From Candidatus Rifleibacteriota bacterium (lineage in GTDB: Bacteria > Muiribacteriota > Ozemobacteria > Ozemobacterales > Ozemobacteraceae): 64,000 nt of DNA. Made by a program: the position numbers and the translations under genes. The notes below the pieces were generated by a model. The model saw only the letters and a program-made list of their open reading frames with translations. It did no database searches and was not told the origin of the DNA. Where the stretch lies: positions 1 through 64,000 of the forward strand of contig JAAYVD010000123.1 of NCBI GenBank assembly GCA_012517355.1, written 5' to 3'. This document shows positions 1 through 64,000 of this stretch, piece by piece (within the stretch, counting starts at the first letter, position 1; each line of letters starts with the position of its first letter).

Positions 1-10
1 AAGGCTTGCC

Positions 11-97
11 GAAGGGGCTTTGCCCCTTCACCCCACCAGGGCCGATGGCCCTGGACCCTTTCTGCTGGCGAGGTGAACGCTGACGCGTTCACCTCGC
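11..97. repeat. Cluster of short perfect palindromes (REP-like)
   Basis: Three perfect inverted repeats follow one another: arms 11-18/22-29 (GAAGGGGC), 37-43/47-53 (CAGGGCC) and 68-80/85-97 (13-bp arms, GCGAGGTGAACGC). They resemble the intergenic palindromes found in many GC-rich genomes. A T8 run at about 134 could belong to a terminator of a gene to the left, but I cannot pair a stem with it. The rest of the gene-free stretch, to position 552, shows no convincing gene; a weak TGTGATACACT motif near 506 could be the promoter of the next gene. Confidence 0.6.
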
Positions 98-552
98 GGA
101 AGCTCCGCTTCGCGGTTCGTTTGCCCTGGACCGGACGGTAGTTTTTTTTCGTTGGGGGGGAACCACCCTCGCCGCCAGTCCGGGCGCCCAGTGCCGGCGC
201 GTCCGATGGCGATGGAGTCCATCGGCAATCAGCGAGGGGCGACGGTCAAAGGGTCCGGCTGCAGGACCGGGATCGGAACTCCCGCCGGTTGACGGGTGGG
301 AAACAGGGCAAACCCCCTATGGATACAGATCCCCCTGGCTTGTTCGAGAACTCTTGGAACGTTCAGCCTCGAAATCCCCCTGGCATACTGCCGGGATTTC
401 CCTGGATCCAGGAAAATGGCCTGGGCGAGGCACGCATCTTGGCCCGGGACCTGGGCCGGGCATCATGCTTCCTGGAGCCATCTCTCCCTGGCAAGAGAGG
501 GTGGGGTGTGATACACTGGCCGCGTACATCCAGAACCATCGGGAGGTCGCAC

Positions 553-2814
553 ATGCCGGCGGTCGGTCAATCGGTTCCCCGCAAGGATGCCTGGGACAAA
601 GTCACCGGAAAGGCGCTGTACGTCGACGACATGTCCGCGCCGGGGCTGCTGCATGCGGTCACGGTCCGTTCCCCGGTCGCCTACGGCGACCTGAAGGGGA
701 TCGACGCCTCCCGCGCCCTCGCCGTGCCAGGCGTGGTAGCCGTACTGACCGCGAAGGACGTTCCCGGCCGCAACATCAACCCGCTGGTCATCGACGATCA
801 GGTCTTCCTCGCCGACCGGGAGGTGCGGTTCTGGGGTGAGCCCATCGCCCTGGTGGTGGCCGAAACCCTCGAGGCCGCGCAGGCGGCCGCCGAGATGGTC
901 AAGCCCGACATCACCCCGAAAAAACCGGTCCTGTCGATCCGCGACTCGCTGAAGCCCGAGGCGCCCCGGCTCTGGAAGACCGACAATGTCTTTTCCGCCT
1001 ACACGATCAAAAAGGGCGACGTGGCCGCGGCGTTCGCCCGGGCCGCGAAGGTCTACGAACGCGAATACGAGACCCCCTACCAGGAGCACGCCTACCTCGA
1101 GACCAACGGTGCCATGGCCGTGCCCGGCCCCGAGGACCAGATGACGGTCTACGGCTCGATGCAGTGCCCGTTCTACGTGCACGACGCGGTGTCGCAGATC
1201 CTGGGCCTGGCCCGCAACAAGGTCCGGATCATCCAGACCACCACCGGCGGCGGTTTCGGCGGGAAGGAGGACTTCCCCTCGGTGGTCGCCGGGCAGGCGG
1301 CCATGGCCGCGAAGATCCTGCAGCGGCCGGTCAAGCTGATCTTCAAGCGCGAGGAGGACATCATCGCCAGCTCGAAGCGGCACCCGTCGCTGGTGAAGAT
1401 GAAGGTGGGGACCGATCGTGAAGGAAGGCTGGTTGCCGCCGACATCTCCTACTACGTCGACGCGGGCGCCTACGCCACGCTCAGCCCGATCGTCCTGTGG
1501 CGCGGCACGGTGCATGCCCTCGGCCCCTACGTCTGCGATCACGTGCTGATCAAATCCTACGCCATGGCCACGAACAAGGTGCCGTGCGGCGCCTACCGCG
1601 GCTTCGGTTCCCCGCAGGTGATCCTGGCGGGCGAGTCGATGATGGATGAGATCGCGGCCGACCTGGGCATCGACCCGGTGGAGCTGCGCCGCCGCAATGC
1701 CCTCAAGCTGGGCGACTGCACGGTCACCAACCAGAAGATCGACCAGTCGTGCGGGCTGCAGGAGACCATCGAAAAGGCCACCGCGGCCGCCGAGTGGAAG
1801 GCGAAGTGGCAGGCCCCCGCCGCCCGCACCGGCCGGGTGCGGCCGGGCATCGGGGTTTCCACCATCTACTACGGGGTCGGGCTCGGGGCGGGCGGCAAGC
1901 ACCTCGACCGGGCCGGGGCCAGCATGGCCATCCAGAAGGACGGCACCGTCTTCTGCGCCGTCGGCAACACCGAGATGGGCCAGGGCGCCCGCACCGTGCT
2001 GTCGCAGATCGCCGCCGACGCCCTGGGCGTCCCCTACGACTTGGTGAACGTCATCGAGACCGACACCGCCTTCGTTCCCGATTCGGGCCCCACCGTGGCC
2101 AGCCGCACCACCTTCATGTCGGGCAACGCCCTGGTCGCTGCCGGAAAGGAACTGAAAGGCCGGCTGCTGCCGATCGTCCAGGAGAAACTGGGCGCGGGCA
2201 GCGCCGACGAGGTCGACCTGGCCGATGGCTTCGGCTTCCGCAAGGCCGACCCGCGAGGCAAGAAGGTTCCCTACCTCGACCTGGTCAAGGAGATGTACGC
2301 GCGGCGGTTGATGCCCAGCGCGTTCGGCTGGTTCATCGCCCCCGACACCTCGTTCGACAAGGAGAACGGGCAGGGCAACGCCTACTTCTGCTACAGCTGG
2401 TGCACCAACGTGGCCGAGGTCGAGGTCGACACCGAGACCGGCGAGGTGCGGGTGGTGCGCGTCACCTCGGCCCACGACATGGGGAAGGCCATCAACCCGC
2501 AGCAGGTCGAAGGCCAGATCCAGGGCGGCACCCTGCAAGGGGTCGGCTACGCGACCATGGAAGAGATCAAGCACGACGCCGAGGGGCGCCTGTTGAACAA
2601 CGCCTTCGCCACCTACATCCTGCCCACCATCGAGGACGCCCCCGACCTGCGGCCGATCATCGTCGAACATCCCTACAGCGAAGGCCCCTATGGCGCCAAG
2701 GGGTTCGGCGAGGTCCCGCTGATGGGCATCGCTCCCGCCATCGCCAACGCCGTCTACAACGCGACCGGGAAGCGGATCCGCGTCATGCCCATCAAGCCGG
2801 AGAAGCTCGTCTGA
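553..2814 (+). CDS. Xanthine dehydrogenase family molybdopterin-binding (large) subunit
   Basis: Predicted 753-residue molybdenum hydroxylase catalytic subunit of the xanthine dehydrogenase/aldehyde oxidase family, which hydroxylates heterocycles or aldehydes at a Mo-molybdopterin centre. Visible family motifs are GGGFGGKED (about 236), AYRGFG (about 345), GNTEMGQGA (about 472) and GAKGFGE, whose Glu (E720) is the expected catalytic base. Length is normal for the family. I chose ATG 553 because GGGAGG lies seven bases upstream and the protein then begins with the usual VGQSVPRKDAWDKVTGKA-type N-terminus; the reading frame stays open back to 289, but that part is not family-like. No FAD or [2Fe-2S] subunit gene lies downstream and none is visible in the 552 bases upstream, so the partners are elsewhere or lost. 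Substrate cannot be inferred. Confidence 0.9.
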   Translation: MPAVGQSVPRKDAWDKVTGKALYVDDMSAPGLLHAVTVRSPVAYGDLKGIDASRALAVPGVVAVLTAKDVPGRNINPLVIDDQVFLADREVRFWGEPIALVVAETLEAAQAAAEMVKPDITPKKPVLSIRDSLKPEAPRLWKTDNVFSAYTIKKGDVAAAFARAAKVYEREYETPYQEHAYLETNGAMAVPGPEDQMTVYGSMQCPFYVHDAVSQILGLARNKVRIIQTTTGGGFGGKEDFPSVVAGQAAMAAKILQRPVKLIFKREEDIIASSKRHPSLVKMKVGTDREGRLVAADISYYVDAGAYATLSPIVLWRGTVHALGPYVCDHVLIKSYAMATNKVPCGAYRGFGSPQVILAGESMMDEIAADLGIDPVELRRRNALKLGDCTVTNQKIDQSCGLQETIEKATAAAEWKAKWQAPAARTGRVRPGIGVSTIYYGVGLGAGGKHLDRAGASMAIQKDGTVFCAVGNTEMGQGARTVLSQIAADALGVPYDLVNVIETDTAFVPDSGPTVASRTTFMSGNALVAAGKELKGRLLPIVQEKLGAGSADEVDLADGFGFRKADPRGKKVPYLDLVKEMYARRLMPSAFGWFIAPDTSFDKENGQGNAYFCYSWCTNVAEVEVDTETGEVRVVRVTSAHDMGKAINPQQVEGQIQGGTLQGVGYATMEEIKHDAEGRLLNNAFATYILPTIEDAPDLRPIIVEHPYSEGPYGAKGFGEVPLMGIAPAIANAVYNATGKRIRVMPIKPEKLV

Positions 2815-2869
2815 CCCATTTCCCCGACCCCCCCGCCCCGGCGGCCGGGCCGGACCCGAGGCACCTGTC

Positions 2870-4774
2870 ATGAGCGTCGAAGCCAACAACCGCAAGATCG
2901 AGGTCCTGACCGAAGAAGATCTCCCGATGGACTGGGAGCGGATCGCCATCCTCGGCGCCACCCTGGTCATCCTGTTCTTCTACACGCGCGCCAGCCCCTT
3001 CCCCGCCGGCACCTACTGGGACCTGCTCTTCGCCCGCGACTTCGATCTCAACATCGGCTGGGCCCTGTTGCCCGAAGCGCTGTCCTACACGATCGTGCAG
3101 ACCTCGGCTTCCCTCATCGGGCTGAAGACGGTCTACCACATCGCCTATTTCCTGCTGTGCGCGATCGTCGCCGTCTGGGCCTTCAAGGGCAAGGAGATCC
3201 TGCCCGGTATCGTGGTGCTGGGCATCTTCGCCTTCGGCCTGCAGCCGATCCTGACCCTCCGCTGGACCCTGCAGCTGCTGTTCCTGGCCGGGCTGATCAG
3301 CATGTTCGACGGGCCGTATCTGAAGGACGTCTTCGGAGTCGCCCTGATCCCCGTCACCGCCGCCGCCAGCGCCCTCGGCCTGAACAGCTGGCTGCTGCTG
3401 GCGCTCATCGTCGTCCACGTGCTGGTCAACGACGAGTTCCGGCTGTCGTTGATCCTGTGCGGACTGATGGGCATCCTGTTCTTCCCCGAGGGGGCCGCCA
3501 GCTCGGTCGCCCACGCCCCCCTGTCGACCCTGTTCCAGCGCCCCGATGACGCCAAGATGCTCACCCTGCTCGGCGGCATCTTCCTGGTGCCCAACCTCCT
3601 GGCCTTGCCGCGCATGGGCGAGGAAGACCTGCCCTCGCTGATCTTCTACGCCCTGACCGGCATCCTGTCGCTGGTCGATCCCAGTTTCATCCCCTGCTTC
3701 ATCCTGGTCGGCACCTTCCTGATCTTCCTCAACCTGGCCGACATCGAGCCGCTCTCGACGGGCACCCGGCTGGTGGGAATCCTGCTGCTGGCGGTGGTCT
3801 TGCACGTCTCGCTGTTCCTCAACCCCATCGGCTTCAGCCTCAACCCGACCGTGCGCGGGGAACTGGGCTCCCAGCTGGCCACCCTGATGACCACCAACTA
3901 CGAGCAGCGCCGCATCGACGTCCACGAGATGGGCGAGCTGGCCTGGAAGGGCCTGGTCCAGATCGATGCCGACGACCTGCCCACGCTGCTGGCCCACCGC
4001 TCCTGGCCCATCACCATCCAGAACAAGGATGGCACGATGGAATGGTACTCCGACCTGACCCGCAACCAGGAAAAAATGGCCCAGGCCGGGAATCGCCAGC
4101 CCGACGCCCTGCCCACCCCCCTGCCCCTCCCCCTCCACCCGGATTCAGCCGCCGCCCAGCCCGACGCGGCCCGGTTCCAGGCCCATACCCTGGAACGGCC
4201 CATCGCCCCCGGCGACCAGCCCGGCGAATGCGGCGACACCACACCCGATGAGCTGATGGCCCCGCCCCCGGCCGGCGAACCGGGCAGCCCGGGGGAATCC
4301 TCCCCGGAGGAAACCGGGGTCCAGGAAGCCCCGCCGGCTGGCGAACCCGGGATGGAACCCTCGATCGAAGAGGCCGGCCCCGCCCCGGCTGGCGAATTCC
4401 CTGCCGCCGGGCCCGAGATTCCCCCCGCCGCGACCACCCCGGAACCTGGTGAACCGCCGATGCCGGTTCCCCCGGGCGAATCGGAAGTGAGCCTGCCTGC
4501 CGTGGAGCCCGGATCAGAACCGCCCCCTGTCGAGCCCGGCCCGGCCCCGTCCGCCGGTGAACCCCTCCCCCCCGGCCCGGCCACCCCGGAACCCGGCGAT
4601 GCCGGCCCGGCCCCAGTTCGCGCCGCCCCTGATCCGGGGACGACCTCCTCGCCGGATTCCCCGGCGCCCCCCCTCCCCGCCGGCATGGAGCCCGCCCCTG
4701 GTCAGAACCAGCTCCCCGCGGCCCCGCTTCCCGGACTGCCCGAGCCCGGCGCCCCCGACCCCCTGGAAGACTGA
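2870..4774 (+). CDS. Polytopic membrane protein with proline/glycine-rich C-terminal tail
   Basis: Unrecognised 634-residue protein. Residues about 25-330 contain roughly eight to ten hydrophobic segments, so this half should be an integral inner-membrane domain. Residues about 335-395 form a soluble segment rich in charged and aromatic residues. Residues about 400-634 are a low-complexity tail rich in Pro, Gly, Glu and Ala, with many PAGEPG-like units. It starts 55 bases after the molybdenum hydroxylase stop and could be cotranscribed with it, but nothing shows a functional link. GAGG lies upstream of the ATG. No transporter or enzyme motif was seen. The tail's codon use is dominated by CCC/CCG/GGC and it probably evolves by repeat slippage. 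Confidence 0.7.
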   Translation: MSVEANNRKIEVLTEEDLPMDWERIAILGATLVILFFYTRASPFPAGTYWDLLFARDFDLNIGWALLPEALSYTIVQTSASLIGLKTVYHIAYFLLCAIVAVWAFKGKEILPGIVVLGIFAFGLQPILTLRWTLQLLFLAGLISMFDGPYLKDVFGVALIPVTAAASALGLNSWLLLALIVVHVLVNDEFRLSLILCGLMGILFFPEGAASSVAHAPLSTLFQRPDDAKMLTLLGGIFLVPNLLALPRMGEEDLPSLIFYALTGILSLVDPSFIPCFILVGTFLIFLNLADIEPLSTGTRLVGILLLAVVLHVSLFLNPIGFSLNPTVRGELGSQLATLMTTNYEQRRIDVHEMGELAWKGLVQIDADDLPTLLAHRSWPITIQNKDGTMEWYSDLTRNQEKMAQAGNRQPDALPTPLPLPLHPDSAAAQPDAARFQAHTLERPIAPGDQPGECGDTTPDELMAPPPAGEPGSPGESSPEETGVQEAPPAGEPGMEPSIEEAGPAPAGEFPAAGPEIPPAATTPEPGEPPMPVPPGESEVSLPAVEPGSEPPPVEPGPAPSAGEPLPPGPATPEPGDAGPAPVRAAPDPGTTSSPDSPAPPLPAGMEPAPGQNQLPAAPLPGLPEPGAPDPLED

Positions 4775-5016
4775 TCAGGAGCCGATTCCCCCGGTCCGAT
4801 TTGCCTCCCCACCCGCCCCAGACCACTGGGCGTTGTCGTGCTGGTCCCGGGAATGGATCGGGGGCGGGCGACCGACGACGACCAGGACGGGGGACCCCCG
4901 CCGTTGCCGAGGGCGAAACAAAGGGTGCGGGCCCGCCTTCCGCCCCAGGCTAGGCGCCTGGCCGCATACCGGCTGGGGCAGAGGGGATGCGCGTTCCCCA
5001 CCAAACCAGTGCCATA

Positions 5017-5479
5017 CCAGCATCCTGACTGACGGTCTTTCCTCTATCCTCATCAACCTATCGATTCTGCCTTCGTCGCCTTGGCTGGCTACCCCCTTCG
5101 CCCCTTCCCCCATTTCTCCCCTTCCCCTGTTGTTCCCGGGGTTTCAAATGATGTGTTGAAGGCGGGAAAAAAGGACACTCCAGCATCTCGACTGACGCAT
5201 CCATTCCTCTTTCTGCATCAACCCATCGATTCTGACCATGCCGATCATGCTGGCGACTCCCTTCGCCACTTCCCCCCCGCTCCCTTTCCCCTGCCGTCCT
5301 CGAGGTTCCTGTCGAAAGGCTGAATTCTCGACGTTCCAGCATCCCGACTGCCCCATCTCACCTTCTCCCTCATCCCCCGATCGATTCAGCCTACCCGACC
5401 AGGCTGGCGACTTCCCCCGCCCCTTCCCCCCTTGCTGTCGTTCTCGAGGGTTCAAACGATGTGTGTGCAGGCCAAAAAG
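5017..5479. repeat. Three imperfect tandem copies of a 143-163-bp repeat
   Basis: Copies begin at 5017, 5180 and 5336. Each starts CCAGCATC-CGACTG, then has a TCAT/GCATCAACC-ATCGATTC-like block, a GGCTGGC-ACTCCC block, a C/T-rich stretch (CGCCCCTTCCCCC), and ends near TTCAAA-GATGTGT or an equivalent. The array fills most of the gap between two convergent genes (4775-5523). The plus strand is strongly pyrimidine-rich. I see no coding potential; the first 240 bases of the gap (4775-5016) hold nothing I can identify. Confidence 0.7.
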
Positions 5480-5503
5480 AAAACCCGCCCCGAGGGGGGC
5501 GGG
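5474..5503 (-). terminator. Intrinsic terminator of the phospholipase D-like gene
   Basis: Read on the minus strand, an 8-bp stem CCCGCCCC/GGGGCGGG (5484-5491 with 5496-5503) is followed by a T-rich run (TTTTCTTTTT, 5474-5483). It lies 20 bases past the stop of the minus-strand gene ending at 5524. Confidence 0.85.
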
Positions 5504-5523
5504 CATTTCGCGAAGGATTTCGC

Positions 5524-7056
5524 CTAGATCAGGGGGCGGATCCAGCCGATCTTGCGCATCATGTTCATCTTCTTGACCACCTCGGGCTTGAGATGGTCTT
5601 TGGGGCCGAAGACGGGAATCGGTTTGCCGCGCTCGTCGAGCTTGACCTTGTATTCGACGACCCGACCCTCGATGTCCTTCCAGGTGCGGAGGGCGACCAT
5701 GGTGCCGAACTGCTTGTCGAGGACCGCGGCGACCGCCTCGGAGTTGATCTGCTCGCTGAGCGGGTCCATGTTGTAGCTGCCGACGATGGTGAGCTGGCGG
5801 TCGAAGACGAACACCTTCGAATGCAACCGCTCGTTCTGGGTGGGGGCGGCCAGGAAGCGGGCGGTGGGCATCTCGGCCAGGATGCGGTCGAGGTCGTTCA
5901 TCAGGAAGGCCTGGGGGAACAGGGAGTCGGTCGACCCGCCGCTGTTGCTGTGGAAGATGATCTTGACCCCGCGTGCCGAGGCCCGCTTGAGGGCGGCTTC
6001 CGCCGCTTCGGTGAGGACGACGTAGGGGTTCTGGATCAGGATCTCGTCCTTGGCGGCGTCGATGAACTTGATCAGGGCCGGGGTGATGCCGTTGAGGGGG
6101 CCGGTCCTGGCATGCTTGTCGATGATCTTGAGGGGTTTGGCCCGCTCACCGCGCCACAGGTCGAACGCGGCGTAGCTGCTGATGTCCTTGAACTTGGAGA
6201 TGTCCTTGTTCATTTCCTCGAGGGCTTCGCGCATCTTCTTCGACAGGTTGGGGAGCTCCTCGGTCTTGAACAGGCCACGGCCCTGCATGTAGCGGCTCAT
6301 GACCCGGTAGGCGAGGTCGATCTTCGCCGACTCGTCGTTCAAATTGATCCGGTCAGGCTTCAGGGTGGTGTTCTTCAGGTAGTTCCACTCGTCGTCGAAG
6401 GCCTGTTTCAGGGCTTTGCAGGCGGTGGCCCCGCGCATCAGGATGTCGGAGTCGCGGTAGACGATCTCGTACTCGCCGGTCTTGGCATAGTAATCGGCGC
6501 CGATGTTGCGGCCGCCGGTCACGCAGGTCAGACCGTCGACGATGATGATCTTGTCGTGGTTGTTGGCGACCAGTTTCTTGAAATCGGTGAACAGGCTCGC
6601 CAGGTTCTTGACGCAGGAGTTGTAGAGCTTGACCTGCACGTTGGGCAGCCCCGACAGCTCCTCGAGCTTGTCGATCATGCCCTTCATGTACCCGGCGTGG
6701 GCGATGCGCCAGTCGCACATCAGGCGGATCTTGACGCCCTGGCGGGCCTTCTTGGCCAGCAGGCCGACAAAGGCCTGGCCGAAGATGTCCTTGTCGATGA
6801 TGAAGTAGGTGCAGTCGATGGTCTCGCGCGCGTCCTCGATCATCCGCCAGCGGGCATACCAGGCCTCGTCGTTCCTCCACAGGAAGCGGATCTGGGTGGA
6901 GATGTCGGAGCCATCGACCTTCAGTTCGTCGAAGGCCTTGACCAGGCCGGGGTTGGTCTGGACGATCTCGCCCGCCCCGGCCGCCCACGGCAGGGCCACC
7001 AGGAGGGCGATCACCACCGCCAGCCGGATCATCAAAGGCAAACCGCGATACTTCAT
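5524..7056 (-). CDS. Secreted phospholipase D / cardiolipin synthase-like protein
   Basis: A 510-residue member of the phospholipase D superfamily, with two HxKxxxxD motifs: HDKIIIVD (H167, K169, D174) and HSKVFVFD (H412, K414, D419). Each is followed by the usual Gly/Ser-Asn segment (GGRNIG; GSYNMD). In this superfamily the two HKD motifs form one active site acting on phosphodiester bonds, as in cardiolipin synthases and phospholipases. A signal peptide covers residues 1-28 (hydrophobic core, AGA cleavage region), so the enzyme probably acts in the periplasm or on the outer membrane. GGAGGG lies just upstream of the start. It is monocistronic, with its own promoter and terminator. Both active-site motifs are intact; the substrate is unknown. 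Confidence 0.88.
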   Translation of the reverse strand: MKYRGLPLMIRLAVVIALLVALPWAAGAGEIVQTNPGLVKAFDELKVDGSDISTQIRFLWRNDEAWYARWRMIEDARETIDCTYFIIDKDIFGQAFVGLLAKKARQGVKIRLMCDWRIAHAGYMKGMIDKLEELSGLPNVQVKLYNSCVKNLASLFTDFKKLVANNHDKIIIVDGLTCVTGGRNIGADYYAKTGEYEIVYRDSDILMRGATACKALKQAFDDEWNYLKNTTLKPDRINLNDESAKIDLAYRVMSRYMQGRGLFKTEELPNLSKKMREALEEMNKDISKFKDISSYAAFDLWRGERAKPLKIIDKHARTGPLNGITPALIKFIDAAKDEILIQNPYVVLTEAAEAALKRASARGVKIIFHSNSGGSTDSLFPQAFLMNDLDRILAEMPTARFLAAPTQNERLHSKVFVFDRQLTIVGSYNMDPLSEQINSEAVAAVLDKQFGTMVALRTWKDIEGRVVEYKVKLDERGKPIPVFGPKDHLKPEVVKKMNMMRKIGWIRPLI

Positions 7057-7092
7057 ACTGTCCCTCCGTACAAGAATTGCGGGAACCCCTCA

Positions 7093-7121
7093 ATCCTAGT
7101 CTGAAGTCGGCGTCGCGTCAA
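7093..7121 (-). promoter_or_regulatory. Sigma-70-type promoter of the phospholipase D-like gene
   Basis: On the minus strand, TTGACG (7116-7121), a 17-base spacer and TAGGAT (7093-7098), 37 bases before the start codon. Both hexamers are close to consensus. Confidence 0.7.
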
Positions 7122-7203
7122 GAGGAGGACGACCGCCCCCAACCTCCGAATGGTGCGGAGAAAGCCGATCGAGCCACCTCCGAACGGGCAGGCTGGGGCT
7201 CCC

Positions 7204-7283
7204 CCCGTTGGCGATGTGCGCTGCGGTTGTTTCACGCCCGTCCGTGGCGGCCAAGGGGAAGTTCCGACATCGTGCCGTTCGGG
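7204..7283 (-). repeat. Copy of the 78-bp hairpin repeat (intergenic)
   Basis: The reverse complement of this stretch aligns along its length with the copies at 59306-59388 and 28584-28666. Shared blocks are CACGATGTCGGAA (CACGACGTCGGAA elsewhere), GCCGCCACGG and GTGAAAC...GCGCACATCGCCAA. Several hairpin arms have decayed. The copy lies directly upstream of the extended -10 promoter at 7290. The rest of the divergent gap 7057-7420 holds only the two promoters. Confidence 0.7.
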
Positions 7284-7289
7284 TTTCTC

Positions 7290-7298
7290 TGGTAGAAT
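7290..7298 (+). promoter_or_regulatory. Extended -10 promoter of the CHAP-like gene
   Basis: TGGTAGAAT gives an extended -10 (TGn plus TAGAAT). A good -35 is not evident. The same TGGTANNAT form precedes the PilX-like gene (20226-20234) and ugd (61103-61111). Confidence 0.55.
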
Positions 7299-7420
7299 GG
7301 GGAAGTCTAAATCCATGGTCCTCTGGTCGTTGCGGTTGTCCCGCCCCGCCACCCGTGCCCGAGTGGTTCGTGCCGGGTTCGGCGGGCCCGGCAATCGCCG
7401 GTTGGTGAAAGGAGCTGCCG

Positions 7421-8629
7421 ATGCGTTGGTCGATCGTGATGCTCGTGGGTGTCGTGCTGATGACGGGAACCGGGGCCCCCGCCCAGGACCTCGAAACCTT
7501 CCTCGACGAGACCGATACCGGACAGTCGATGGTGACCATGCCCGGCCCCCGGCCTGCCCCGGTCGGTTCTGCGCCGGCCGGCCTGGAGGGGCTCACCCCC
7601 GGCCCCGGCGGTGACCTGAGCGGACTGCTCGCCCGCCTGCGGAAGTTCTGGGCCGACCTGTTCGGCGCCGGCCCCGATGCCATCTCGATTCCCGACATCC
7701 CCGGGCTCACCACCCCCGGGCCGGAGGTCGCCTCGGGCACCCCGATCGCCAGTGCCACTCCCGGCCTCCCGGGCACCGGCACCGGCACCGGCACCGGTTC
7801 CGGCATGGGCACCGGCACGGGAACAGGCCCCGGCACCGTGTCACCCGCCACGGAAGGCGAGTATGCCGCCCGGGCCCAGGCGGTCATCGACGCCCTGAAG
7901 GCCAAGGGGACCCGACCCGGCGTCGGGGCGGGCGATGCCGTGGCCCAGAGCCAGCTGGGCGGCCTGCCCCCCTGGTTCGGCGAGCTGCAGGACCTCCTGT
8001 GCGGCAGCAACGGCTGGACCGACACCGAGGAGGAGGGCCGGGGCATCCTGCGCGACTACGCCACCCAGTGGGCCGCGGCCAATCTTCCCCAGCCCACCCA
8101 CCACACCCTGCCCGAGTTCTTCAAATATCTCGGGTGCGCCGAGAACAACGATTCGGCCATCGCCTCCTACGGGTTCAAGAAGGGGCAGCCCAACATCCCG
8201 CGCTCGGGGCTCATGGGCGGCTCCAAGGGCGGCAACAACTGGTGCGCCTTCGCCTCCAACAAAGCCTACGTCGACCCGATCAAGGCTGCCGGCTTCCGCG
8301 TCAGCGGCGAATACGGCTGGGCCAACAACACCTCCTACATCAAACAGTACGGCTGCGGCCACAAGGATTTCTCGGTCGAGAGCGGCGACTACATCTCGAA
8401 CGGCACCCACGCCATGACCGTCGTCCAGGTGCGCGGCGACCGCGTGCTGGTCGTGTCGGGGAACGCCGGCGGTGGGTCGGTCGCCTACTCAGGCACCGTC
8501 CGCATCCACGAGATCTCCCTCGCCAGCATCAAGATCGTCAAGAAACACGCCCCCCTGAGTCTCGCCGTGATCCAGGCCCACGCCGACGACCCCGCCTGGC
8601 TGCGGGCCCACGGGTTGTCCAAGCGCTGA
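7421..8629 (+). CDS. Secreted CHAP/NlpC-like protein (putative peptidoglycan amidase or peptidase)
   Basis: A 402-residue exported protein: signal peptide 1-21 (cleavage near APA-QD), a Pro/Gly-rich stretch, a Thr-Gly dipeptide run (about 117-138) encoded by near-identical GGCACC units, and a C-terminal domain from about 230. In that domain C275 in NNWCAFASN and H330 in NGTHAMTVV have the spacing and context of the Cys-His pair in CHAP/NlpC-P60 amidases, and GDYISNGTHAMTVV resembles the GDI...HVGIV block of those enzymes. Cell-wall hydrolysis is therefore an inference; the match is by motif only. GAAAGGAG precedes the ATG at normal spacing. It stands alone, convergent with the pilin operon, which ends 29 bases downstream. 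Confidence 0.7.
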   Translation: MRWSIVMLVGVVLMTGTGAPAQDLETFLDETDTGQSMVTMPGPRPAPVGSAPAGLEGLTPGPGGDLSGLLARLRKFWADLFGAGPDAISIPDIPGLTTPGPEVASGTPIASATPGLPGTGTGTGTGSGMGTGTGTGPGTVSPATEGEYAARAQAVIDALKAKGTRPGVGAGDAVAQSQLGGLPPWFGELQDLLCGSNGWTDTEEEGRGILRDYATQWAAANLPQPTHHTLPEFFKYLGCAENNDSAIASYGFKKGQPNIPRSGLMGGSKGGNNWCAFASNKAYVDPIKAAGFRVSGEYGWANNTSYIKQYGCGHKDFSVESGDYISNGTHAMTVVQVRGDRVLVVSGNAGGGSVAYSGTVRIHEISLASIKIVKKHAPLSLAVIQAHADDPAWLRAHGLSKR

Positions 8630-8658
8630 ACCGGCCGGCAGGAGGCGGGGCGGCCCGG

Positions 8659-9195
8659 TCAGTCCCGCTTCCAGCCCAGGGAATCCTGTTCCCGGTTCTC
8701 GGGCAGCATCGTCGGGTAGATGAACCGCCGGATGACGTGCTCCTCGGCCCCCGACGGGTGGCTCCGCACCCTGACCTCGAGGAAGAAGCCCCGCCGGGGT
8801 GGCGTGGCGGCCGGGGTCAGGGTGACTTCGACCTTCTGGTCGCGCGCATAGGGGTGGGCCTCTTCGCCGCCGGCCGCTGCCGCCGCAGGGATCCGCCGGA
8901 TGTATCCGATCTGGTCTTCCCCCGGCCGGTATCGGACCGGCATCGTCCCTGCCCCCGTGCGGACGGCCAGGTCGAGACCGCCGTCGGGGGTGATGGTGAC
9001 CGACTCGGCCTGCACCAGGTCCATCTCGAGGCGGGCCACCAGGATGGCCGCGGCCTGGACGTTGGTCAGGTGGCTGCTGCCCTTCTGGCTGACCCGGATG
9101 GTGCTGGTCAGCAGCCGGGTGAGGGCGACCGACAGGATGCCGCCCACCAGCACGGCGACCATGACCTCGATCAGGGTGACGGCGCGCCGGCTCAC
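8659..9195 (-). CDS. Prepilin-type pseudopilin (GspJ/PilW-like)
   Basis: A 178-residue protein with a type IV prepilin N-terminus: a short basic leader, then TLIEVMVAVLVGGILSVALT, with the conserved Glu five residues after the processing site, as recognised by prepilin peptidase. The rest is a small mainly beta globular domain. It is probably a minor pilin or pseudopilin. The start is GTG and overlaps the stop of the preceding gene (GTGA), implying translational coupling. It is the last gene of the minus-strand operon that starts at 17671. Assignment to GspJ/PilW rather than another minor pilin rests on size and gene order only. Confidence 0.8.
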   Translation of the reverse strand: MSRRAVTLIEVMVAVLVGGILSVALTRLLTSTIRVSQKGSSHLTNVQAAAILVARLEMDLVQAESVTITPDGGLDLAVRTGAGTMPVRYRPGEDQIGYIRRIPAAAAAGGEEAHPYARDQKVEVTLTPAATPPRRGFFLEVRVRSHPSGAEEHVIRRFIYPTMLPENREQDSLGWKRD

Positions 9196-9635
9196 CTGGG
9201 CCTCCCCCGGAACAACAGTCCGGTCTGGACGAAGACCTGGTCGAGGCCCGCGGTCGTCCAGGTCACCCGGGCCTGCAGGATGCGGTATTCGATCGGCCAG
9301 TCGGCGATGCCGCGGTCGGGGGTGCGCTCGACCACCGTCAACACCCGCCGGAAGCGGGGGTCGATGGGGGTGCCGCCGTCCACGGCGGGCAGGTCGCGTT
9401 CGGTGAAGCCGGCGGCGGTCATCGCGTCGAACCCCTTGGCGTAGCCCCAGTCGATCGCCTCGGTGGCATAGGCGTGGGCCAGGATCTCGTCCCGCGTCAG
9501 CGTGGTGCCCATGGTTCCCTGCGACAGCACGTGGAAGGCGGGCAGGATGCCGATGACCAGGACGAACAGGGCGATGAGCACCTCCACCAGGGAGATCCCG
9601 GCGGGACGGGGCGGTCGGCCAGTCGGTTGGTACAT
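9192..9635 (-). CDS. Prepilin-type pseudopilin (GspI/PilV-like)
   Basis: A 147-residue protein with leader MYQPTGRPPRPAG followed by ISLVEVLIALFVLVIGILPA, a class III prepilin processing motif with Glu at +5. The length and the LVEVLIALFVL signature resemble GspI/PilV minor pilins. It begins one base after the stop of the PilX-like gene and overlaps the next pilin gene by four bases, so the three are cotranscribed and coupled. Confidence 0.85.
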   Translation of the reverse strand: MYQPTGRPPRPAGISLVEVLIALFVLVIGILPAFHVLSQGTMGTTLTRDEILAHAYATEAIDWGYAKGFDAMTAAGFTERDLPAVDGGTPIDPRFRRVLTVVERTPDRGIADWPIEYRILQARVTWTTAGLDQVFVQTGLLFRGRPR

Positions 9636-9636
9636 A

Positions 9637-12210
9637 TCAATTTTCTTCGGTGGGTACTAATTCAAAGTTGAAGCTCAGGGCGGGCTGTTCGGAGGCCGCC
9701 TCGGCGGGGGCGGGCCGGCCCGGCAGCGCCGGCCGGGCGGCCAGGGGGGGGTAGTAGGTCAGCGCGGCCCCGGGGAAGGCGGCGAGGTCGGCCGGGGTGG
9801 CGGCCAGCGCCTTCATGGCCAGCGACCCGGCCAGGGCGGTGGCGCGGCCCCCCTCGAACCGGAGCCGGCCGTTGGCCACCAGGCCGGCCTGGATCTCGGT
9901 CCCGTCGGGGCCGGTCAGTCGGATGTCCCCGTGCAGGGCGGCCAGCTGCAGGATGGCGTGCGGCCGTTGCCCCGCCAGGGGGCGGATGGACGCCCCGATG
10001 ACCAGCTCGCCCTCCTCGAGGTGGATCCCCCCGTTGCCGAGGTAGGAGAGCGGCCGGTCGAGGACCAGGCGACCGGACGGCGACCGCACCAGGATCAGCC
10101 CGTCCAGGGACAGCACGCCGTTCCAGAGCAGGCCCCGCCGCTGCAGGGCGGTCCACAGGTCCACGTCCGGGCCGGCGGGGATGGTCAGCACGTAGGCATA
10201 CCGGCTCTGGTCGCGGATGGGGGCGAGGAAAGGGGCCATCTCGCGCAGCGAGGTCACCCCGGGCAGGCCCCGGAAGGCTTCGGGCACGGCATGCTTCTCC
10301 TCGTCGGTGGCGTCGCCCTTGCAGAACCGTATCAGAGGGTCCGAGTCGGGGAAGGCGGTCCAGGGGTCGGGCACCGTCCGGTTGTGGGCGAACGGCACTG
10401 CCAGGTTGACCTGGCGCGGCCCGATGAACGAGGAATGGCGCATGATGTATTCCCCCAGCGAGTCCGCGGTGCCGGAGATCAGCCCCGCCTCGCGCAGCAG
10501 GGCCAGCTTGCCGTTGGGGATGGTGCTTTCCATCTGGAATTTGAGCGGGTCCTCGTACAGGAACAGCCGTTCCCGGGCCCGGACCTGGTTCCAGGGCGGG
10601 CCCCGCAGCCGCTCGCTCTGGTACAGGCGCGCCATCAGCACGTGGGCGGCCACGTTGCCCAGCACCAGCGTCGGCGACCGGTTGGCATCGACCCCGTTGA
10701 GCCGGAAGACCGAACTCTCCTGCATGTGGTAGGAATCACGGAACAGCGGCCAGAAACGGGTCGAGGCCTCCTGCCGGATCAGGTCGTAGAACAGCCTGAC
10801 GTTGTCGTGGGAACTGGGGGAACAGCCGATCTCCATCTGGTAGAACCGCAGGTCGCCACCCCCCGGCAAGGGGGCGTATCCGCACCACCAGAACCCGTCC
10901 CCTCCCGATTTGCGGAACAGCTGGAAGCCTTCGCCGTGCGTGGCGTCGAGCCCGGTGGCCGGCGAGTAGGCGAGGTTCAGCCGCAGCTCCGTCGGTCCGC
11001 CCAGGTAGACCAGGCCCCGTGGGGCTTCCACGAACCGGTCCATCGTGGTCTCGACCGTCAGCGGGCCATTGGGCGACCCGGGACCGTCGTTGTCGAGGAT
11101 CAGCGGGGCGGCGGGGGAGTCGGGCATCAGGGCCCCGTTCTCGTCCACGCGCACCCGGTTGTACTCGTAGGTGGTCGTCGACTCGGGAAACCCCGCGTTT
11201 TCGACGTAGAGGGTGAACTTCGACAGGACCGGGGTCAGCGGGGCGACCACCTTGACCGGGCAGACATAGGAGAACTCCTCCGAGAGCGCCTGGCCCCCCG
11301 GCTTCTGCAGTTCGAGCCGGACGAGCAGCCGGATCCTCCCCTTCTTCTCGCGTCGGAACCCGGCCCCCGCCAGCCCGAACTCCTGGAAGTCCTCGGGCTG
11401 GCACCGGTAGCGGATGTGGAACACGAACTGCCCCATCCGCGCCAGCGGCCCGGTGATGTCCTGCGTGATCGTCTCGAGGTCGCTGGTCGGCACCTCGCCC
11501 AGGTCGACCTCCCCCTCGACGGGATCCATTTCGGCCCGTGGCCGCGCCAACTGCTGAAACAGCGGGAACAGGGACTCGGAATCGCTCTCCCGCTCGGGGA
11601 AGCTGCCCCCCGAATTCGCCGCCAGCAGCGGGCCGAACTGGATCTTGTGGACGGCCAGCGTGGCCAGCGACCGGGCCACCCGCGACAGCAGGTGCTGGCG
11701 GGTTCCCCGCGCCCGCAGCCGCCGTTGTGACTGCATGTAGTTCAGGTATCCCACCGCGTACAGGGCGATGCAGAACAGCAGTCCCAACGCCAGCAACAGA
11801 ATCGAGCCCCGCCGCCCCGCCCGGACGGCGGCCCCCTGGCCAGGCGAAAACCCGGCGCTTCGCGCCGTCACCCGCGGCGGCGTGGGGAAATTGCCGGCCT
11901 TGCAGGGGTCGGGGCGGTGTCTGGAGACCGCGCCAGCCGTCGCCGCAGGGGCGGGCATGCCCTGACCCCCGACCGCCGACAGACCGACTCCCAGTCCTCT
12001 CGCGCAACGGGAAATTCGCGCGGACCTCCGCGACGGCAGGAGGGGCCTGCCGGCGTCATGTCGGTCGGGGCGCGGCTTGGGCACCGCTCCTGCCGAGGCA
12101 GGAGCAGCATTACTGTCCCGACTTCCGATCGTCTGCCGGTCTGGACGTCGGCGGGGCAGGGGCTTGCCGGGGGAGTCGGGAGCCGGGTTCAGGGAGCCGG
12201 GTTCGGCCAT
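9637..12210 (-). CDS. Large PilX/GspK-like membrane-anchored protein with repeat-derived N-terminal extension
   Basis: An 857-residue protein. Its single hydrophobic segment (about 135-158, RRGSILLLALGLLFCIALYA) and the following YLNYMQSQRRLRARG helix resemble the N-terminus of PilX/GspK-type minor pilins. A large ectodomain (about 170-857) has no motif I recognise. Residues 1-134 are unlike any pilin leader: they are Arg/Pro-rich and made of about four units of 25-26 residues, encoded by the 78-bp repeats at 11839-12150. ATG 12210 has an excellent Shine-Dalgarno (GGGAGG, 5 bases away), so the extension appears to be translated; an internal ATG at 11958 lies inside the third unit and has a weak ribosome site. 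The start overlaps the preceding gene by 22 bases. With this extension, normal prepilin peptidase processing looks doubtful. Confidence 0.75.
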   Translation of the reverse strand: MAEPGSLNPAPDSPGKPLPRRRPDRQTIGSRDSNAAPASAGAVPKPRPDRHDAGRPLLPSRRSARISRCARGLGVGLSAVGGQGMPAPAATAGAVSRHRPDPCKAGNFPTPPRVTARSAGFSPGQGAAVRAGRRGSILLLALGLLFCIALYAVGYLNYMQSQRRLRARGTRQHLLSRVARSLATLAVHKIQFGPLLAANSGGSFPERESDSESLFPLFQQLARPRAEMDPVEGEVDLGEVPTSDLETITQDITGPLARMGQFVFHIRYRCQPEDFQEFGLAGAGFRREKKGRIRLLVRLELQKPGGQALSEEFSYVCPVKVVAPLTPVLSKFTLYVENAGFPESTTTYEYNRVRVDENGALMPDSPAAPLILDNDGPGSPNGPLTVETTMDRFVEAPRGLVYLGGPTELRLNLAYSPATGLDATHGEGFQLFRKSGGDGFWWCGYAPLPGGGDLRFYQMEIGCSPSSHDNVRLFYDLIRQEASTRFWPLFRDSYHMQESSVFRLNGVDANRSPTLVLGNVAAHVLMARLYQSERLRGPPWNQVRARERLFLYEDPLKFQMESTIPNGKLALLREAGLISGTADSLGEYIMRHSSFIGPRQVNLAVPFAHNRTVPDPWTAFPDSDPLIRFCKGDATDEEKHAVPEAFRGLPGVTSLREMAPFLAPIRDQSRYAYVLTIPAGPDVDLWTALQRRGLLWNGVLSLDGLILVRSPSGRLVLDRPLSYLGNGGIHLEEGELVIGASIRPLAGQRPHAILQLAALHGDIRLTGPDGTEIQAGLVANGRLRFEGGRATALAGSLAMKALAATPADLAAFPGAALTYYPPLAARPALPGRPAPAEAASEQPALSFNFELVPTEEN
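11839..12150 (-). repeat. Array of about four 78-bp hairpin repeats inside a pilin-like gene
   Basis: On the coding strand, units begin at about 12147, 12072, 11994 and 11916, which is a period of 75-78 bp or 25-26 codons. RPDR/RPDP recurs at residues 22, 47 and 99, with a decayed unit at about 73. The second unit is the best match to the copies at 28584 and 59306 (GACCGACATGACGCCGG, GCCG-CGCGGAGG, GCGCGAATTTCCCGTTGCGC). The first unit keeps GACCGGCAGACGATCGGAAG and then diverges into a palindrome (CTCCTGCCTCGGCAGGAG). All units keep the gene's frame. Confidence 0.75.
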
Positions 12211-12770
12211 TGCACCTCCCGCATGAACGACGCGACCACCTTGGGGTCGGCTTGGGGAAGATAGGGTTTCACCCTCTGCGGATCACGGTTGTCGAAGGGA
12301 TCGTGGGTCTCGCGCAGGGCCTTCAGAAGGACCGGTTCCCCCGAACCTCCGGTGGCGGGGTCGTCCTCCTTGAAGCGCAGATACGAGGCCCAGGCCCAGC
12401 CTCCGTCGGGGAACTTGCCGCAGGTGATCCGGGCGAAGAACCCCTGTACCTCGTGGATCATCACGGTGTCGCCATTGGCCACGAACCCGAGCTTCGGGGC
12501 CGACTGGCTGGGGGCGCTGAATACCAGCAGACAGCCGTTGAAGGGCGCTTCCAGGCTGACGCCTGCCACCTCGGCCTCGCGGGGAAGCCCGGTTTCCTCC
12601 GCCAGGACCACGGAACCGGCGGCGGCCACCATCGCGGCCAGGAGGAGGACCACGCCGGCGGAGGGCGCCAGTGCCCGCCTGGCCCGCCTGGCCTGTCCGG
12701 CCCTTCTGGCCCGTCTGGTCTGCCTGGCCGGGTTGGCCAACCATCGGGGGCGGTCGGTGATCTGGAACAT
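12189..12770 (-). CDS. Membrane-anchored or exported protein with SH3-like domain
   Basis: A 193-residue protein of unknown role. After an Arg-rich N-terminal stretch (residues about 17-38) a hydrophobic segment (about 40-58, GVVLLLAAMVAAAGSVVLA) acts as signal or anchor. Residues about 72-128 (LVFSAPSQSAPKLGFVANGD ... WAWASYLRF) have the pattern of a bacterial SH3 (SH3b) domain, often used to bind cell wall or protein partners. I chose ATG 12770 because GGAGG lies five bases upstream; the frame is open back to a TTG at 12794 without ribosome-site support. It lies 20 bases after the HEAT-repeat gene and overlaps the next gene, so it belongs to the pilin operon. Confidence 0.65.
   Translation of the reverse strand: MFQITDRPRWLANPARQTRRARRAGQARRARRALAPSAGVVLLLAAMVAAAGSVVLAEETGLPREAEVAGVSLEAPFNGCLLVFSAPSQSAPKLGFVANGDTVMIHEVQGFFARITCGKFPDGGWAWASYLRFKEDDPATGGSGEPVLLKALRETHDPFDNRDPQRVKPYLPQADPKVVASFMREVQWPNPAP
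12673..12735 (-). repeat. Seven 9-bp tandem units encoding an Arg-rich leader
   Basis: On the plus strand GCCCGCCTG is repeated with variation seven times (units at 12673, 12682, 12691, 12700, 12709, 12718 and 12727). In the minus-strand gene it encodes the run QTRRARRAGQARRARRA just before the hydrophobic signal/anchor segment. Confidence 0.75.
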
Positions 12771-12790
12771 GGGTGCCTCCTCTCTCGCTC

Positions 12791-15700
12791 TCAATACATC
12801 CGTACGAGCTCGACCTCGATCCGCTCGGGGGTCCGCTTCAGAACCCGGATCCTGGCCCGGAAGGGGCTGCCCTTCTGGAGCGGCTTGGTCGTGGTGGGGA
12901 AATGGACGAAGACCTCCTCGCCGATGCCGTCCAGCACGATGAGTGCCCCGTCGGCATAGGCGGCCTCGACGGCGCCTTGAATGTCACGGACCTGGTCAGG
13001 CTGCAGGGGGTGGGTGCGGTACGAGGCGCGCTGAGCCGGGGGGGGAGGCGGTTGGGCGGGGGCGCGGGCCGGGGCGCGGGAGGTTGGCTCTTCCCCCTCG
13101 CCGGGCAGCAGGACGGCGAACGCCACGAAGACCAGCAGGGCGATGGCCGGGCCGGCCACCCAGAGGGGGAGGCTCCGGACCGACGCCGCCAGACGTTCCA
13201 GCCCAGCCTGCCAGGCGGGGGCGGCCGCTGCTGCCGGCCTGCCGGGGCCGGGAGGCGGGGTTTGTCGCAGGTTCTGCCACGCATAGGCGGGCGGGTTCCG
13301 GCGCCGTTCCCGCGCCTGCTCGTCGCGCCGCCGGGCCTCGGCCAGAACCGCCTCGACCGACCCCCAGGTGGCTCCGGGGCCGGCCAGGATCCGGGCCGCC
13401 CCTTCCTGCAGGAGCGCGGGCCACCCCTCGCGGGCCGGCCCGGCCGCTGCCTCGGCCAGTCCAACCATCTGGCCCAGCAGATCGAGGTCGAGGTGTGGAA
13501 CCACCAAAATCCAGGCCTGCCTGGCCAGGTCGCGGTCCTGCTCCCGGCCCAACAGGGCCACCACCAGGTCGCGCACCGAGGGGAAATCAAACGCCCCGGC
13601 CGCGAACAGCCCCCGGGCCCGGTCTTCCGGCCGGGAGGCCCCCAGCATCTGCTCCACGTAGGTCAGGGCCTGCCTCTTGTCCTGGCGGACGAACGCCCTG
13701 ATCGCGGCTTCCCGCACCTCCAGGGCGTCGGTGCGCAGAAACCGCGGCAGGTGGGGGGCCAGGGACTCGAAGTCGAGGGCGGCCACCGCATCGATGGCGG
13801 CGGCCAGCACCATGGAGATCCCGTCGTCAGGGCGGGCCTCCCCGCCTGGCGGGCGCCCGGTCCCTTCCTTGAGGAACCGGCGGACGAGGGGAAGGTCCTC
13901 GCGCGTCCCGTGCAGCCCCAACAGGCGCAGCAGGGCGGCCCGGCAGGCCGGCGGGGTGTCGGGGGCCGCCACCAGGGCGACAGCTTCCGGCCGGTGGACC
14001 CGGAAGGTATCCGGCGTTCCGGAATGGACCCAGGCCGGGATGGTGGTCCGGACCGGCCCTGGACCAGCCTCGGCCGGCCTGGCAGGGGCCTGGGCGCCGG
14101 CCGCTTCCGCGGACGGCGTGGTCTCCGGTTCGGGGCCCGGTCTGGACCCATCGCGTTTCGGGGCCTCGCCCGCCGCCCCAGCCTGCGTGGCCCGCCCCGT
14201 CGGGGCCTGCCCTGGAGCGGTGGGGGTCTGGCCGGAAACGGGGGAGGAAGTGTCCGCGGAGGGGGTTCTCGGGACCCGCTCATCGGCGACCCCGGCCGCT
14301 TTCCCCGGCGGGTTGGGGCCTTCCCGCGCCGGCGACTTGGCCGTCGCTTGCCCGCCGTCTCCGGATGGGGTCGGAGCCGTCGGGGTTGCGGGTTCCGTTC
14401 CGGGCCGCTCCGCGGCCGTTCCCGCGCCGGCTTCGACCGGGGGCCCGCCAACAGGTTCGGCGGCGGGCTCGCCGGCTGGCTCGACGTTGGGTTCGATTCC
14501 AGGCCTGCCTGTCGGCCCGCCGGCGGGCGTGGCGGCAGGGCCGCCGGTGGCCGTCGCCCCCTTCGGCGCGTCGGGGGCCCCTTCGCCCGGCCCGGGGGGA
14601 AGGGGAATGACGGCCCCGAGGGCCTGCCTGACGCGCCCGTCCGATTCCCGGACGGCCAGTTCCTGCAGCAGGGCCAGGGCCTGGGGCCCGGCATGCGGCA
14701 ACAGGGCGGTCAGGTGTTCGACCGCCGCCCGCCGCTCTTCCGGTTCCGGGGAACCGAGGCCCACCCGGCACTGGTCCAGGATCCGCCCGATCCGGTCGGC
14801 CTTGTACGAGGCCAACAGGCCCGCCAGGAACTCTTTCGCCGGCCGGTCGATCAGCCCCGCCAGGCTCAGGTTTCCGATCACGTCGCCGAGGATCTCCTCG
14901 AGCAGGCGCCGTTTCTCGCCGCCGCAGGTTTCGCGGATCTCCAGCAGCCGCCGGGGCAGGTGCGGGGCGGGGTTGGCCCGGAACAGCATCCCGGCCCGCC
15001 GCACCAGCCGAGGATCGTCTTCCAGCCCGAGGAACCGCACCAACGCCTCCTCGATGGCCTCGAACGGCAGGAAGAAGGCGTGGTGCAGCGCGGCCGCCCG
15101 CTCCTCCCGCGTCGGACCGAACAGGTTCCCCTCGAGGTGGACCACCGCCTCGCGCTGGTCCCACTTGTACAGGAGGCGGATGCCGATGGTGCGCACCCCG
15201 TGGTTCGGGTGGCCCAGCACCTCGACCAGGCGTGGTTTCAGATCGTCGGGGTTCAGCCGCTCGAGGGCTTCCAGGGCGGCCATCGCCAGCCGGGGGTCGG
15301 GGTGGCGGCAGAAGGGTTCGAGGGCGGGGCCGTCCTGGGGCCCCCCCGCCCGCTTGAGGAACAGCATGACGAAGGGCAGCACCTCGGCCGGGAAGGTCCA
15401 CCATGAGCGGGCCCGCAGCATGAAAGCCGCTTCGCCTCCATCCCGGCGCGAGACCAGCTCCAGGGCGGTGGCCACCACGGTCCAGGTCGGAGGGGTGGCC
15501 GCCAGGCCCCGTTCGAGCAGGACCAGTGGCGGATCGGCGGGCGGGGTGCGGAGGGCCAGCCGGAGCTCGAGATGGAACCGGGTCAGCGCGTCGGTGGCCT
15601 GGCCGCGCAGGGCCTCCGCCGCCCGGACCTGGTCGGGCGTCCAGGTCTCGGGATGGGCCCGCAGGAGAGCCAGGAAGGAGGTGGCGGGGTCCGGGCTGGC

Positions 15701-17671
15701 GGCCTCGGCCAGTTCCGAGGAGGCGGCCTCCCGGCCTGGGCCGGCGGCGCCTCCCGCCGGGGGCATCGCCGGTCGCGACCGCTGCCGACGCACCTTCTCG
15801 ACGGAATACGCCGGGCCGGCCGCCGGGCTTGCCGCCGGGGCGGCCCGGGTGCGCCACAGGGCCAGCCGGGCGTCCACGTCGATCCCGGTTCCCTGGGTGG
15901 CCACGAGGGTCCGCAGATCGGCGGCCAGGGCGGCCTGCCGGTCGGCCGGGGCCCGCACCACCTGGCCGGCCAGGGCATCGACCAGGCCGGCATCCAGGCG
16001 CGCACCCACGAAGGCGAGCAGCGAGTCGCGCACGTCGGGCTCTGCTTCCTGCACGAAGGCCTGTCCCAGCATCTCCTCGACCGAGGCCAGGTCGAAGGCG
16101 TCCAGGGCCAGGACGGCGGTCTTGCGCCGGGCCGGATGGACGGAAAAGAGCAGCCGCCGCACCCCTTCCAGGGCCAGCGGTTTGTCCAGGCCGACGAGGT
16201 GGCGCAGCACGCTGATCTGCCCATCGAGGGAGGAGGTGGCCAACACCTGTTCCCCCAGTCGCGCGGCCCGTCCGGGGTCGATTCCGACCAGGCTTTCGAA
16301 AGCGGCCAACCGGACCCGTTCCTCCCGGTCGGTGAGGGCGCTCTCCAGAAAGGCCCCCCCCTGCTCCTTGCCCCCCCACTGGGCGAACGCCTGCAGGATG
16401 GCCAGGCGGCGGTCGGGTCCGGCTTTGGGGAACTCGGCCCGTAAGGCGTCGGCAGCCTGGGCGAAGGTGGCGGCCGCCAGCGGCGGCGATCCGGGCCCGG
16501 CCGCAGGAACCACCCCGCCGGCCGCCCCTTCCCGGCCCAGGCGCTCGGTCAGCCTGGCCCGGAGGTCGGGGTCGGGCTCGGTCTGCGCCTGGGTCCGCAA
16601 CACCTCGGCCGCCCCTTCCGCCCCCGCCTTGGCCAGTTCCAGCAGACGCACCAGGGCCGCCTGCCGCACCTCCCGGCGCGGGTCGGCCAGGTGCCGCCGG
16701 CAATGATCGACCGCGGCCCGTCGCTTGTTGCGCTGGTATTCCTGGCGGAGATCCTGCAGCAATTGGTCAGGGGTCCGGTCGGTCTGGCCGGAGCGGGCCA
16801 CCAGGGCGACCCCGGCGGTGACGGTTTCCTTCAGCAGGGCCTTCTTCCCTTCGGAAGAGGCCTCGTAGATCTCGACCAGGCGGGCCAGGGAGGAGATCGC
16901 CGGGTTGACCTGGAACAGCCGCGCCGCTTGCCGCGCCAGTTCCGGATCCTGTTCGGGACCCAGCATGCGCAGAAGGGCCCCCTCGATCTGCTCGAAGGGG
17001 AAGAAGAAGGCCTGGAACAGGGCCGCCTGCCGGTCCTCGGGGCTGTCCGAGGCCAGCAACGCCTCGAAATGGCGCAGGGCCTCGGGCGCGTCGAACCGGG
17101 CGAGCAGCCGGATGGCCTGGGAATGGACCTCGGGGTTCGCGGCGGTCAGCAGCGGCACCAGCAGACCCTTCAGGGCATCCGGGCTGATCTTCTCCAGGGC
17201 CTCGGCGGCGGCGGCCAGCAGGCGCGGGTTGCCCGCCCGGCACCATCCCACCAGGGCCGGGACATCCTCCGGCTTCCCGTGCTGCCGCAGCAGTTTGAGC
17301 AGTCCCGGCAGAACCGGTTCGGGCAGGCGGGTCAGGCCGAATCGTCGCACCGACTCGAGGCCGGATGGCCGGAGATCGGGCGGCAGGGCCAGCAGGAGCA
17401 GGCCGAGCCGGAGGGGGTCGGGGGAACCGGCGGCCAGTTCCTGCTCGAGGTCGCCAACCGCCGGCAACGGGGTGGCCTTGGGGTCGAGCACGGCCAGGAC
17501 CAGGGTCAGCAGGTGCTTGCGGGCCGGGTCGGATTCTGCGGCCGCCTGCTCCCGCCAACGGTCGACCTGCCCGGCCGACCAACGGCCAGCCTCGAGGGAA
17601 GGCAGGATCGCCATCCGCCCCGCGGGGTCGGGCGAATCCAGGCACTCCAGGAGAACCTCGATCTCGGCCAT
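12791..17671 (-). CDS. Giant HEAT-repeat membrane protein
   Basis: A 1626-residue protein. Residues about 1-1000 are mainly helical HEAT-type repeats; blocks such as 'alkgLlvpLLtaanpeVhsqAirLLarf' recur, with the AIRLL/GIRLL and FF-PFEQIEGAL segments each appearing in two halves, suggesting an internal duplication (about 1-450 and 560-1000). Residues about 1020-1210 form a low-complexity Pro/Gly/Ala/Thr linker, then more HEAT-like repeats (about 1220-1420). One transmembrane helix (about 1501-1523, WVAGPAIALLVFVAFAVLLP) is followed by a small C-terminal beta-rich domain (about 1545-1626). ATG 17671 has GGAAGG upstream and starts MAEIEVLLECL; the frame is open 63 bases further. It opens the operon leading into the pilin genes. 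A scaffold for pilus assembly is possible but unproven. Confidence 0.75.
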   Translation of the reverse strand: MAEIEVLLECLDSPDPAGRMAILPSLEAGRWSAGQVDRWREQAAAESDPARKHLLTLVLAVLDPKATPLPAVGDLEQELAAGSPDPLRLGLLLLALPPDLRPSGLESVRRFGLTRLPEPVLPGLLKLLRQHGKPEDVPALVGWCRAGNPRLLAAAAEALEKISPDALKGLLVPLLTAANPEVHSQAIRLLARFDAPEALRHFEALLASDSPEDRQAALFQAFFFPFEQIEGALLRMLGPEQDPELARQAARLFQVNPAISSLARLVEIYEASSEGKKALLKETVTAGVALVARSGQTDRTPDQLLQDLRQEYQRNKRRAAVDHCRRHLADPRREVRQAALVRLLELAKAGAEGAAEVLRTQAQTEPDPDLRARLTERLGREGAAGGVVPAAGPGSPPLAAATFAQAADALRAEFPKAGPDRRLAILQAFAQWGGKEQGGAFLESALTDREERVRLAAFESLVGIDPGRAARLGEQVLATSSLDGQISVLRHLVGLDKPLALEGVRRLLFSVHPARRKTAVLALDAFDLASVEEMLGQAFVQEAEPDVRDSLLAFVGARLDAGLVDALAGQVVRAPADRQAALAADLRTLVATQGTGIDVDARLALWRTRAAPAASPAAGPAYSVEKVRRQRSRPAMPPAGGAAGPGREAASSELAEAASPDPATSFLALLRAHPETWTPDQVRAAEALRGQATDALTRFHLELRLALRTPPADPPLVLLERGLAATPPTWTVVATALELVSRRDGGEAAFMLRARSWWTFPAEVLPFVMLFLKRAGGPQDGPALEPFCRHPDPRLAMAALEALERLNPDDLKPRLVEVLGHPNHGVRTIGIRLLYKWDQREAVVHLEGNLFGPTREERAAALHHAFFLPFEAIEEALVRFLGLEDDPRLVRRAGMLFRANPAPHLPRRLLEIRETCGGEKRRLLEEILGDVIGNLSLAGLIDRPAKEFLAGLLASYKADRIGRILDQCRVGLGSPEPEERRAAVEHLTALLPHAGPQALALLQELAVRESDGRVRQALGAVIPLPPGPGEGAPDAPKGATATGGPAATPAGGPTGRPGIEPNVEPAGEPAAEPVGGPPVEAGAGTAAERPGTEPATPTAPTPSGDGGQATAKSPAREGPNPPGKAAGVADERVPRTPSADTSSPVSGQTPTAPGQAPTGRATQAGAAGEAPKRDGSRPGPEPETTPSAEAAGAQAPARPAEAGPGPVRTTIPAWVHSGTPDTFRVHRPEAVALVAAPDTPPACRAALLRLLGLHGTREDLPLVRRFLKEGTGRPPGGEARPDDGISMVLAAAIDAVAALDFESLAPHLPRFLRTDALEVREAAIRAFVRQDKRQALTYVEQMLGASRPEDRARGLFAAGAFDFPSVRDLVVALLGREQDRDLARQAWILVVPHLDLDLLGQMVGLAEAAAGPAREGWPALLQEGAARILAGPGATWGSVEAVLAEARRRDEQARERRRNPPAYAWQNLRQTPPPGPGRPAAAAAPAWQAGLERLAASVRSLPLWVAGPAIALLVFVAFAVLLPGEGEEPTSRAPARAPAQPPPPPAQRASYRTHPLQPDQVRDIQGAVEAAYADGALIVLDGIGEEVFVHFPTTTKPLQKGSPFRARIRVLKRTPERIEVELVRMY

Positions 17672-17732
17672 CCTCCGCCTTCCGCGCCAGAGTTGCTGCG
17701 GGCCTCGGGCCACCAGCCCGGAACCACGCTCC

Positions 17733-17762
17733 AAGATACCGTGTCATCGCCCACGGGGTCAA
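17733..17762 (-). promoter_or_regulatory. Sigma-70-type promoter of the HEAT/pilin operon
   Basis: On the minus strand, TTGACC (17757-17762), an 18-base spacer and TATCTT (17733-17738), about 60 bases before the HEAT-repeat start codon. Confidence 0.55.
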
Positions 17763-17837
17763 TCCGGCCCGTTCCGAACGGGCTCCGGCGAACCCCGCAC
17801 CCGCTGTCTCCTTGCCTTCCCCGCCTTCTTCCTGTCT

Positions 17838-18336
17838 TCCCCCTGAGCTCGCTGCCCGGCCGCCCAACGGCTGCCCGCTCTTGCTTTCTCCTTACCCTCT
17901 TTCCTTTCCCCTCCTGAGTCCCGCCGGTCCAACCGCTGCCCGCTCTTCCTTCCTCCTTGCCCTCTTCACTTTCCCCCTCCTGAGCCCCGCCGCCGAGCGC
18001 TCCTCTGCCTGTCCAACGGCTGCCGATCGCCCTTTCTCCCCCTTCTCCCTTTCCCCTTTTCCTCCTGCCTTCCCTGTTTCCCTCCCCTTCCCCTTTTCCT
18101 CCTTTCCTCCCATGTAGTTTCCCCTAACCTCCCCATTTCTCCTTCCTTGTTCCTCCGATCTTCTCCCTCACCCCTGCCTGCCACCACGCGCCAGCCAGTC
18201 CCTTCCGCCACCGCTCTCCCCTTCCCCCCCTTCTCCCTTTCCCCTATTCCTTCTTCCTTCCCTGTTTGCTTCACCTTCCCCTTGCCCTTTCCCTTCGTTA
18301 CTCCCATGTAGCTTCCCCTGTTCTCCCCATTTCCAC
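17838..18336. repeat. Pyrimidine-rich block with nested tandem repeats
   Basis: The plus strand is almost entirely C and T for about 500 bases in the gap 17672-18444. Three units of 66-71 bp share CTGAG-(C)CCGCCG...CAACGGCTGCCCGCTCTT...CTCCTTGCCCTCTT, with CTGAG at 17843, 17914 and 17980. A second, 105-110-bp direct repeat (18038-18142 and 18225-18334) is anchored by CCCATGTAGTTTCCCCT-like text. No credible gene lies in the block. Confidence 0.65.
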
Positions 18337-18370
18337 CCAACCGTTTCGCCTCCACCACGTCGGTCGGCGC

Positions 18371-18403
18371 GAAGAAAAAACCGGAGGGCGCTCGCCCTCC
18401 GGT
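18371..18403 (-). terminator. Intrinsic terminator of the large PilX-like gene
   Basis: An 11-bp perfect stem (18380-18390 with 18393-18403, ACCGGAGGGCG) followed on the minus strand by TTTTTTC, 42 bases past the stop codon. Confidence 0.88.
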
Positions 18404-18444
18404 CGGGAATGGAATCGGGACCGCGTCAGCCCATGGGCCGCGCC

Positions 18445-20187
18445 CTACAAGGTCACCTCGACCTCGCGCCAGCTGACGATCTCCTTCTTGATCGACAGCT
18501 CGAACTTGTCCGACAGCTTGACCGTCTTGTCGACGGTGTAATCGTAGCTCGACTGCGACAGGATCTCCTGCCAGTTGTAATACTTGATGCTGATGTCGTT
18601 GGGCATCTTCCGGCGGTCGAAGAAGTTCGTCGCGAAGTTGCCGATGATCTCCATGTTGATCAGCTTTTTCAACTTGGAATCGGTGTCGAGTTCCAGGCCG
18701 CCCTCGGCGTAGAAGCAGCCTTCCAGGCGGGGGCTGACGTTGCGGAACGGATGGGTGATGCCCAGGCGCGACCAGTCGCTGTCGTGATGCGGCTTGTAGA
18801 TGATCTTGCCGGTGGAGGGGTTCTCGGCCGCCCCGTCGATCTCCTTGTTGCGCAGGGCGATGATGCCGAGTGAGGAGGCCGCGCCACTGTCATCGGGGAG
18901 GCTCAGGATGTCGCCGCCGACGTAGACGTTGCCTTCCACCACCAGCAGACCCTTCCCCTTCACCCACCCTTCCAGGTAGACGTCGCCCTTGATGAAGGTC
19001 AGGCCGTTGACCTCGACCGCGTGGCTGGTGTCGTGAGCCTTGGTGGGGTTGCCGAAATACCGGCTGTACTTGTTGGGCACCTTGCGCCAGTCGCCCCACC
19101 CGTAGAGCGGGATGACGTTGTTGTAGCTCACCATCTCCTTGCCATAGGCCTCGGTGAAGTTCACGTTGGTGACATACTTCGCATGGCTGGGGACCTTCTG
19201 GGGATCGACAAGCCGGTTGGCCAGCCGCCGGTAGACGTCGGCCGAATAGAGGTTGACCTCTTTGTCCTCGTATTTCTCGACCTTCTTGGTGGTGCTGGTA
19301 TACAGCTCGTTGCTGACCTTTTCCCACCAGGGCCAATGGAACAGGCCCATCCACTTGTAATACTGCCGGGTCACCGGGTTGTTCACGTATTCGATGCTGT
19401 CGGCGTTGGCGAAGTTGCCGCCGCCGTTCCAGCCCGTCCAGCCGATGCCCATGTCGAGCCAGGGGTGCTCGAGTTCCTTGCGCATCGACGTCAGCATCAG
19501 CCACTTGGGCAGGTCGATGCGGGTGCCGTCGCGCATGAACACCTTGCCGTTCTTCACCGTGAAGCCCCAGGGGTCCCAGAAGTCGAAGGGCAGGATGCGG
19601 AAGGAATCCTGGTGGGCGGCGTTCAGATACAACCCGTGGTCGGGGGCCACCATGCCCACCGAGTTGCCGGGGTAGGGGGCCTGCACCCGCAGCGCCTTCA
19701 TGACCTTCTTCACCTCGACCTGCCGGTTGGTGTTGTGGAAGGTGCCGCGCGAGTGGATGGTGAGATAGCCCTCCCGGGCCACGTCGGGCGGCAGGCCGGC
19801 GTCGATCAGCGCCTGGGTGGCGGCCGGGTTGCGCTGCCAGGTGACCCTCGCCTTGGCCGCCCCGCCGGGGATGATCGCGGGGACGTTCCCTACCTTCCCC
19901 TCGAGGCGCGACAGGTCGATGTCGATCGACCCCTCCTCGTTCTTGGTGATCATCTTGTACACGGGGTTGTTGGGGTCGTTCATCTGGGTCTTCAGCGTGA
20001 ACAGGGTCTCTTCGACCCCCGACTCGGCCATCAGCAAGGCGCAGACGCTGTCGACGTAGTTCTCCGTCAGGTGCACCTCGCCGCGCATGAAGAAGATCAT
20101 CCCGTAGACGATGATGCTGATGACGATGATCATCGCCATGATGAAGAACAGGGCCAACCCGGATCGCTGATGGTGCAGGCGTCTCAT
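18445..20187 (-). CDS. Large PilX-like pilus-associated protein
   Basis: A 580-residue protein. The N-terminus (MRRLHHQRSGLALFFIMAMI...) has a basic start, one long hydrophobic helix (about 9-33) and then ENYVDSVCALLMAESGVEETL, matching the PilX-type layout in which a membrane helix is followed by an 'AE.G.e' segment. The large ectodomain is rich in Trp, Tyr and Asn. Near its end, a run of short beta-strands (GLTFIKGDVYLEGWVKGKGL, VEGNVYVGGDIL) looks like a polymer-forming or beta-helical segment of the type seen in some PilX-like proteins. It has its own extended -10 promoter, GGAGGG ribosome site and terminator. It is likely a minor pilin or adhesin-type tip component; the exact family is not certain. 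Confidence 0.7.
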   Translation of the reverse strand: MRRLHHQRSGLALFFIMAMIIVISIIVYGMIFFMRGEVHLTENYVDSVCALLMAESGVEETLFTLKTQMNDPNNPVYKMITKNEEGSIDIDLSRLEGKVGNVPAIIPGGAAKARVTWQRNPAATQALIDAGLPPDVAREGYLTIHSRGTFHNTNRQVEVKKVMKALRVQAPYPGNSVGMVAPDHGLYLNAAHQDSFRILPFDFWDPWGFTVKNGKVFMRDGTRIDLPKWLMLTSMRKELEHPWLDMGIGWTGWNGGGNFANADSIEYVNNPVTRQYYKWMGLFHWPWWEKVSNELYTSTTKKVEKYEDKEVNLYSADVYRRLANRLVDPQKVPSHAKYVTNVNFTEAYGKEMVSYNNVIPLYGWGDWRKVPNKYSRYFGNPTKAHDTSHAVEVNGLTFIKGDVYLEGWVKGKGLLVVEGNVYVGGDILSLPDDSGAASSLGIIALRNKEIDGAAENPSTGKIIYKPHHDSDWSRLGITHPFRNVSPRLEGCFYAEGGLELDTDSKLKKLINMEIIGNFATNFFDRRKMPNDISIKYYNWQEILSQSSYDYTVDKTVKLSDKFELSIKKEIVSWREVEVTL

Positions 20188-20225
20188 ATGGTTCCCTCCG
20201 GGAGAAATGCTCCCTTGTACCTCTC

Positions 20226-20234
20226 ATTCTACCA
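20226..20234 (-). promoter_or_regulatory. Extended -10 promoter of the large PilX-like gene
   Basis: TGGTAGAAT on the minus strand, identical to the element at 7290-7298, about 40 bases before the start codon. The -35 region is poor, as is common with extended -10 promoters. Confidence 0.5.
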
Positions 20235-20282
20235 GTCCTGGCGGGGGGGGCGCAAGGGAAGGGAGGACGAAGAGCCGCTCCG

Positions 20283-22055
20283 TTACGGGTTCAGGAGCAC
20301 GCCCTGGATGGATTTCTCGCTCTCCGAGTTGTCGAACTCCAGGACGACCAGATACCGGCCGCCCCGCCTCATCCCGTCGATGTCCTCGCCCTTGAAGATC
20401 CAGCCCTTCCCTTCCTCTTCGCGGCCGACCAGACGGCCCTTGCCCACCAGCGCGAGCTGGGGAAGCTCGACCAGGTTCAGGTTGACGCTGACGATCCAGT
20501 CGTCCGGGCGGTTGGCATACATCTCGCCCACCAGGCTGGCGGATTCGGCTGGCGGGGCCTCCTCGCCGGTCGGCTGGCCGCCGTTGCCGTTGGTGGCGGC
20601 CGCGGGGCGGGGGCCCACCGGAGTGCCGGGGGCCCGGCCCCGCTCATAGCGGAACGCCAGGGCCCAGGGCTTGCCGAGAGCCGCCCGGAAGAAGGCCTGG
20701 CCCTCCCCTTCCAGCTTTCCCTTGCCGAAATCCTTGTCTTCGGCCAGGACGTAGCGGGCCAGCAGGTAGCCCAGCCGCTCCTTCTGCAGCGGGGTGAGAC
20801 CGGGGTCGAAGGCCAGGCCCAGCACTTCCTCGATCAGTTCGTCGCCGATGCGGAACCCGCCGAACAGGTCTGCTTCCAGGGCCAAGATGCGGGCCGCCGG
20901 CCGGATGCCCCGCGACATGATGCCCCGCTGCTGGATGCCGGCCAGTTTCTCGCGGGCCTGGGCGAAATCACCCGCCAGGTGGGCCCGCAGGGCCTCGAAA
21001 TACGTCAGGTCGCCCGGCAGCCACCGGGGGAAAAGGTGGGCGGCGGTGGTGTACTTGTCCTTCGAGTAGGGGCCTTTCAGCTTCTTCAGCAGGGAAGCCA
21101 CGATCCTGGCTTCCATGCCGAACTTCTCGTCGCCCGTGGTCTCCTTCAGCCGGTCGTAGACCCCTTCCAGGACCCACAAGGCCTCCTCGACCGTCGGGAA
21201 GTCCTGCGGCGGCACGATCTTGAAGCCACCCAGGATCTGGGCGGCCTCCTCGTAGGCGCCCATCATCGCCAGAGTCAGGCCTTTGAGATACAGCCAGGCA
21301 TGGTCGGCCCGCGGGTCGGTGGGGGTGGCGTCGGCCAACGGGGTGAACTCGTAGTCGGAGATGATGCCCCAGGCTTCGTCGGGATGCCCGCCCAGGGCCA
21401 GGCATTCGGCCAGCCGGAGCTTGACCTCGCGCGGGGTCTGCACCCGTCCGAACAGCCGGAAATCGCTCTGGTAGTCGGGGGACCGCCCCAGGCACTGCCG
21501 GAACGCCCGCACCGCCGTCCACAGGCTGTCACGCTGTTCGGGGCCGCGCTGGGTCAGCATTTTCTGGGAATAGAACAGGCCGGTGACGAACAGCAGGTCG
21601 GAACGCACCGAATCGGTCTTGAACTGGGCCTCACAGGATCGCAGCCACTTCTTGGCCGTCCGCAGGGTCTCCTGCACGGGTTTCACGTCGAGGGCGAAAA
21701 AAGGTTCCGGCCGGTTGGCCAGATACTGCCCTTTGAGGGCGTTGCCCAGATACTGCTTGCGGGCCTTCAGGGTGTTGGCCAGGACCAGGTACAGCCGCGA
21801 CTTGTCCATGATCTCGGATGCCTTGGCATCCTTTTCCGCGTTCTCGAGCACGCGGATGATCTCCTCGAGATCCTTGATTTCGTAGGCCCGCTCGTCGATC
21901 GTCTCCAGCTGTTCCTTGGCCGAGTAGAAATACTGCTGGGGGGTGATCTGCAGCAGGCCCGACTTGCCGGCCGAACACCCCGACCCGAGCAGGCTCAGGG
22001 CGGCGAGGGCGGCGATGAAAAGGATGCCAACGAGAACGCGACGCAGGCCGCTCAT
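20283..22055 (-). CDS. Lipoprotein with helical (TPR-like) repeats
   Basis: A 590-residue predicted lipoprotein: a basic start (MSGLRRVLVG), a hydrophobic core and the lipobox LGSGC (acylated Cys at about 27). The mature part is mostly helical with TPR-like pairs, for example AYEIKDLEEIIRVLENAEKD and LADATPTDPRADHAWLYLKG followed by YEEAAQIL. A beta-rich C-terminal part begins around 500. ATG 22055 follows AGGAGGT at good spacing; the frame continues upstream but without a ribosome site. It lies 95 bases before the PilX-like gene on the same strand. A weak TTGTCG-N17-TACCAT promoter is possible upstream. It could be an outer-membrane pilotin or assembly factor, but no specific family was recognised. 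Confidence 0.75.
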   Translation of the reverse strand: MSGLRRVLVGILFIAALAALSLLGSGCSAGKSGLLQITPQQYFYSAKEQLETIDERAYEIKDLEEIIRVLENAEKDAKASEIMDKSRLYLVLANTLKARKQYLGNALKGQYLANRPEPFFALDVKPVQETLRTAKKWLRSCEAQFKTDSVRSDLLFVTGLFYSQKMLTQRGPEQRDSLWTAVRAFRQCLGRSPDYQSDFRLFGRVQTPREVKLRLAECLALGGHPDEAWGIISDYEFTPLADATPTDPRADHAWLYLKGLTLAMMGAYEEAAQILGGFKIVPPQDFPTVEEALWVLEGVYDRLKETTGDEKFGMEARIVASLLKKLKGPYSKDKYTTAAHLFPRWLPGDLTYFEALRAHLAGDFAQAREKLAGIQQRGIMSRGIRPAARILALEADLFGGFRIGDELIEEVLGLAFDPGLTPLQKERLGYLLARYVLAEDKDFGKGKLEGEGQAFFRAALGKPWALAFRYERGRAPGTPVGPRPAAATNGNGGQPTGEEAPPAESASLVGEMYANRPDDWIVSVNLNLVELPQLALVGKGRLVGREEEGKGWIFKGEDIDGMRRGGRYLVVLEFDNSESEKSIQGVLLNP

Positions 22056-22136
22056 GCAGGACCTCCTGGAACGGGGAAATCGGAAGGACGTTGCGCGCAT
22101 GGTACCCGAACCCGCCCCCGCCGACAATACCACCGC

Positions 22137-22203
22137 GAATTCCGGGGACACATGACTTAACTGCGCAAAAAGCGGGCAATTAAGTCATGTGTCCCCGGAA
22201 TTC
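22137..22203. repeat. Perfect 24-bp inverted repeat (GGGGACACATGACTTAA family)
   Basis: Arms 22137-22160 and 22180-22203 are exact reverse complements, separated by 19 bases. The arms contain CGGGGACACATGACTTAA, also found with variations in five places at 63.6-63.9 kb. The arm is followed by a run of GGAATTCC-type palindromes to about 22265. The motif resembles the text I associate with REP-type transposase neighbourhoods; no transposase gene is present here. Together these occupy the gap 22056-22327. Confidence 0.75.
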
Positions 22204-22327
22204 CCGGAATTCGGCGGAATCCGGAATTCCGGAATTCCGGAATTCGCGCGGAATTCGCGAAATTCGAAATCTCGCTCCGGGCGGTGGGCGCGGGACTTCC
22301 GGGATTCCCCATCCCTGGCAGGAAGGG

Positions 22328-24553
22328 TCAGACGTTCTTCAGCTTGATCTGGACGCGGCCCTTCTGCAACTGGGCGTCCCGCTCGCGTTCGTGGAAGATG
22401 ATGTAGTTGCGCTGGATCAGGTCGTCGACGAGGTTCTCGATCTTGCTGAACCGGTAGCGGTCGTCGTCATACTTCGGGCCCAGCTCGATGAACTTGTTGT
22501 CCTCGATGAAGAACAAATACTGCATGACCGAGAAGATGCCTTCGGGCGCGTCGCGGTTCTTGTCGAGGTAGAGGTTCACCACGTCGACGCGGGGGATGCG
22601 GGTGGCGTCCTTCCCCAGTTCTTCGGCCTTGTGGGCGAGCTGGGCGGCCAGTTCCTTGGTGTCGCCCCAGTCCTTGGCCTGGATCATGGCGCAGTCGAGG
22701 TCGTATTCGAGGTCGCCCGATCCCTTGCAGTGGTACATGGTCGGCCGCTCGGCGGTGGGGTTGGCGTCGATCATGCAGCCTTCCTTCGACAGCGAGCTGA
22801 TCGTCATGATCGGGTTGTTCAGCTCGATCGACAGGGCTTTCAACTCGGTCGAGATCTCCTCGACCTTGAACTTCTCGTCGTTGTAGGTGCGCGACAACGG
22901 CATCTTCTGGATGTAATCGACGAAGATCATGATGTCTTCGGTGTTGAAGTCCTGCATCACGTTGTAGGCGTAGGAGCGGATGCGGTCGATGGTGTCGACC
23001 TTGGTCGCCTCGATGATGTAGAAGTAGTCCATGTAGGCCTGCATGCGCTTCCAGCCGCCCATGAACTTGGCGTCCATGATCATGTCGGACCGCACCTTCT
23101 TGCGCTGCAGCGAGTCGGGATTGAGCCGGCTCTCCTTGGCCAGCAGGCGGTAGGTCAGGTTCTTCTTCGTCTGCTCGTAGGTGAAGAACAGCACCGGGAT
23201 CTTGCAGTTGGTCGCGACGGCGGTGGCCAGTTCGAGGGTGAAGGTGGTCTTGCCGCGCCGCGGGGCGCCGGCGATGGCATACATGAACCCGCGCCGGAAC
23301 CCGGAGATGGCCACGTTCAGGTAGTGGAACGGCTCGAACGAGTAGCCGATGATCTCGACCTCGCCGTTGATCTCGCGCTGGTCGATGTCCTTGATGATCT
23401 CCTTCATCTCGTCCTTGATGAGGTTGATCCGCTTGGTGGTCTTGGCCTTCTGGACGTTGCGCAGATCCTCGATGACCCCGTTGGTGAAGTTCTCGAGGGT
23501 GGAGGTGCCGGTGGGCGGGTTCTCGATGTAGGCCGAGATGTTCTGCGAGATCTCCTTCAGCTTCCGCCGCAGGGCCTGCTCCTTCATCAGTTCCATGTAG
23601 TGCAGGACCTGGTCGAGGGTCGGGCAGGGCTGCGCGATCACGCGGTTGAGGAAATTCTGCATCGGCATGTCGAACAGGCCCATCTGCTTGAGCTTGTTCT
23701 TGATGACGATCTTGTCGATCAGCGAGCCTTCGCGGTTCTCCTCGCGCAGGGCGAGGACCGCCTTGCACAGGGCGCGGGAGTACTTGGTCCCGAACAGTTC
23801 GATGACCAGCCCCTTGGTGGTGGCCGCCTCGAGGATGTAGTTGTCGTTCAGCAGCCCGGCCAGGACGGCGCATTCCATCTCCTCGTCGCCGAATCCCGTC
23901 ACCTGGGAGGAAAACACCCCGGCCGGCTCGCCCGGCTCGCCTCCGACGGCCTCGCGTTCCTGGGTCGACTGGCGCTTCTGGAGCTCCATGCCCGGGGTGA
24001 CCGGCCGCGAAGCGGCGGCCGTGGGGGCGGCCATGCTGGGGGAACCGCCGGTTGGCGCGGCCTTGGGGGCCACCCGGGTCGGGGCGGCCGTGCCGGGGGT
24101 CTCGCGGGGAGGCTGGGAAACCGCCTGGGAGCCGCTCTGGGGCGGGGCCATGCCTGGCGTTCCCGCTTTGGCGCGCAGGGAGGCCATGATGGGCGACGAG
24201 GGCCCCGACCCCGCGGCGGGCGCGCCGCCGACGGGGGGGACGGGGGCCGTGGGGATGACCGGCGTCGGGGCCGGGGCGGGGGGGTCGGCTTCGGGGGCCG
24301 TGGTTGGGAGGTCCCCGGACAGGTCGAGCGGGGGAGGAACGTCTGGCTCCGCCGGTGGTAAAGCCGGCTGGGGCGGCGGGGGAGCGGCCTGCGGCGCCCG
24401 GGCGGGCGGGGCGGCGGGAGCGTTGGGGGACTCACCCGCTCCGGGTTTGGAAAGGAGCCCCTTGAGGGAGAAACCGCCGCCGGCGGACTTCTGGCAGAAG
24501 GGGCACTTCCCGCTGAGGGGGAGTTCCCGCTGACATTCCGGGCACTTTGCCAC
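22328..24553 (-). CDS. DnaB-type replicative helicase with N-terminal zinc ribbon
   Basis: A 741-residue helicase of the DnaB (RecA-fold, SF4) family. Parts in order: a zinc ribbon with two CxxC pairs (C4, C7, C17, C20); a Pro/Ala-rich linker (about 30-225); a DnaB N-terminal-like helical domain (about 228-345, EEMECAVLAGLL...); and the motor domain (about 375-735) with Walker A AGAPRRGKTT (about 425-435) and Walker B MIFVDYIQKM (about 541-550). DnaB unwinds DNA at replication forks; typical DnaB is 450-500 residues and lacks the ribbon and linker. The start is GTG 24553, supported by AGGAGG six bases upstream. The frame is open much further, into bamA territory, but that part is a shadow. 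Whether this is the main replicative helicase or a paralogue cannot be told from this window. Confidence 0.85.
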   Translation of the reverse strand: MAKCPECQRELPLSGKCPFCQKSAGGGFSLKGLLSKPGAGESPNAPAAPPARAPQAAPPPPQPALPPAEPDVPPPLDLSGDLPTTAPEADPPAPAPTPVIPTAPVPPVGGAPAAGSGPSSPIMASLRAKAGTPGMAPPQSGSQAVSQPPRETPGTAAPTRVAPKAAPTGGSPSMAAPTAAASRPVTPGMELQKRQSTQEREAVGGEPGEPAGVFSSQVTGFGDEEMECAVLAGLLNDNYILEAATTKGLVIELFGTKYSRALCKAVLALREENREGSLIDKIVIKNKLKQMGLFDMPMQNFLNRVIAQPCPTLDQVLHYMELMKEQALRRKLKEISQNISAYIENPPTGTSTLENFTNGVIEDLRNVQKAKTTKRINLIKDEMKEIIKDIDQREINGEVEIIGYSFEPFHYLNVAISGFRRGFMYAIAGAPRRGKTTFTLELATAVATNCKIPVLFFTYEQTKKNLTYRLLAKESRLNPDSLQRKKVRSDMIMDAKFMGGWKRMQAYMDYFYIIEATKVDTIDRIRSYAYNVMQDFNTEDIMIFVDYIQKMPLSRTYNDEKFKVEEISTELKALSIELNNPIMTISSLSKEGCMIDANPTAERPTMYHCKGSGDLEYDLDCAMIQAKDWGDTKELAAQLAHKAEELGKDATRIPRVDVVNLYLDKNRDAPEGIFSVMQYLFFIEDNKFIELGPKYDDDRYRFSKIENLVDDLIQRNYIIFHERERDAQLQKGRVQIKLKNV

Positions 24554-24616
24554 GTCAGGCCTCCTGGGTAGAGATGCGGAAAACCGCCGGGTCTCCGGCC
24601 GTTGCCGCTGTCCCCC

Positions 24617-24645
24617 AGCATAAACAGTTGCGCCGGGAAGATCAA
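24617..24645 (-). promoter_or_regulatory. Sigma-70-type promoter of the DnaB-like helicase gene
   Basis: On the minus strand, TTGATC (24640-24645), a 17-base spacer and TATGCT (24617-24622), about 64 bases before the GTG start. Confidence 0.6.
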
Positions 24646-24655
24646 GTCTGGTCGC

Positions 24656-24970
24656 CAGACCGGCACGATGCCGGCCATACCCCCTGATCATCTCCTTCCA
24701 TCGGCGTGGAGACCCTGGTTCTCGCCTTGCCAGGAGGCCGACCGGGACGAGGTTGGATGGGCTTCCCCCTTTGCGGCCAAAGGCGGCGCGCAACGCCCGT
24801 TTCGCTCCGCGCCAGGAGGCCCACCGACACGTTGCTGTCTTCAACCCTGGCGACCCAGGAGGGCGGGGCGATACGGACGGTTCGCGCCCGGCCAGACGGT
24901 CCTCTCCTCCGTGCCCTGGTTGTGGCCGGGAAACGGGCATCCCAGGCGGTTGCCCTTGGCCGTCCCACCC
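24656..24970 (+). repeat. Tandem array of diverged 78-bp hairpin repeats between divergent promoters
   Basis: Units start at about 24656, 24738 and 24812 (spacing 82 and 74), each beginning GACCGG-ACGA or CACCGACACG. The second unit is clearest: GGCGGCGCGCAACGCCCGTTTCGC matches the hairpin core of the copy at 28584-28666. The third keeps CCGACACG, GGCGGGGCGATACGGACGGTTCGCGC. A fourth, much decayed unit may extend to 24970. The array fills the space between the helicase promoter and the bamA promoter and includes no supported gene (gap 24554-25045). Confidence 0.6.
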
Positions 24971-24978
24971 GCTTTGCC

Positions 24979-25007
24979 TTGACAACCTCAACCCCAGTCG
25001 GTAATAT
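24979..25007 (+). promoter_or_regulatory. Strong sigma-70-type promoter of the bamA-lpx cluster
   Basis: Perfect -35 TTGACA (24979-24984), a 17-base spacer and TAATAT (25002-25007), about 38 bases before the bamA ATG. Confidence 0.8.
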
Positions 25008-25045
25008 GCCGATACTTTGCTCAGCCTATCGATAGAAGGAACCGA

Positions 25046-26758
25046 ATGACCAGAAGAACCACCCGTCTCCTCCCGCTGGTGATGCTGATCGTCGTGGCTC
25101 TCCTCCCCGCCGCCCGGGCGCTCGAAAGCAATCTCGTCATGGGCTTCGCGGTCGAGGGGAACAAGATGATCGCCGAGAAGACCATCCTGCTCAACGTGGG
25201 GATGAAAGCCGGCGACCGCCTGACCCCAGAGGCCATCCAGGCCGAGATCGGCCGCCTCGGCGAGATGGGGTATTTCTCCTACGTCGGGGCCGAAGTGCGG
25301 CCGGGCGACAAGGGCAAGACCCTCGTCTTCAAGGTCGAGGAGAACGCCATCATCGGGGAGATCGAGATCAAGGGCTGCACCAAGGTGAGCGACGACAAGA
25401 TCCGCGAGGCGATGGAGAGCAAGACCGGCACGGTCTTCAATTCCAAGCTGCTGACCCAGGACATCCAGAACGTGAACGAACTCCTGGCCCGGCACGGGTT
25501 CCTGTTCTCGAAGGTCAGCGACGCCTACGTCAAGGACAAGGGCAGCAAGATCTTCGTCGAGATCACCGAGGGCGTCCTGACCGAGATCCGGGTCGAGGGC
25601 CTGAAGAAGACGAAGGAAAAGGTGGTCCGCCGCGAGCTGACCGCCAAGCCCGGCCAGATCTACGACAACAACGTGATCGTCCGCGACCTGCAGCGCATCT
25701 ACAACCTCGGCTTCTTCGAGGAGGTCAAGCGCGACCACCTGCCCGGCGCCAAGCCGGAGGAAGTGGTCCTGTTGATCCAGGTCGTCGAGCAGAAGACCGG
25801 CCGGGCCGGGGTGGGTGGCGGTTACAGCTCCCTCAACGGCCTCGTCGGGTTCGCCAACCTCTCGCAGAACAACTGGCGGGGCGAAGGCAAGCGGGTCTAC
25901 CTGAAGACCGAGTTCGGCGGCCTGCGCACCTACGAGCTGGGCTATTTCGACCCCTGGCTGAACAACAAGCCCCGCAGCCTCGGCGTCGATCTCTACAGCA
26001 CCAAATACACCCGCAACCTCTACGCCGCCGGCAACACCCTCACCGAATACGACGAGGAACGGCGCGGCGGCAACATCATCCTCGGCCGGCGCCTGCGGCG
26101 CGACATCGACCTGTCCTTCCGGTTCCGCGACGAGGACGTCAAGATCACTCCCACCGACTCCACGGCCAGCCAGCCGCTCGGCGTGGTCGATGGCCGCCTG
26201 CAGACCTTCGGCATCGTCCTCGACAAGGACACCCGCGACAACCGCTTCCGCCCCAGCGGCGGGGTGCACGATTCCTTCTGGGTGGAAACCACGGGCGGCG
26301 TCCTGCGCGGCGACAACCAGTATACCAAGTATGTCCTGGCCCTCCGGCGCTATGTCCCCGTCAGCAAGGGCGGTCGCACCGTCTTCGCCTTCCAGGGCGT
26401 CGGCGGCCGCACCACCATCGGCAAGGGGTTCGTGCCCATCTACGACATGTTCTCGGTCGGCGGCAGCGACACGGTGCGCGGCTACCGCGAGCGCGAGTTC
26501 CTCGGCACCAAGATCCTCTACGGCAACTTCGAGCTGCGCCAGCGCATCGCCAAGAACTTCGACGTGGTCGGGTTCTACGACATGGGCAGCGTCTGGGGCC
26601 TCGACTACAACCGGATCAACCGGGATTTCGACATGAAACGCGGCGTCGGCATCGGCATCCGCCTCCAGACCCCGCTCGGCCCGGTCGCGATCGACCACGC
26701 CAAGGCCTCCGACCGCGGCGACGGCCGCACCTACTTCAATTTCGGCAGTTCGTTCTGA
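25046..26758 (+). CDS. bamA: BamA outer-membrane protein assembly factor (three POTRA domains)
   Basis: A 570-residue Omp85-family protein: signal peptide 1-25 (cleavage near ARA-LE), three POTRA domains (about 28-98, 99-175 and 176-251), then a C-terminal 16-strand-type barrel with the family VRGY motif in GSDTVRGYRER (about 472-482) and a terminal Phe (GSSF). BamA folds and inserts beta-barrel proteins in the outer membrane. Proteobacterial BamA has five POTRA domains and about 800 residues, so this is a short form. The next genes (ompH/skp, lpxD, lpxC-fabZ, lpxA) are the classic partners of bamA, which argues for BamA rather than TamA. It is driven by the promoter at 24979. Confidence 0.92.
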   Translation: MTRRTTRLLPLVMLIVVALLPAARALESNLVMGFAVEGNKMIAEKTILLNVGMKAGDRLTPEAIQAEIGRLGEMGYFSYVGAEVRPGDKGKTLVFKVEENAIIGEIEIKGCTKVSDDKIREAMESKTGTVFNSKLLTQDIQNVNELLARHGFLFSKVSDAYVKDKGSKIFVEITEGVLTEIRVEGLKKTKEKVVRRELTAKPGQIYDNNVIVRDLQRIYNLGFFEEVKRDHLPGAKPEEVVLLIQVVEQKTGRAGVGGGYSSLNGLVGFANLSQNNWRGEGKRVYLKTEFGGLRTYELGYFDPWLNNKPRSLGVDLYSTKYTRNLYAAGNTLTEYDEERRGGNIILGRRLRRDIDLSFRFRDEDVKITPTDSTASQPLGVVDGRLQTFGIVLDKDTRDNRFRPSGGVHDSFWVETTGGVLRGDNQYTKYVLALRRYVPVSKGGRTVFAFQGVGGRTTIGKGFVPIYDMFSVGGSDTVRGYREREFLGTKILYGNFELRQRIAKNFDVVGFYDMGSVWGLDYNRINRDFDMKRGVGIGIRLQTPLGPVAIDHAKASDRGDGRTYFNFGSSF

Positions 26759-26804
26759 ACGAAGACGAGAATAGAATCACCCCTGTAAGGAGAATCATTT
26801 CCTC

Positions 26805-27395
26805 ATGAGACTGTCCATTCGCATCGGGATGTTGGCGCTGTTGTTGATGTTTGCCGGTTCGGCCGCGTTCGCCTTCCAGTTCGGATACGTCGATGCCGCC
26901 AAGATCTTCGCCAAGTACAACGAGACCCAGAAGACCAAGGACTACCTCGAGTCCGAGAAGGCCAAGCTGCAGAAGGACCTCGACGCCAAGAAGGCCCAGC
27001 TGACCGACCTCAACACCAAGTACATGCAGACCGCCAAGAAGATCCAGGATCTGCGCGACGCCAAGAAGGAGGCCGAGGCCAAGAAGCTCGAGCCCCAGCT
27101 GAAGGCTGAACGCGAAGCCCTGGCCAACGCCAATTCCGAGATCCAGAAGTTCTTCGAGGAGTCCCAGAAGCGCCTGTACGAGCTCGAGGACGAGAAAATG
27201 GGCTCGCTGTCCAAGGTCCTCGACGACACCGTCGACAACGTCATCAAGAAGATCGCCGCCGCCAAGAACCTGGAAGCCGTCTTCGAGAAGCGGTTCTGCT
27301 ACTTCGGTGGCGTCGACATCACCGAAGAGGTCCTCGCCGAGCTCAACAAGGGGAAGGCTGCCGCCGCCCCCGCCGCCCCCGCCAAGCCCAAGTAA
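26805..27395 (+). CDS. skp: OmpH/Skp-family periplasmic chaperone
   Basis: A 196-residue protein with signal peptide 1-23 (AFA-FQ) and a mature part beginning FQFGYVDAAKIFAKYNETQK, typical of the OmpH/Skp family. A long Lys/Glu-rich coiled coil (about 40-145) corresponds to the tentacles that hold unfolded outer-membrane proteins. It lies 46 bases after bamA, the usual order. A terminator-like hairpin follows, so it may often be the end of the first transcript. The C-terminal tail is Ala/Pro-rich. Confidence 0.9.
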   Translation: MRLSIRIGMLALLLMFAGSAAFAFQFGYVDAAKIFAKYNETQKTKDYLESEKAKLQKDLDAKKAQLTDLNTKYMQTAKKIQDLRDAKKEAEAKKLEPQLKAEREALANANSEIQKFFEESQKRLYELEDEKMGSLSKVLDDTVDNVIKKIAAAKNLEAVFEKRFCYFGGVDITEEVLAELNKGKAAAAPAAPAKPK

Positions 27396-27405
27396 CCGCC
27401 TCGCG

Positions 27406-27438
27406 ACCCGGGTGGGCCCCTCCGCCCGCCCGGGTTTT
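27406..27438 (+). terminator. Terminator or attenuator between skp and lpxD
   Basis: A 12-bp stem with one T-G wobble (27406-27417 with 27424-27435, ACCCGGGTGGGC), a six-base loop and TTTT at 27435-27438. It may partly uncouple lpxD and later genes from bamA-skp. Confidence 0.65.
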
Positions 27439-27523
27439 CCGTCCCGCCCGCCCGGACAGGGAGCCCGCGGGGAGCCGCCCCGCCGTCATCCACCATTCTG
27501 AAGTCATCGGAGGCCCGGCCGCC

Positions 27524-28567
27524 ATGGCCGTAACCCTGGAGGAACTGGCCCGCATCCTGGGCGGCCGGCTCGACGGCCCCGCCCCTGGCCCCGCCATCTC
27601 CGGCATCGCCTCCATCGCCGAGGCCGGCCCCGGCCAGATCACCTTCCTGGCCGGCGTCAAGAACGTCCAGAAACACCTGGGGGAACTCGCCGCCACCCGC
27701 GCCGCGGCCGTCATCGCCGCCGACCAGGCGGGCCCGCTTCCCCTCCCGGCCATCCGCTTCCCCGCCCCCTACCAGGGTTTCCTGGCCGCGCTCACCTTCT
27801 TCCATCCCGCCGAACCGCTGGTGCCGGGCATCCACCCCACCGCCTTCGTCCACGAGGAGGCGGTGGTCGATCCCGCCGCCATGATCGGACCGCTCGCCGT
27901 GGTCGAGGCGGCCGCCGTGATCGGGCCCCGCGCCCGGCTAGACGCCCAGGTCTTCGTCGGCCGGGGGGCGCGGGTCGGCGCCGGTTCCCGGCTGTATCCC
28001 CAGGTCGTCCTGCGCGAGGGCTGCACGGTGGGCGAACACTCCATCATCCATTCCGGCACCGTCCTCGGCAGCGACGGGTTCGGCTACCACTCCACCGCCG
28101 CCGGGCACGACAAGATCCCCCAGGTGGGCATCGTCGAAATCGGCGACCGCGTCGAGATCGGGGCCAACGTCACCATCGATCGGGCCACCATGGGAAAAAC
28201 CAGGGTCGGCGACGGCACCAAGATCGACAACCTCGTCCACCTCGCCCACAACGTCCAGGTCGGCCGCGACTGCATCATCGTCGCCCAGGTCGGCGTCTCG
28301 GGCAGCACCGTCCTCGAGGACCGCGTGACCCTCGCCGGCCAGGCCGGCACCGTCGGCCACGTCACGGTCGGACGCGGCACCACCGTCGCCGCGCGCGGCG
28401 TGGTCACCCACGACGTGCCCCCCGGCCAACTGGTGTCGGGGTTCCCCCTCAAACCGCACGCCGAGGAGAAGCGCATCATGATGGCCCTGCGCAAGCTGCC
28501 CGAGCTGATCAAGACGGTCAGGCACCTGGAGCAGGAACTGGACCGGCTGAGGAAGAACGATGAATAG
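27524..28567 (+). CDS. lpxD: UDP-3-O-acylglucosamine N-acyltransferase LpxD
   Basis: A 347-residue enzyme that adds the N-linked hydroxyacyl chain from acyl-ACP to UDP-3-O-acyl-glucosamine in lipid A synthesis. It has the LpxD N-terminal uridine-binding domain (1-105, TLEELARILGGRL...), a left-handed beta-helix of hexapeptide repeats (about 108-310) and a C-terminal helix. The catalytic His is in HLAHNVQVG (H242, matching H239 of the E. coli enzyme). Length is normal. GGAGG lies about ten bases upstream of the start. Its last eight bases overlap the next gene. Confidence 0.95.
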   Translation: MAVTLEELARILGGRLDGPAPGPAISGIASIAEAGPGQITFLAGVKNVQKHLGELAATRAAAVIAADQAGPLPLPAIRFPAPYQGFLAALTFFHPAEPLVPGIHPTAFVHEEAVVDPAAMIGPLAVVEAAAVIGPRARLDAQVFVGRGARVGAGSRLYPQVVLREGCTVGEHSIIHSGTVLGSDGFGYHSTAAGHDKIPQVGIVEIGDRVEIGANVTIDRATMGKTRVGDGTKIDNLVHLAHNVQVGRDCIIVAQVGVSGSTVLEDRVTLAGQAGTVGHVTVGRGTTVAARGVVTHDVPPGQLVSGFPLKPHAEEKRIMMALRKLPELIKTVRHLEQELDRLRKNDE

Positions 28568-29318
28568 ACGCCCTGCCCCGCCCCCGACCGACAGGAGGTC
28601 GGAAGTGCCCCCTTGCCGCCACGGAGGGCGGCGCGAAACCCCCGTTTCGCGCATCGCAAAGGGGCCGTCCCGCGCCCTGCTGCTCCTGGCCTTCGTCCTG
28701 GCCCTGGCCGCCGCCTTCTGCAGTGGCCCCGTCGCGGCCAGCCCCGAAGCGGACACCGGTTTCCGCCTGCGCTACATGGGGTCGGGCTGCCTGTCCATCC
28801 CCACCGGATACTGCCGTACCGAAGCGGCTTACATCAGCGACGACAGCCATTCCCTCACCCAGATCGCCCAGCAGGTGCTGGGGAAGTTCGCCGAACTGTC
28901 CATGGTCCGCCACCTCAACGGGACCCACAAGAACGAGAACGTCCTCAACCTGAAGGTCAATATCCTCGAGGAGGGTGACTACCTGCCGAACCTTGTCTGG
29001 GGGGTGTCCGACTTCCAGACCGAACTGGGCTCGAAGATCTTCTACGTCGCCGGCTCCAAGACCGTCGATGCCTTCGGGGTGACCATCCACGCCGGCATCT
29101 ACAAGGACCCGGTCACCACCGACAAAAAGGAATTCTTCGGTCTGGAAAAGACCATCCTGCCCCTGGTGGTGGCCGCCGGCGAACGGATCGACGGCAAGAC
29201 CACCGCCGGTCTGAAGATCCGGCCCTATCCTGGGGTCAGCGTCGAATACGCGCGCCGCCTCGATGCCAACGACGACCAGGCCAGCCTCTACCGGCTGGTC
29301 TATCTCCGCTCCTTCTGA
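28560..29318 (+). CDS. Exported protein of unknown function within the lpx cluster
   Basis: A 252-residue protein. Residues about 10-37 are encoded by a copy of the 78-bp hairpin repeat (PTDRRSEVPPCRHGGRRETP...), directly followed by a hydrophobic signal segment (about 41-58, ALLLLAFVLALAAAFCSG). The mature part (about 62-252) is predicted to be beta-rich with alternating polar and hydrophobic residues and ends in an aromatic residue (YLRSF), as outer-membrane barrels do; a small outer-membrane barrel is therefore possible. The ATG overlaps the lpxD stop by eight bases, so translation is coupled. Without the repeat the signal peptide would have a normal length. I do not recognise a family; its position suggests a role in envelope biogenesis. 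Confidence 0.7.
   Translation: MNRRPAPPPTDRRSEVPPCRHGGRRETPVSRIAKGPSRALLLLAFVLALAAAFCSGPVAASPEADTGFRLRYMGSGCLSIPTGYCRTEAAYISDDSHSLTQIAQQVLGKFAELSMVRHLNGTHKNENVLNLKVNILEEGDYLPNLVWGVSDFQTELGSKIFYVAGSKTVDAFGVTIHAGIYKDPVTTDKKEFFGLEKTILPLVVAAGERIDGKTTAGLKIRPYPGVSVEYARRLDANDDQASLYRLVYLRSF
28584..28666 (+). repeat. Well-preserved 78-bp hairpin repeat inside an exported-protein gene
   Basis: One copy in the same orientation as the gene. Hairpins: CCGAC...GTCGG, GCCGCC...GGCGGC, and the perfect GCGCGAAAC-CCCC-GTTTCGCGC. It begins 24 bases after the start codon and ends just before the signal-peptide core, and it is read without a stop. Confidence 0.85.
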
Positions 29319-29481
29319 AGCCCACCAGACCTTCACGTGCCCACTCCTGAGACCATCCTGACCCCTACCCAGGTTCCACACCCAGCCCAGGCCACCGAAA
29401 CCACCGGACGAGACCACGCTCACCGTTGTCCACACCCTTCCCCCCCGGGATCCACCAGTTTCCACATAGCCCATCACCCAG

Positions 29482-29523
29482 TTCACCACCGAGATCACCA
29501 CCGAGATCACCACCGAGTTCACC
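29482..29523 (+). repeat. 12-bp tandem repeat in the lpxC leader
   Basis: Units (A/T)TCACCACCGAG at 29482, 29494 and 29506 plus a half unit at 29518; looser CACCGA-containing units continue to the lpxC start codon. The whole stretch 29319-29563 is low in G and contains no Shine-Dalgarno. Confidence 0.75.
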
Positions 29524-29563
29524 AGACGATTTCACCGACGAGCCCATCACCGAGCCCCCACCG

Positions 29564-30853
29564 ATGACTGACGACCGCCAGTGCACCATTCGCGATCCCT
29601 TCACCATCGAAGGGACCGGCCTGCACACCGGCAATCCCGCCCGCCTGACCGCCCGTCCCGGCGATCCCGGCCAGGGTATCCTCTTCCGTCGCCTCGATCT
29701 GCCTGGCCAGCCGGTCATTCCTGCCCGCATCCCGCAGGTGGTCGAGGTCCAGCGCGGCACCACCCTGGCGGCCGGCGAGGCCCGGGTCCATACCGTCGAG
29801 CACCTCATGGCCGCCGTCTACGGCCTGGGCATCGACAACCTCTGGCTCGACCTCGACGGCCCCGAACCCCCCGCCGTCGACGGCAGCGCCCGCCCCTTCG
29901 CCGAGGCCCTCCGCGCCGCCGGTCGTCACCCCCAGGACCTGCCGCGCGAGACCTGCCGGCTGTCCGAGATGTTTTCGATCGAGGAAGGGGACCGCAGCCT
30001 GACCTACCTGCCCGCCGACCGGTTCGAGGTCACCTTCACCCTGGCCTATGCGGGGAACCTCATCCCCCCCCAGACCGTCCACCTGGTCGTCGACGAGGAC
30101 CGTTTCTACGACCGCATCAGCCGCGCCCGCACCTTCGGCTTCGTCCACGAATTCGACATGCTCAAGGAGAAACGCCTCGCCCGCGGCGCCAGCCTGGCCA
30201 ACGCGGTCGTCGTCAATCCGGACGGCACCTGCATGAACCCTGAAGGGACCCGCGATCCCCAGGAGTTCGCCCTCCACAAAATCCTTGACCTGATTGGCGA
30301 TTTGGCGTTAATAGGAAAGAGGCTGCAGGGCCATGTCATCGCCCACAAGACCGGGCACGCCTACAACTGCCGGTTCGCCCGCCGCTTGTGCCAGTTGCAC
30401 CAGGAGACCCGTGAAAGGAAGCCCACCGGCATGATGACCTACGAAGAGATCAAGACCATCCTTCCCCACCGCTACCCCATGCTCCTGATCGACAAGATCC
30501 TGTCGCTCGAGCCCGGCAAGTCGGCGGTCGGCGTGAAGAACGTCACGGGGAACGAGGAGTTCTTCCAGGGGCATTTCCCCCAGCGGGCCGTCATGCCCGG
30601 CGTCCTGCTCATCGAGGCGATGGCCCAGGTGGCCGGCGTCCTGTTCCTGTCGCAGCCCGAGCACAAGGGCAAACTGCCCTTCTTCGTCGGCATCGACCGG
30701 GTCCGCTTCCGGAAGCCCGTCGTTCCCGGTGACCGCCTCGAACTGCGCGTCGAGGTACTGAAGGTGCGGGGAAACACTGGCAAGGTGGCTGTCGAGGCGC
30801 GGGTGGAGGGTGAGGAAGTCACCGCCGCCGAACTGATGTTCACCATCGTCTGA
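29564..30853 (+). CDS. lpxC/fabZ: Fused LpxC deacetylase / FabZ dehydratase
   Basis: A 429-residue bifunctional protein. Residues 1-288 are LpxC, the zinc enzyme that removes the acetyl group from UDP-3-O-acyl-GlcNAc, the committed step of lipid A synthesis. The zinc ligands H80, H238 and D242 and the catalytic H265 are all present (VEHLMA; HKILD; AHKTGH). Residues about 290-429 are FabZ, 3-hydroxyacyl-ACP dehydratase, with H337 (GHFP) and E351 (IEAMAQ). Such fusions are known from Bacteroidetes and some other phyla. I chose ATG 29564 because it places the zinc ligands at near E. coli numbering; a TTG at 29426 in frame would add only a Pro/Ser-rich leader. Neither start has a recognisable ribosome-binding site. 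It precedes lpxA. Confidence 0.93.
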   Translation: MTDDRQCTIRDPFTIEGTGLHTGNPARLTARPGDPGQGILFRRLDLPGQPVIPARIPQVVEVQRGTTLAAGEARVHTVEHLMAAVYGLGIDNLWLDLDGPEPPAVDGSARPFAEALRAAGRHPQDLPRETCRLSEMFSIEEGDRSLTYLPADRFEVTFTLAYAGNLIPPQTVHLVVDEDRFYDRISRARTFGFVHEFDMLKEKRLARGASLANAVVVNPDGTCMNPEGTRDPQEFALHKILDLIGDLALIGKRLQGHVIAHKTGHAYNCRFARRLCQLHQETRERKPTGMMTYEEIKTILPHRYPMLLIDKILSLEPGKSAVGVKNVTGNEEFFQGHFPQRAVMPGVLLIEAMAQVAGVLFLSQPEHKGKLPFFVGIDRVRFRKPVVPGDRLELRVEVLKVRGNTGKVAVEARVEGEEVTAAELMFTIV

Positions 30854-30872
30854 TCGGGGAAAGGAAGCCGCC

Positions 30873-31697
30873 ATGACCATCCACCCGACCGCCGTCATCG
30901 CTCCCGGGGCCCAGGTCCATCCTTCCGCCGAGGTCGGCCCCTATGTCACCGTCGGGCCGCACGTGACCGTCGGCCAGGGCTGCGTCATCGGCGCCCACAG
31001 CCATCTCGAGGGCTGGACCACCATCGGCCCGGGCAACAAGCTGTCGCCGCACGTGGCCATCGGCTGTCCCCCGCAGGACCTCAAATACGACGGCCAGCCC
31101 AGCTTCGTGAAGATCGGCAGCAACAACTGCTTCCGCGAGTTCGTCACCGTCCACCTCGGCGAAGGACCCGGCAGCGAGACCGTCATCGGCGAGGGCAACC
31201 TGTTCATGGCCTACTGCCACATCGCCCACAACTGCCACGTCGGCAACCTCAACATCTTCGCCAACTGCACCACCCTGGCCGGCCACGTCCACATCGGCGA
31301 CCGGGCGGTGCTGGGGGGCTTCACCGGCATCCACCAGTTCTGCCACGTGGGCAGCTACGTGATGATCGGCGGCCTGAGCAAGATCACCAAAGATGTCCCC
31401 CCCTACGTCAAGATCGACGGCAACCCCGCCCGCATCATCGGTCTCAACGGGGTCGGCCTCAAGCGCAACGGCGTGTCGCGCGAGACCATCGACCACATCC
31501 GGGCCCTCTATCGCCTGTTCTACCGCTCCCAGCTGAACGTCAAGCAGGCCCTGGCCGAGCTTGCGACCCGCCCCGAGGCCGCCGACCCCTTCGTCCAGGA
31601 GTTCATGACCTTCGTCAAGAGCAGCAAGCGCGGGGTTTACAAGCGCACCCGCGACTCGTCGGGCAGCGACCGGGGTCCCGACGCCGGCGATCTCTGA
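30873..31697 (+). CDS. lpxA: UDP-N-acetylglucosamine acyltransferase LpxA
   Basis: A 274-residue enzyme performing the first step of lipid A synthesis, 3-O-acylation of UDP-GlcNAc. It has a left-handed beta-helix (1-190) with hexapeptide repeats, the catalytic His in HIAHNCHVG (H119, matching H125 of E. coli) and a C-terminal helical domain (IDHIRALYRLFYRSQLNVKQ). A good ribosome site (AAAGGAAG) lies upstream. It starts 19 bases after lpxC-fabZ, so the two are cotranscribed. The C-terminal 20 residues are longer and more charged than usual. Confidence 0.95.
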   Translation: MTIHPTAVIAPGAQVHPSAEVGPYVTVGPHVTVGQGCVIGAHSHLEGWTTIGPGNKLSPHVAIGCPPQDLKYDGQPSFVKIGSNNCFREFVTVHLGEGPGSETVIGEGNLFMAYCHIAHNCHVGNLNIFANCTTLAGHVHIGDRAVLGGFTGIHQFCHVGSYVMIGGLSKITKDVPPYVKIDGNPARIIGLNGVGLKRNGVSRETIDHIRALYRLFYRSQLNVKQALAELATRPEAADPFVQEFMTFVKSSKRGVYKRTRDSSGSDRGPDAGDL

Positions 31698-31731
31698 GAC
31701 CGCCACTTTCTGGCGTGACGAGGGCATCCTG

Positions 31732-32427
31732 ATGAAGGATGCCCTTTTCGTCTGGGCCCGCACCCTTCTCGAAGCCGTCTTCCCGTTCTCCTGCCAGGTC
31801 TGCGGCGCCGGCGCCCCCTGGCGGGCGCCCCTGTGCGCGACGTGTGACGCCACCCTCCAGCGCGGTCTGCTTCCCCCCTCCCGGGTCACCGACCTGGTCT
31901 TCGGCGGGGAGGTCCTGAGCCTGGGGCCCTACGAGGGCATCCTGGCCGAGGCGGTCAAAGCGGCCAAATACCGGCCTTCCCGGCGCATGGTCCAGCGTCT
32001 GGCCGAGGCCCTCGCCCGGCCGTGCCGGCCGCCCTGGCCGGTCGAGATGCCGGACGTGATCGTGCCCGTTCCCCTGCACCCCACCCGGGAGGCCGAACGC
32101 GGGTTCAACCAGGCGGCCGTGCTCGGCCGCGCCCTGGCCGCGGCGGTGGGGAAGCCCTTCAGCCCCGCCCTGGTGCGGGTCCGGGCGACCCGCCCACAGG
32201 CCGACTGCACCGAGGAGGAACGCGCCGCCAACCTGGCGGGGGCGTTCGCCCCGGCCACCGGCCTGCGGGAGGCGGCCTTCGCGGGCCGCCGACTGTGCCT
32301 GGTCGATGACGTAGCCACCACCGGGGCGACCCTCGACCGGTGCCGGCAGGCCCTGCTGCCGCTGCGCCCCCGGTCGGTGATGGCCCTCACCCTCGCCCAC
32401 CCCCCCCGCCGCCTGCCAAGACCCTGA
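31732..32427 (+). CDS. comF: ComF-family phosphoribosyltransferase-like protein
   Basis: A 231-residue protein with the ComF layout: an N-terminal zinc finger (C21-x2-C24 and C35-x2-C38, FSCQVCG...LCATCD), the FNQ(A) motif (ERGFNQAAVLGRALA) and a C-terminal PRPP-binding motif VDDVATTGAT (about 187-196). Family members support DNA uptake in competent bacteria and occur widely with unclear biochemical roles; the pilin genes in this window would be compatible with uptake. It starts 35 bases after lpxA and is probably the last gene of the cluster. GAGGG precedes the ATG. Confidence 0.9.
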   Translation: MKDALFVWARTLLEAVFPFSCQVCGAGAPWRAPLCATCDATLQRGLLPPSRVTDLVFGGEVLSLGPYEGILAEAVKAAKYRPSRRMVQRLAEALARPCRPPWPVEMPDVIVPVPLHPTREAERGFNQAAVLGRALAAAVGKPFSPALVRVRATRPQADCTEEERAANLAGAFAPATGLREAAFAGRRLCLVDDVATTGATLDRCRQALLPLRPRSVMALTLAHPPRRLPRP

Positions 32428-32472
32428 ATCGTCCCCACGGAATTTCCGTCCACCGGAAGGGGCGGACCCAAG

Positions 32473-32496
32473 TCTCTGTCTCTGTCTCTGTCTCGG
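32473..32496 (+). repeat. TCTCTG hexamer run
   Basis: Four consecutive units TCTCTG (the last TCTCGG). It lies in the gap 32428-32832 between comF and flgM, which otherwise contains the sigma-28-like promoter and no gene I can support. Confidence 0.8.
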
Positions 32497-32733
32497 TGGA
32501 GAATTGGCCAACGGTTATCCGGAGCCTATCGCGGAGGCTGGGGGTTCGAAGCAATTCCCACTATGGTCACTGAAGCGGTTTTTCGGCCTGTTTCCGTCTG
32601 TCTTTCTTATGGGGAAAGAGTCTGCCGGAAACGCCATCCATCAGAGAAGCCACGGATCGCTGAGTGGGAATGGCTGGGGTCCGCCCGGGGTTTGACTTCC
32701 GGCCTCCGGATGCATAGAATGATCGCATTCCGC

Positions 32734-32760
32734 TAAACGAACCCGGAAAACCATCCGATA
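32734..32760 (+). promoter_or_regulatory. Sigma-28 (FliA)-like promoter of flgM-flgN
   Basis: TAAA (32734-32737), a 17-base spacer and CCGATA (32755-32760). This fits the flagellar sigma consensus TAAA-N15/16-CCGATA within a base. It lies 73 bases before flgM, and the identical spacing recurs before flgK. Confidence 0.7.
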
Positions 32761-32832
32761 TTCGGTCTTGGAGGTGTCCCCCGCCAACGAGACGAGAGAC
32801 CAGGGGGAGAGCTCAGGGAGTCAGGAGGAACC

Positions 32833-33216
32833 ATGAAGGTTTCCAATCGGATCGACATCGCGAAGATCTACCACGACCAGGTCAAGAAGACCCAAGGCGA
32901 GCATTCCGGGGATGCGTTCAAGAAAGTCATGCAGGAGACCGCCGGCGGGGCGCCGGCCGGCAAGCCGACCTTCCACCCCCCCAGCGGCCTGAATGCCGCC
33001 CGGCCCGTGTTCGCGGGGCAACCCGTGCCGCAGGCAGACCCGGTCGAGACCGCCCGGTTCGCCGCCGAGGTGGTGGCCAACGAGCCCGATGTCCGTGCCG
33101 ACAAGGTCGATCGCCTCAAGAAACTCTTCGATTCAGGACAGTACAACATCTCTCCGGAGGCCGTCGCCGAGAAGATCCTGGCGAGCGGGGTGATGACCGC
33201 CTCCTGGGAAGGCTGA
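32833..33216 (+). CDS. flgM: FlgM anti-sigma-28 factor
   Basis: A 127-residue protein whose C-terminal part (about 88-122, RADKVDRLKKLFDSGQYNIS plus PEAVAEKILASG) matches the sigma-binding region of FlgM. The N-terminal part is disordered-looking and Pro/Ala-rich, as expected for a protein exported through the flagellum. FlgM keeps sigma-28 inactive until the hook is complete and it is secreted. AGGAGG precedes the ATG. flgN starts eight bases after its stop. It opens the filament gene block, and its own promoter looks sigma-28 dependent, giving the known autoregulatory loop. Confidence 0.85.
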   Translation: MKVSNRIDIAKIYHDQVKKTQGEHSGDAFKKVMQETAGGAPAGKPTFHPPSGLNAARPVFAGQPVPQADPVETARFAAEVVANEPDVRADKVDRLKKLFDSGQYNISPEAVAEKILASGVMTASWEG

Positions 33217-33223
33217 CCCCCGG

Positions 33224-33709
33224 TTGCCCGCCCCCGCCGACCAGCTGAAGCAGGTCCTGCGCGAGGAGCTCGAGGTCTACAAGAAGCTCCTCGAACTGGC
33301 CCAGCGCAAGCGGAAGCTGCTCCTCGAGAAGTTCTCCACCGACCTGATGGCCATCGTCTCCGAAGAGGAGCAACTGGTGACCCATCTCGTCACCCTCGAG
33401 GAGACCCGGCGGGCGGTGGTCACCGAGATGACTGGCCAGACCGACCTCACCCTCGAACAGGTCCTCGAGCGGGTCGATTCCGCCGACCTCAAAGGCGACC
33501 TGTGGCTGCTGGGAACTCAGCTGAAAGACCTCGCCGCACAGATCCGCACCAGCAACGAGGACAACCAGAAACTGCTGGAACAGGCCCTCGAACTGACCCA
33601 GTACACCATCAAGCTGATCACCAACATCCCCGGGGGGTCGACCTACGGACCCTCGGGGCCGACCAAACCGAAAATTCCCGTCTCGGCTCTCATCGACCGC
33701 AAAGCCTGA
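33224..33709 (+). CDS. flgN: FlgN-like export chaperone
   Basis: A 161-residue, nearly all-helical protein (residues 5-140) with the heptad-rich pattern of FlgN, the chaperone that delivers the hook-junction proteins FlgK and FlgL to the export apparatus. Position between flgM and flgK, the usual order, supports this more than sequence, which is weakly conserved in the family. The start is TTG; the GGGAAGG upstream is a possible ribosome site, and coupling to flgM is likely. A terminator follows directly. Confidence 0.8.
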   Translation: MPAPADQLKQVLREELEVYKKLLELAQRKRKLLLEKFSTDLMAIVSEEEQLVTHLVTLEETRRAVVTEMTGQTDLTLEQVLERVDSADLKGDLWLLGTQLKDLAAQIRTSNEDNQKLLEQALELTQYTIKLITNIPGGSTYGPSGPTKPKIPVSALIDRKA

Positions 33710-33728
33710 GCCGATAGATACCCCGCAA

Positions 33729-33768
33729 CCCCACCGCCGGCCCACCCCGGCGGGTGGGGTTCATTTTT
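33729..33768 (+). terminator. Terminator after flgM-flgN
   Basis: A 12-bp stem with one bulged G (CCCCACCGCCGG with CCGGCGGGTGGGG, 33729-33740 and 33747-33759) followed by TTCATTTTT. Confidence 0.8.
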
Positions 33769-33771
33769 CCC

Positions 33772-33798
33772 TAAGGTCTTCGGTTTCCTGAGCCGATA
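33772..33798 (+). promoter_or_regulatory. Sigma-28-like promoter of flgK-flgL-fliW-csrA
   Basis: TAAG (33772-33775), a 17-base spacer and CCGATA (33793-33798), immediately after the flgN terminator. The spacing is identical to the flgM promoter. Confidence 0.65.
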
Positions 33799-33876
33799 CA
33801 GATAATAGGGGAAAAAAGGACGTTTCCCGGGCGCGCCGTCAGGATGACGAGAGAAGATGCGCCGCGAGGAGGCGTC

Positions 33877-35877
33877 ATGCGGGCAACATTCTTCGGGCTC
33901 GAGGTCGGGAAGCGGGCCATCCTCACCCAGCGCGCGGCGATGGACGTGACTTCCCACAACATCGCCAACGCCAACACCGAAGGCTACGCCCGCCAGCGGG
34001 CCGTCCTGTCGGCCACCAATCCCTGGTGCCTCCCCTCGTTCAACGCCCCCGTCACCGGCCAGCAGCTAGGCACCGGCGTCGAGGCGACCAAGATCGAGTC
34101 CCTGCGCGACCTCTTCATCGACGAGCGGATCGTCCGGGAGACCTCGACCCTGAAGGAGAACGAGATCGGCAACGACCTCATGAAGGAGGTCGAGGCCATC
34201 CTCAACGAGCCCAACGAGGATACCGTCCGCAGCATGCTCGACAAGTTCTGGGCGGCCTGGGAAGACCTGTCGATCAGCCCGTCCCTCAGCGAACTGCGGG
34301 CCAACCTGACCGAGAGCGCCGAGAGTGTCATCGCGTTCTTCAAGGATCTCGACGACCGGCTCCGCAACCTGCAGGGAACCCCTGACCATGCCTCCGAGGG
34401 CAGCATCGAGAACCAGATCGAGGACACCGTCACCCAGGCCAACACCCTGATCGACCAGATCGCCGCCGCCAACGTCGACATCGAGACGGCCGAACTGGCC
34501 GACGGCAAGGCCAACGATCTGCGCGACCGCCGCCAGAAACTGGTCGAGGAACTGTCCAAGCTGCTCGAGATCGACACCGACTGGGACAGCAAAGGCCACC
34601 TGCGGGTGCGGGCCGGCAGCGAGCTGCTGGTCGACCACAGCCAGTCCTTCCACCTGTTCGTCGTGCAGAAGGACGCCGACCTGCCCAACACCGTCAGCGT
34701 CGAGGGCGACTACCCGGAACTGTCCGACAAGCCCGAGGTCGCCACCGTCGCCCTCAGCCATACCGCCGACCGCCGCAACATCACCCTGGCCGTCGAGCAG
34801 ACCGCCCAGGCCCACGAGGTCCACACCTACCTGTCGTTCTTCCCTCTCAACGGCTCCCTGGCGCAGTTCGGCGTCACCAGTGGCACGGTCACCATCAACG
34901 GTCGCCGGTACACCATCGATGCCGAGCACACCACGATGGAAGACCTGGCCCTCATGTTCGACTCGGGCAACCTGAACATCGACTCCCGGATCAACGAAGG
35001 GGGCCAGCTGGTGCTGACCTCGGCCCTGACCGGCACCGCCAACGCCATGACTTTCGAGAACGGCACCAGCAACCTGTTCACCGTCCTCAACCTCCAGACC
35101 TCCCGGAAGGCGCAGGATGCCGTCTTCACCTTCGGCGGTGACCGCTACGTGTCGGCCTCCAACGTCGTGCGCGACCTGGTTCCCGGCGCCGTCCTCGAGC
35201 TCCGGAGTGCCGGCCTGGCCCACCTCGACCTGCGGCCGATCATCACCGGCGGCCGTCTCAAGGGCCTGCTCGAGGTGCGCGACGGCAACATCCACCAGCT
35301 GCGCGACCGGCTCGACAAGATGGCCTGGACCCTCGCCACCGAGGTCAACGACGCCCACCGCCAGGGGTTCGGCCTCGACGGCGTGTCGGGGCGCAACTTC
35401 TTCAAGCTCCTCGTCAGCGACGACCCCAACCAGCCGTACAAGGACGCCATGAAGAACCTCGCCCTCGAGGACCACATCACGAACGATCTCAACACCATCG
35501 CCGCGGCCGGTGGCACCCTCGAGAACCCCACCGATCGGCTGCCCACCTACAACGGCGACGGCGACGGTTCCAACGCCATCAAAATCGCCCAGATCAAGCA
35601 CAAGGGCTGGTTCAACAACGGCAAGGACAGTTTCAACGAGTTCTACGGCGAGATCGTCACCCAGGTGGCCGTCGAGAGCCAGACCTACGAGCGGCAGTAC
35701 ACCTACACGAGCGACCTGATGACCCAGCTCGATTCCAGCCGCCAGTCGCTGTCGGGGGTCTCCCTCGACGAGGAGCTGACCAACCTCCTCAAGTTCCAGC
35801 ACGCCTACAATGCGGCCGCCAAAGCCATCTCCACCGTCGATGCCATGCTCGACAAGATCATCAACGGCATGATCTGA
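33877..35877 (+). CDS. flgK: Flagellar hook-associated protein 1, FlgK
   Basis: A 666-residue hook-filament junction protein. The N-terminus (ATFFGLEVGKRAILTQRAAMDVTSHNIANANTEGYARQRAV) has the flagellar rod/hook signature SHNIANANTEGY; the C-terminus (GVSLDEELTNLLKFQHAYNAAAKAISTVDAMLDKIIN) is the FlgK hallmark. Both ends form the coiled coil that joins hook to filament; the middle is the variable exposed domain. ATG 33877 has GAGGAGG four bases upstream; an upstream ATG in frame at 33844 lacks this. Length is slightly above the usual 450-650. flgL follows 67 bases later. Confidence 0.93.
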   Translation: MRATFFGLEVGKRAILTQRAAMDVTSHNIANANTEGYARQRAVLSATNPWCLPSFNAPVTGQQLGTGVEATKIESLRDLFIDERIVRETSTLKENEIGNDLMKEVEAILNEPNEDTVRSMLDKFWAAWEDLSISPSLSELRANLTESAESVIAFFKDLDDRLRNLQGTPDHASEGSIENQIEDTVTQANTLIDQIAAANVDIETAELADGKANDLRDRRQKLVEELSKLLEIDTDWDSKGHLRVRAGSELLVDHSQSFHLFVVQKDADLPNTVSVEGDYPELSDKPEVATVALSHTADRRNITLAVEQTAQAHEVHTYLSFFPLNGSLAQFGVTSGTVTINGRRYTIDAEHTTMEDLALMFDSGNLNIDSRINEGGQLVLTSALTGTANAMTFENGTSNLFTVLNLQTSRKAQDAVFTFGGDRYVSASNVVRDLVPGAVLELRSAGLAHLDLRPIITGGRLKGLLEVRDGNIHQLRDRLDKMAWTLATEVNDAHRQGFGLDGVSGRNFFKLLVSDDPNQPYKDAMKNLALEDHITNDLNTIAAAGGTLENPTDRLPTYNGDGDGSNAIKIAQIKHKGWFNNGKDSFNEFYGEIVTQVAVESQTYERQYTYTSDLMTQLDSSRQSLSGVSLDEELTNLLKFQHAYNAAAKAISTVDAMLDKIINGMI

Positions 35878-35944
35878 ACCCCATCCCCATCAGACCCGCG
35901 CTGACCGCCACGCAGAAACCGGCGGCAGGCCAGGAGGCACGTCC

Positions 35945-38900
35945 ATGATGCGCATCTCGAACCAATGGGTGGTCAACTCGTTCCTGCGGGTGCTCAACCG
36001 CAACCAGGAAGAACTCTCCAAGAGCCAGATCCAGGTCAGTTCGGGGAAGCAGATCACCCGCCCCTCCGAGAATCCCATCAACAACGCCCTGTCCATGGCC
36101 CACCGGACGCAGATACTCGAAGGGACACAGTACAGCAAGAACATCTCCCGGGTCACCGAGTGGCTCGACAACACCGACGGCATGCTCACCGACCTGGAAG
36201 CCACCCTCCAGCGGGTGCGCGAACTGGCCGTGCAGGGCGCCAACGACACCCTCGTCCAGGTCGACCGCGACGCCATCGCCGGCGAGATCGACCAGCTCAT
36301 GCAGCACATCGTCGACATCGGCAACACCGACATCGGCGGCGAGTATCTGTTCGCCGGTCACGACGTCACCACCAAACCCTTCTCCACCCGGACGGGCAGC
36401 AATTCCAGCATCAACCCGAACGTGGTCACCTACTCCGACGGCACCACCCGCCCCAAGGTGAACTTCCAGAATCTCCTCGACGTGGTCTACAACGGCGACG
36501 ACAAGAAACTGCTGACCGAGATCGAGAAGGGCGTCACCCTCTCGAAGAACATCACCGGCGGCGAACTCTTCTACCGCGGCGGGGTCCATACCCCCCAGCC
36601 CTCCTTCGGCTACGAGCTGCCGCCCCTCAACGACAACCTTCCCCTCGAGATGCTGAACGGCGGGAAAGGGGTCCAGCAGGGCCTCTTCATCCTGACCGAC
36701 TCGAACGGCATCGACCACCGGATCGACCTGACCTACGCCCGGCGGCTCGACGACGTGCTCTACCAGATCGGGGCCACCGGCTGCTTCGAGGCGGGCATCG
36801 AGGAGGTGCCGGCCGACACCGCCGTCGATCTGGGCATCTACAAGAACGCCGGCACCACCAAGGTCATCGTCGGCCTCTCCGATCAGGCCATGGACGGCGC
36901 CAACGTCGCCCTCGCCAACCTCAACGGCGGCAACGGGGTCGAGCTGGGGTTCCTCAGCGTCAACACCAGTGACGGTCGCACCCACCGCATCGACATCAGC
37001 GGGGCGATCACCGTCCAGGACGTCATCGACCTGGTCAACCAGGTCGATGGCGGCGCCGCCCTGGAAGGGAAGTATGACCAGATCCACCGCCGGCTCGAGA
37101 TCACCGACAAGACCGGCGGCACCGGGATCTTCGCGATCGAATCGAAGAAGAACCAGATCTACATCCGGGATCTTCCCTCCCATACCGCCAACGATCTCGG
37201 CCTTCTGCAGGACGGCTTCCCCGGCGACACCATCATCTCGACGCTCGATACCGCCATGGAGTCGGTCACCACCCCGCTGTCGGCCCTCAATGGCGGGAAG
37301 GGCATCGAACTGGGCTACCTCCGCATCACCGGCCGCGACGGTGTTTCGGCCATCGTCGACCTGACGGATGCCTTCGACGTCCAGGACGTGATCGACGCCA
37401 TCAACACCGACACCGCCGGCCGGCAGACGGCCGCCTTCGACACCGTCACCAAGCGGATCGTCCTGACCGACACCAGCGTGCCTCTCCCCGGCGACCCGGT
37501 CCATTTCCAGGTCCAGGAGGTCAACTCGCTGAAGGACACCCTCGGCCTGTGGCAGGACGTCGGCACCGCCAACACCATCAATGGGTACTCCGATCCGCTC
37601 ATGACGGCCCTGAACACCCCCCTGGCCGCCCTCAACGGGGGAACCGGCATCCGCCTCGGCTCGATCGACATCACCGGCCGCGACACGGTCACGCGCCGCA
37701 TCGACCTGTCGGCCGCCTTCGACGTCAGCGACGTGATCAACGCCATCAACATCGGCACGGGTGGGGCCCAGACCGCCGTGTTCGACGCCCCCAACCACCG
37801 CATCGTGGTCACCGACAACACCCTGCCTTCCACTCCCGCCCTGCCCAAGGAGCGGTTTTCGATCGCCGGGGTCGCCGAAGGGGAGCCGGTCATCGCCCGG
37901 GAAGTGACCACCGTGGCCAGGAACCTGGGATTGCTGGGCAAGACCCAGGGCAGCTCCCTGGTCGGCGAGTCGCTCCAGCCCCCGCTGATGACCACCGCCT
38001 CCCTGCTCTCCAGCCTCATCCCGCCGCCCGAACCGGGCTTCATCGTCCTGCGCGGTGCCGACGGTGAGCCGCACAAGCTCGATCTGACGGGAGCAACCAC
38101 CATCCAGGACGTCCTCGACGGCATCAATGCCATGGGGGATTTCCAGGCCACCTGGGACAACGTGAACAACCGGTTCGTGGTCAAGAGCACCGCCAACGCC
38201 CCTGGGCTGCAGATCGAGGAGGAGTTCAACACCGCCCGCGACCTCGGCCTGCTGATCGGCACCCACAACTACGCCAGCGACGTCCTGACCAGCGCCCCCA
38301 TCTACATGAAGGCGCTGCCCACCCTGATCGGTTCCCTCGACCTCGACCCGGCCCTCCAGGGGGATACCGAACTGAACGCCCTCAACTGCACCCGCCCCTT
38401 CAACCAGGGCGTCAACCTGGGCTTCATCCGGGTCACCGACAAGGCCGGCCACTTCTGCTCGATCGACCTGCGCGGCTGCCGGACGATCGACGACGTCCTC
38501 GCCAGGCTCAACCACCCCGACAACGGGGTCTACATCGAAGCCCGCATCAACAGCGCCCGCAACGGCATCGACATCATCGACCAGAACCGCGGCGCCAAGG
38601 GTCGGCTCGAGATCATCGACGTCGACGCCACCGCTGCGGCCGACCTCGGCATCGCCGGCTGGACGCTCGACACGACCCTCAGCGGGAAGGACGTCGATCC
38701 CGGCCTGCGCGATTCCACCCGCATCGACTCCCTCCGCGTCAACGAAGGCGGCGTTCCGATGGGGAAGATCTTCGTGCAGAGCGGCGACTACTCCGGCGAG
38801 CTCGACCTGACCGGGGTCGAGACCATCGGCGAGCTGATCGCCCGACTGTCGACCAACACCGAACAGTTCAACATCGCGGCCTGGATCAACACCGACGGCA

Positions 38901-39340
38901 AGCGGCTCAACCTGACCAACACCCGCGACCAGCCCTACATCAAGATCACCGACCTCGAGGAGGGGGAACCGTCGACCGCCTCCGCCCTCGGCCTGGCCGG
39001 GGCCCGCGGCATCTTCGCGACCCTGTCCGACCTGCGCGACAACCTGCTGCGCAACGATGCCAAGGCCATCTCCGAGAAGAGCATCGCCTCCATCCAGAAG
39101 GATATCGAACGGGTCCTGAAGTTCCACGCCCAGGTGGGCGTCAAGACCAACCGGGCCGCCGCCGCCCAGACGAAGCAGGAAAACATCAATCTGCATCTAA
39201 ACAAACTGCTCGACGTGGTCGAAAATGTAGATATGACGGAAGCCATCACGCGCATGACCGAACTGACCACCGCCTTCCAGGCCGCGCTCCAGTCAGGGGC
39301 GAAGATCCTGCAGACGACGTTGATGGATTTCCTCAGGTAG
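35945..39340 (+). CDS. flgL: Giant hook-associated protein 3, FlgL, with seven internal repeats
   Basis: A 1131-residue protein, about three times the usual FlgL length (300-400). Residues 1-190 match FlgL: MMRISNQWVVNSFLRVLNRN, SSGKQITRPSENP, and LATLQRVRELAVQGANDTL-like text. Residues about 1035-1131 are the C-terminal FlgL/flagellin helix region ending LQTTLMDFLR. Between them are seven repeats related to the flagellin IN motif, starting near residues 235, 327, 446, 561, 692, 818 and 932. The clearest have (A/S)LNGG-GI-LG, then a 10-residue strand, IDLS/T-A, DVQDVIDAIN and a closing I-LTD strand. Full junction function is inferred from the intact ends. AGGAGG precedes the start; fliW follows 16 bases after the stop. 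Confidence 0.9.
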   Translation: MMRISNQWVVNSFLRVLNRNQEELSKSQIQVSSGKQITRPSENPINNALSMAHRTQILEGTQYSKNISRVTEWLDNTDGMLTDLEATLQRVRELAVQGANDTLVQVDRDAIAGEIDQLMQHIVDIGNTDIGGEYLFAGHDVTTKPFSTRTGSNSSINPNVVTYSDGTTRPKVNFQNLLDVVYNGDDKKLLTEIEKGVTLSKNITGGELFYRGGVHTPQPSFGYELPPLNDNLPLEMLNGGKGVQQGLFILTDSNGIDHRIDLTYARRLDDVLYQIGATGCFEAGIEEVPADTAVDLGIYKNAGTTKVIVGLSDQAMDGANVALANLNGGNGVELGFLSVNTSDGRTHRIDISGAITVQDVIDLVNQVDGGAALEGKYDQIHRRLEITDKTGGTGIFAIESKKNQIYIRDLPSHTANDLGLLQDGFPGDTIISTLDTAMESVTTPLSALNGGKGIELGYLRITGRDGVSAIVDLTDAFDVQDVIDAINTDTAGRQTAAFDTVTKRIVLTDTSVPLPGDPVHFQVQEVNSLKDTLGLWQDVGTANTINGYSDPLMTALNTPLAALNGGTGIRLGSIDITGRDTVTRRIDLSAAFDVSDVINAINIGTGGAQTAVFDAPNHRIVVTDNTLPSTPALPKERFSIAGVAEGEPVIAREVTTVARNLGLLGKTQGSSLVGESLQPPLMTTASLLSSLIPPPEPGFIVLRGADGEPHKLDLTGATTIQDVLDGINAMGDFQATWDNVNNRFVVKSTANAPGLQIEEEFNTARDLGLLIGTHNYASDVLTSAPIYMKALPTLIGSLDLDPALQGDTELNALNCTRPFNQGVNLGFIRVTDKAGHFCSIDLRGCRTIDDVLARLNHPDNGVYIEARINSARNGIDIIDQNRGAKGRLEIIDVDATAAADLGIAGWTLDTTLSGKDVDPGLRDSTRIDSLRVNEGGVPMGKIFVQSGDYSGELDLTGVETIGELIARLSTNTEQFNIAAWINTDGKRLNLTNTRDQPYIKITDLEEGEPSTASALGLAGARGIFATLSDLRDNLLRNDAKAISEKSIASIQKDIERVLKFHAQVGVKTNRAAAAQTKQENINLHLNKLLDVVENVDMTEAITRMTELTTAFQAALQSGAKILQTTLMDFLR

Positions 39341-39356
39341 CGGAGAACGGCCAGCC

Positions 39357-39854
39357 ATGAAGATCAAGACCACACGCTTCGGGGAAATCGACGTTTCCCA
39401 AGAGGAAATCATCACCTTCCCCGAAGGGCTGCTGGGGTTCGAGGAAGCCCACCGGTTCATCGTCCTCAACACCCAGGAGGGTGGCCCGTTCCGGTGGTTC
39501 CAGTGCCTCGATAAGGGGGAACTGGCCTTCGTCATCATCGAACCGCTGCAGTTCATGTTCGCCTACGACCTCGAGATTCCCGATTCCGACGTCGACTTCC
39601 TCGGCCTGAAAGGCACCGAGGATGTCCTTTTGTATGCCATCGTCACCATTCCGGAAAACCCGCACGACATGACGGCCAATCTCCAGGGGCCCCTGGTGAT
39701 CAACGTCCGGTCGCGGAAAGCCCGGCAGATCATCTCCACCAATCCGAAGCACTCCGTCCGGACCAGCATCCTGATGGAGATGGAGCATCGGGCCCAGAAG
39801 CTGAAGGAAGCGCAGCCCCCGACCGAACCTCCGAAGAAGGAGGGCGAGGGCTGA
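39357..39854 (+). CDS. fliW: Flagellar assembly factor FliW
   Basis: A 165-residue protein with the FliW signature [23 protein letters not shown] and the later [13 protein letters not shown] and [17 protein letters not shown] segments. FliW binds flagellin or CsrA in a partner switch: free FliW sequesters CsrA and so releases flagellin mRNA from repression. The last 20 residues are a charged Pro/Glu/Lys tail. Its stop overlaps the csrA start (TGATG), which couples the two antagonists. Confidence 0.95.
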
Positions 39855-40105
39855 TGCTGGTACTGACGAGACGCATCAACGAGAAGATCATCATCGGGGA
39901 CGACATCGAGATCGTCCTGGTGGATATCGGAAAAGACCAGGTCAAGATCGGGATCAACGCCCCCAAGCAGGTCAAAGTCCATCGCTGGGAGGTCTACGAA
40001 GAGATCCAACGCGAGAACCGGGCAGCCGCCGCGACCAAGAGCCTCGATGCCCTCAAGAGCCTGCCCCAGGACATCCTGAAAAATCTGGAAAAAAAGCCAA
40101 AGTAG
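39854..40105 (+). CDS. csrA: Carbon storage regulator CsrA (RNA-binding)
   Basis: An 83-residue Csr[26 protein letters not shown], then [23 protein letters not shown]. The dimer binds ANGGA motifs, often in loops over the Shine-Dalgarno. Conserved residues for RNA binding (L4, R6, and the VKIGI...P...VHR segment) are present. The C-terminal 23 residues extend beyond the minimal CsrA of about 60, as in other FliW-dependent CsrA proteins, whose tail carries the FliW contact. The next gene, 174 bases downstream, is a flagellin whose leader contains ANGGA motifs. Confidence 0.96.
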
Positions 40106-40179
40106 TTCGGTACATAGCGAAAAATGAAGGAACGACGAGCAATTTCCTATTAAACGGATTTAACCACCGGATTTCGCCC

Positions 40180-40207
40180 TAAGGGAATAGGTCCCCGAGG
40201 TCCGATG
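40180..40207 (+). promoter_or_regulatory. Possible sigma-28-like promoter of the first flagellin
   Basis: TAAG (40180-40183), an 18-base spacer and CCGATG (40202-40207), 73 bases before the flagellin ATG. It is one base longer and one base poorer than the flgM and flgK promoters. Confidence 0.45.
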
Positions 40208-40271
40208 GATAAGTAGGACAGGGTGAATAAGGTCCACATAAGGAGAGATAAGTCACCCTGATACGTATGGA
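40205..40271 (+). promoter_or_regulatory. CsrA-type ANGGA motifs in the first flagellin leader
   Basis: ANGGA occurs at 40205-40209 (ATGGA), 40240-40244 (AAGGA) and 40267-40271 (ATGGA); the last overlaps the Shine-Dalgarno GGAGG before the ATG at 40280. The layout of one site on the ribosome site and one about 30 bases upstream is that of CsrA-repressed hag leaders. If the promoter at 40180 is right, the first motif overlaps its -10 and would not be transcribed. Confidence 0.5.
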
Positions 40272-40279
40272 GGCAAACC

Positions 40280-42910
40280 ATGGCCCTGCGCATCAATACC
40301 AACGTCACCGCCCTCAATGCCCACATGAACCTGGCGCTCAATGACAGCCGGTTGTCGGGCTCGATCGAACGCCTGTCCTCGGGGTTGCGGATCAACAAAG
40401 CGGCAGATGACGCGGCCGGGCTCACCATCTCGGAGAAGCTGAGAACCCAGGTCAAGGGCATCAACCGGGCCATCATGAACGTCCAGGATGGCATCAGTCT
40501 CATCCAGACGGCGGAGGGGGCTCTCAACGAGATCCACTCCATGTTGCAGCGCATGCGGGAACTGGCCATCCAGGCGTCCAACGACACCCTCACCACCACC
40601 GACCGCCTCGAGATCCAGAAGGAGATCGCGCAGCTGAAGGAGGATATCAACCGCATCTCCTGGGGAACCGAGTTCAACACGAAGAAACTCCTCGACGGCA
40701 GCGGCACGGCCAACGTGTCGACCAGCAGCCCCAAGAATCTCGACGGGGTGGTGACCGGCGCGGTCCTCACCTTCTCCGACTTTTCGGTCAACGTGATGCC
40801 CCAGGAGAAGTGGACCATCAACGGGCTCACCCAGATGAAGGGCGTGGCCCAGCAGCAGCGCTCGGCCATCTTCGTCCGCCAGGACGGCGAGATCGCCTCC
40901 GGCACGACGACCCTCCAGTCGATCTCCAATTTCTACGACAACAACGGGTATTTCATCCTCGACCAGCCCCAGACCCTGTATATCCAGGGTGACAATCATC
41001 AGGGCACCCTCGTGGTCAGCAAGGACCTGACCCTGGATCAACTTGCGGACCGGATCGAAGCGGCCATGACCACCGACCAGTTGGGCAACGGGCTCCATTT
41101 CGAAGCTTCGTCCTGCCAGTTCATCGATTTCGGCGAGAGCAACGGCCAGTTCAACGTCACCTCGGGCAAGAACGGCCTGATCGGCCGGGTCAACTTCACC
41201 GGCGAGGAGAGCCTGGTCAGGGCCCTCGCTTTCCAACAGGTCGTCGCCCCCGAAGACCCGGTCTACTCGATCGCCGTCGCCAACCTCGGGGTGGCGCCCG
41301 GCAGCCGGGCGGTTCTTACCACACAGATCGCCGGCCACCGTGCCGCCGGTCTGATCGAGGGCCTCGACCTGATGTTCCAGCCCCCCTCGAATGCCTACGC
41401 CCGCACCGTGTCTGCCACCTTAGGCATCAATATCGCCACGGCGGTGAGTTTCCACGTCACCGACTCCCGCGTGGGAGCCAGCGTGGTCGACGTCTCCGTG
41501 GTCGTCCCAGCGGGTGACTTCTCGATGGAACAGGTGGCTTCCATCATGAACGAACAATTGTCGCTCGGCGTGGGCGGAAACACCAGCTATGCCCGCGTCC
41601 GCCTCAACGATTCCTATGCCCTCCAGTTCTACACCACCAATACCGGCAGTTCCGCCTATGTCAGCATCGCTGCCCTGGCCGGTTCCACCGAACTGGGCCT
41701 GCGCAACGGCCGGGTCACCGGCAGCGGTGGGTCGCGTGGATACGCCCAGGCCACCCTCCCGATGTCGGATCTCGGTCCCAACGCCTTCAACTTTGCGGCG
41801 AATCCCATGACCTTCTCCATCGCCGATGACCATGATCCGACGGCTTTCACCTCCATCGTCCTCAATACCGACTACACGGGGGGCGGGATCGATTCCCTGG
41901 TGCTGGCCATCAACCAGCAGATCGACGACAACGGTTTGATGATCAGGGCCTATAATGAGGCCGGCTACATCCGGTTCGAATCCCTGGAAACCGGAGCCTA
42001 CTCAGGCTTCACCTTCAGTGGCCCGTTGTTGGGAAGCTACGCCCAGCTCGGTTTCGCCGGGATTCCTCCGGTCACGGCCAATGTCAACGGCAATCCGGTC
42101 AGCCAGGACTATGCGTATGACCAACTGGCCGTCGGCTACGGTTTCGCCGTGGTCACCGACGGGGTCGGTCTCGACAACCTGTCGTTCTATACCATCGACC
42201 AGGACGGCACCGGGGTTTCCCTGGGCATCGTCGCCACCGACCCGATGTTGGGCACCTCCTTCCACCGCCTGGTGAGCATCGCCGACCAGTACAACACCAG
42301 CGTCCAGCTCACCGGGGCCAAGCTGGCGGCCGAAGTCGAGACGGGAACCCAGACCCTGCGGTTCTACGCCACGACCCCCGGCGAGGAAGGCCAGATCACC
42401 TTCTCCGACCTGGCTGACGCGAGTTCGGACAACGTCCTGAAAGCCACCTTCGGGATCACTCCCCAGACCTATGACAACGGCACGGGGCAATATGAATTCA
42501 CCATGCACGTCCGGGATGCGTTCATCCAGTTCCAGATCGGGCCGAACCAGGGGCATACGGCCAAGGCGAACATCATCCGGACGGACGTCAAGGCCCTGGG
42601 CATCGAAGATCTCGACCTGACCAACATCCGGGTGGCCGAGGAGGCCATCGGGCTGGTCGACAAGGCCCTGCAACGCATCTCCTCGGAACGGGCCAAGCTG
42701 GGCGCCATCCAGAACCGGATGGAATACACCAACAACAGCCTGAACGTGGCCCTGCAGAACATGTCGGCCTCCGAGTCCCGCATCCGCGACGTCGACATGG
42801 CCCGCGAGGTCATCGAACTGACCAGGTTCCAGGTCCTGCAGCAATCGAGCAACGCGATGTTGGCGCAGGCCAACATCACCCCGCAGCGGGTTCTCGACCT
42901 GCTGAGGTAG
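40280..42910 (+). CDS. fliC: Flagellin (large, 876 residues)
   Basis: A flagellin with intact terminal domains: N-terminal MALRINTNVTALNAHMNLALN...LSSGLRINKAADDAAGL...NVQDGISLIQTAEGAL (1-155) and C-terminal ...IGLVDKALQRISSERAKLGAIQNR...ESRIRDVDMAREVIELTRFQ...LQQSSNAMLAQAN (about 790-876). The ends form the filament core. The central 630 residues, with Thr/Ser/Asn/Gly-rich beta segments, form a large surface domain; typical flagellins are 270-500 residues. GGAGG lies nine bases before the ATG and overlaps an ANGGA motif. It is followed by a terminator and then by a second flagellin, so the filament may be composite. Confidence 0.95.
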   Translation: MALRINTNVTALNAHMNLALNDSRLSGSIERLSSGLRINKAADDAAGLTISEKLRTQVKGINRAIMNVQDGISLIQTAEGALNEIHSMLQRMRELAIQASNDTLTTTDRLEIQKEIAQLKEDINRISWGTEFNTKKLLDGSGTANVSTSSPKNLDGVVTGAVLTFSDFSVNVMPQEKWTINGLTQMKGVAQQQRSAIFVRQDGEIASGTTTLQSISNFYDNNGYFILDQPQTLYIQGDNHQGTLVVSKDLTLDQLADRIEAAMTTDQLGNGLHFEASSCQFIDFGESNGQFNVTSGKNGLIGRVNFTGEESLVRALAFQQVVAPEDPVYSIAVANLGVAPGSRAVLTTQIAGHRAAGLIEGLDLMFQPPSNAYARTVSATLGINIATAVSFHVTDSRVGASVVDVSVVVPAGDFSMEQVASIMNEQLSLGVGGNTSYARVRLNDSYALQFYTTNTGSSAYVSIAALAGSTELGLRNGRVTGSGGSRGYAQATLPMSDLGPNAFNFAANPMTFSIADDHDPTAFTSIVLNTDYTGGGIDSLVLAINQQIDDNGLMIRAYNEAGYIRFESLETGAYSGFTFSGPLLGSYAQLGFAGIPPVTANVNGNPVSQDYAYDQLAVGYGFAVVTDGVGLDNLSFYTIDQDGTGVSLGIVATDPMLGTSFHRLVSIADQYNTSVQLTGAKLAAEVETGTQTLRFYATTPGEEGQITFSDLADASSDNVLKATFGITPQTYDNGTGQYEFTMHVRDAFIQFQIGPNQGHTAKANIIRTDVKALGIEDLDLTNIRVAEEAIGLVDKALQRISSERAKLGAIQNRMEYTNNSLNVALQNMSASESRIRDVDMAREVIELTRFQVLQQSSNAMLAQANITPQRVLDLLR

Positions 42911-42940
42911 ACAGCCCCCCTCGGGGCCCGGTCCTGAAAC

Positions 42941-42979
42941 GGCCCTCCCGGAGCGGGGCAAAAACCCGCCGGGAGGGCC
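42941..42979 (+). terminator. Hairpin terminator after the first flagellin
   Basis: An 11-bp perfect stem, GGCCCTCCCGG (42941-42951) with CCGGGAGGGCC (42969-42979). The T-run is weak (GGTTCCCTTCC), so termination may be partial. Confidence 0.65.
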
Positions 42980-43304
42980 GGTTCCCTTCCTTGGGGAGCT
43001 GGGTTGCGTGGTCGTTGACAACTGAGGGAACGGTCCGTGAACGGGTAGGACCCCAAAAAGAAGATGGCAATTAAGCGAAATTCGCAGGAAAAAGAAGGAA
43101 GTAAGGCAACTTTCATCAAAAAATCGGCATGAATCTCTTCAATGCCGTTGAAATGCCTGAATTTTCCCGAATTGCTGGAGAAGGAAACCGGGAGATTGAG
43201 ACGATACCTATTATGAGAAACGGGAAATCAGGCCCAAACGATTTGAATCCATCGAAAGGGGGTGGCCGAGCGACCTAGGACGACCCGGGTGCAGGACCCC
43301 GAGC

Positions 43305-43332
43305 AAGGATGCAAGGGGAAGAAGATCAAGGA
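43305..43332 (+). promoter_or_regulatory. CsrA-type ANGGA motifs in the second flagellin leader
   Basis: AAGGA at 43305-43309 and at 43328-43332; the second lies within the Shine-Dalgarno AAGGAGGA of the gene starting at 43342. The preceding stretch 42980-43304 is AT-richer than the rest of the window and has a short hairpin (CGGCAT...ATGCCG, about 43125-43146). I could not place a sigma-28 promoter in it and see no gene. Confidence 0.5.
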
Positions 43333-43341
43333 GGAAATACC

Positions 43342-45594
43342 ATGTCACTGGGTGTCAACCAGAACGTTCTTTCCATCAAGACCCACGGCACTCTCTCGCA
43401 GACCGCGACGCGCCTCGAGAAATCGATCGAGAAGCTGAGTTCGGGCCTGCGGATCAACCGGGCCGCTGATGACGCCGCCGGGCTGGCCATCAGCGAGAAA
43501 CTGCGGCGCCAGATCCGGGGTCTGTCCCGGGCCGTGCTGAACGCCCAGGACGGGATCTCGATGATCCAGTCGGCCGAAGGCGCCCTCGGTGAAACCCACA
43601 GCATCCTCCAGCGCATGCGCGAGCTGGCCATCGAGTCGGCCAACGACACCCTCACCACCAACGACCGCCTCGAGATCCAGAAGGAAATCGTTCAGCTGCG
43701 CGACGACATCGACCGCATCGCCAACAACACCGAGTTCAACTCCAAGAAGCTGCTCGACGGCAGCCAGACCGCCCTGATCACCGCCAACTCGGGTTCCGTC
43801 CAGGGCCTGGTGCGCGGCACCGCCGTCAGCGGCGATTACGATTTCAGTCTGACCCTCCTGCAGGGTGGCGCGGCCCAGATGCTGCGGTCGCAGATCTTCA
43901 CCGACAAGACCACCGGCGCTCTCGCCCAGGGTTCGACCACCCTCGAGAACGTCGCCCAGTTCTACGACAACAACGGCCAGTTCATCCTCGACTCGCCCAA
44001 GACCATCACTTTGAACTCCTACGGCAAGCAGACCGAGATCATGGTCGACGGCGGGTTCACCCTCGGCTACCTGGCCAACCAGATCGACGAGGCCATCAAG
44101 AGTTCCTCCGGTCTCGGTCAGACCAACGCCACCATCCAGTTCAAGAACCCGCAGAGCGGCGACGGCAGCTATATCCAGATTACCTCTGGCGTGATCGGCG
44201 ACCGCGGTGAAATCACCTTCTCGGGTGACCAGGGGATCATGAACGCCCTGGGCATGTCGACCCTGCGGGAATCGATCAACAGCGTGGTGAAGGGCACTGC
44301 CCTCGATCCGTTCGGGAACGTCACCACCAGCCAGACTTCCGACAGCCGGTTCTTTGGGGTCCTGCCCGGAATCGACGTGGCCTTCGACTCGCAGTCCGCC
44401 CAGGTGGCCGGCTTCAAGGGCATCGAAAGCGGTCTGTCGTTCACCGCGGCGGCTGTCTTCAGCGTCCACGTCGTCACCGACCAGGTGGCCGGCACCAGCA
44501 TCCAGGTGACGCTGTCCATCGGGGCCGGTGCCTGGACGATGAACGGCATCCAGCGTGTCCTCCAGAGCCAGATCAACGGGCAGATTGCCGGCGCCCCCCA
44601 GGCCACCGGCCTGGAAGCCCAGATCACCGACGGTGAACTCAAGATTGCTTTCAATCCCACCACGGCGGGGATCACCAGCAAGTTCGAGATCACCGGATCG
44701 ACGGGGGTGGCCGGCATCAGCGCCGGAACCTACTACTCCTCGGTGACAGGCAACAAGACCGACAACGCCATCGTCTCAGGCATCAGCAAATACGACGTGA
44801 ATGCGGGGGCGGCCAACACGGTCTCCCTCATCCTGACCGACGGGAAATCGGGAGCGGCGACCGCGGTTTCCGTGGCCATCATGTCCATCTTCAGCGTGGT
44901 CGCCAATGCGGACATGCAGACCCTGGGGGCGATCACCTCTCTCGTCAATACCGCCCTGGCGAATGCGGGTGGCAATGCCTCCCAGATCCGGATGGATCGG
45001 ATCGGCGACAGCCTGGCCTTCACCTCGAAGCTCGTCGGGGACCAGGACCTGACCACCGGGGATCTCAGCAAGGTCACCGTTTCGATCCTCAGCGGCACGG
45101 CCGGTTACAATGCCATCTTCCGTGACAAGCTCGGGTTCTCCGACACCACCATGACCTCGACGGGAAGTGGTGACGCGACGGTCCGCATGCACATCGTCTC
45201 CAACACCCCGCAATTCCAGATCGGCGCCGATCAGGGTCAGGCCATGAAGGTCTCCATGGGCAACATGTCCTCCAAGGCCCTGGGGGTCGACAACCTCGAC
45301 ATGACCAGCATCCAGGGAGCCAACGCCTCGATCGCCAAGATCAACGAGGCCATCGACCGGGTGTCGGCGGAACGGTCCAAGCTCGGCGCCTTCCAGAACC
45401 GCCTGGAATACGCCATCAACAACCTGCAGAACACGCACAGCAACCTGACCTCCGCCGAGTCTCGCCTGCGGGATGCTGATATCGCCCAGGAGATGATCGA
45501 GTTCACCCGCAACCAGATCGTCTCGCAGTCCGGAACCGCCATGCTCGCCCAGGCCAACCTCGTTCCCCAGGGCGTGCTCCAGCTGCTCCGGTAA
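43342..45594 (+). CDS. Flagellin (large, 750 residues)
   Basis: A second flagellin, with N-terminal MSLGVNQNVLSIKTHGTLSQTA...LSSGLRINRAADDAAGLAIS (1-160) and C-terminal IDRVSAERSKLGAFQNRLEY...LTSAESRLRDADIAQEMIEFTRNQIVSQSGTAMLAQAN (about 665-750). The end domains are clearly related to those of the upstream flagellin, and the region just after the N-terminal domain also aligns (for example TTLENVAQFYDNNGQFILDSP with TTLQSISNFYDNNGYFILDQP); the later central part is different. ATG 43342 has AAGGAGGA upstream; the frame extends 33 bases further without support. It has its own long leader and terminator, so it is probably regulated separately. Confidence 0.95.
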   Translation: MSLGVNQNVLSIKTHGTLSQTATRLEKSIEKLSSGLRINRAADDAAGLAISEKLRRQIRGLSRAVLNAQDGISMIQSAEGALGETHSILQRMRELAIESANDTLTTNDRLEIQKEIVQLRDDIDRIANNTEFNSKKLLDGSQTALITANSGSVQGLVRGTAVSGDYDFSLTLLQGGAAQMLRSQIFTDKTTGALAQGSTTLENVAQFYDNNGQFILDSPKTITLNSYGKQTEIMVDGGFTLGYLANQIDEAIKSSSGLGQTNATIQFKNPQSGDGSYIQITSGVIGDRGEITFSGDQGIMNALGMSTLRESINSVVKGTALDPFGNVTTSQTSDSRFFGVLPGIDVAFDSQSAQVAGFKGIESGLSFTAAAVFSVHVVTDQVAGTSIQVTLSIGAGAWTMNGIQRVLQSQINGQIAGAPQATGLEAQITDGELKIAFNPTTAGITSKFEITGSTGVAGISAGTYYSSVTGNKTDNAIVSGISKYDVNAGAANTVSLILTDGKSGAATAVSVAIMSIFSVVANADMQTLGAITSLVNTALANAGGNASQIRMDRIGDSLAFTSKLVGDQDLTTGDLSKVTVSILSGTAGYNAIFRDKLGFSDTTMTSTGSGDATVRMHIVSNTPQFQIGADQGQAMKVSMGNMSSKALGVDNLDMTSIQGANASIAKINEAIDRVSAERSKLGAFQNRLEYAINNLQNTHSNLTSAESRLRDADIAQEMIEFTRNQIVSQSGTAMLAQANLVPQGVLQLLR

Positions 45595-45638
45595 TGTCCT
45601 CGGGGGCTCTTCCCCGTTTGAGTCCGCAAGTGGGGAAA

Positions 45639-45669
45639 TCCCGCCCCCCGTCGTGGGGGGCGGGACATT
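45639..45669 (+). terminator. Terminator after the second flagellin
   Basis: An 11-bp perfect stem, TCCCGCCCCCC (45639-45649) with GGGGGGCGGGA (45655-45665), then CATTT. Confidence 0.8.
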
Positions 45670-45734
45670 TCCCTGAAGGCGAGAGGAACGGACCATCATC
45701 CAGTCCGTCGGCCCTGTAGAAGGAGGATGGAAAA

Positions 45735-46100
45735 ATGGAAGTCGGAAATGTGAAAATCACCGGAGATCCCACGACCAGCTACGACCCTGAACTGACCCTG
45801 CCGACCACCGCCACCCCCCAGCCCATGGAGCAGGAGGCGGCCAAGGCCGCGCAGGAACAACAGGATCCGCAAAAGCAGCGGGAAGCCATCGAGGAAGCCG
45901 TCGAGAAGATGAACAAGACGGCGGTCATCTTCGACCGGTCGCTGCGTTTCCAGATCCACGACAAGACCAAGTCGACCATGGTGGCCGTCGTCGACGCCAT
46001 GACCGACCGGGTCATCCGCGAGATCCCGTCCAAGGAAGTCCTTGACCTGTTCTCGAAAATGCAGGACTATCTGGGAATGATCTTCGACAAGAAGGCTTAG
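45735..46100 (+). CDS. flaG: FlaG-family flagellar protein
   Basis: A 121-residue protein. The N-terminal half is a flexible Gln/Glu/Ala-rich region; the C-terminal half (about 62-121) has the FlaG pattern LRFQIHDKTKSTMVAVVDAMTDRVIREIPSKEVLDL. FlaG proteins influence filament length in some species; the mechanism is not well defined. AAGGAGG is well placed. Position directly before fliD is the usual one. Confidence 0.88.
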   Translation: MEVGNVKITGDPTTSYDPELTLPTTATPQPMEQEAAKAAQEQQDPQKQREAIEEAVEKMNKTAVIFDRSLRFQIHDKTKSTMVAVVDAMTDRVIREIPSKEVLDLFSKMQDYLGMIFDKKA

Positions 46101-46177
46101 GGAACCCGCTTTCCCGCAGGTTCCCGGCCGGTTCCCGACCGCCCGTCCAAGAAGGGGCGGCCGGGTGAGGAGGCTAT

Positions 46178-49100
46178 ATGGTCGACAGCGTATCGCGCAA
46201 CTGGGTCGGTGGTCTGTCCAGTGGCATGGACACCCAGGGCCTCATCGACAAGATCATGGCGGCGGAGCGGGTTCCCGTCAACCGCCTTCAGCAGAAGCGC
46301 AACACCCTTTCCCTGCAGAAGTCCATGCTCCAGGAGATCAACCTGAAGCTGTTCGAACTGCAGAACAAGGCCACCGACCTCACCTTCAGCCGGACCTTCA
46401 ACAGCAAGAAGGTGACCTCTTCCAGCGACAAATACCTGGCGGCCACCGCCTCCACGTCCGCCAAGGTTGGTTCCTACACCCTGCGCATCAAGCAACTGGC
46501 CACCGCCACCAAGGTGGCCTCGGCCGGCCGGATCGCCGGACCCCTCGAATCCGGTCAGCGCCTGGCCTCTCCGCAATCGCTCGGCGGGGCGAACACCACC
46601 CTCGGGACCCTGGGGGTGACCGCGGGAGGCCTTCAGGTGGCCGTTTTCGGCGGGGGCACCCACACCCTCGACCTGTCGGCCCTCTCTTCCACCTCGACGG
46701 TCGACGAGATGGTCACCACCCTCTCCAATCAGATCTCCGCCAACTCGGAATTGAAGGGGAAGGTCGCGGCCGTCTACGACGGCAAGGCCGACCAGGTGCG
46801 ACTGACCCTCCTGAACCAGGATGCCAGCCTGACCATTTCCGATACCGGCGGCGGGTCGATCGTTGCCGACCTCTTCGATGGTTCGGGGGCCTTCACCCTG
46901 GCCTCAGGGGTCCCCGTGCGCGTCTCCGACCGCCTGCCCATCCGGTCAGGGGCGGCCACCACGCTGGCCGACCTGGGCATCGACCCGACCTCTCAGATGA
47001 CCTTGACCCGTGGCGCGGCCACCATGACCCTCGACCTGGGAGGCCTGACCGCCGGGTCCACCGTCACCGAGGCCGTGGCCGCCCTCAACCGGCAGATCGA
47101 CGGCAACGGGGCCTTCGTGCAGGGGGGAGTGGCCACCGGGAACCCGGACCAGAGGCTGGTGGAGTTCCGATATGATGCCGGAAGCCGGAAGCTGGAGCTG
47201 GTGAACACGAATACCGGCGACACCCAGGGATTCACCCTGGCCGACGATACCGGGGCGGTTCCCGCCGCCAATTTCACCGCCAGGCTGTTCGCCGTGGGCG
47301 GCTCTGCCTCGTCAGCCGCCGATTATGGCAAGAAGCTGGTCAGCGAGACCTTTCCCACCCCTGTCACCTCGGGAACGATCACCATCGACGGGGTGCAGAT
47401 GTCCGTCAACGCCCAGACCGACACCCTGCAGACCGTGTTGTCGCGCATCACCTCGAGCACCAGCCTGAATGCTTCCTACGACGCGGCGAGCGATACCATC
47501 CGCCTCACCCGCAAGGACGGGTCCGCCGCTCCGATCGGCCTCGGGTCGGCCTCCGACACCAGCAATTTTCTGTCCGTGACCGGCCTCATCGGCGGTACCC
47601 AGGCCGCCGCCGCCGTGGCCCGCAGCACGGCGAACCTGGGCTTGACCACGGCCCAGGCGGCCAACGATCAGTTGGGAACCCTTTCCCCGCCCCTGACCGG
47701 ACCGGTGACGGCGGGGATGTTGCGGGTCACCGTGAATGGCGAGTCCACCGACATCGCCTACGGGACCACCGATACCCTCAACCAGGTCCTCGACCGGATC
47801 CAGCAGATCGACGGCATCGATGAGGCCTACTATGATTCCTCGACCCAGCGGGTGATGATCCGCACCACCGGCAAGGGCGCCGCGGCCACCTTGAAACTGG
47901 AGGATCTGGGCGGGGGCAACCTCGCTGCCCTCATGAACATGCCGACGTCGGCGGTGAGTGGAGCCGCGGTCGGATCCACCCTCCAGAGCGGTCATGCCGT
48001 CTCCAACATCCGGACCACCGTCGGGCTCGACAACGCCGGGTACGCGATGGCGGTCACCAAGGGGTCGTTCACCATCAACGGGGTCACCTTCACGATCGCC
48101 AATCCTGCCGCCACCACGACCGATGCCGTGCTGAAGATGATCAACGACAACGCCAGGGTGGGGGTGAAGGCGGAGTTCGACGCCACGGGCGGGGGAATCG
48201 TGCTGACCTCGACCCAGGTGGGGAACACTTCGATCGCGCTGGGGGCGGCTGGCGACACGAGCAACTTCCTGACCGCCGCGGGGTTGACCTCCGCGGCCCA
48301 GCAGGTCGGTCAGAATGCGATCTTCAGTGTCGATGGCCTGTTCGGCGGGGCCGACCAGGTGCGCCAGTCGAACCAGATTGCCGACGTCGTGGAGGGAGTC
48401 ACCTTCACCCTGAAGGAGGTGACCGGCGCGGCCGGAGAGACGGTGACCATCGCCGCCGACACGGCGGTGGCCCGCAAGGCCATTGACGACTTCCTGAAAG
48501 TGTACAACGAGACCATCACCATGGTGGCCGGCCGCCTTTCCGAAAAGCGGGACTATTCCCTGGAGCCCTTGACCGACGACGAGAAGAAGTCGTTGAGCAA
48601 GGAAGAACTCGAGAGCTACGAGACTGCCTTCAAGACCGGTCTGCTGACCGGAGACTCGACCCTGTCGTTGGCCCGCAGCCGCATGCGCGTCGCCATGTCG
48701 GGCATCGTCAGGAACGTCGACAAGGCGTTCGACAGCCTGTCCGACCTCGGCATCTCCACCGGGGTGGTGGGCTCCAGCTACCAGGACACCCGGACCGGAA
48801 CTCTCTTCATCACCGACGACAGCAAGCTGACCACCGCCCTCGAGCAGAACCCGGACAAGGTCGCGGCCCTGTTCGCCCAGGACGGCACCTCGGAATCGGC
48901 GATGGGGATCGCCCGCCGCCTGAAGGAGGCGCTCAACCAGTTCACCAAGTCCGGTGGCCTGCTGACCCGCCGGGTCGGGCGCACCGGGGCCACCTCGGCC
49001 AACAGCGAGATGGACAAACAGATCTCCCTGATCAACGAGCAGATCACCAAGCAGGAAACGAGGATGACCAACCGGGAGAATGCCCTGATCAAGCAGTTCT

Positions 49101-49183
49101 CCGACCTCGAATCCGCCATGTCGCGGTACCAGACCCAGTCCCAGGCGTTCGCCAGCCAGCTGGCCCAGTTGTCGGGTTCATGA
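46178..49183 (+). CDS. fliD: Giant flagellar cap protein FliD (HAP2)
   Basis: A 1001-residue filament cap protein, about twice the usual 450-680. The N-terminal domain (1-115) has NWVGGLSSGMDTQGLIDKIMAAERVPVNRLQQK, and the C-terminal domain (about 690-1001) has LFGGADQVRQSNQIADVVEGVTFTLKEV, the signature LSDLGISTGV and a coiled-coil end. Between them are about five repeats related to the flagellin IN motif (starting near 145, 266, 396, 508 and 626; for example GTITIDGVQMSVNAQTDTLQ and GSFTINGVTFTI). FliD caps the growing filament and folds exported flagellin. GAGGAGG precedes the start. Confidence 0.93.
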   Translation: MVDSVSRNWVGGLSSGMDTQGLIDKIMAAERVPVNRLQQKRNTLSLQKSMLQEINLKLFELQNKATDLTFSRTFNSKKVTSSSDKYLAATASTSAKVGSYTLRIKQLATATKVASAGRIAGPLESGQRLASPQSLGGANTTLGTLGVTAGGLQVAVFGGGTHTLDLSALSSTSTVDEMVTTLSNQISANSELKGKVAAVYDGKADQVRLTLLNQDASLTISDTGGGSIVADLFDGSGAFTLASGVPVRVSDRLPIRSGAATTLADLGIDPTSQMTLTRGAATMTLDLGGLTAGSTVTEAVAALNRQIDGNGAFVQGGVATGNPDQRLVEFRYDAGSRKLELVNTNTGDTQGFTLADDTGAVPAANFTARLFAVGGSASSAADYGKKLVSETFPTPVTSGTITIDGVQMSVNAQTDTLQTVLSRITSSTSLNASYDAASDTIRLTRKDGSAAPIGLGSASDTSNFLSVTGLIGGTQAAAAVARSTANLGLTTAQAANDQLGTLSPPLTGPVTAGMLRVTVNGESTDIAYGTTDTLNQVLDRIQQIDGIDEAYYDSSTQRVMIRTTGKGAAATLKLEDLGGGNLAALMNMPTSAVSGAAVGSTLQSGHAVSNIRTTVGLDNAGYAMAVTKGSFTINGVTFTIANPAATTTDAVLKMINDNARVGVKAEFDATGGGIVLTSTQVGNTSIALGAAGDTSNFLTAAGLTSAAQQVGQNAIFSVDGLFGGADQVRQSNQIADVVEGVTFTLKEVTGAAGETVTIAADTAVARKAIDDFLKVYNETITMVAGRLSEKRDYSLEPLTDDEKKSLSKEELESYETAFKTGLLTGDSTLSLARSRMRVAMSGIVRNVDKAFDSLSDLGISTGVVGSSYQDTRTGTLFITDDSKLTTALEQNPDKVAALFAQDGTSESAMGIARRLKEALNQFTKSGGLLTRRVGRTGATSANSEMDKQISLINEQITKQETRMTNRENALIKQFSDLESAMSRYQTQSQAFASQLAQLSGS

Positions 49184-49208
49184 CGGGGCTGATCGGCTCT
49201 GCTATAAT
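49180..49208 (+). promoter_or_regulatory. Sigma-70-type promoter before the 201-residue hypothetical gene
   Basis: ATGACG (49180-49185), a 17-base spacer and a perfect TATAAT (49203-49208). It overlaps the fliD stop and lies 34 bases before the GTG start of the next gene. Confidence 0.65.
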
Positions 49209-49241
49209 GGGACCCGCGACCCCTGCCGAAAGGACTCGTGC

Positions 49242-49847
49242 GTGAACATCCAGTTGAACGGCCAACCGATCGAAGTGGACGGCCTGACCCCCGAGGTCAC
49301 CCTCGGAGGTCTGGTCGAAGCCCTGTCGGCAGAACTTCGCGATCAGGGCCTGACCATCGTCAAGGTCACCGCCGACGGCACCGACTTCGATCCCGAGGAT
49401 GCCGCCTCCCTGGAGGCCAAAAAGGTCCTCGACTGCGCCCAGGTCGACCTGCTGGCGGCCACGGCCCGGGACCTCGTTCGCCTCATGGTCAAGGACAGCG
49501 CCGAGGTCCTTCCGTATTTTGCCGGGCTGGCCAAGGGCATCGCCGATGACCTGCGGGTCGGCCGGGTCAAGGAAGGCCTGGAGCATTTCCTCGAGCTCGT
49601 CGATGGGCTCGAATGGCTGGCCGCGGTGCTGGGCAACCTGCCAAGCGGTTTTGCCTCCCCGATGCAGGAATCGGGCTTGGAGATGCAGCGACAGCAGGTT
49701 CTGGCCAAGGTCCGGGAGCATCTCGACCTCCTGCGCACCTCGCAGGAAACCCAGGACTGGGTGGGCCTGGCCGATGCGCTGGAATACGAGTTTCCCGGCC
49801 TGTTCCAGGCGAGTTCCGACCTGTTCCGGGCCTTGCCGGCGGACTGA
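49242..49847 (+). CDS. Hypothetical protein in the flagellar cluster
   Basis: A 201-residue soluble acidic protein that I do not recognise. Residues 1-65 look like a small alpha/beta domain (MNIQLNGQPIEVDGLTPEVT, ending in a VDFxPED-like turn); residues 70-195 are helical. It has no signal peptide or membrane segment. It starts with GTG after GAAAGGA, has its own TATAAT promoter, and lies between fliD and the Maf-type gene, followed closely by the latter (36 bases). A role in filament assembly or modification is suggested only by position. Confidence 0.6.
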   Translation: MNIQLNGQPIEVDGLTPEVTLGGLVEALSAELRDQGLTIVKVTADGTDFDPEDAASLEAKKVLDCAQVDLLAATARDLVRLMVKDSAEVLPYFAGLAKGIADDLRVGRVKEGLEHFLELVDGLEWLAAVLGNLPSGFASPMQESGLEMQRQQVLAKVREHLDLLRTSQETQDWVGLADALEYEFPGLFQASSDLFRALPAD

Positions 49848-49883
49848 CGCCCGTTCGTTTCCCCGGATGTCCCAGAGGAGGAA

Positions 49884-51851
49884 ATGGGTGATTCCATGAC
49901 GCAATCCCTGCTGCAGACGAACTGGCCGGCCGTCGTCCGGCTTCCCCACCTGGCCGTCCTCGTGGAAGGCCTGAGGGGAAAGCCGGCCACGGCGCGGTAC
50001 AACGTCGAGGCGGCCCGTGACGGGTTGCCGTTCCTCGTCGTGACCGAGGACGGGGGGAAGGCCTTCACCTACCACAGCCGGTATGCCCCTGCCACCGAGG
50101 CCAAGAAACAGGTGGAGAGCGCGCCCGCCGGGGCCTCCCACTGGCTGCTGTTCGGCATGGGCCTGGGGTATGCCCTCGAGGAGATCCTGCCCCGCCTGAG
50201 CGTTCACCTGATCCCCAACCAGGTGTTCGTCGTCGAACCCGACCCCCGCGTCTTCCTCGAAGCCATCTCGGCCCGGGACCTCCGGACCGTCCTGGGTGAT
50301 CCGCGGATCACCTGGTGCGTCGGGCAGACCCCCGACCAGGTGGGGGACCTGTGGGGCGCCACCCTGGACTGGTCGGGAATGGACCAGCTGGCCATCGTCG
50401 AGCACCCCCCGACCCTCGCCCGGTTCCCGGCCTTCTTCGAACGGGCGAAGGAGAAGATGCGCTACCTGGCCAGCCGGTCGAAGGGGAACCTCGTCACCCT
50501 CATGCATGTGGGGTACCAGTTCCACTCCAACGCCTTCGGCAACATCGGGGCGGTGGCCACCCTGCCTGGGGTGCAGCGGTTGTTCGGCCGGTTCCAGGGC
50601 GTTCCTGCCGTGATCCTGGCGGCCGGGCCCTCCCTGGAAAAGAACCTCCACCACCTGCGCCAGGTGCAGGACCGGTTCCTGTTGATCGCGACAGACACGG
50701 TATTGCGGCCGATGATCACCCGGGGCTTGCGGCCGCACATCGTCTGCGCCGGGGATCCCTCCTACCTGAACTCCCTCGACTTCGTCGGGGTCGAGCACCT
50801 CGAAGACGTCTGGCTGGCCATCGAACCCATGACCCATCCGGACATCCAGGCCAGCTTCGAGGGCCCGAAGATGGTCATGAGCTTCGGCAGCGGGTTGGGA
50901 ACCCTGCTGGAACCCCTCCGGGAACCTCTTGGCAAGGTCATCTGCTGGGGTTCCATCGCCACCACCGCGTTCGACCTGGCCCGCCAGCTGGGCTGCGACC
51001 CAATCATCCTCGTCGGTCTCGACCTGTCCTTCCAGGACGGGCTCCTGTACATCCGGGGATCCTATTCGGACGACTTCTTCTATGACACGGTCCATCCGTT
51101 CACCTCGCTCGAGCACGAGACCCTCGCCTACATCGCCCGCCATGGGGTGCATCGGCTGCAGAAAAGCGACGGGTCGACCGTCTTCACCGACCACAACATG
51201 CACATGTACCGCCGTTGGTTTGAAGACCAGATTCCTGCCACTCCCAGGACCGTCATCAATGCCACCGAAGGCGGAGTGCTGACCAAGGGGGTACTGGTAA
51301 AATCCCTCGAGGAGACGATCCGGGAGTTTCTTCCCCGGGGCGTCGCGGTCGGGGAGGTCCTGGCCGACGCCATGGCCGCGCCCGTCCAGGCCCGGGTTCC
51401 GGACATGCGGAAGCAGATGGAGGATTTGCGCCGACAACTGGTGGCCACCGAAACGGCATGCCGACAGGAACGACAACGATGTCGCAAGCTGGTCCGAAGG
51501 GCCGGGGAAAAGCGGCTCTCCCAGGTCGACGGACCTGCCAAGGCGGAATTTCTCGACCTGGTCGCCTTTCACGACCGGGTGGGGGAACCCTCGACCCTGT
51601 ATAGCTGGTTCTCCATCCACCAGGCAAAGTTCGTCACCCGTCACGGGATGGAGATAAAAAACATTCGCGGGGAAAAGGACCCTCTGTTCTCCGCCTGGCT
51701 GAACATCCTGACCGACTTTTTCGACTCCCTGGCCCGTTTTCACGAATACCAGCTTCCCCTCCTGGAAATGGCCATCCACACCCTGGAGGAGATCGAGGCC
51801 GGAAGGAATGTCGGTGACCAGGCAGGCAGCGAAAGGGGGGCCAGGGCATGA
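49884..51851 (+). CDS. Maf/MptE-like (DUF115) putative flagellin glycosyltransferase
   Basis: A 655-residue protein of the motility-associated factor family (DUF115, 6-hydroxymethylpterin pyrophosphokinase MptE-like fold). The core domain (about 215-430) has the family segments VPAVILAAGPSLEKNLHHL, LIATDTVLRPMITRGLRPHI and the ILVGLDLSFQDGLLYIRGS block. In other bacteria Maf proteins attach nonulosonic sugars (pseudaminic or legionaminic acid) to flagellin Ser/Thr. The N-terminal 200 residues are a second, smaller domain; the last 120 are helical. AGGAGG lies close to ATG 49884; ATG 49896 is an alternative. It overlaps fliS by four bases (ATGA). The start of a PseB-like gene at the right edge supports such sugar use. 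Confidence 0.82.
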   Translation: MGDSMTQSLLQTNWPAVVRLPHLAVLVEGLRGKPATARYNVEAARDGLPFLVVTEDGGKAFTYHSRYAPATEAKKQVESAPAGASHWLLFGMGLGYALEEILPRLSVHLIPNQVFVVEPDPRVFLEAISARDLRTVLGDPRITWCVGQTPDQVGDLWGATLDWSGMDQLAIVEHPPTLARFPAFFERAKEKMRYLASRSKGNLVTLMHVGYQFHSNAFGNIGAVATLPGVQRLFGRFQGVPAVILAAGPSLEKNLHHLRQVQDRFLLIATDTVLRPMITRGLRPHIVCAGDPSYLNSLDFVGVEHLEDVWLAIEPMTHPDIQASFEGPKMVMSFGSGLGTLLEPLREPLGKVICWGSIATTAFDLARQLGCDPIILVGLDLSFQDGLLYIRGSYSDDFFYDTVHPFTSLEHETLAYIARHGVHRLQKSDGSTVFTDHNMHMYRRWFEDQIPATPRTVINATEGGVLTKGVLVKSLEETIREFLPRGVAVGEVLADAMAAPVQARVPDMRKQMEDLRRQLVATETACRQERQRCRKLVRRAGEKRLSQVDGPAKAEFLDLVAFHDRVGEPSTLYSWFSIHQAKFVTRHGMEIKNIRGEKDPLFSAWLNILTDFFDSLARFHEYQLPLLEMAIHTLEEIEAGRNVGDQAGSERGARA

Positions 51852-52285
51852 CCGGACCCGGACAACCCGATTCCTACCGCAAGACCCAGATCGACACCGC
51901 CACCCCCGAGACGCTCATCCTGATGCTGTATGACGGGGCCCTGCGGTTCATGGGGCAGGCGGAGGAGGCCTTCACCGAAAGGAACATGGAGCGGATCAGC
52001 AACCTTTTGGTCAAGATCCAGGCCATTTTCACCGAGTTGTTGACTGCTCTCGACAAGGAAAAGGGCGGGGAGATCTCGACGAACCTCGAGCGGCTGTATC
52101 TGTTCTTCCTCGAGAAGCTGGCGGACGCCAATGTCCGCAAGGATCCGGAGCCGATGCGCCAGATCCGGCCCTTGGTGGAGGACCTGCGCAACACCTGGGC
52201 GGAGGCCATCCGGATCCATGCCAAGAATACCGGCTCGCCCGGCCAGCCGCCGCCGCCCAAGCCGCGTTTGAACGTGGCGGCCTGA
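51848..52285 (+). CDS. fliS: Flagellin export chaperone FliS
   Basis: A 145-residue protein with the FliS pattern: SYRKTQIDTATPETLILMLYDGALRFMGQAEEAF, then the helices covering about 40-118. FliS binds the C-terminal helix of flagellin before export. The C-terminal 25 residues (Pro-rich) are an extra tail. Its start overlaps the stop of the Maf-type gene, so glycosylation factor and chaperone are translated together. Confidence 0.93.
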   Translation: MTGPGQPDSYRKTQIDTATPETLILMLYDGALRFMGQAEEAFTERNMERISNLLVKIQAIFTELLTALDKEKGGEISTNLERLYLFFLEKLADANVRKDPEPMRQIRPLVEDLRNTWAEAIRIHAKNTGSPGQPPPPKPRLNVAA

Positions 52286-52316
52286 CCGACGCACGGGAGA
52301 AAGGGGGTGATGGACC

Positions 52317-52496
52317 ATGGCTGTGGATGGAGTTGCCGGCGGGGGAGCCGCCGTGGCTGAGTTGATGAAGATCCTCCAGATGAACCAGGCCCAGACGATG
52401 GACCTGGCGAAGAAACTGGTCAAGGTTGGTTTGGAGCAGGCCGTGGGGGCCCTTCCGGAAGAAGGGAAGGGCCAGAACCTCGACGTCTATGCCTGA
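52317..52496 (+). CDS. Small YjfB-like putative motility protein
   Basis: A 59-residue protein. After a Gly-rich start it has one helix (AVAELMKILQMNQAQTMDLA, continuing KKLVKVGLEQAV) and ends KGQNLDVYA. The pattern of a single Met/Gln/Leu-rich helix plus a terminal L-D-(V/I)-x-(A/V) resembles the small YjfB-type 'putative motility protein' family. A purine-rich AAGGGGGTGAT ribosome site precedes the ATG. It lies 31 bases after fliS and is probably cotranscribed with it. Function unknown. Confidence 0.6.
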   Translation: MAVDGVAGGGAAVAELMKILQMNQAQTMDLAKKLVKVGLEQAVGALPEEGKGQNLDVYA

Positions 52497-52516
52497 TCCG
52501 GCCAGGGTTTCCGGCG

Positions 52517-52555
52517 CGGGGTCGGTGGCCGATTGCGTGATCGGTGCCGACCCCG
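52517..52555. other. Hairpin after the fliS-yjfB genes
   Basis: An outer stem CGGGGTCGG/CCGACCCCG (52517-52525 with 52547-52555) and inner CGAT/ATCG pairs. There is no T-run, so it is a doubtful terminator; it also lies in the leader of the radical SAM gene. Confidence 0.4.
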
Positions 52556-52615
52556 TATCCTGTCCGGGAGTTCTTCCGGCCCGCGGGGGCCGGCAAGCCG
52601 GTTGAGGAGTGGTGC

Positions 52616-54274
52616 ATGTCGGTCGGACTGGTGCTCTGGGGGGACGGGGTGTCGCCGCGATGGAGGCCTCCGGTCGCTCTCACGGAACCCATCGGGGGGT
52701 TCGGGACCCCGTTGGCCATCTTCAAAGCCCGGTTCCAGGGCATTCCCGGCGTGGACGGGCCGGTGCTGCTGGTTTCCGACCGGCCGGCAGAGGCGGCCCT
52801 GCTTCCCCAGGCCGCCTCTCTCGACCTGCCGGCCGAATCCTACGAACAGGCCTCCACCCAGGATCTTCCCTGGTATCTGACCCCCGAACGGTGGGGACTG
52901 GAAGATGATTTCGGCCTGGGCACCTGGGCTGCCGCCCCCCTGGCCGCGCTGGCGGCCAAGCGGAAGTGGAAGACGATCATCGTCGTCGCCCTGACCAGCC
53001 TGTTGGTCGACCGGTCTTCGGTCGAGGCGAGCCTGGCATTCCATCGGCGGGACGGGTTCGACGTCACCTTCCCGTTCGACCGTCTCACCGGGGCCAACTG
53101 GACCATCTTCGACGCCGACCTGCTGCGCGGCATGCAGGCCAGCCATGCGGAACTCATGGCCACCCGTGGGGGACTGGCCTGGGCCCTTCGCAAACCCCTG
53201 TATCCCATCCGGGTCGGCGAATTCCACGCCCCCCGGGACCGGCCCCGGATCCCGGCCGACCTGCGGCTGGTGGATCATCGGGTCCGTCAGACCTTTGCAA
53301 CGATCGGTGATTCCACCTTCCCCACCCGTGAGTTCTCCTATTTCCGATGGCTGAAGACCTCGGGCTGGGAAGCGATCTACTGCGATCAGGGTCCACGACA
53401 CGTGGTGATCGAGCCGACCAACCGCTGCGAGGGCCGCTGCCATGGCTGCCCCCAGCCGGTGATGCAACGGGCGCGGGGAAGCATGGACCCGGACTTGTTC
53501 CGCCGATTGGTCGAGACCCTGGGGCCTACCTTCGACGGTCGCTTCGTTTTCAGCGGCATGGGGGAACCCCTGGCCCATCCGCAGTTCGCCAGCCTGGCGG
53601 AGATGGTGCGCGGACGGCCGTCCCTGGTGGTCACCTCCCTGTCGGTGGCGCCTTCCGAACCCTTTCCGTGGGATGCTTTCAGCCATGTCCGGATCAGCGT
53701 CGATGCCCTCGAACGGCAAGGGTTCGAGACGTGGCGGCCGGGATGCCAATGGCCGTTGATCGAGGCTTTCGTCGCGAAGGCCTCCGTTCGGAAGCGGGAG
53801 GACCCGGATGGTTTCCCCGAGCTGGGAGTGAGCTTCCTCAAGCATGCCCGCAACGACGCGATGGCCCTGGGCTTCCTCAACTACTGGGGAAAGGTCTGCC
53901 AGGCTACGTTCCGCAACCACTTCTTCCGGTGGCCTCTCACCGACCCCCCTGACCAGGTGCAATGGTACCAGATCCTGGGCGCCAGCGATTTCCTGGGCCA
54001 GATTCCCTTCCCGGGCGTGACCCGGTTCTGCCCGGTGGATCGGCGGCCCTGCCTGCACGCGTTGCAGGGCCTGCACGTGCTGTGGGACGGGACGGTTGTC
54101 GCCTGCCCCTTCGATTACGAGGGAAAATGGCCCCTCGGGAACCTGAACCGGCAGTCAGGCGCGGAGCTCTGGGCGGGGGAGCCGGCCCGGCAGTTCCGAC
54201 GGATGCACCTGGCCATGGAGTTTCCCGACGACCTGCCCTGCAAGACCTGCCAGGATTGGTATCAAAAGACCTGA
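52616..54274 (+). CDS. Radical SAM/SPASM protein with N-terminal nucleotidyltransferase-like domain
   Basis: A 552-residue protein. The N-terminal part (about 1-180) has the layout of a sugar-nucleotide (cytidylyl) transferase-like domain, with GGFGTPLAIFKARFQGIPGV and DGPVLLVSD. The radical SAM core starts at EPTNRCEGRCHGCPQ (C271, C275, C278 as CxxxCxxC for the [4Fe-4S] cluster) and includes the FSGMGEP segment. A C-terminal SPASM-like region (about 470-552) has several Cys (FCPVDRRPC, VACPFD, CKTCQDW) for extra Fe-S clusters. This architecture resembles the 'spiro-SPASM' proteins I know from spirochaetes; function there is unknown. ATG 52616 has GAGGAG upstream; the frame is open to 52544. 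Position after flagellar genes and before nadA gives little hint. Confidence 0.8.
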   Translation: MSVGLVLWGDGVSPRWRPPVALTEPIGGFGTPLAIFKARFQGIPGVDGPVLLVSDRPAEAALLPQAASLDLPAESYEQASTQDLPWYLTPERWGLEDDFGLGTWAAAPLAALAAKRKWKTIIVVALTSLLVDRSSVEASLAFHRRDGFDVTFPFDRLTGANWTIFDADLLRGMQASHAELMATRGGLAWALRKPLYPIRVGEFHAPRDRPRIPADLRLVDHRVRQTFATIGDSTFPTREFSYFRWLKTSGWEAIYCDQGPRHVVIEPTNRCEGRCHGCPQPVMQRARGSMDPDLFRRLVETLGPTFDGRFVFSGMGEPLAHPQFASLAEMVRGRPSLVVTSLSVAPSEPFPWDAFSHVRISVDALERQGFETWRPGCQWPLIEAFVAKASVRKREDPDGFPELGVSFLKHARNDAMALGFLNYWGKVCQATFRNHFFRWPLTDPPDQVQWYQILGASDFLGQIPFPGVTRFCPVDRRPCLHALQGLHVLWDGTVVACPFDYEGKWPLGNLNRQSGAELWAGEPARQFRRMHLAMEFPDDLPCKTCQDWYQKT

Positions 54275-54304
54275 CCCGGTCTTTTTGGGAAAGGAATGAC
54301 ATCC

Positions 54305-55372
54305 ATGGCCACTCCTCCTGTTGAGCCCTTCCAGGATCTTTCCGACCAGGAGGTCGAGCGTCGGATCCTGGCCGCCCGGGCCTCCCTCGGTGACCAGACC
54401 ATCATTCTCGGGCACCACTACCAGGCCGAGGCGGTCATCCGGTTCGCCGACGTCATCGGTGATTCCTATGAATTGGCCAAAAAAGCCGCCCAGAGCTCGG
54501 CCAGGCTGATCGTCTTCTGCGGGGTCCATTTCATGGCCGAGTCGGCTGACATCCTGACCCGTGACGACCAGACCGTCGTCATGCCCGACCTCGATGCCGG
54601 GTGCCCCATGGCGGACATGGCCTCCCGGGGGGAGGTCGAGGGCGCCTGGGTGCAGCTTGCCGAGCTCGGCCGGCCCGACGACCTCTTCCTGCCGGTGACC
54701 TACATCAACTCCCAGGCGGACGTGAAGGCCTTCTGCGGCGCCCACGGCGGAATCACCTGCACCTCGGCGAACGCCCCCAAGGCCCTGCGCTGGGCGCTCG
54801 AACGGCGGCCGAAGATCCTCTTCCTGCCCGACCAGCACCTGGGCCGCAACACCGCGCTGGCGCAAGGGTTCCGACCGGAGGAGATCGCCCTGTGGCAACC
54901 CCACCTGCCTCTGGGTGGCAACACCCGCGAAGGGCTGGCGCGGGCGCGCATCCTGCTGTGGAACGGGCATTGCCACGTGCATTCCCGGTTCGCCGTGGAG
55001 CACGTTGCCCAGGCGCGCCGCGACCACCCCGGGGCGAAGGTCATCGTCCACCCCGAATGCTGCCACGAGGTGGTGGCGGCCAGCGACCTGGCCGGGTCGA
55101 CGGGGGTCATCGTCAAGGTGGTGAAGGAGGCCCCGGCCGGCTCGGCGTGGGTGATCGGCACCGAGGTCAACCTGGTCAGCCGGCTGGCTCGCGAGGAGCC
55201 CGGCAAGACGATCCTTCCCCTCGTTTCGTCGATGTGTCCGAATATGTACAAGAACAGTGCGCGGGACCTGCTGCACGTGGTGGAGAACCCCGGCCGGATC
55301 AACGTGGTGAAGGTGTCGGGCGACGTGCGCGAGCCGGCCCGGCTGGCCCTGCAACGGATGCTGGATCTGTAG
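54305..55372 (+). CDS. nadA: Quinolinate synthase NadA
   Basis: A 355-residue [4Fe-4S] enzyme that condenses iminoaspartate with dihydroxyacetone phosphate to quinolinate in NAD synthesis. Motifs: ILGHHYQAEAVIRFADVIGDSYELAK; the three cluster Cys are expected in FCGVHFMAE, in the PDLDAGCPMA or EC(C)HEV region, and in SSMCPNMYKNS near the end. ATG 54305 sits ten bases after GGAAAGGA; ATG 54296 is directly adjacent to the same purines and is the alternative. nadB and nadC are not in the window. The pterin dehydratase gene follows 18 bases later. Confidence 0.95.
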   Translation: MATPPVEPFQDLSDQEVERRILAARASLGDQTIILGHHYQAEAVIRFADVIGDSYELAKKAAQSSARLIVFCGVHFMAESADILTRDDQTVVMPDLDAGCPMADMASRGEVEGAWVQLAELGRPDDLFLPVTYINSQADVKAFCGAHGGITCTSANAPKALRWALERRPKILFLPDQHLGRNTALAQGFRPEEIALWQPHLPLGGNTREGLARARILLWNGHCHVHSRFAVEHVAQARRDHPGAKVIVHPECCHEVVAASDLAGSTGVIVKVVKEAPAGSAWVIGTEVNLVSRLAREEPGKTILPLVSSMCPNMYKNSARDLLHVVENPGRINVVKVSGDVREPARLALQRMLDL

Positions 55373-55390
55373 GGGGATAGGGAGGAAAGC

Positions 55391-55720
55391 ATGGCCCTGG
55401 GTGAGATGAAGTGCGTTCCCTGCCAGGTGGGCGCGAAGCCCCTGGCGCCGGCCGAGGCAGAAGCCCTGCTGGCCGAGGTCCCCGGATGGAGCCTGGTCGA
55501 GGAGGCCACCGCCATCCAAAGGAAGTTCGCCTGGCCCGATTTCGCCCAGGCGCTGGCTTTTGCCGACCGGGTCGGCGGTCTGGCCGAGCAGGAGGGCCAC
55601 CATCCGGTGCTGACGGTGGGGTGGGGCTTCTGCACGGTGCGTTTCCGCACCGGCAAGATCAAGGGGCTGCACCAGAACGACTTCGTCATGGCGGCCCGGG
55701 TGAACGCGCTGGTGGGGTGA
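55391..55720 (+). CDS. phhB: Pterin-4a-carbinolamine dehydratase
   Basis: A 109-residue PCD/DCoH-family protein with the signature EQEGHHPVLTVGWGFCTVRF and WSLVEEATAIQRKFAWPDFAQAL. The family dehydrates 4a-hydroxytetrahydrobiopterin and occurs in many bacteria without phenylalanine hydroxylase, where it may serve molybdopterin or other pterin metabolism; the molybdenum hydroxylase at the left end is at least compatible. GGGAGGAAAGC precedes the ATG. It is cotranscribed with nadA. Confidence 0.9.
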   Translation: MALGEMKCVPCQVGAKPLAPAEAEALLAEVPGWSLVEEATAIQRKFAWPDFAQALAFADRVGGLAEQEGHHPVLTVGWGFCTVRFRTGKIKGLHQNDFVMAARVNALVG

Positions 55721-55834
55721 GGGGCGGGGACGGGGGAGAGGTTGGGTTCACCAGCCGGAGGAGTGCGGCCGGCCGCCATCGGATGCGGGGTGCGGCCACC
55801 TGACAGGCGGTTTCAGGGGAGGATGCGAGAATCC

Positions 55835-56062
55835 ATGGATTCCAAAAGCCGAACAGCGCGGATCAAAGAACTCGAGGATGAGCTGAAATACAAGGAATCC
55901 CAGTTCTGGGAGGATTCCCCCTATCACGACATGAAGATTTCCGCCTTGCGCCGGGAATTGAAGGACCTCAAGGAGGAGGAAGCCAAGGAATCACCCTTTT
56001 CCCCCGATCGTCTCATCCAATTCATTCGATCGGTGATTGGGGGCGGCAACAAGCAGAAGTAG
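55835..56062 (+). CDS. Small charged helical protein of unknown function
   Basis: A 75-residue protein rich in Lys, Glu and Asp (MDSKSRTARIKELEDELKYK..., SALRRELKDLKEEEAK), probably a coiled coil with an Ile-rich C-terminal helix. GGGGAGG lies 12-14 bases upstream; ATG 55823 directly abuts it and would add four residues. It is separate from the upstream gene by about 110 bases. No family recognised. The following 249 bases (56063-56311) hold nothing I can identify. Confidence 0.6.
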   Translation: MDSKSRTARIKELEDELKYKESQFWEDSPYHDMKISALRRELKDLKEEEAKESPFSPDRLIQFIRSVIGGGNKQK

Positions 56063-56311
56063 ACCCAGTATCTTTCTGGGTAAATCCTCGACATCATTCG
56101 TCGATCCCGACCTGATCTGAGAGAGCCCGGTTCGGCAAGGGGTTGATGACATCCAATCCGGAGGTTCTGGGGCCGTTTGAAACAGGCCATAATGCTCATC
56201 ATTTCTGCCAGTATTTACTAGCCCCACCGCCGGTCAGCCAGACGAGCCCCTCCCAGCGGATTTCCCCGTGGGGGCCCCGCGGCAGAGGGAGGGGCAGGGG
56301 ATCGCTCCGGT

Positions 56312-57130
56312 TCAATATCGCCGGGGCGGGGGCGGGGCGAAGCCCGAGGAATCGTCCTCCGGCGTGTAGCGAAGGGGTGGCTCCGGGTCGACCCGCAGGG
56401 CGCCGGGCCAGACGTACCTGATCACCTGGCGTTCGCTCGGGAAGGCCTCGGGGTCGAATTCGGTCTCGTAGACGCGGGAGTGGATCTCCTCGCCGTAGCC
56501 GGTGCCCGGGCCTGCATCCCGCGCGGGGCGGCACTCCAGGTTCGACTCCCCGGCGGCCGAGGGGGCGGCGGCCTTGGCCGCGTCCTGGTCATACATGGGG
56601 GGCTCATACCGGCGGGACCGGTACCGCTCCTGGAAGACGGCCACCTCGATGGTGCCGAGGCGCGAGGTGTCGCCCCAGGCGCCGGAGTAGGAATCGCGGG
56701 CGGTCGTGAAGTAGAAGCGGTTCTCTGAATGGAGGCCGGAACGCCAGCCGCTGAAGGTGCCGCTGCGGTGCGGATTCAGGACATACATGCTTTCGGACGG
56801 CCGCAGGAAGGACCGTTCGCCGGAAATGATGTTCCGGCCGTCGACCGCGATGACCAGGCCGATGCGGCCGCCCGTCCGGTTGGCGACCCGCAGGCGGTAC
56901 CGTTCCCCCTGGCGGGCTTCGACGGTGCCCTGGAGATAGTGGTCGTCCCAACGGCCGCCGCGGTCGGGCCACCACAGGGGCAGGGTGCCGCGCTCGTCGC
57001 CGACCACCTCGAGCGACACGTGGCCGGCCGGGATACAACCCGGTTCCCTCCAGTCGTCGCGGGCCAGCAGCGGAACCGCGGCCACGAGGAGGACCAACCC
57101 CAGGACGAGCATTCCCGGTGTCCGGACCAT
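56312..57130 (-). CDS. Secreted protein of unknown function
   Basis: A 272-residue exported protein with signal peptide 1-23 (LLARDD). The mature part has a beta-rich domain (about 35-165) with RYRLRVANRTGGRIGLVIAV, DGRNIISGE and GWRSGLHSENRFYFTTARDS, followed by GTIEVAVFQE. I have the impression of a widespread uncharacterised bacterial family sharing the 'VDGRNIISG...RFyFT' text, with no known role. The C-terminal 100 residues are low-complexity and Pro-rich. AGGAGGT precedes the start at good spacing. It is the third gene downstream of the permease on the minus strand. Confidence 0.75.
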   Translation of the reverse strand: MVRTPGMLVLGLVLLVAAVPLLARDDWREPGCIPAGHVSLEVVGDERGTLPLWWPDRGGRWDDHYLQGTVEARQGERYRLRVANRTGGRIGLVIAVDGRNIISGERSFLRPSESMYVLNPHRSGTFSGWRSGLHSENRFYFTTARDSYSGAWGDTSRLGTIEVAVFQERYRSRRYEPPMYDQDAAKAAAPSAAGESNLECRPARDAGPGTGYGEEIHSRVYETEFDPEAFPSERQVIRYVWPGALRVDPEPPLRYTPEDDSSGFAPPPPRRY

Positions 57131-57208
57131 GACGGACCTCCTTCCGAACGGGGGCTCGGCGGCATCGGGGGTTCCGGGGACCCTGTTCTGGCAGCGAGAC
57201 GCGCCCGG

Positions 57209-58006
57209 TCAGGGTTCCTTTTCGGAACTGGTGAAGTGGATGGCCCCCTGTTCGATCCTGATCTCTTTGAGGTTCAAACGGAAGGGGAACTTCTTCAGAT
57301 TTAGGACGGGGTTGATCTTCTTGACGATCGTCCCGATGAAGGCGCGGGGCATGCTCAGGTTGTTCATCTTCATGTTGCGGGCATGGAACCAGATCTCCTG
57401 GCCGTCGTGGATCGAGAACCCGCCCGAGGCCCAGAACTTGACCTTGACGAATCCGTAGCGGGTGGAGCCCTGCAGTTCCATCTTGTCCGGTTGCAGGTCG
57501 ACGCGGGGGTTGTCGACCTTGATGCCCTTCGACTTGGCGACGAGGAAGGCGTTCAGGTCGGCTTCCAGGATGGTGACGTTCATGTCGATGTTCTTCACCT
57601 GGACCACGTCGATCTTCTCTTCCTTCACCAGCTTGGTGGTATCGAGCTGGACGTCGTGGAAGTCGATGTCGGCTCTCTCGAGCACCAGGTTGTCGACGTT
57701 GCCGCGCGCCTCGCGGACGCTGATCAGGTCGACGAACCCGCGGCTGCGGGCGACGGGATCGCGCGTGGTGACGGTGATGGTCAGGGTGGCGGGGTCTTTC
57801 AGGACCTTGCGCATGGCCAGGTCGAGCTGGCGCTCGAGAAGGCCGGGGTCGGAGGCGAGACGGGCGGTGATCTCGGGGTCTGGGGTCCAGCTGGCCACGG
57901 CCGGTCCGGAGGCGGCTTCGGCCCAGGCCAGGCGGGGGGCGGCGGCCAGGCAGAGGATGACGAGCAAGGCGAGGGGGAAGATGCTCATGGCGGTGGGGCG
58001 GCTCAT
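57209..58006 (-). CDS. Exported DUF2993-like (LmeA-type) lipid-binding protein
   Basis: A 265-residue protein with signal peptide 1-29 (AWAEA) and a mature domain of alternating amphipathic strands, with VDLISVREARGNVDNLVLER, ADIDFHDVQLDTTKL and PRAFIGTIVKKINPVLNLKK. This is the pattern of DUF2993/LmeA-type proteins, whose extended beta-sheet binds lipids. It would act in the periplasm, perhaps in lipid trafficking, which fits the nearby permease gene of LptF/G type. ATG 58006 has AAGGAGA upstream and overlaps the preceding stop by four bases (ATGA). Confidence 0.7.
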   Translation of the reverse strand: MSRPTAMSIFPLALLVILCLAAAPRLAWAEAASGPAVASWTPDPEITARLASDPGLLERQLDLAMRKVLKDPATLTITVTTRDPVARSRGFVDLISVREARGNVDNLVLERADIDFHDVQLDTTKLVKEEKIDVVQVKNIDMNVTILEADLNAFLVAKSKGIKVDNPRVDLQPDKMELQGSTRYGFVKVKFWASGGFSIHDGQEIWFHARNMKMNNLSMPRAFIGTIVKKINPVLNLKKFPFRLNLKEIRIEQGAIHFTSSEKEP

Positions 58007-59988
58007 CGCCGGTCTCCTTCCACGATGGGGGTGCCGTAACCGCCGTGGGGCACGCGCGGCAGCAGGTCGAGCCAGGCGTCCCAGAGGGTCAGGCCGCGCC
58101 GGCCGGAGGGGCGGGCGGCGCCCAGAAACGGCTGGACGACGGGGTCCAGATACAGGTTGGCATCCATCATGACCCGGTACTTCTTCGCATCCTCGATCGG
58201 CCGGTCCTGCACGGTCGCCGGGCGGGGCACCCCGCCCAGGAAACGGGCCCAACCGCCGGCCAGGCCGATCCTGAAGGGAAAGGTACCACGTCCGATGGCG
58301 AAAAACAACGTCTTCAACACCTTTCCCGACACCTGGTACTCGCGCAGATACCGGTTTTCGAAGCGGGGCAGCAGGACGGCCGGGGAAAGGGCGCGTTCGT
58401 CCCCGGGGGGCTCGTCGGCGACGGCCACCAGCCCCAGGTCGGAACGGCCGGCCGTCTTCGCCAGGCAGGCATGGAAGGTCGGGGACAATCGGTAGAGGCT
58501 GCGGGCGGCGAGGTCGCGGGTCGACAGGTAGTAACGGGGGGTCTGCCAGTCCTTCCGGAAGAGGGCGAGGTGCGGGGCCCCAAGGGCCTCGCCGGCAGCC
58601 TCGAGGCGGGCGCGGTCGAGGGGGAACCGGTGCCACCGCTCGGCGTCGGGGGCCCCTTCCCGGCTTTCGCGGCGGTACACCGAGACCTCGGTGCCGAACG
58701 GGGCGATCTCCCAGACCGTTGGTTCGGGCCGGGGTTCGGGGGGGGCGGCGAAGCAGTCGCGGCGGCGCGGCGGCGGCGGGGCGGGGGGATAGGCGGCTCC
58801 CAGGCCGAGACGGCGCGGGGAAGGCGGCTGTTCCTTGGCGGTGCGCGAAACATCCGTTTCACCCTGCCAACCGTCGCGGCGAAAGGGCTCTTCCGGAAAC
58901 GGGCCGGTCGGCCCCTTTGCGATGCGCGAAACGGGCGTTTCGCGTCGCCATTCGTGTCGGCCCAGGGGCCCTTCCGGCCTCGTGTCGGTCGGCTTCTCCG
59001 GCGTGGCCGCGGCCAAATCGGCGGGCGGCCCGACCAGCAGGAAGCGGGCGCGGGGGTCGGCTTCGGCGAGCAGTTCCCGCAGGTCGCCACCGTCGAGATG
59101 GCAGACCACCAGCAGCACATCGGCGCCGGCCAGGTCGGGCCGCAGGCGTCGCAGGCAGCGCGCGGGGTTTTCCGCGCCCTCGATGCCCCATTCCCGGGTC
59201 GGGAGGTCGGCCAAAAATGCAGTGCTGATCAGGCTCAGCACCGCGATCGAGCGTCCGCCCGCCGCTACCATTTGGAAGGGGGGGAACAGGCGGGATCCGG
59301 GGTCGGCCCCTTGGCGATGCGCGAAACTGGTGTCTCGCGCCGCCAGCCGTGGCGGCAATGGGGCCCTTCCGACGTCGTGTCGGTCGGGCTCGAAGGGCTG
59401 GTCCGTGGCGCCGGTGACGGGTAGCGGGTTCGACCACACGCGGTCGTGGATTGCCGGATCGAGTCTCTTCGCCTGGCGGAACCGGGCCAGGTCGGCGGGG
59501 CCGAGGCAGCGGACGGCCGGGCGGCAGGCGGCGGCGAGGGCCTCCTCGAGTTGCCCGTTCATCAGGACCGACGAGGGGGAGAGGATCGAGTAGTCGTTCC
59601 CGACGCCGATCACCAGTGTTTCCCAGGGGCGCTCGCGGCGCAGGGCGTCGAGCAGGGCCGGGATCTGCCACGGGGGCGCGGGAACGGGGTCGCCCTGCCG
59701 GTCGAACCCGACGAGGGCGCCCTGGAGGTTCCCGACCAGGGCGATCTGGAGCGGAGCGCTCGCCCCCCGGGCCGGTTCCGGCCAGCCCAAGGTGGCGGCC
59801 AGGAGCAGGAGAACGCCGACGAAGGCGGTCCGGCAGCGGGGCAGGAGGGTGGCCGGGCCGGTCGGGTGGATGGTGGGTGCCTCAGAAGCCCGACCGGCGG
59901 TGGGGCGGTGGTGGGCGGCAAAGGTGGCGGTCGTCCGGGAAGACGGAGGAGGGGGCGGGACGGCGGGCCGGAGACGGCGCTCAGGCAT
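58003..59988 (-). CDS. Degenerate 5'-nucleotidase (UshA)-like protein with in-frame repeat insertions
   Basis: A 661-residue protein. A hydrophobic signal segment (about 54-72, [20 protein letters not shown]) comes after a 50-residue Pro/Arg-rich extension. Parts after it follow the metallophosphatase/5'-nucleotidase plan: [17 protein letters not shown] at the usual 'NDxHG' site, [14 protein letters not shown] at the 'GD' site, and a C-terminal part (about 540-640; [20 protein letters not shown]) like a 5'-nucleotidase C-terminal domain. Key metal ligands seem to be missing, so catalysis is doubtful. Residues about 201-228 and 333-386 are encoded by copies of the 78-bp repeat, read in two different frames. 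The start overlaps the permease stop by eight bases. Family assignment is tentative. Confidence 0.55.
58832..58992 (-). repeat. Two tandem 78-bp hairpin repeats inside a gene
   Basis: Copies 58832-58911 and 58912-58992, head to tail. Each has the GCGCGAAAC...GTTTCGC hairpin (with changes) and the GTGTCGG or CCGGTCGG end. On the minus strand they encode [13 protein letters not shown] and [13 protein letters not shown], 27 residues apart. Confidence 0.85.
59306..59388 (-). repeat. Single 78-bp hairpin repeat inside a gene
   Basis: Contains GCCGCCAGCCGTGGCGGC (7-bp stem), GCGCGAAAC-TGGT-GTCTCGCGC and CCGAC...GTCGG. It has the same orientation as the pair at 58832 but is read in a different frame ([20 protein letters not shown]). 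Confidence 0.85.
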
Positions 59989-61060
59989 TGATGCGGGAGA
60001 CCAGCCACAGGCCGGCGCCGGCGAACAGGATGTTCTGCAGCCAGGCGGAAAGCATGACAGGCAGGTACCCCGACTTCCCCATCGCGGTGGCCAGGCTCAT
60101 CACCACGTAGTAGACGAAGATGATGACGATCGAGACGCCGAACCCGATGAAGGCGCCGCTGCGGTAGTGGGTCAGGCCGAAGGCGGCCCCGATGATGGCG
60201 AAGAAAAAGCTGGCGAAGGGCAGCGAGGTCTTCAGGGCCAGGTCGACCCGCAGGGGGGTGGTCTCCATGAACTGGGTGCGCTCGTAGGTGGCGATGCGTT
60301 CCTGAAGCTCGGTGTAGCTCATCTCGTTCGGCTTCTTGCTCTGGCGGGCGAAATCCCCGGGGGTCTCGCGCACGCCAGGCAGGGGAAGGACGGGGACGAC
60401 GGTGGGGGAGGCCATGGTGCCGGCCCCGTAGCGCTGATCGACCGCCCCTTCCAGGATCCAGAAGGTGCCGTTCCAGCGGGCGGTGGCGCCGGAGATGCGG
60501 CGCGCGAGGCGGCCTTCCTCGTAGTATTCCAGCAGGATCTTTTCCATCGTTCCCGAATTCTCGAAGACCTTGCGGGCGTAGACGAACGCCCCGTCGGAAG
60601 CGCGCATGATCGAATTCTCGGTGGCCTCGGGCTCGACGAGGCGCAGGATCTCGGTGCGGCGGATCTCGTTGGCCCGGCGGTTGGAATAGGGTACCACCAG
60701 CTCGTTGAACAGGAAGCTGATGAAGGTGACGGTCAGGGCGAAGGCGATGACCGGCACCAGGATGCGGTAGAAGTTGATGCCCCCGGCGCGCAGGGCGATG
60801 GTTTCCGAGTCTTTCGACATGCGGCCGAAGACCAGCAGGCTGGTCAGCAGCACCGACATCGGGAAGGTGAAGACCATGTCCTGGGGCAGCCGGAAGAAGA
60901 ACCAGCGCAGCACCACGGTGATGGGGATGTTCTCGTTGACGATGTTCTGCAGGGCCGACATCAGCGGGTCGATGGCGATGACCGTGGCGAACATGAAGAA
61001 CCCGAACAGGAAGGGCAGGACGAGTTGCCGGAAAATGTAGATATCGAGAGTTTTGATCAT
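59981..61060 (-). CDS. LptF/LptG-family (YjgP/YjgQ) permease
   Basis: A 359-residue inner-membrane protein with the family N-terminus ([20 protein letters not shown]), three N-terminal helices, a periplasmic domain (about 120-265) and three C-terminal helices ([20 protein letters not shown]...). LptF and LptG form the membrane part of the ABC exporter that extracts [23 protein letters not shown] and [20 protein letters not shown] are family segments. Which of the two it represents cannot be decided, and the partner and LptB are not here. No clear ribosome site precedes the ATG. It is divergent from ugd with a 96-base gap. Confidence 0.88.
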
Positions 61061-61102
61061 GTCGTGGACGGGGGTGGCAAAATGGAGTTTTTCCCTTCCC
61101 AG

Positions 61103-61111
61103 TGGTATTAT
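61103..61111 (+). promoter_or_regulatory. Extended -10 promoter of ugd
   Basis: TGGTATTAT, of the same TGGTANNAT form as the elements at 7290 and 20226; 45 bases before the ATG. The -35 is weak. Confidence 0.5.
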
Positions 61112-61156
61112 GACTCTCCTTCGGGTAATCCGCAACTTTCCAACAGAGGGCAGACG

Positions 61157-62476
61157 ATGAAAATCGGAGTGATCGGTACCGGGTACGTCGGCCTGGTGAC
61201 GGGAACCTGTTTCGCGGAGTCGGGGAACGACGTGATCTGCGTCGATACCGACCAGGGCAAGATCGATCGCCTGAAGAGGGGCGAGATCCCCATCTACGAG
61301 CCCGGCCTGGACGAACTGGTCAAACGCAACGCCGCCGAGGAGCGGCTGGTCTTCACCACCCGCATCGAGGAGGCGGTCAAGCACGCGTTGATCCTGTTCA
61401 TCGCGGTCGGAACCCCTCCCGGCGAGGACGGTTCGGCCGATTTGAAGCACGTGTTGAAGGTGGCCAGGGACATCGGCACCCACATGGAAGGGTTCAAAAT
61501 CGTGGTCAACAAGTCCACCGTGCCGGTGGGTACCGGTGATCTCGTTCGCCAGACGATCCAGGCCGAACTGACGCGGCGCGGCGAGAACCACCCCTTCGAC
61601 GTGGTCAGCAACCCGGAGTTCCTGAAGGAAGGCAACGCCATCGACGACTTCATGAAGCCCGACCGCGTCGTGGTCGGCTGCGACGATCCCCGTACCGCCG
61701 AGCTGATGAAGGAGCTGTACGCCCCCTTCGTGCGCACCGAGAAGCCGATCCTGATCATGGACGTGCGGTCGGCCGAGATGACCAAGTATGCCGCCAACGC
61801 CATGCTCGCGACCAAGATCTCGTTCATGAACGACATCGCCAACCTGTGCGAGCGGGTCGGGGCCAACATCGACAATGTCCGTAAGGGCATCGGTTCCGAC
61901 AGCCGGATCGGCTACCAGTTCATCTTCCCCGGCGCCGGGTACGGCGGCAGCTGCTTTCCCAAGGACGTGCAGGCTCTCATCCGCACGGCCGGCCAGCACC
62001 AGTACCCCCTGCGTATCCTCGAGGCCGTCGAGGCCGTCAACGAGGCGCAGAAGGAAGTGATGGTCCAGAAGCTCCAGAAAGCCTTCGACGGCCAGCTGAA
62101 GGGCCGGACGATCGCCGTCTGGGGCCTGGCCTTCAAGCCGAACACCGACGACATGCGGGAGGCCCCCGCCGTCGTCATCGTCCGGCAACTGCTCGCGGCC
62201 GGGGCCCGCGTGCGGGCCTACGACCCCGAAGCCATGGACGAGGCGCGCAAGATCTTCGGCGACACGATCACCTACGTCAAGAAGAGTTACGAGGCCCTCG
62301 AGAAGGCCGATGCCCTGCTGGTGGTCACCGAGTGGAACGAGTTCCGCCGGCCGGACTTCGACCGCATCAAGACCCTGCTGCAGCGTCCGTTGGTCATCGA
62401 CGGCCGCAACATCTACGACCCCGTCAAGATGAAAAACCTCGGGTTCGAATACCATTCGATCGGGAGGAACGCATGA
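61157..62476 (+). CDS. ugd: UDP-glucose 6-dehydrogenase
   Basis: A 439-residue NAD-dependent enzyme that oxidises UDP-glucose to UDP-glucuronate. It has the Rossmann motif GVIGTGYVG (4-12), the segments [19 protein letters not shown] and [19 protein letters not shown], the catalytic Cys in GGSCFPKD (C266) and the C-terminal domain [15 protein letters not shown]. Length is normal. Closely related UDP-N-acetylmannosamine or GDP-mannose dehydrogenases are alternatives, but the E-F-L-x-E-G-x-A and C266 context favour UDP-glucose. It overlaps the next gene by four bases (ATGA), forming a sugar-nucleotide operon. Confidence 0.92.
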
Positions 62477-63474
62477 AAGTCATTCTGCCGACCGCCGGCA
62501 AGGGGACGCGCCTGCGGCCCCACACGCACACCAAGCCCAAGTCCCTGGTCCGGGTGGCCGGAAAGACCGTCCTCGAGCACGTCATGGCCAACCTGAGCAA
62601 GATCAAGGTCGACGAGTACATCCTGGTCGTCGACGAGAACGGGTCGGTCATCGAGAATTTCTTCCGGCAGAAGTTTCCCGACAAACCGGTCTCCTTCGTC
62701 CAGCAGACCGACCTGCTCGGGCCGGCGCACGCGGTCTGGCTGACCGCCTCGAAGGTGCAGAAGGGCGACGACCTGCTGATCGTCTTCAACGACACCTTGT
62801 TCGTGACCGACCTGACCCGCATCCCCCGCCTGTGTGAGGGACTCGACGGCCTGATCTACTCGAAGGAGATCGAGGACTACAAGCGGTTCGGGGTCAACGT
62901 CATGAAGGACGGCGTCATCACCGACATGGTCGAGAAACCCGACAAGCCGATCAGCAAGCTCGCCCAGGTCGGTTTGTACTACATGCGCGACGGGCACGCC
63001 TTCATGGGCTACCTGACCCAGGCGATCGAGCGGAAGCTGACGGTCAAGGGGGAATACTACCTGCCCGACGTGTTCAAGCTGATGATCGCCGACGGTCTCA
63101 AGCTGGGTGCTCCCGAGATCGACGAGTGGCTCGACTGCGGCAAGCCCGAGACGCTGCTGGCCACCAACCGCTACCTGCTCGAGCGGTCCACCGCCAGCCA
63201 TTTCTGCATCGAGGGGTGCGTGATCATCCCGCCCGTCTCGATCGACCCCTCCGCCAAGGTCCACCATTCGGTGATCGGCCCGCACGTCAGCATCGCCGAG
63301 GGCTGCGTGATCGAGGACTCGATCATCAGCGACAGTGTCATCAATGCCAACTCCCTGCTGCGCAACGTCATGCTCGACAGTTCCCTGATCGGCGACTCGG
63401 TCACCCTGACCGGCCTGCAGCAACGCATCAGCATCGGCGACAACAGCATCATCGACATGGGCGGCCGCTCCTAG
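62473..63474 (+). CDS. Sugar-1-phosphate nucleotidyltransferase with beta-helix domain
   Basis: A 333-residue enzyme. The nucleotidyltransferase domain (1-240) has [20 protein letters not shown], the motif binding the NTP, plus FNDTLF and VEKP. A C-terminal left-handed beta-helix (about 245-330) has hexapeptide repeats ([20 protein letters not shown]). It makes an NDP-sugar, probably from glucose-1-phosphate (UTP or dTTP), supplying UDP-glucose to the preceding dehydrogenase. Exact substrate is uncertain. GGGAGGAACGC gives a strong ribosome site. Confidence 0.88.
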
Positions 63475-63523
63475 TCGTCGCCAAACGGGAGACACACGAC
63501 CAGACGGGAAAAGGACAGCCGCA

Positions 63524-63553
63524 GATCAACGCGGATCAACGCGGATCAACGCG
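63524..63553 (+). repeat. GATCAACGCG tandem repeat
   Basis: Three identical 10-bp units. Such 'GCAGATCAACGCGGAT' text is a common intergenic repeat in many bacteria. Confidence 0.85.
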
Positions 63554-63575
63554 GATGAAGGAAAAACGGGATTAC

Positions 63576-63945
63576 GGAGACACATGACTTCATCCCGAGG
63601 ACGGTGAATTCCGGGGAGTTCCGGGGAGTTTCGGGGACACATGACCAAATTCCGGAAACCTTGATGGAATTTCGGGAGTTTTGGGGACACATGACCAAAT
63701 TCTGGAAACCCTCATGGAATGTTGCGGGGGGGAGGGAATTTTGCACGTAGGTCTCCAACGGGACGGGGTTCAGGTTCTGCGAACGAGCGAAAACGGTTCC
63801 ACTTTGGGAAGGCGTTTTCCAGATGAGGGAAGGGTCCACCGAGGCGACCGGTTCGGGGCATTGGGAGATTAAGTCATGTGTCCCCGAAATTCCGCTGAGC
63901 TGTTTGGGGCAATGGGAGAATCAAGTCATGTGTCCCCGAAATTCC
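63576..63945. repeat. Element bounded by inverted copies of GGGGACACATGAC
   Basis: The left half has the motif in one orientation at 63576, 63632 and 63682 (the last two lie in a 50-bp direct repeat with CCAAATTC-GGAAACC). The right half has it inverted at about 63871 and 63922, in a 51-bp direct repeat (GGGGCA-TGGGAGA-T-AAGTCATGTGTCCCCGAAATTCC). About 150 bases in the middle are unrelated and hold no gene. The motif matches the arms of the inverted repeat at 22137. It fills the gap 63475-63969. Confidence 0.7.
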
Positions 63946-63969
63946 CGATTTTCTCCGGGAGGTGGGGGC

Positions 63970-64000
63970 GTGTTCAAAGATAGGACCATCCTGATCACCG
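63970..64000 (+). CDS. Start of a PseB/CapD-type NDP-sugar dehydratase (partial)
   Basis: Only ten codons are in the window: GTG start, then FKDRTILIT. MFKDKTILITG is the typical start of UDP-GlcNAc 4,6-dehydratases (PseB, FlaA1, CapD), where the ILITG strand begins the NAD-binding Rossmann fold. GGGAGG lies seven bases upstream. PseB starts synthesis of pseudaminic acid, which Maf-type proteins attach to flagellin. With so few residues this is a suggestion. Confidence 0.5.
   Translation, partial: MFKDRTILIT

Follow-up and report, generated by a model that had tools for sequence, protein, structure and literature searches.

Short palindromic elements that insert in frame into protein-coding genes have been described in Rickettsia and Wolbachia and, with lower frequency, among other bacterial MITEs (PMC10969869, PMC2229807, PMC4224334, PMC5656822). 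The Rickettsia and Wolbachia elements (RPE and WPE) are presented as short dispersed palindromes that lie both between genes and in frame within conserved proteins (PMC10969869, PMC2229807, PMC4224334). Also comparable are coding MITEs such as the 107-bp Correia element, ERIC and the Yersinia 168-bp repeat, small non-autonomous repeats whose frames are fused to host genes (PMC2229807); PARCELs, described as coding repeats of ~25 residues with dyad symmetry and tandem arrays (PMC2996958); and REP/BIME sequences with RAYT, which are palindromic, dispersed and of high copy number, the REPs being 20–40 bp long and extragenic in one account (PMC3733652). Prepilin leaders are variable in length, some being called very long, and are described as cytoplasmic, in line with the positive-inside rule, and as cut on the cytoplasmic side (PMC10191384). 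Leader length varies in type IVb prepilins and in the long-leader prepilins of Streptococcus sanguinis (same source), as it does here. Our literature search, which covered subscription journals thinly, found no prepilin leader made of mobile repeats or 135 residues long, no palindromic elements in riflebacteria and no palindromic in-frame insertions in prepilins.

The Ozemobacteraceae are members of the Riflebacteria. In a 64,000-nt stretch of DNA from this family (hereafter the window), we find an 81-nt element that appears to behave like the Rickettsia palindromic elements in another phylum, a likeness of properties: it has many dispersed copies, both intergenic and intragenic, near-consensus copies have a palindromic fold, and copies lie in frame in protein genes. 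It differs from RPE and WPE in its length (81 nt against ~105–150 nt), in its host (Candidatus Ozemobacteraceae, not Rickettsiales), in its far higher copy number, and in its tandem arrays, its use of several frames and both orientations and its frequency in prepilin leaders. As to coding MITEs, we identified no unit-spanning terminal inverted repeats, no target-site duplication and no transposase linked to the element. PARCELs are, by description, amphipathic repeat domains, whereas the peptide encoded here is hydrophilic or basic, flexible in frame, and found in unrelated enzymes and leaders. As to REP/BIME systems, the sole Y1_Tnp gene of this genome has no element copy nearby.

The gene that drew attention to the element lies on the minus strand at positions 9637–12210 and encodes a GspK/PilX-type prepilin-like protein of 857 aa. 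The ORF is uninterrupted across the repeat array and continues to RRGSILLLALGLLF, and the whole repeat stretch is thus in frame with the hydrophobic helix, as the initial annotation had stated. The layout of a class III signal peptide is present, with a hydrophilic leader, a terminal Gly and then a hydrophobic run (RRG/SILLLALGLLFCIALYAVGYL; motif RRG/SILLLALGLLF, the slash marking the predicted cleavage site), and relatives' pilins have a similar cleavage motif. Computed from the coordinates, the Gly is residue 135, and the leader therefore comprises residues 1–135 rather than the 134 first given. Position +5 has no Glu, neither PF07963 nor TIGR02532 matched the 857-aa protein, and Pfam and NCBIfam searches with it were otherwise blank too; we term it GspK/PilX-like from its position and helix, as a candidate and not a proven pilin. 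Its two downstream neighbours are prepilin-like by Pfam/NCBIfam matches: the next gene (9192–9635, minus strand) is N_methyl/PilV-like and resembles a minor pilin, both matches being under the curated cut-off, and it overlaps by 4 nt the following gene (8659–9195, minus strand), which encodes an N_methyl prepilin-type protein. There are two Peptidase_A24 (prepilin peptidase family) genes in the genome. A paralogue in the same genome (L043) has 52% identity over an alignment that covers residues 5–739 of a 743-aa query, and by this alignment there is no frameshift between array and helix. Orthologues gave weaker alignments than the paralogue, with matches in 22 of 56 genomes searched, own genome included; a search for related loci returned no orthologue of the gene.

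The leader had been described as four repeat units, but a covariance model divides the array instead into two strong copies of the element and two spacers, all read on the minus strand. Spacer segment 1 (12069–12146), which has a hairpin CTCCTGCC/GGCAGGAG, is followed by element copy 1 (11988–12068; 81 nt, 69.4 bits), reading PDRHDAGRPLLPSRRSARISRCARG.., then by spacer segment 2 (11913–11987; 75 nt) and by element copy 2 (11832–11912; 81 nt, 67.6 bits), the end of which lies ~8 codons ahead of the cleavage site. Parts of spacers 1 and 2 score 3.5 and 7.9 bits, respectively, with the model. The likeness between the two spacers (z 4.5) was matched by none of 300 shuffles, that between spacer 1 and the element is weak (z 3.5, reached by 2 of 300), and 29 of 300 shuffles scored as high as spacer 2 against the element; spacer 2 is kin to spacer 1 and not clearly to the element. 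The array thus consists of two composites of spacer and unit with a period of ~156 nt. A second palindromic repeat, with the core GGAGCGGTCTCCAGACCGCGA, forms a short tandem array elsewhere in the genome (L154, contig C127:105571–109654). We rejected a second palindrome as the source of the spacers, since its core was matched just 4 times in 910 kb of pieces.

Aligning 35 copies gave an 81-nt consensus that starts with CCGACCGACACGA. A BLAST search of the genome with the array DNA returned 41 matches on many contigs, and the covariance model (R1) matched all 150 scored candidates; given that RNAalifold found hardly any structure in the mixed set of copies, this model is nearly a sequence profile. 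We counted 245 units across 521 kb. The density in the window (10 strong copies) and in control loci suggests roughly 600–1,100 copies genome-wide (631–714 from the window and control loci, ~1,100 from the window alone). Within the window, three tandem copies (24656–24899, plus strand) and a single copy (7204–7282, minus strand) lie outside the genes of our coding model. Other repeats in the window are a 65-nt tandem duplication (17864–17992) and a CCCGGAATT array (22194–22265). Length differences are multiples of 3 in 187 of 203 near-full copies; we do not take this as proof of coding constraint, since many +3 copies seem to form a single subfamily that has an insert in common. Nor is a RAYT supported as the mobiliser, the only Y1_Tnp gene of the genome lying in a 3.3-kb locus free of the element unit. 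That RAYT-like gene (L191, contig C109:4387–4713) is flanked by a different repeat, around GGAGTTCCGGGGACATGATACCGAA, and a 50-nt repeat similar to the flanking one occurs near the end of the window (63624–63720).

The consensus fold comprises a head hairpin and a stem around two hairpins. Both near-consensus copies that we examined fold strongly as single-stranded DNA (z −5.4 and −4.0), as might be expected if the array were a regulatory RNA or DNA structure, with hairpins controlling the pilin operon, instead of a coding insertion. However, the array's own two copies show no folding beyond that of shuffled sequences (z −1.1 and −0.04), no Rfam family was found in the window, and element copies also lie in frame within unrelated coding sequences. 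Covariation is at the shuffle level, and we rejected conserved RNA structure on that ground. We consider a regulatory role of this kind highly improbable. The units of the array have decayed and lost their palindromic fold, and part of the array could therefore be an untranslated relic.

Among 36 genomes, the 81-nt model was positive in two, the genome itself and G002, a member of the same genus, with 3 copies. A pattern search of named genomes found six contigs of the Candidatus Ozemobacteraceae MAG CALLCO and a single contig from Clostridia, in which little matched beyond the search pattern itself. CALLCO and G002 have a copy at an identical contig number and coordinate, and the two records are probably the same genome. 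CALLCO chiefly carries a shorter, 60-nt sister unit that shares the head hairpin. At two CALLCO loci (L194:7669–7977 and L198:25–131), 60-nt units were seen, two of them in tandem at 60-nt spacing and one in frame in an ORF that, by eye and from its motif, looks like a nucleotidyltransferase.

The relation of the element to genes was assessed at loci picked for high-scoring copies (except the window and L043), using a coding model trained on repeat-masked fetched DNA, with the frame inferred independently on either side of each block. Enough flank was available for 164 of 171 blocks, of which 89 were intergenic, 29 at a 5′ edge, 16 at a 3′ edge, 29 internal and in phase, and one out of phase. 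Phase was thus kept in 29 of the 30 blocks with same-strand coding on both flanks (binomial P 3e-13, chance being one third), and none of the 29 in-phase internal blocks has a stop in the frame of its gene. Pfam families with internal copies include Epimerase, PPDK_N, YdjC, ATP-grasp, AAA, SUI1, GlcNAc_2-epim and ankyrin; Pfam was blank for two of the ten proteins of the internal-copy set. The YdjC protein has a Pfam match at 68–318 that runs across the insert at 151–177, and an RNA pseudouridine synthase has a unit between its S4 and catalytic domains. MutY, whose block was classed as 5′ edge, has two units, one N-terminal and one between LPWR and DPYAILVSEIMLQQTQ, and the latter is absent in the three nearest orthologues (G001, G002 and G004). 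In the window, a minus-strand gene at 58003–59988 carries two copies in frame at 58831–58992 and a third at 59307–59387; its 661-aa product was blank in Pfam and NCBIfam searches. A near-consensus copy on the plus strand (28584–28664) is at the N-terminus of a signal-peptide-like ORF, between an ATG at ~28560, which overlaps the end of the preceding gene, and a signal-peptide-like hydrophobic stretch. Judged from these flanking frames, in-frame insertion is a general habit of the element in this genome, in several frames and in both orientations.

The gene upstream of the prepilin-like gene (12189–12794, minus strand) encodes a bacterial SH3 domain, and its 3′ end overlaps the ATG of the prepilin-like gene by 22 nt. 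This gene has a coding repeat of its own, Arg-rich and 9 nt long (12673–12729), ahead of a hydrophobic segment. L043 (42% identity) and five relatives likewise have this SH3-domain gene ahead of the pilin, with matches at E ≤ 1e-12 in 6 of the 19 upstream loci that were searched. The initial annotation had proposed a comparison with close relatives lacking the array, and that comparison supports an insertion: the distance from the SH3 stop to the cleavage motif is 13–32 nt in five relatives, where the site is empty, 301 nt in the unit-bearing L043, and 376 nt here, the 376-nt gap holding the insert. In four of the five relatives the stop reads TTGA, and at least some of these pilins could be initiated at an in-frame TTG. 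Given these short distances and the TTGA stops, a pilin start that overlaps or touches the SH3 stop is probably ancestral, an arrangement that ATG 12210 would preserve. That ATG (12208–12210, minus strand), the likeliest start codon, is preceded by GGGAGGTGCA, with a GGAGG core 4 nt upstream; the Shine-Dalgarno first called excellent is present in its core, but its spacing is short. We think it most likely that translation starts at ATG 12210 and that the long basic leader is cytoplasmic and is removed by prepilin peptidase.

Other prepilin genes bear on this reading. We surveyed the DNA upstream of all 107 PF07963 (N_methyl) matches of the genome and found a unit within 120 nt 5′ of the motif in 10, with a weak partial unit in an eleventh (C134:25152, E 0.0085). 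Two of these 11 genes are on contig C34 and the others each on a different contig; the unit ends within 40 nt of the motif in nine of the strong cases and in the weak one, and several leaders hold arrays of more than one unit. In 10 of the 11, the closest ATG upstream shares the frame of the gene (P 1.3e-4), and the remaining gene, on C98, has an in-frame GTG with GGAGG. No in-frame ATG, GTG or TTG lies between unit and motif in the genes on C69 and C98 or in the weak C134:25152, indicating that their units are translated if the genes are expressed. The paralogue L043 likewise has roughly 70 codons before its helix that include no ATG, GTG or TTG. Six further GspK-like paralogues of the genome have leaders free of the unit, in part short ones.

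Alternatively, translation of the 857-aa gene might begin within the array, at a GTG in element copy 2 (11869–11871, minus strand) or at ATG 11958, in which case the array would be 5′ untranslated and its openness a high-GC accident. The GTG would give a 22-aa leader, close in length to the leaders of C10, C134a and other paralogues free of the unit, and the units of other prepilins likewise contain in-frame GTG, ATG or TTG codons. Moreover, stop-free frames are cheap: 40% of the sequences obtained by dinucleotide shuffling of the unit consensus are open in all six frames, so that an open frame through the array says little by itself, and we rejected the idea that six-frame openness is an adaptation peculiar to the element. 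On the other hand, the GTG has no Shine-Dalgarno and ATG 11958 has only GGGG 7–8 nt before it, initiation at 11871 would put >300 nt between the SH3 stop and the pilin start in a cluster where adjacent genes otherwise overlap or almost abut, and the genes on C69 and C98, the weak C134:25152 and L043 have no comparable internal start. We regard initiation within the array as unlikely. The initial annotation had weighed a leader that is made and tolerated against an internal start, and had named a start codon just before residue 130, or a frameshift, as what would refute the long leader. The first reading is the better supported, favoured by the empty site, the in-frame ATGs of other prepilin genes and L043, but GTG 11871 (residue 114) comes near to being such a start codon.

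The element also seems to prefer prepilin leaders, and this is the new part of the finding. Among 56 control starts (epimerase and response-regulator domains, a small set in which some response-regulator domains are internal and so have coding sequence upstream), none had an abutting unit, compared with 10 of 107 prepilins (one-sided P 0.013), and a unit overlapped the 110 nt upstream in 1 of the 56 compared with 11 of 107 (P 0.04). Against the unit density of the window, the excess at prepilins has a Poisson P of 4e-6. When 5′-edge genes were drawn regardless of function, 5 of 25 were prepilin-like by eye, compared with ~2% expected (P 1e-4), a count that omits the 857-aa gene and L043, which were not blind draws, and a stop-containing block. 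We dropped the idea that the element broadly favours genes whose products have hydrophobic N-termini (14 of 28 against 109 of 258, P 0.28).

Strongly basic frames of the unit were found in 12 of 15 leaders and in 8 of 29 internal insertions (P 0.0014); the 15 leaders are the ten N_methyl prepilins, the weak one, the 857-aa gene, L043 and genes of L003 and L014, and their frames were assigned by eye and the test computed. This excess fits translation and the expected membrane topology, and is not proof of either. It would also be expected, as would the multi-unit arrays, if the long leader had been co-opted, such that the repeat-encoded basic peptide functions before or after cleavage. But the element is present in only about a tenth of the prepilins, the differing frames and orientations point to tolerance, and membrane topology alone accounts for the positive charge. 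We consider co-option improbable, and favour tolerance.

Our overall account, which we hold to be quite probable, is that a dispersed 81-nt palindromic element was inserted in frame into a short GspK/PilX-like leader. The 376-nt stretch from stop to motif would have arisen by insertion of the element, giving two recognisable copies and related spacers. Initiation would stay at ATG 12210, overlapping the end of the SH3 gene; the basic leader of 135 residues would remain cytoplasmic while the hydrophobic helix enters the membrane according to the positive-inside rule; and prepilin peptidase would cleave after Gly135, leaving the mature protein unaltered. A leader of this length is less paradoxical if one considers that the leaders of prepilins stay in the cytoplasm and are removed, and such leaders would be a favoured landing place because material inserted there is discarded. 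Whether they are a preferred safe harbour, in which insertions are cheap, tolerance causes the enrichment and selection retains the frames that add positive charge, is to our mind evenly balanced.

If this last proposal is true, about a tenth of the prepilins of the genome have leaders built from the element, and prepilin peptidase accepts leaders of >100 residues. The repeated insertions would allow tests of how much extra length class III signal peptides tolerate, and gene callers may misplace starts in genomes with such elements. In-frame palindromes in protein genes had been described as peculiar to Rickettsia and its relatives. Their apparent counterpart in another phylum, with several hundred copies in several frames and on both strands, would provide a much larger natural experiment on the insertion of peptides into working proteins.

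What the first reader, a model, noticed from the sequence alone, without database searches (positions are those of the whole stretch)
28560..28740. Repeat inserted between start codon and signal peptide of an lpx-cluster protein
The best-preserved repeat copy lies 24 bases after an ATG coupled to lpxD and ends two residues before the signal-peptide core. It adds about 28 basic residues to the n-region without breaking the frame. It is the same position as in the pilin-like gene, which suggests that pre-signal regions are favoured or tolerated landing sites.
Basis: partly seen in the sequence, partly recalled or inferred. Interest (0 to 1): 0.72.

Follow-up and report, generated by a model that had tools for sequence, protein, structure and literature searches.

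The report
Genome repeat spliced into protein starts
A short self-folding DNA repeat, probably present close to a thousand times in this uncultured bacterium, has landed inside a gene just ahead of the segment that exports its protein, lengthening the protein without breaking it, much as palindromic repeats do in Rickettsia.

Summary
Window 28584-28666 is an 83-nt copy (81-nt tandem period) of a dispersed palindromic repeat: 310 copies in 2.35 Mb examined, 0 in the reversed control. It lies in frame 24 nt after an ATG overlapping the lpxD stop and two residues before the signal-peptide core. Of 22 same-family orthologues, 21 have a readable start; none of these carries the insertion. No target-site duplication was found.
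Copies prefer intergenic DNA (174 of 244 clusters), but 27 clusters lie inside genes, read in frame, e.g. DegT aminotransferase, MutY, and a second window gene whose five aligned relatives lack the insert. Of 31 N-terminal clusters, 23 precede a hydrophobic segment, against 638 of 1578 genes (p=3e-4), yet only marginally more than genes with an intergenic copy upstream (43 of 80, p=0.055). Pre-signal positions are tolerated; 'favoured' is unproven.
The element was found only in one Ozemobacteraceae genus. Closest kinds: Rickettsia palindromic elements, intragenic REPs. The mobilising enzyme is unknown. This copy carries AGGAGG-6 nt-GTG in frame, so the true start may lie inside it.

The parts
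28584..28666 (+). palindromic element, 83 nt (81-nt tandem type), the copy of the finding
   Evidence: BLAST to 60 other places in the genome, best E=4.6e-34; nhmmer 79.6 bits; CM 101.9 bits; both models include this copy
28584..28602 (+). 5' tag hairpin CCGAC...GTCGG of the element, shared by the 81-nt and 60-nt types
28608..28664 (+). outer stem CCCCCTTGC / GCAAAGGGG (one C-A mismatch in this copy) enclosing two hairpins (CGCC..GGCG and GCGCGAAAC..GTTTCGCGC)
   Evidence: structure counted on 60 copies: 92.5% of cells paired; 19 cells changed on both sides vs 9.8 +/- 2.4 in shuffles
28560..29318 (+). host gene: exported YjbH-like (sub-threshold PF06082) protein, 252 aa, between lpxD and lpxC; its n-region holds the element
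28560..28562 (+). ATG start, overlaps the lpxD stop by 8 nt, same arrangement as in G010; GAGGAAG just upstream
28593..28607 (+). AGGAGG-6 nt-GTG in frame inside the element: possible alternative start donated by the repeat
   Evidence: sequence; GAGG-6-GTG in 16 of 221 full copies, AGGAGG form in 3 of 310 hits
28674..28715 (+). signal-peptide hydrophobic core (ALLLLAFVLALAAA)
27524..28567 (+). lpxD
   Evidence: PF04613 E=1.3e-11 plus Hexapep
29564..30853 (+). lpxC-fabZ fusion
   Evidence: PF03331 E=6.1e-87 and PF07977 E=3e-32
58832..58992 (-). two tandem copies inside gene 58003-59988(-), in a variable proline-rich linker
59305..59387 (-). third copy in the same gene, in frame; absent from the five relatives aligned
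11830..11912 (-). diverged copy before the N-terminal hydrophobic helix of the 'pilin-like' gene 9637-11871(-)
   Evidence: 38.9 bits, E=8.7e-10
24656..24896 (+). three diverged tandem copies between genes 22328-24553(-) and 25082-26758(+)
11986..12068 (-). intergenic copy
   Evidence: 41.7 bits
7205..7282 (-). intergenic copy
   Evidence: 44.1 bits

Best explanation
A non-autonomous, self-folding repeat of 83 nt that multiplied in one genus of Candidatus Ozemobacteraceae inserted into the gene between lpxD and lpxC, downstream of its lpxD-coupled start codon and upstream of its signal peptide. Because its tandem unit is a whole number of codons (81 nt) and its consensus has no stop in any of six frames, the gene stays open and is read through, adding about 28 mostly hydrophilic residues to the n-region. 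Shown: the repeat, its copy number, its absence from orthologues, the open frame, the same behaviour in other genes. Inferred: that the product is made, that the added residues leave with the cleaved signal peptide so the mature protein is unchanged, that the insertion is close to neutral, and that copies move as a folded single strand without target duplication.
For: 310 copies in 2.35 Mb, reversed control 0; 21 of 21 orthologues with a readable start lack the block, most with the start overlapping or next to the lpxD stop; 27 of 27 full copies in interior clusters have lengths in one class modulo 3 (80, 83, 86 nt), against 117 of 149 intergenic full copies; empty-site evidence in a second window gene (5 of 5 relatives aligned, of 10 other genomes with a match), in DegT aminotransferase (PDB 1mdo alignment jumps from query 176 to 215, target 177 to 180) and in MutY (PDB 6q0c alignment jumps from query 50 to 96, target 32 to 35, the short first piece scoring only 4.7 bits); a second pre-signal case, C19:76661-76903, whose orthologue in G002 starts MRRRSVHGVLMRLCLLVALGL; covariation in the stem and a wholly different stem in the 60-nt sister element; consensus open in six frames, 129 of 221 full copies fully open against 85 of 1105 base-shuffled ones.
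Against: No proteomic or transcript evidence. An in-frame GTG with a perfect AGGAGG lies inside this copy, so translation may begin there. The congeners are too diverged at the n-region for a base-exact empty site. No target-site duplication: 5-mers 6 of 51 against 5.0 expected. The six-frame openness of related copies is largely one inherited property of a GC-rich consensus (about 8% of shuffled copies have it). The interior class was chosen by open frame, so its length uniformity is partly by construction.
Confidence: 0.8

Rival explanations
1. The repeat acts as a start-codon donor: translation begins at GTG 28605 inside the element (behind AGGAGG), the ATG at 28560 being dead or minor, so the element is partly 5' leader and supplies about 21 residues of n-region.
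For: AGGAGG-6 nt-GTG at 28593-28607; my gene caller chose 28605. Some other N-terminal copies also carry an in-frame ATG or GTG, e.g. C124:85367, C19:76817. PMC3733652 (section 15) warns that many N-terminal REPs may be extragenic because of mis-set starts.
Against: ATG 28560 keeps the lpxD overlap seen in relatives and has its own GAGGAAG; the AGGAGG form occurs in only 3 of 310 hits, so it looks like a chance feature of this copy.
Confidence: 0.3
2. The repeat family is a REP-type element moved in trans by the single Y1 (RAYT/TIRYT-like) transposase of this genome.
For: One PF01797 gene in G000 (C109:4387-4713) and one in G002, 61% identical, none in G001 which lacks the element; no target duplication and conserved bases at the ends (C at -1 in 37 of 51; G, T, C, C on the other side in 30, 28, 42, 39 of 51).
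Against: Neither transposase gene has a model match in the 1.5 kb or less held on each side (L040, L041); in G000 the nearest copy is 6.6 kb away. PF01797 genes also occur in 11 of the other 21 genomes searched, none of which has a model match. Only three genomes of the genus are held.
Confidence: 0.25
3. The added n-region is functional, changing export (as long n-regions do in some autotransporters, recalled) and was selected.
For: Enrichment before hydrophobic segments, 23 of 31 versus 638 of 1578; basic character of the added peptide.
Against: N-terminal copies use five of the six frames, so no shared peptide, and the same three frames lead among interior copies; no such extension in the 21 readable orthologues.
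Confidence: 0.07
4. Chance similarity or an ancestral N-terminal extension of this protein.
For: GC-rich genome (66-69% G+C in the stretches measured), where long open frames come easily.
Against: BLAST E=4.6e-34 to another place in the genome and 0 profile hits in the reversed control; extension absent from 21 of 21 readable orthologues.
Confidence: 0.01

Closest known systems
Rickettsia palindromic elements (RPE families)
   Same: Palindromic repeats of about 100-150 bp in intergenic DNA and inserted in frame in unrelated protein genes without destroying the frame; encoded stretches lie in solvent-exposed parts (passages of PMC10969869, PMC2229807, PMC3767692).
   Different: No sequence comparison with RPEs was made; here the unit is 83 nt (81-nt tandem period), in another phylum, in an estimated 940 copies, mostly intergenic, read in several frames, with tandem arrays and a 60-nt sister type; many N-terminal copies precede export or membrane segments.
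Intragenic REPs, GTAG and CGTC superfamilies (PMC3733652: abstract, sections 6, 15, 16, 17 part 1 read)
   Same: Short palindromes, many copies, mostly intergenic, dimers or arrays, some in frame within genes and at NH2 termini; CGTC REPs lack a dedicated transposase.
   Different: REPs there are 20-40 bp single hairpins with an unpaired GTAG or CGTC at one end; this element is a four-helix fold of 83 nt with no such tag at its 5' end.
ERIC and YAPL/RU-2 MITEs of enterobacteria (passages of PMC2229807)
   Same: Open reading frames fused in frame to host genes; one YAPL fusion forms part of a predicted signal peptide.
   Different: There the element itself supplies hydrophobic signal residues; here it sits ahead of an existing signal peptide. 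Such MITEs usually have TA ends or duplications (partly recalled); none seen here.

Membership tests
Rickettsia palindromic elements | palindromic repeat inserted in frame inside conserved protein genes | tested here: met
   lpx-cluster gene, gene 58003-59988, DegT aminotransferase, MutY
Rickettsia palindromic elements | length of about 100-150 bp and a Rickettsiales host | tested here: not met
   83 nt; host genus in Ozemobacteraceae
Rickettsia palindromic elements | sequence of an RPE family | not tested
   no RPE sequence was fetched for comparison
REP (GTAG superfamily) | 20-40 bp hairpin with unpaired GTAG at one end | tested here: not met
   83-nt four-helix element; no GTAG in the consensus
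REP (GTAG superfamily) | RAYT gene flanked by copies (REPtron) | tested here: not met
   single PF01797 gene at C109:4387-4713, nearest copy 6.6 kb away
REP (CGTC superfamily) | terminal unpaired CGTC, 8-9 bp stem, CCA tail | tested here: not met
   G, T, C, C is common after the 3' end of isolated copies, but stem number, size and tag position differ
MITE of a DDE transposon | terminal inverted repeats and target-site duplication | tested here: not met
   no TSD above shuffled flanks for 4-9 nt in 51 isolated copies; ends CCGACC and GGGGCC are not an inverted pair
Known RNA family (Rfam) | match to an Rfam model | tested here: not met
   only one 12.9-bit match, E=0.48, at 28542-28552 outside the element

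The most novel reading that the evidence does not exclude
A mobile repeat adapted to be harmless when read as protein: unit a whole number of codons (81 nt, and 60 nt in its sister type), stop-free in all six frames, carrying potential start codons, which enters genes in frame and repeatedly rewrites the n-regions of exported proteins, so that export signals in this genus evolve by repeat insertion.
Probability: 0.2. Interest if true: 0.8.

Novelty: new variant of a known kind. Interest (0 to 1): 0.55.

Why it matters
In-frame palindromic repeats are best known from Rickettsia and some REP-rich species; this is a large family in a distant, uncultured group, with sites empty in congeners. It gives tens of candidate in-frame peptide insertions in one genome, inside conserved enzymes and just ahead of signal peptides, to test how proteins absorb foreign peptides and whether repeat mobility can rewrite export signals. 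It also warns annotators: start codons near such repeats are easily mis-set.

Tried and rejected
Target-site duplications: none above shuffled flanks. Rfam: nothing. The default RNAalifold consensus missed the outer stem; the hand-given structure was then counted, with modest support: cells with both sides changed 19 vs 9.8, but pairs with a both-sided change 5 vs 3.6 (98 of 500 shuffles as high), and pair 35-79 of helix 2 is unpaired in 24 of 59 rows. Single-strand folding of this copy was unremarkable (z -1.68). Replication-strand bias: copy-level p=0.004 but cluster-level p=0.06, so not claimed; between co-directional genes 62 clusters point the same way and 38 the other (p=0.02), also not built on. 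Copies kept six-frame openness more often than simulated mutation of the consensus (44 of 68 against a mean of 28.6), but the copies in that script were probably partly out of register with the typed consensus (mean 18.7 differences), so I do not use it. A peptide function was set aside because frames vary. The search for related loci for the protein found no relative. One search was an idle alignment of no meaning. In alignment A3 orthologue L003 was cut too short; one search repeats it correctly; L008, whose start is not visible, was left out of both. Two further pre-signal queries (C54 and C124 genes) gave relatives too diverged or of uncertain start to serve as empty sites. Gene calls in the sample are my own script, not a published caller, and the N-terminal class depends on its start choices; the 31 N-terminal clusters lie in 30 genes (MutY counted twice). 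The sample is 33% of the genome, large contigs first, with some stretches ending at known copies.

Full report
WHAT IS THERE. The sequence at window 28584-28666 is a copy of a dispersed palindromic repeat. It reads CCGACCGACAGGAGGTCGGAAGTG, then an outer stem CCCCCTTGC/GCAAAGGGG (one mismatch in this copy) enclosing two hairpins, and ends GGGGCC. It starts 24 nt after ATG 28560, which overlaps the lpxD stop by 8 nt, and ends two residues (Ser-Arg) before ALLLLAFVLALAAAFC. The frame is open for 252 aa. No ATG, GTG or TTG lies between the element and the core.

COPY NUMBER AND SPECIFICITY. The window's own genome (G000, 7,114,650 bases, 184 contigs) has 369 sites of the palindrome core with up to 2 mismatches and none of the backwards pattern. 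With the finding's region as BLAST query, 60 other places match, best E=4.6e-34 (40 of 824 candidate areas were scored). In 2,352,719 bases of it (33%; large contigs first, some stretches ending at known copies) nhmmer finds 310 copies, 0 in the reversed sequence; this extrapolates to about 940. They form 244 clusters: 193 single, 37 double, 13 triple, 1 quadruple, the tandem period being 81 nt. The core has no site in the two congeners and a single 2-mismatch site in 4 of the 33 other genomes searched. A covariance model finds at least 150 copies in G000, 11 in G002, none in 21 other genomes (at most 150 candidates per genome were scored). The 22-nt tag with up to 2 mismatches occurs 311 times in G000, 21 times in G002, once in G036 and in none of 36 others. 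An exact search of the genome collection (84,980 species; the window's own record may be left out) gave 7 stretches, 6 from one genome, 'Candidatus Ozemobacteraceae bacterium isolate N1_Bin_METABAT__69_1', and one from a Clostridia MAG in which, by eye, only the tag is shared; contig numbers, lengths and positions show that the Ozemobacteraceae genome is G002. Virus contigs: 0.

ANATOMY. On 60 full copies the four-helix structure pairs in 92.5% of cells; 19 cells changed on both sides against 9.8 +/- 2.4 in shuffles, chiefly in the outer stem (pair 33-81: 33 U-A, 12 C-G, 5 U-G, 1 G-C, 9 unpaired). Other measures are weaker: pairs with a change on both sides 5 against 3.6. G002 carries a sister element: the same tag hairpin, a different outer stem and one inner hairpin, with a 60-nt tandem period; one copy of this type lies in G000 at C34:46267. 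Both periods, 81 and 60, are whole numbers of codons. The typed consensus has no stop in six frames; 129 of 221 full copies are open in all six, against 85 of 1105 base-shuffled copies. Isolated copies show C at -1 in 37 of 51 and G, T, C, C in 30, 28, 42 and 39 of 51 after the 3' end, but no target-site duplication for lengths 4-9.

EMPTY SITE. The host protein, a YjbH-like exported protein (PF06082 E=0.0062, below its cut-off), has a match in 22 of 23 same-family genomes searched, and weaker ones in 6 of 15 same-phylum genomes. The family orthologues lie between lpxD and lpxC, except that lpxD was not seen beside L008. Most starts overlap the lpxD stop or lie within a few bases of it; in L015 and L019 my script mis-set that stop. 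Twenty-one have a readable start and a short n-region, e.g. G001 MNRHSLLHSLAFWLAF, G002 MMHRSPLLSRTALFLAV, G010 MNRLFSRSAKTILAIV; none of these has the 28-residue block. In L008 no start was visible.

THE SAME BEHAVIOUR ELSEWHERE. Of 244 clusters, 174 are intergenic although 84.7% of the sample is called coding; 31 are N-terminal, 27 interior with coding evidence on both sides, 6 C-terminal, 6 other (gene calls by my own script). Full interior copies: 27 of 27 have length 80, 83 or 86, i.e. one class modulo 3; intergenic: 117 of 149. The interior set is conditioned on an open frame, so this shows that the usual length is frame-compatible rather than proving selection. Three concrete cases. Window gene 58003-59988 has three copies; the one at 59305-59387 is missing from the five relatives aligned (of ten other genomes with a match), while the other two lie in a variable linker. 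DegT aminotransferase C19:64944-66230 (PF01041 E=1.9e-100) has a diverged copy where the 1mdo alignment jumps from query 176 to 215. MutY C153:33046-34155 has one copy at its N-terminus and one between LPWRS and DPYA.

PRE-SIGNAL POSITION. Of 31 N-terminal clusters (in 30 genes), 23 have a hydrophobic core within 50 residues after the element, and 13 of these have no canonical start between element and core. All genes of 300 nt or more: 638 of 1578 with the same 50-residue limit, p=3e-4, and p 0.0015-0.012 at three other thresholds; with a 60-residue limit 666 of 1578, p=7e-4. But genes with an intergenic copy within 150 nt upstream also show 43 of 80, and the difference from them is p=0.055 at the main threshold (0.13, 0.20 and 0.07 at the others). 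For 51 gene-copy pairs among those upstream intergenic cases the frame is open through the whole element, so start calling matters. I accept tolerance and leave preference open. Examples include prepilin-like GFSLVE (C34:62575, three copies) and lipoprotein-like cores (C54:27315, C54:104611) (named by eye). A second pre-signal locus with readable orthologues is C19:76661-76903: three copies ahead of KGRAWWAIACLACFLLLAAIPADA, where G002 begins MRRRSVHGVLMRLCLLVALGL; G001's start there is uncertain.

FRAMES. Coding copies use several frames: interior A0 12, S0 8, S1 6, A2 3, A1 2; N-terminal S1 14, A0 13, S0 7, A1 4, S2 4. The three common frames are those that best fit the host's codon model and are not the only open ones (7-11% of full copies are closed in any one frame). 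This argues against a functional peptide and for tolerance of hydrophilic, host-like inserts. That last step is inference.

HOW IT PROBABLY WORKS. Shown: a structured repeat family found in two of three held genomes of one genus, with one copy inside this gene, in frame, absent from its orthologues. Inferred: recent multiplication; mobility as a folded single strand; read-through translation; removal of the added residues with the signal peptide. The mover is unknown: the only Y1 transposase gene found (C109:4387-4713; 61% identical to the one in G002, none found in G001) has no copy of the element beside it. The start is also uncertain: this copy has AGGAGG-6 nt-GTG in frame at 28593-28607, a form found in 3 of 310 hits.

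WHAT IS KNOWN. RPEs of Rickettsia insert in frame in protein genes (PMC10969869, PMC2229807 and PMC3767692, passages seen; one original Ogata paper was looked up and is not held). Intragenic REPs, including many at NH2 termini whose status is doubtful, are described in PMC3733652 (abstract, sections 6, 15, 16 and 17 part 1 read). A YAPL MITE forms part of a predicted signal peptide in Yersinia (PMC2229807, passage). Searches for the host group, for Rickettsia elements, for signal-peptide insertions and for dispersed repeats in genes (top listings seen) showed nothing describing this element; that is a statement about those searches of an open-access library only. I file it as a new variant of a known kind, not as an RPE or REP.

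Noticed in passing
window 22133-22212 and 63559-63954: Another repeat, GGGGACACATGAC in direct and inverted arrangement (7 sites in the window, 29 in 2.35 Mb, up to 1 mismatch). The motif, with 1 mismatch, also flanks a Y1 transposase gene in G029 (L033: 1338, 1368, 2154) and fits the GGGGWSAS terminal-repeat motif given for TIRYT genes in PMC3733652; it does not flank the Y1 gene of this genome.
   Followed up: partly
window 29564-30853: LpxC and FabZ (FabA-like domain) are fused in one protein.
   Followed up: no
window 29490-29530: Short imperfect tandem repeats (ACCACCGAGATC-like) between the finding's gene and lpxC, seen in the raw sequence.
   Followed up: no
L108/L121 (G002 C204) 25-146; G000 C34:46267: 60-nt sister element: same tag hairpin joined to a different stem and a single inner hairpin, as if modules had been exchanged.
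   Followed up: partly
L143:13046-14155 (G000 C153:33046-34155): MutY adenine glycosylase with two in-frame copies, one between LPWRS and DPYA.
   Followed up: partly
G000 sample, 22 contigs: Among 80 genes with an intergenic copy within 150 nt upstream, no copy ends closer than 13 nt to the predicted start; gaps with a copy are longer even with the copy taken out (median 265.5 against 127 nt).
   Followed up: no
L136:1172-7852 (C71); C79:15775-22545; C98:38602-45045: Very long proteins (2147-2256 aa) with three separate copies each; their families were not identified (the Pfam scan failed and was not repeated).
   Followed up: no

What the first reader, a model, noticed from the sequence alone, without database searches (positions are those of the whole stretch)
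58832..59388. One gene carrying the same repeat in two different reading frames
The copies at 58832-58992 are translated as ...[13 protein letters not shown]..., and the copy at 59306-59388 as ...[20 protein letters not shown]... . Orientation is the same but the frame differs. So the DNA sequence, not the peptide, is what recurs; the element must be free of stops in at least two frames. That is expected of a sequence adapted to insertion in genes.
Basis: seen in the sequence. Interest (0 to 1): 0.8.

Follow-up and report, generated by a model that had tools for sequence, protein, structure and literature searches.

The report
Dispersed hairpin repeat tolerated inside genes
A short, stop-free, GC-rich hairpin sequence that has spread to roughly a thousand places in an uncultured bacterium's genome mostly sits between genes, but sometimes lands inside one without breaking it, and in this gene it landed twice in two different reading frames.

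Summary
Three units of an ~81-nt repeat lie antisense inside one intact 661-aa ORF (58003-59988, minus). Two tandem units (58825-58992) are read as [13 protein letters not shown]; a third (59301-59387), 395 nt away, is read in another frame ([20 protein letters not shown]). The gene is not a pseudogene: same-genus orthologues match both sides and lack the third copy. The repeat is a lineage-specific family (Candidatus Ozemobacteraceae): 286 copies at 211 places in 1.89 Mb of this 7.1-Mb genome, none in 380 kb of one same-genus genome, and a 60-nt sister repeat in another. 'Adapted to insertion in genes' is not supported: only 23 of 211 places are inside genes although 87% of the DNA is coding, intergenic copies are at least as stop-free as genic ones, and a six-frame-open founder has a chance of about 0.17-0.3 at this GC. 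Surviving genic insertions do stay in frame (13 of 13 sites where a relative has one ORF), and 16 of 23 genic sites use the two mirror-image frames of the palindrome. Best reading: an RPE-like dispersed palindromic repeat, pre-adapted by 3n length, high GC and hairpins, then filtered by selection. The mobilising enzyme is unknown.

The parts
58003..59988 (-). Host ORF, 661 aa, intact; uncharacterised family conserved in the bacterial family; carries the repeat at two sites
   Evidence: orthologues and homologues; no Pfam or PDB match
58825..58911 (+). Repeat unit 1 of the tandem pair (69% to unit 2), antisense to the host ORF
   Evidence: nhmmer 58832-58909, E 2.8e-12
58906..58992 (+). Repeat unit 2 of the tandem pair; host ORF reads ...[13 protein letters not shown]...
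   Evidence: nhmmer E 3.4e-18; nearest relative found on contig C79, 90%
59301..59387 (+). Third repeat unit, separate insertion, other frame; host ORF reads [24 protein letters not shown]
   Evidence: about 36 residues absent from 10 homologues; nearest relative found on contig C172, 92.5%
7205..7278 (+). Further copy of the family, outside called genes
   Evidence: nhmmer E 7e-11, class
11831..11901 (+). Further, diverged copy at a gene edge
11998..12066 (+). Further, diverged copy at a gene edge
24658..24820 (-). Tandem pair of copies without coding sequence on both sides
28586..28665 (-). Further well-preserved copy at a gene edge
   Evidence: nhmmer E 3.6e-21

Best explanation
A lineage-specific dispersed palindromic repeat has inserted at two separate sites in an otherwise ordinary gene. 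The unit is ~81 nt and GC-rich: an outer stem enclosing two hairpins, followed by a terminal CCGAC/GTCGG hairpin. It occurs alone or in short head-to-tail arrays of 81 or 84 nt period, mostly between genes. Shown here: dispersal, restriction to this genus by an exact 21-mer, insertion polarity at the third-copy site, in-frame retention of genic insertions, and a bias among frames. Inferred: the unit moves as a non-autonomous element that adds a multiple of three nucleotides without target duplication. Genic insertions that keep the frame and give a tolerable hydrophilic peptide survive; the rest are purged. The unit's own 3' end (GGTCGG) resembles the conserved 5' junction (GGNCG), so new copies can land head-to-tail beside old ones. 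The mobilising enzyme is not identified.
For: 286 copies at 211 places in 1.886 Mb, singles or 81/84-nt arrays. Genic minority: 23 of 211 places. Third-copy insert absent from 10 homologues. No copy in 380 kb of same-genus G001; the 21-mer occurs only in one other Ozemobacteraceae MAG among 84,980 species, which has a 60-nt sister repeat. 13 of 13 sites with one ORF in G001 remain one ORF here. Pfam domains DegT, YdjC and ATP-grasp still match across inserts. Frame bias 16 of 23. The three in-gene units are not local copies of one another: nearest relatives lie on other contigs. Tandem neighbours are hardly more alike than random units (78% against 76%). Junction motif GGNCG / GG.
Against: No transposition was seen and no mobilising gene found. 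Ends at base level rest on a conservation profile, because flanks in G001 are too diverged to align at DNA level. At the tandem-pair site the relatives also have long linkers of other sequence, so a net insertion is not shown there. Genes were called with a simple codon model of my own. The copy number is extrapolated from contigs that were chosen because they held hits.
Confidence: 0.8

Rival explanations
1. The element is under selection to be readable in genes: its length (81, 84; 60 in the sister genome), six-frame openness and RETxVSR palindrome evolved because insertions in genes have to be survivable.
For: All unit lengths are 3n; consensus of this repeat and of the 60-nt sister are open in all six frames; 103 of 139 full copies six-frame open against 41 in dinucleotide shuffles; new stops at 0.65 of expectation.
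Against: Most copies lie outside genes; genic copies are not more stop-free than others, and control trinucleotides show similar deficits; openness by chance is 0.17-0.3 for such a sequence.
Confidence: 0.12
2. The two sites in this gene arose by local duplication inside the gene followed by a frameshift, not by separate insertions.
For: Same orientation; unit 2 and the third copy are 85% identical.
Against: Each is closer to copies on other contigs (90% to C79, 92.5% to C172); orthologues lack the third-copy insert and the reading frame of the flanks is unchanged.
Confidence: 0.04
3. The gene is a decaying pseudogene or an assembly artefact.
For: No Pfam match and long low-complexity linkers.
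Against: One uninterrupted ORF, about 46-60% identical to G001 on both sides of both sites, with 23 invariant columns among 10 homologues; homologues keep the same frame across the sites.
Confidence: 0.02
4. The repeat is a REP/BIME-type element mobilised by a RAYT (Y1 transposase).
For: Hairpin structure, high copy number, no target duplication detected, short conserved motif 5' of the hairpin.
Against: The only Y1_Tnp gene found in the genome (C109) is flanked by a different repeat (GGAGTTCCGGGGACATGATACC), and no copy of the 81-nt unit lies within 6 kb of it.
Confidence: 0.05

Closest known systems
Rickettsia palindromic elements, RPE (Ogata et al. 2000; reviewed in PMC2229807, PMC10969869, PMC3767692)
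   Same: Short (about 100-150 bp) palindromic repeats, dispersed, between genes and also inside genes without destroying the frame, in unrelated genes; mobilising enzyme not established.
   Different: Different phylum, GC-rich, 81 nt, tandem arrays, about ten times more copies, about 11% genic against nearly half in R. conorii (PMC10969869); no sequence comparison with RPE was made here.
Bacterial MITEs with in-frame fusions: ERIC, NEMIS/Correia, YPAL (PMC2229807)
   Same: Non-autonomous hairpin repeats, mostly intergenic, some translated in frame with host genes.
   Different: No terminal inverted repeats and no target duplication detected here; tandem arrays are common.
REP / REPIN / BIME with RAYT (PMC2817692, PMC3116915)
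   Same: High copy number, hairpins, short conserved motif before the hairpin, clusters.
   Different: Unit is 81 nt with several stems, arrays are direct rather than alternating in orientation, and no flanked RAYT was found.
MIRU of Mycobacterium (from own knowledge)
   Same: Direct tandem dispersed units of similar length between genes of operons.
   Different: No sequence comparison made; genic in-frame copies and the palindromic fold are features of the present repeat.

Membership tests
Rickettsia palindromic elements (as a kind) | Dispersed palindromic repeat in intergenic DNA and inside unrelated ORFs | tested here: met
Rickettsia palindromic elements (as a kind) | Genic insertions keep the reading frame; empty sites in relatives | tested here: met
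   13 of 13 sites
Rickettsia palindromic elements (as a family) | Sequence relationship to RPE-1 to RPE-10 | not tested
   No RPE sequences were fetched; exact 21-mer found only in Ozemobacteraceae
MITE | Terminal inverted repeats | tested here: not met
   Ends GGNCGGCCCC and GTGTCGGTCGG are not inverted copies
MITE | Target-site duplication | tested here: not met
   Scan of flanks of 93 arrays found no consistent duplication
REP/RAYT | RAYT gene flanked by the repeat in inverted orientation | tested here: not met
   Single Y1_Tnp gene flanked by another repeat
REP/BIME | Alternating orientation of units in clusters | tested here: not met
   52 of 54 multi-unit arrays have one orientation
Known structured RNA (Rfam) | Match to any Rfam family | tested here: not met
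   No match up to E = 1 in 58600-59600

The most novel reading that the evidence does not exclude
A mobile repeat family whose unit has been shaped by surviving inside genes: unit lengths of 81, 84 and 60 nt are all multiples of three, every reading frame of the consensus is open, no target duplication is made, and the palindrome gives nearly the same peptide (RETxVSR) from either strand, so that an insertion adds a harmless 27-codon linker. It would be an independent origin of the RPE strategy outside Rickettsiales, at about a thousand copies.
Probability: 0.15. Interest if true: 0.7.

Novelty: new variant of a known kind. Interest (0 to 1): 0.4.

Why it matters
In-frame palindromic insertions have been discussed mainly for Rickettsiales. 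A high-copy, GC-rich, genus-specific example in an uncultured phylum, with same-genus genomes in which the sites are empty, offers a natural set for asking which linkers proteins tolerate and whether such repeats feed protein evolution. It also warns gene callers: an ORF running through such repeats is not evidence that the repeat is coding.

Tried and rejected
1) Pseudogene or frameshift: rejected by orthologue alignments. 2) RAYT-mobilised REP: the only Y1 transposase carries another repeat. 3) Structured RNA: no Rfam hit. 4) Target-site duplication: none found. 5) Stop depletion as proof of adaptation: large against naive nulls, but not against matched controls and not stronger in genic copies. 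6) Terminator-like or REP-like placement: arrays sit in co-directional, convergent and divergent gaps (119/34/33) much as all gaps do (496/152/181), so no strong placement rule. 7) Naming the organism through the host protein in GTDB found nothing; the repeat 21-mer did. 8) One concatenated orthologue search failed on the server. 9) RNAalifold through Python gave an empty result and was replaced by direct pair counts on a structure drawn by hand. 11) Pfam and PDB gave no name for the host protein; its C-terminal part resembles 5'-nucleotidase C-terminal domains by eye only.

Full report
Observation. The ORF 58003-59988 (minus strand, 661 aa) is open throughout. Inside it repeat finder gives three copies of one 87-nt sequence, all on the plus strand: 58825-58911, 58906-58992 and 59301-59387. 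Their starts are 81 and 395 nt apart, so the first two share a frame and the third is shifted. The copies are not a chance likeness: the same sequence matches dozens of other places in the same genome, most at 83-93% identity.

Is the gene real? Orthologues in two genomes of the same genus align on both sides of both sites. At the third-copy site the window protein has about 36 extra residues (about 194-229). Two same-genus orthologues and eight more distant family homologues lack them and are joined directly. This is therefore an insertion in the window lineage, a multiple of three in length, in an intact gene. The tandem pair lies in a linker that is also long, but different in sequence, in the two same-genus genomes, so there the net insertion cannot be read off. 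The protein has no Pfam or PDB match.

The repeat family. An nhmmer profile seeded with two of the window copies and iterated found 286 copies (E < 1e-3) at 211 places in 1.886 Mb of this genome (17 contigs, GC 68%). They cover 1.15% of that DNA. Extrapolated to 7.1 Mb this is about a thousand copies; the contigs were chosen because they held hits, so this is an upper-side estimate. 157 places hold one unit; the others hold 2-4 units, nearly all head to tail, mostly 81 nt (39 of 73 spacings) or 84 nt (12) apart. Copies average 85% identity to the consensus. The consensus is predicted to fold with an outer stem (GCCCCTT/AAGGGGC), inner hairpins (GCGCGAAAC-GTTTCGCGC and CCGCC-GGCGG) and a terminal hairpin (CCGAC-GTCGG). 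Paired changes in the outer stem are about twice the shuffled expectation (60 against 31), concentrated at pair 6-54, so support for a maintained fold is modest. Conservation ends sharply at GG[A/T]CG on the left and GG on the right.

Distribution. The exact terminal 21-mer occurs, in the collection of 84,980 species genomes, only in contigs of one Candidatus Ozemobacteraceae MAG (the window's own genome may be left out there). That MAG is G002, a same-genus relative, which carries a 60-nt sister repeat sharing the terminal hairpin. No viral contig has the 21-mer. Another same-genus genome, G001, has no copy in 380 kb. The repeat therefore turns over quickly and is restricted to this genus as far as tested.

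Genic and intergenic copies. With a codon-usage gene model trained on this genome, 87% of the DNA is coding, but only 23 of 211 places have coding sequence on both sides within one ORF. Density in coding DNA is thus about fifty times lower than outside. Where homologous flanks were found in G001 and G001 has one ORF across the site, this genome keeps it open in 13 of 13 cases, with none broken. Pfam domains still match across inserts in a DegT/DnrJ aminotransferase, a YdjC-like protein and an ATP-grasp protein, although for the aminotransferase G001 has a similarly long linker of other sequence. Surviving insertions in genes are thus in frame.

Frames. Of 23 genic sites, 9 read the antisense frame [13 protein letters not shown] and 7 the sense frame MRETGVSRR. 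These two are mirror images through the palindrome. 16 of 23 against an expectation of one third has P about 4e-4. The others are spread over three more frames, the third copy in the window being one of them.

The consensus is open in all six frames. Of 139 full copies, 103 are open in all six, against 41 +/- 4 after dinucleotide shuffling. But the copies descend from one sequence, and 17% of ordinary noncoding 80-mers at GC 0.70-0.74 are also six-frame open, so the openness of the founder needs no selection. Genic copies have 0.69 stops per copy over six frames; the three non-genic classes have 0.14-0.34. Private substitutions make new stops 0.65 times as often as expected, but control trinucleotide sets give 0.67-1.03. 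The data do not show adaptation to genes; they are compatible with a fortunate founder.

Mechanism. Shown: dispersal, lineage restriction, insertion polarity at one site in this gene, frame retention, frame bias. Neighbouring tandem units are hardly more alike than random units (78% against 76%), and only 5 of 139 copies have their closest relative within 2 kb. Units 2 and 3 in this gene have their closest relatives on different contigs. I infer repeated insertion of single units, sometimes beside an existing unit whose end (GGTCGG) resembles the preferred left junction (GGNCG). Because the unit length is a multiple of three and no duplication was detected, an insertion can leave the frame intact. 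The enzyme is unknown. The only Y1 transposase gene found is flanked by another repeat, so a RAYT link is not supported.

Comparison. It works like the Rickettsia palindromic elements, which also lie in genes without destroying the frame (PMC3767692, PMC2229807, PMC10969869). Homology to them was not tested, and it differs in phylum, copy number, tandem arrangement and genic share. It fails the defining features of REP/RAYT and of MITEs that could be tested. It is filed as a new variant of a known kind.

Noticed in passing
window 22135-22204, 63624-63720, 63852-63945; contig C109 (L191) about 3990-4020 and 4950-5060: A second, unrelated repeat (GGGGACACATGAC / GGAGTTCCGGGGACATGATACC type) occurs in the window and flanks the genome's single Y1 transposase gene (C109:4387-4713), so it looks like the true REP/RAYT pair of this genome.
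   Followed up: partly
L193 1-140 (G002:C204), L182, L184: The same-genus genome G002 has a 60-nt tandem repeat that shares the terminal hairpin (TTCCGACCTCGTGTCGGTCGG) with the 81-nt unit but has another body; it is also open in all six frames.
   Followed up: partly
genome-wide, gaps between co-directional genes: Repeat arrays are more often antisense than sense to the flanking genes (76 against 43, P about 0.003).
   Followed up: no
contig C19 65452-65530 (L068, just beyond the window): A DegT/DnrJ aminotransferase carries one copy; the G001 orthologue has a linker of similar length but other sequence at the same place, so such loops may be reused insertion sites.
   Followed up: partly
window 5083-5443 and 17855-18288: Pyrimidine-rich (CCCTTTCC-type) repeats of unknown nature.
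   Followed up: no
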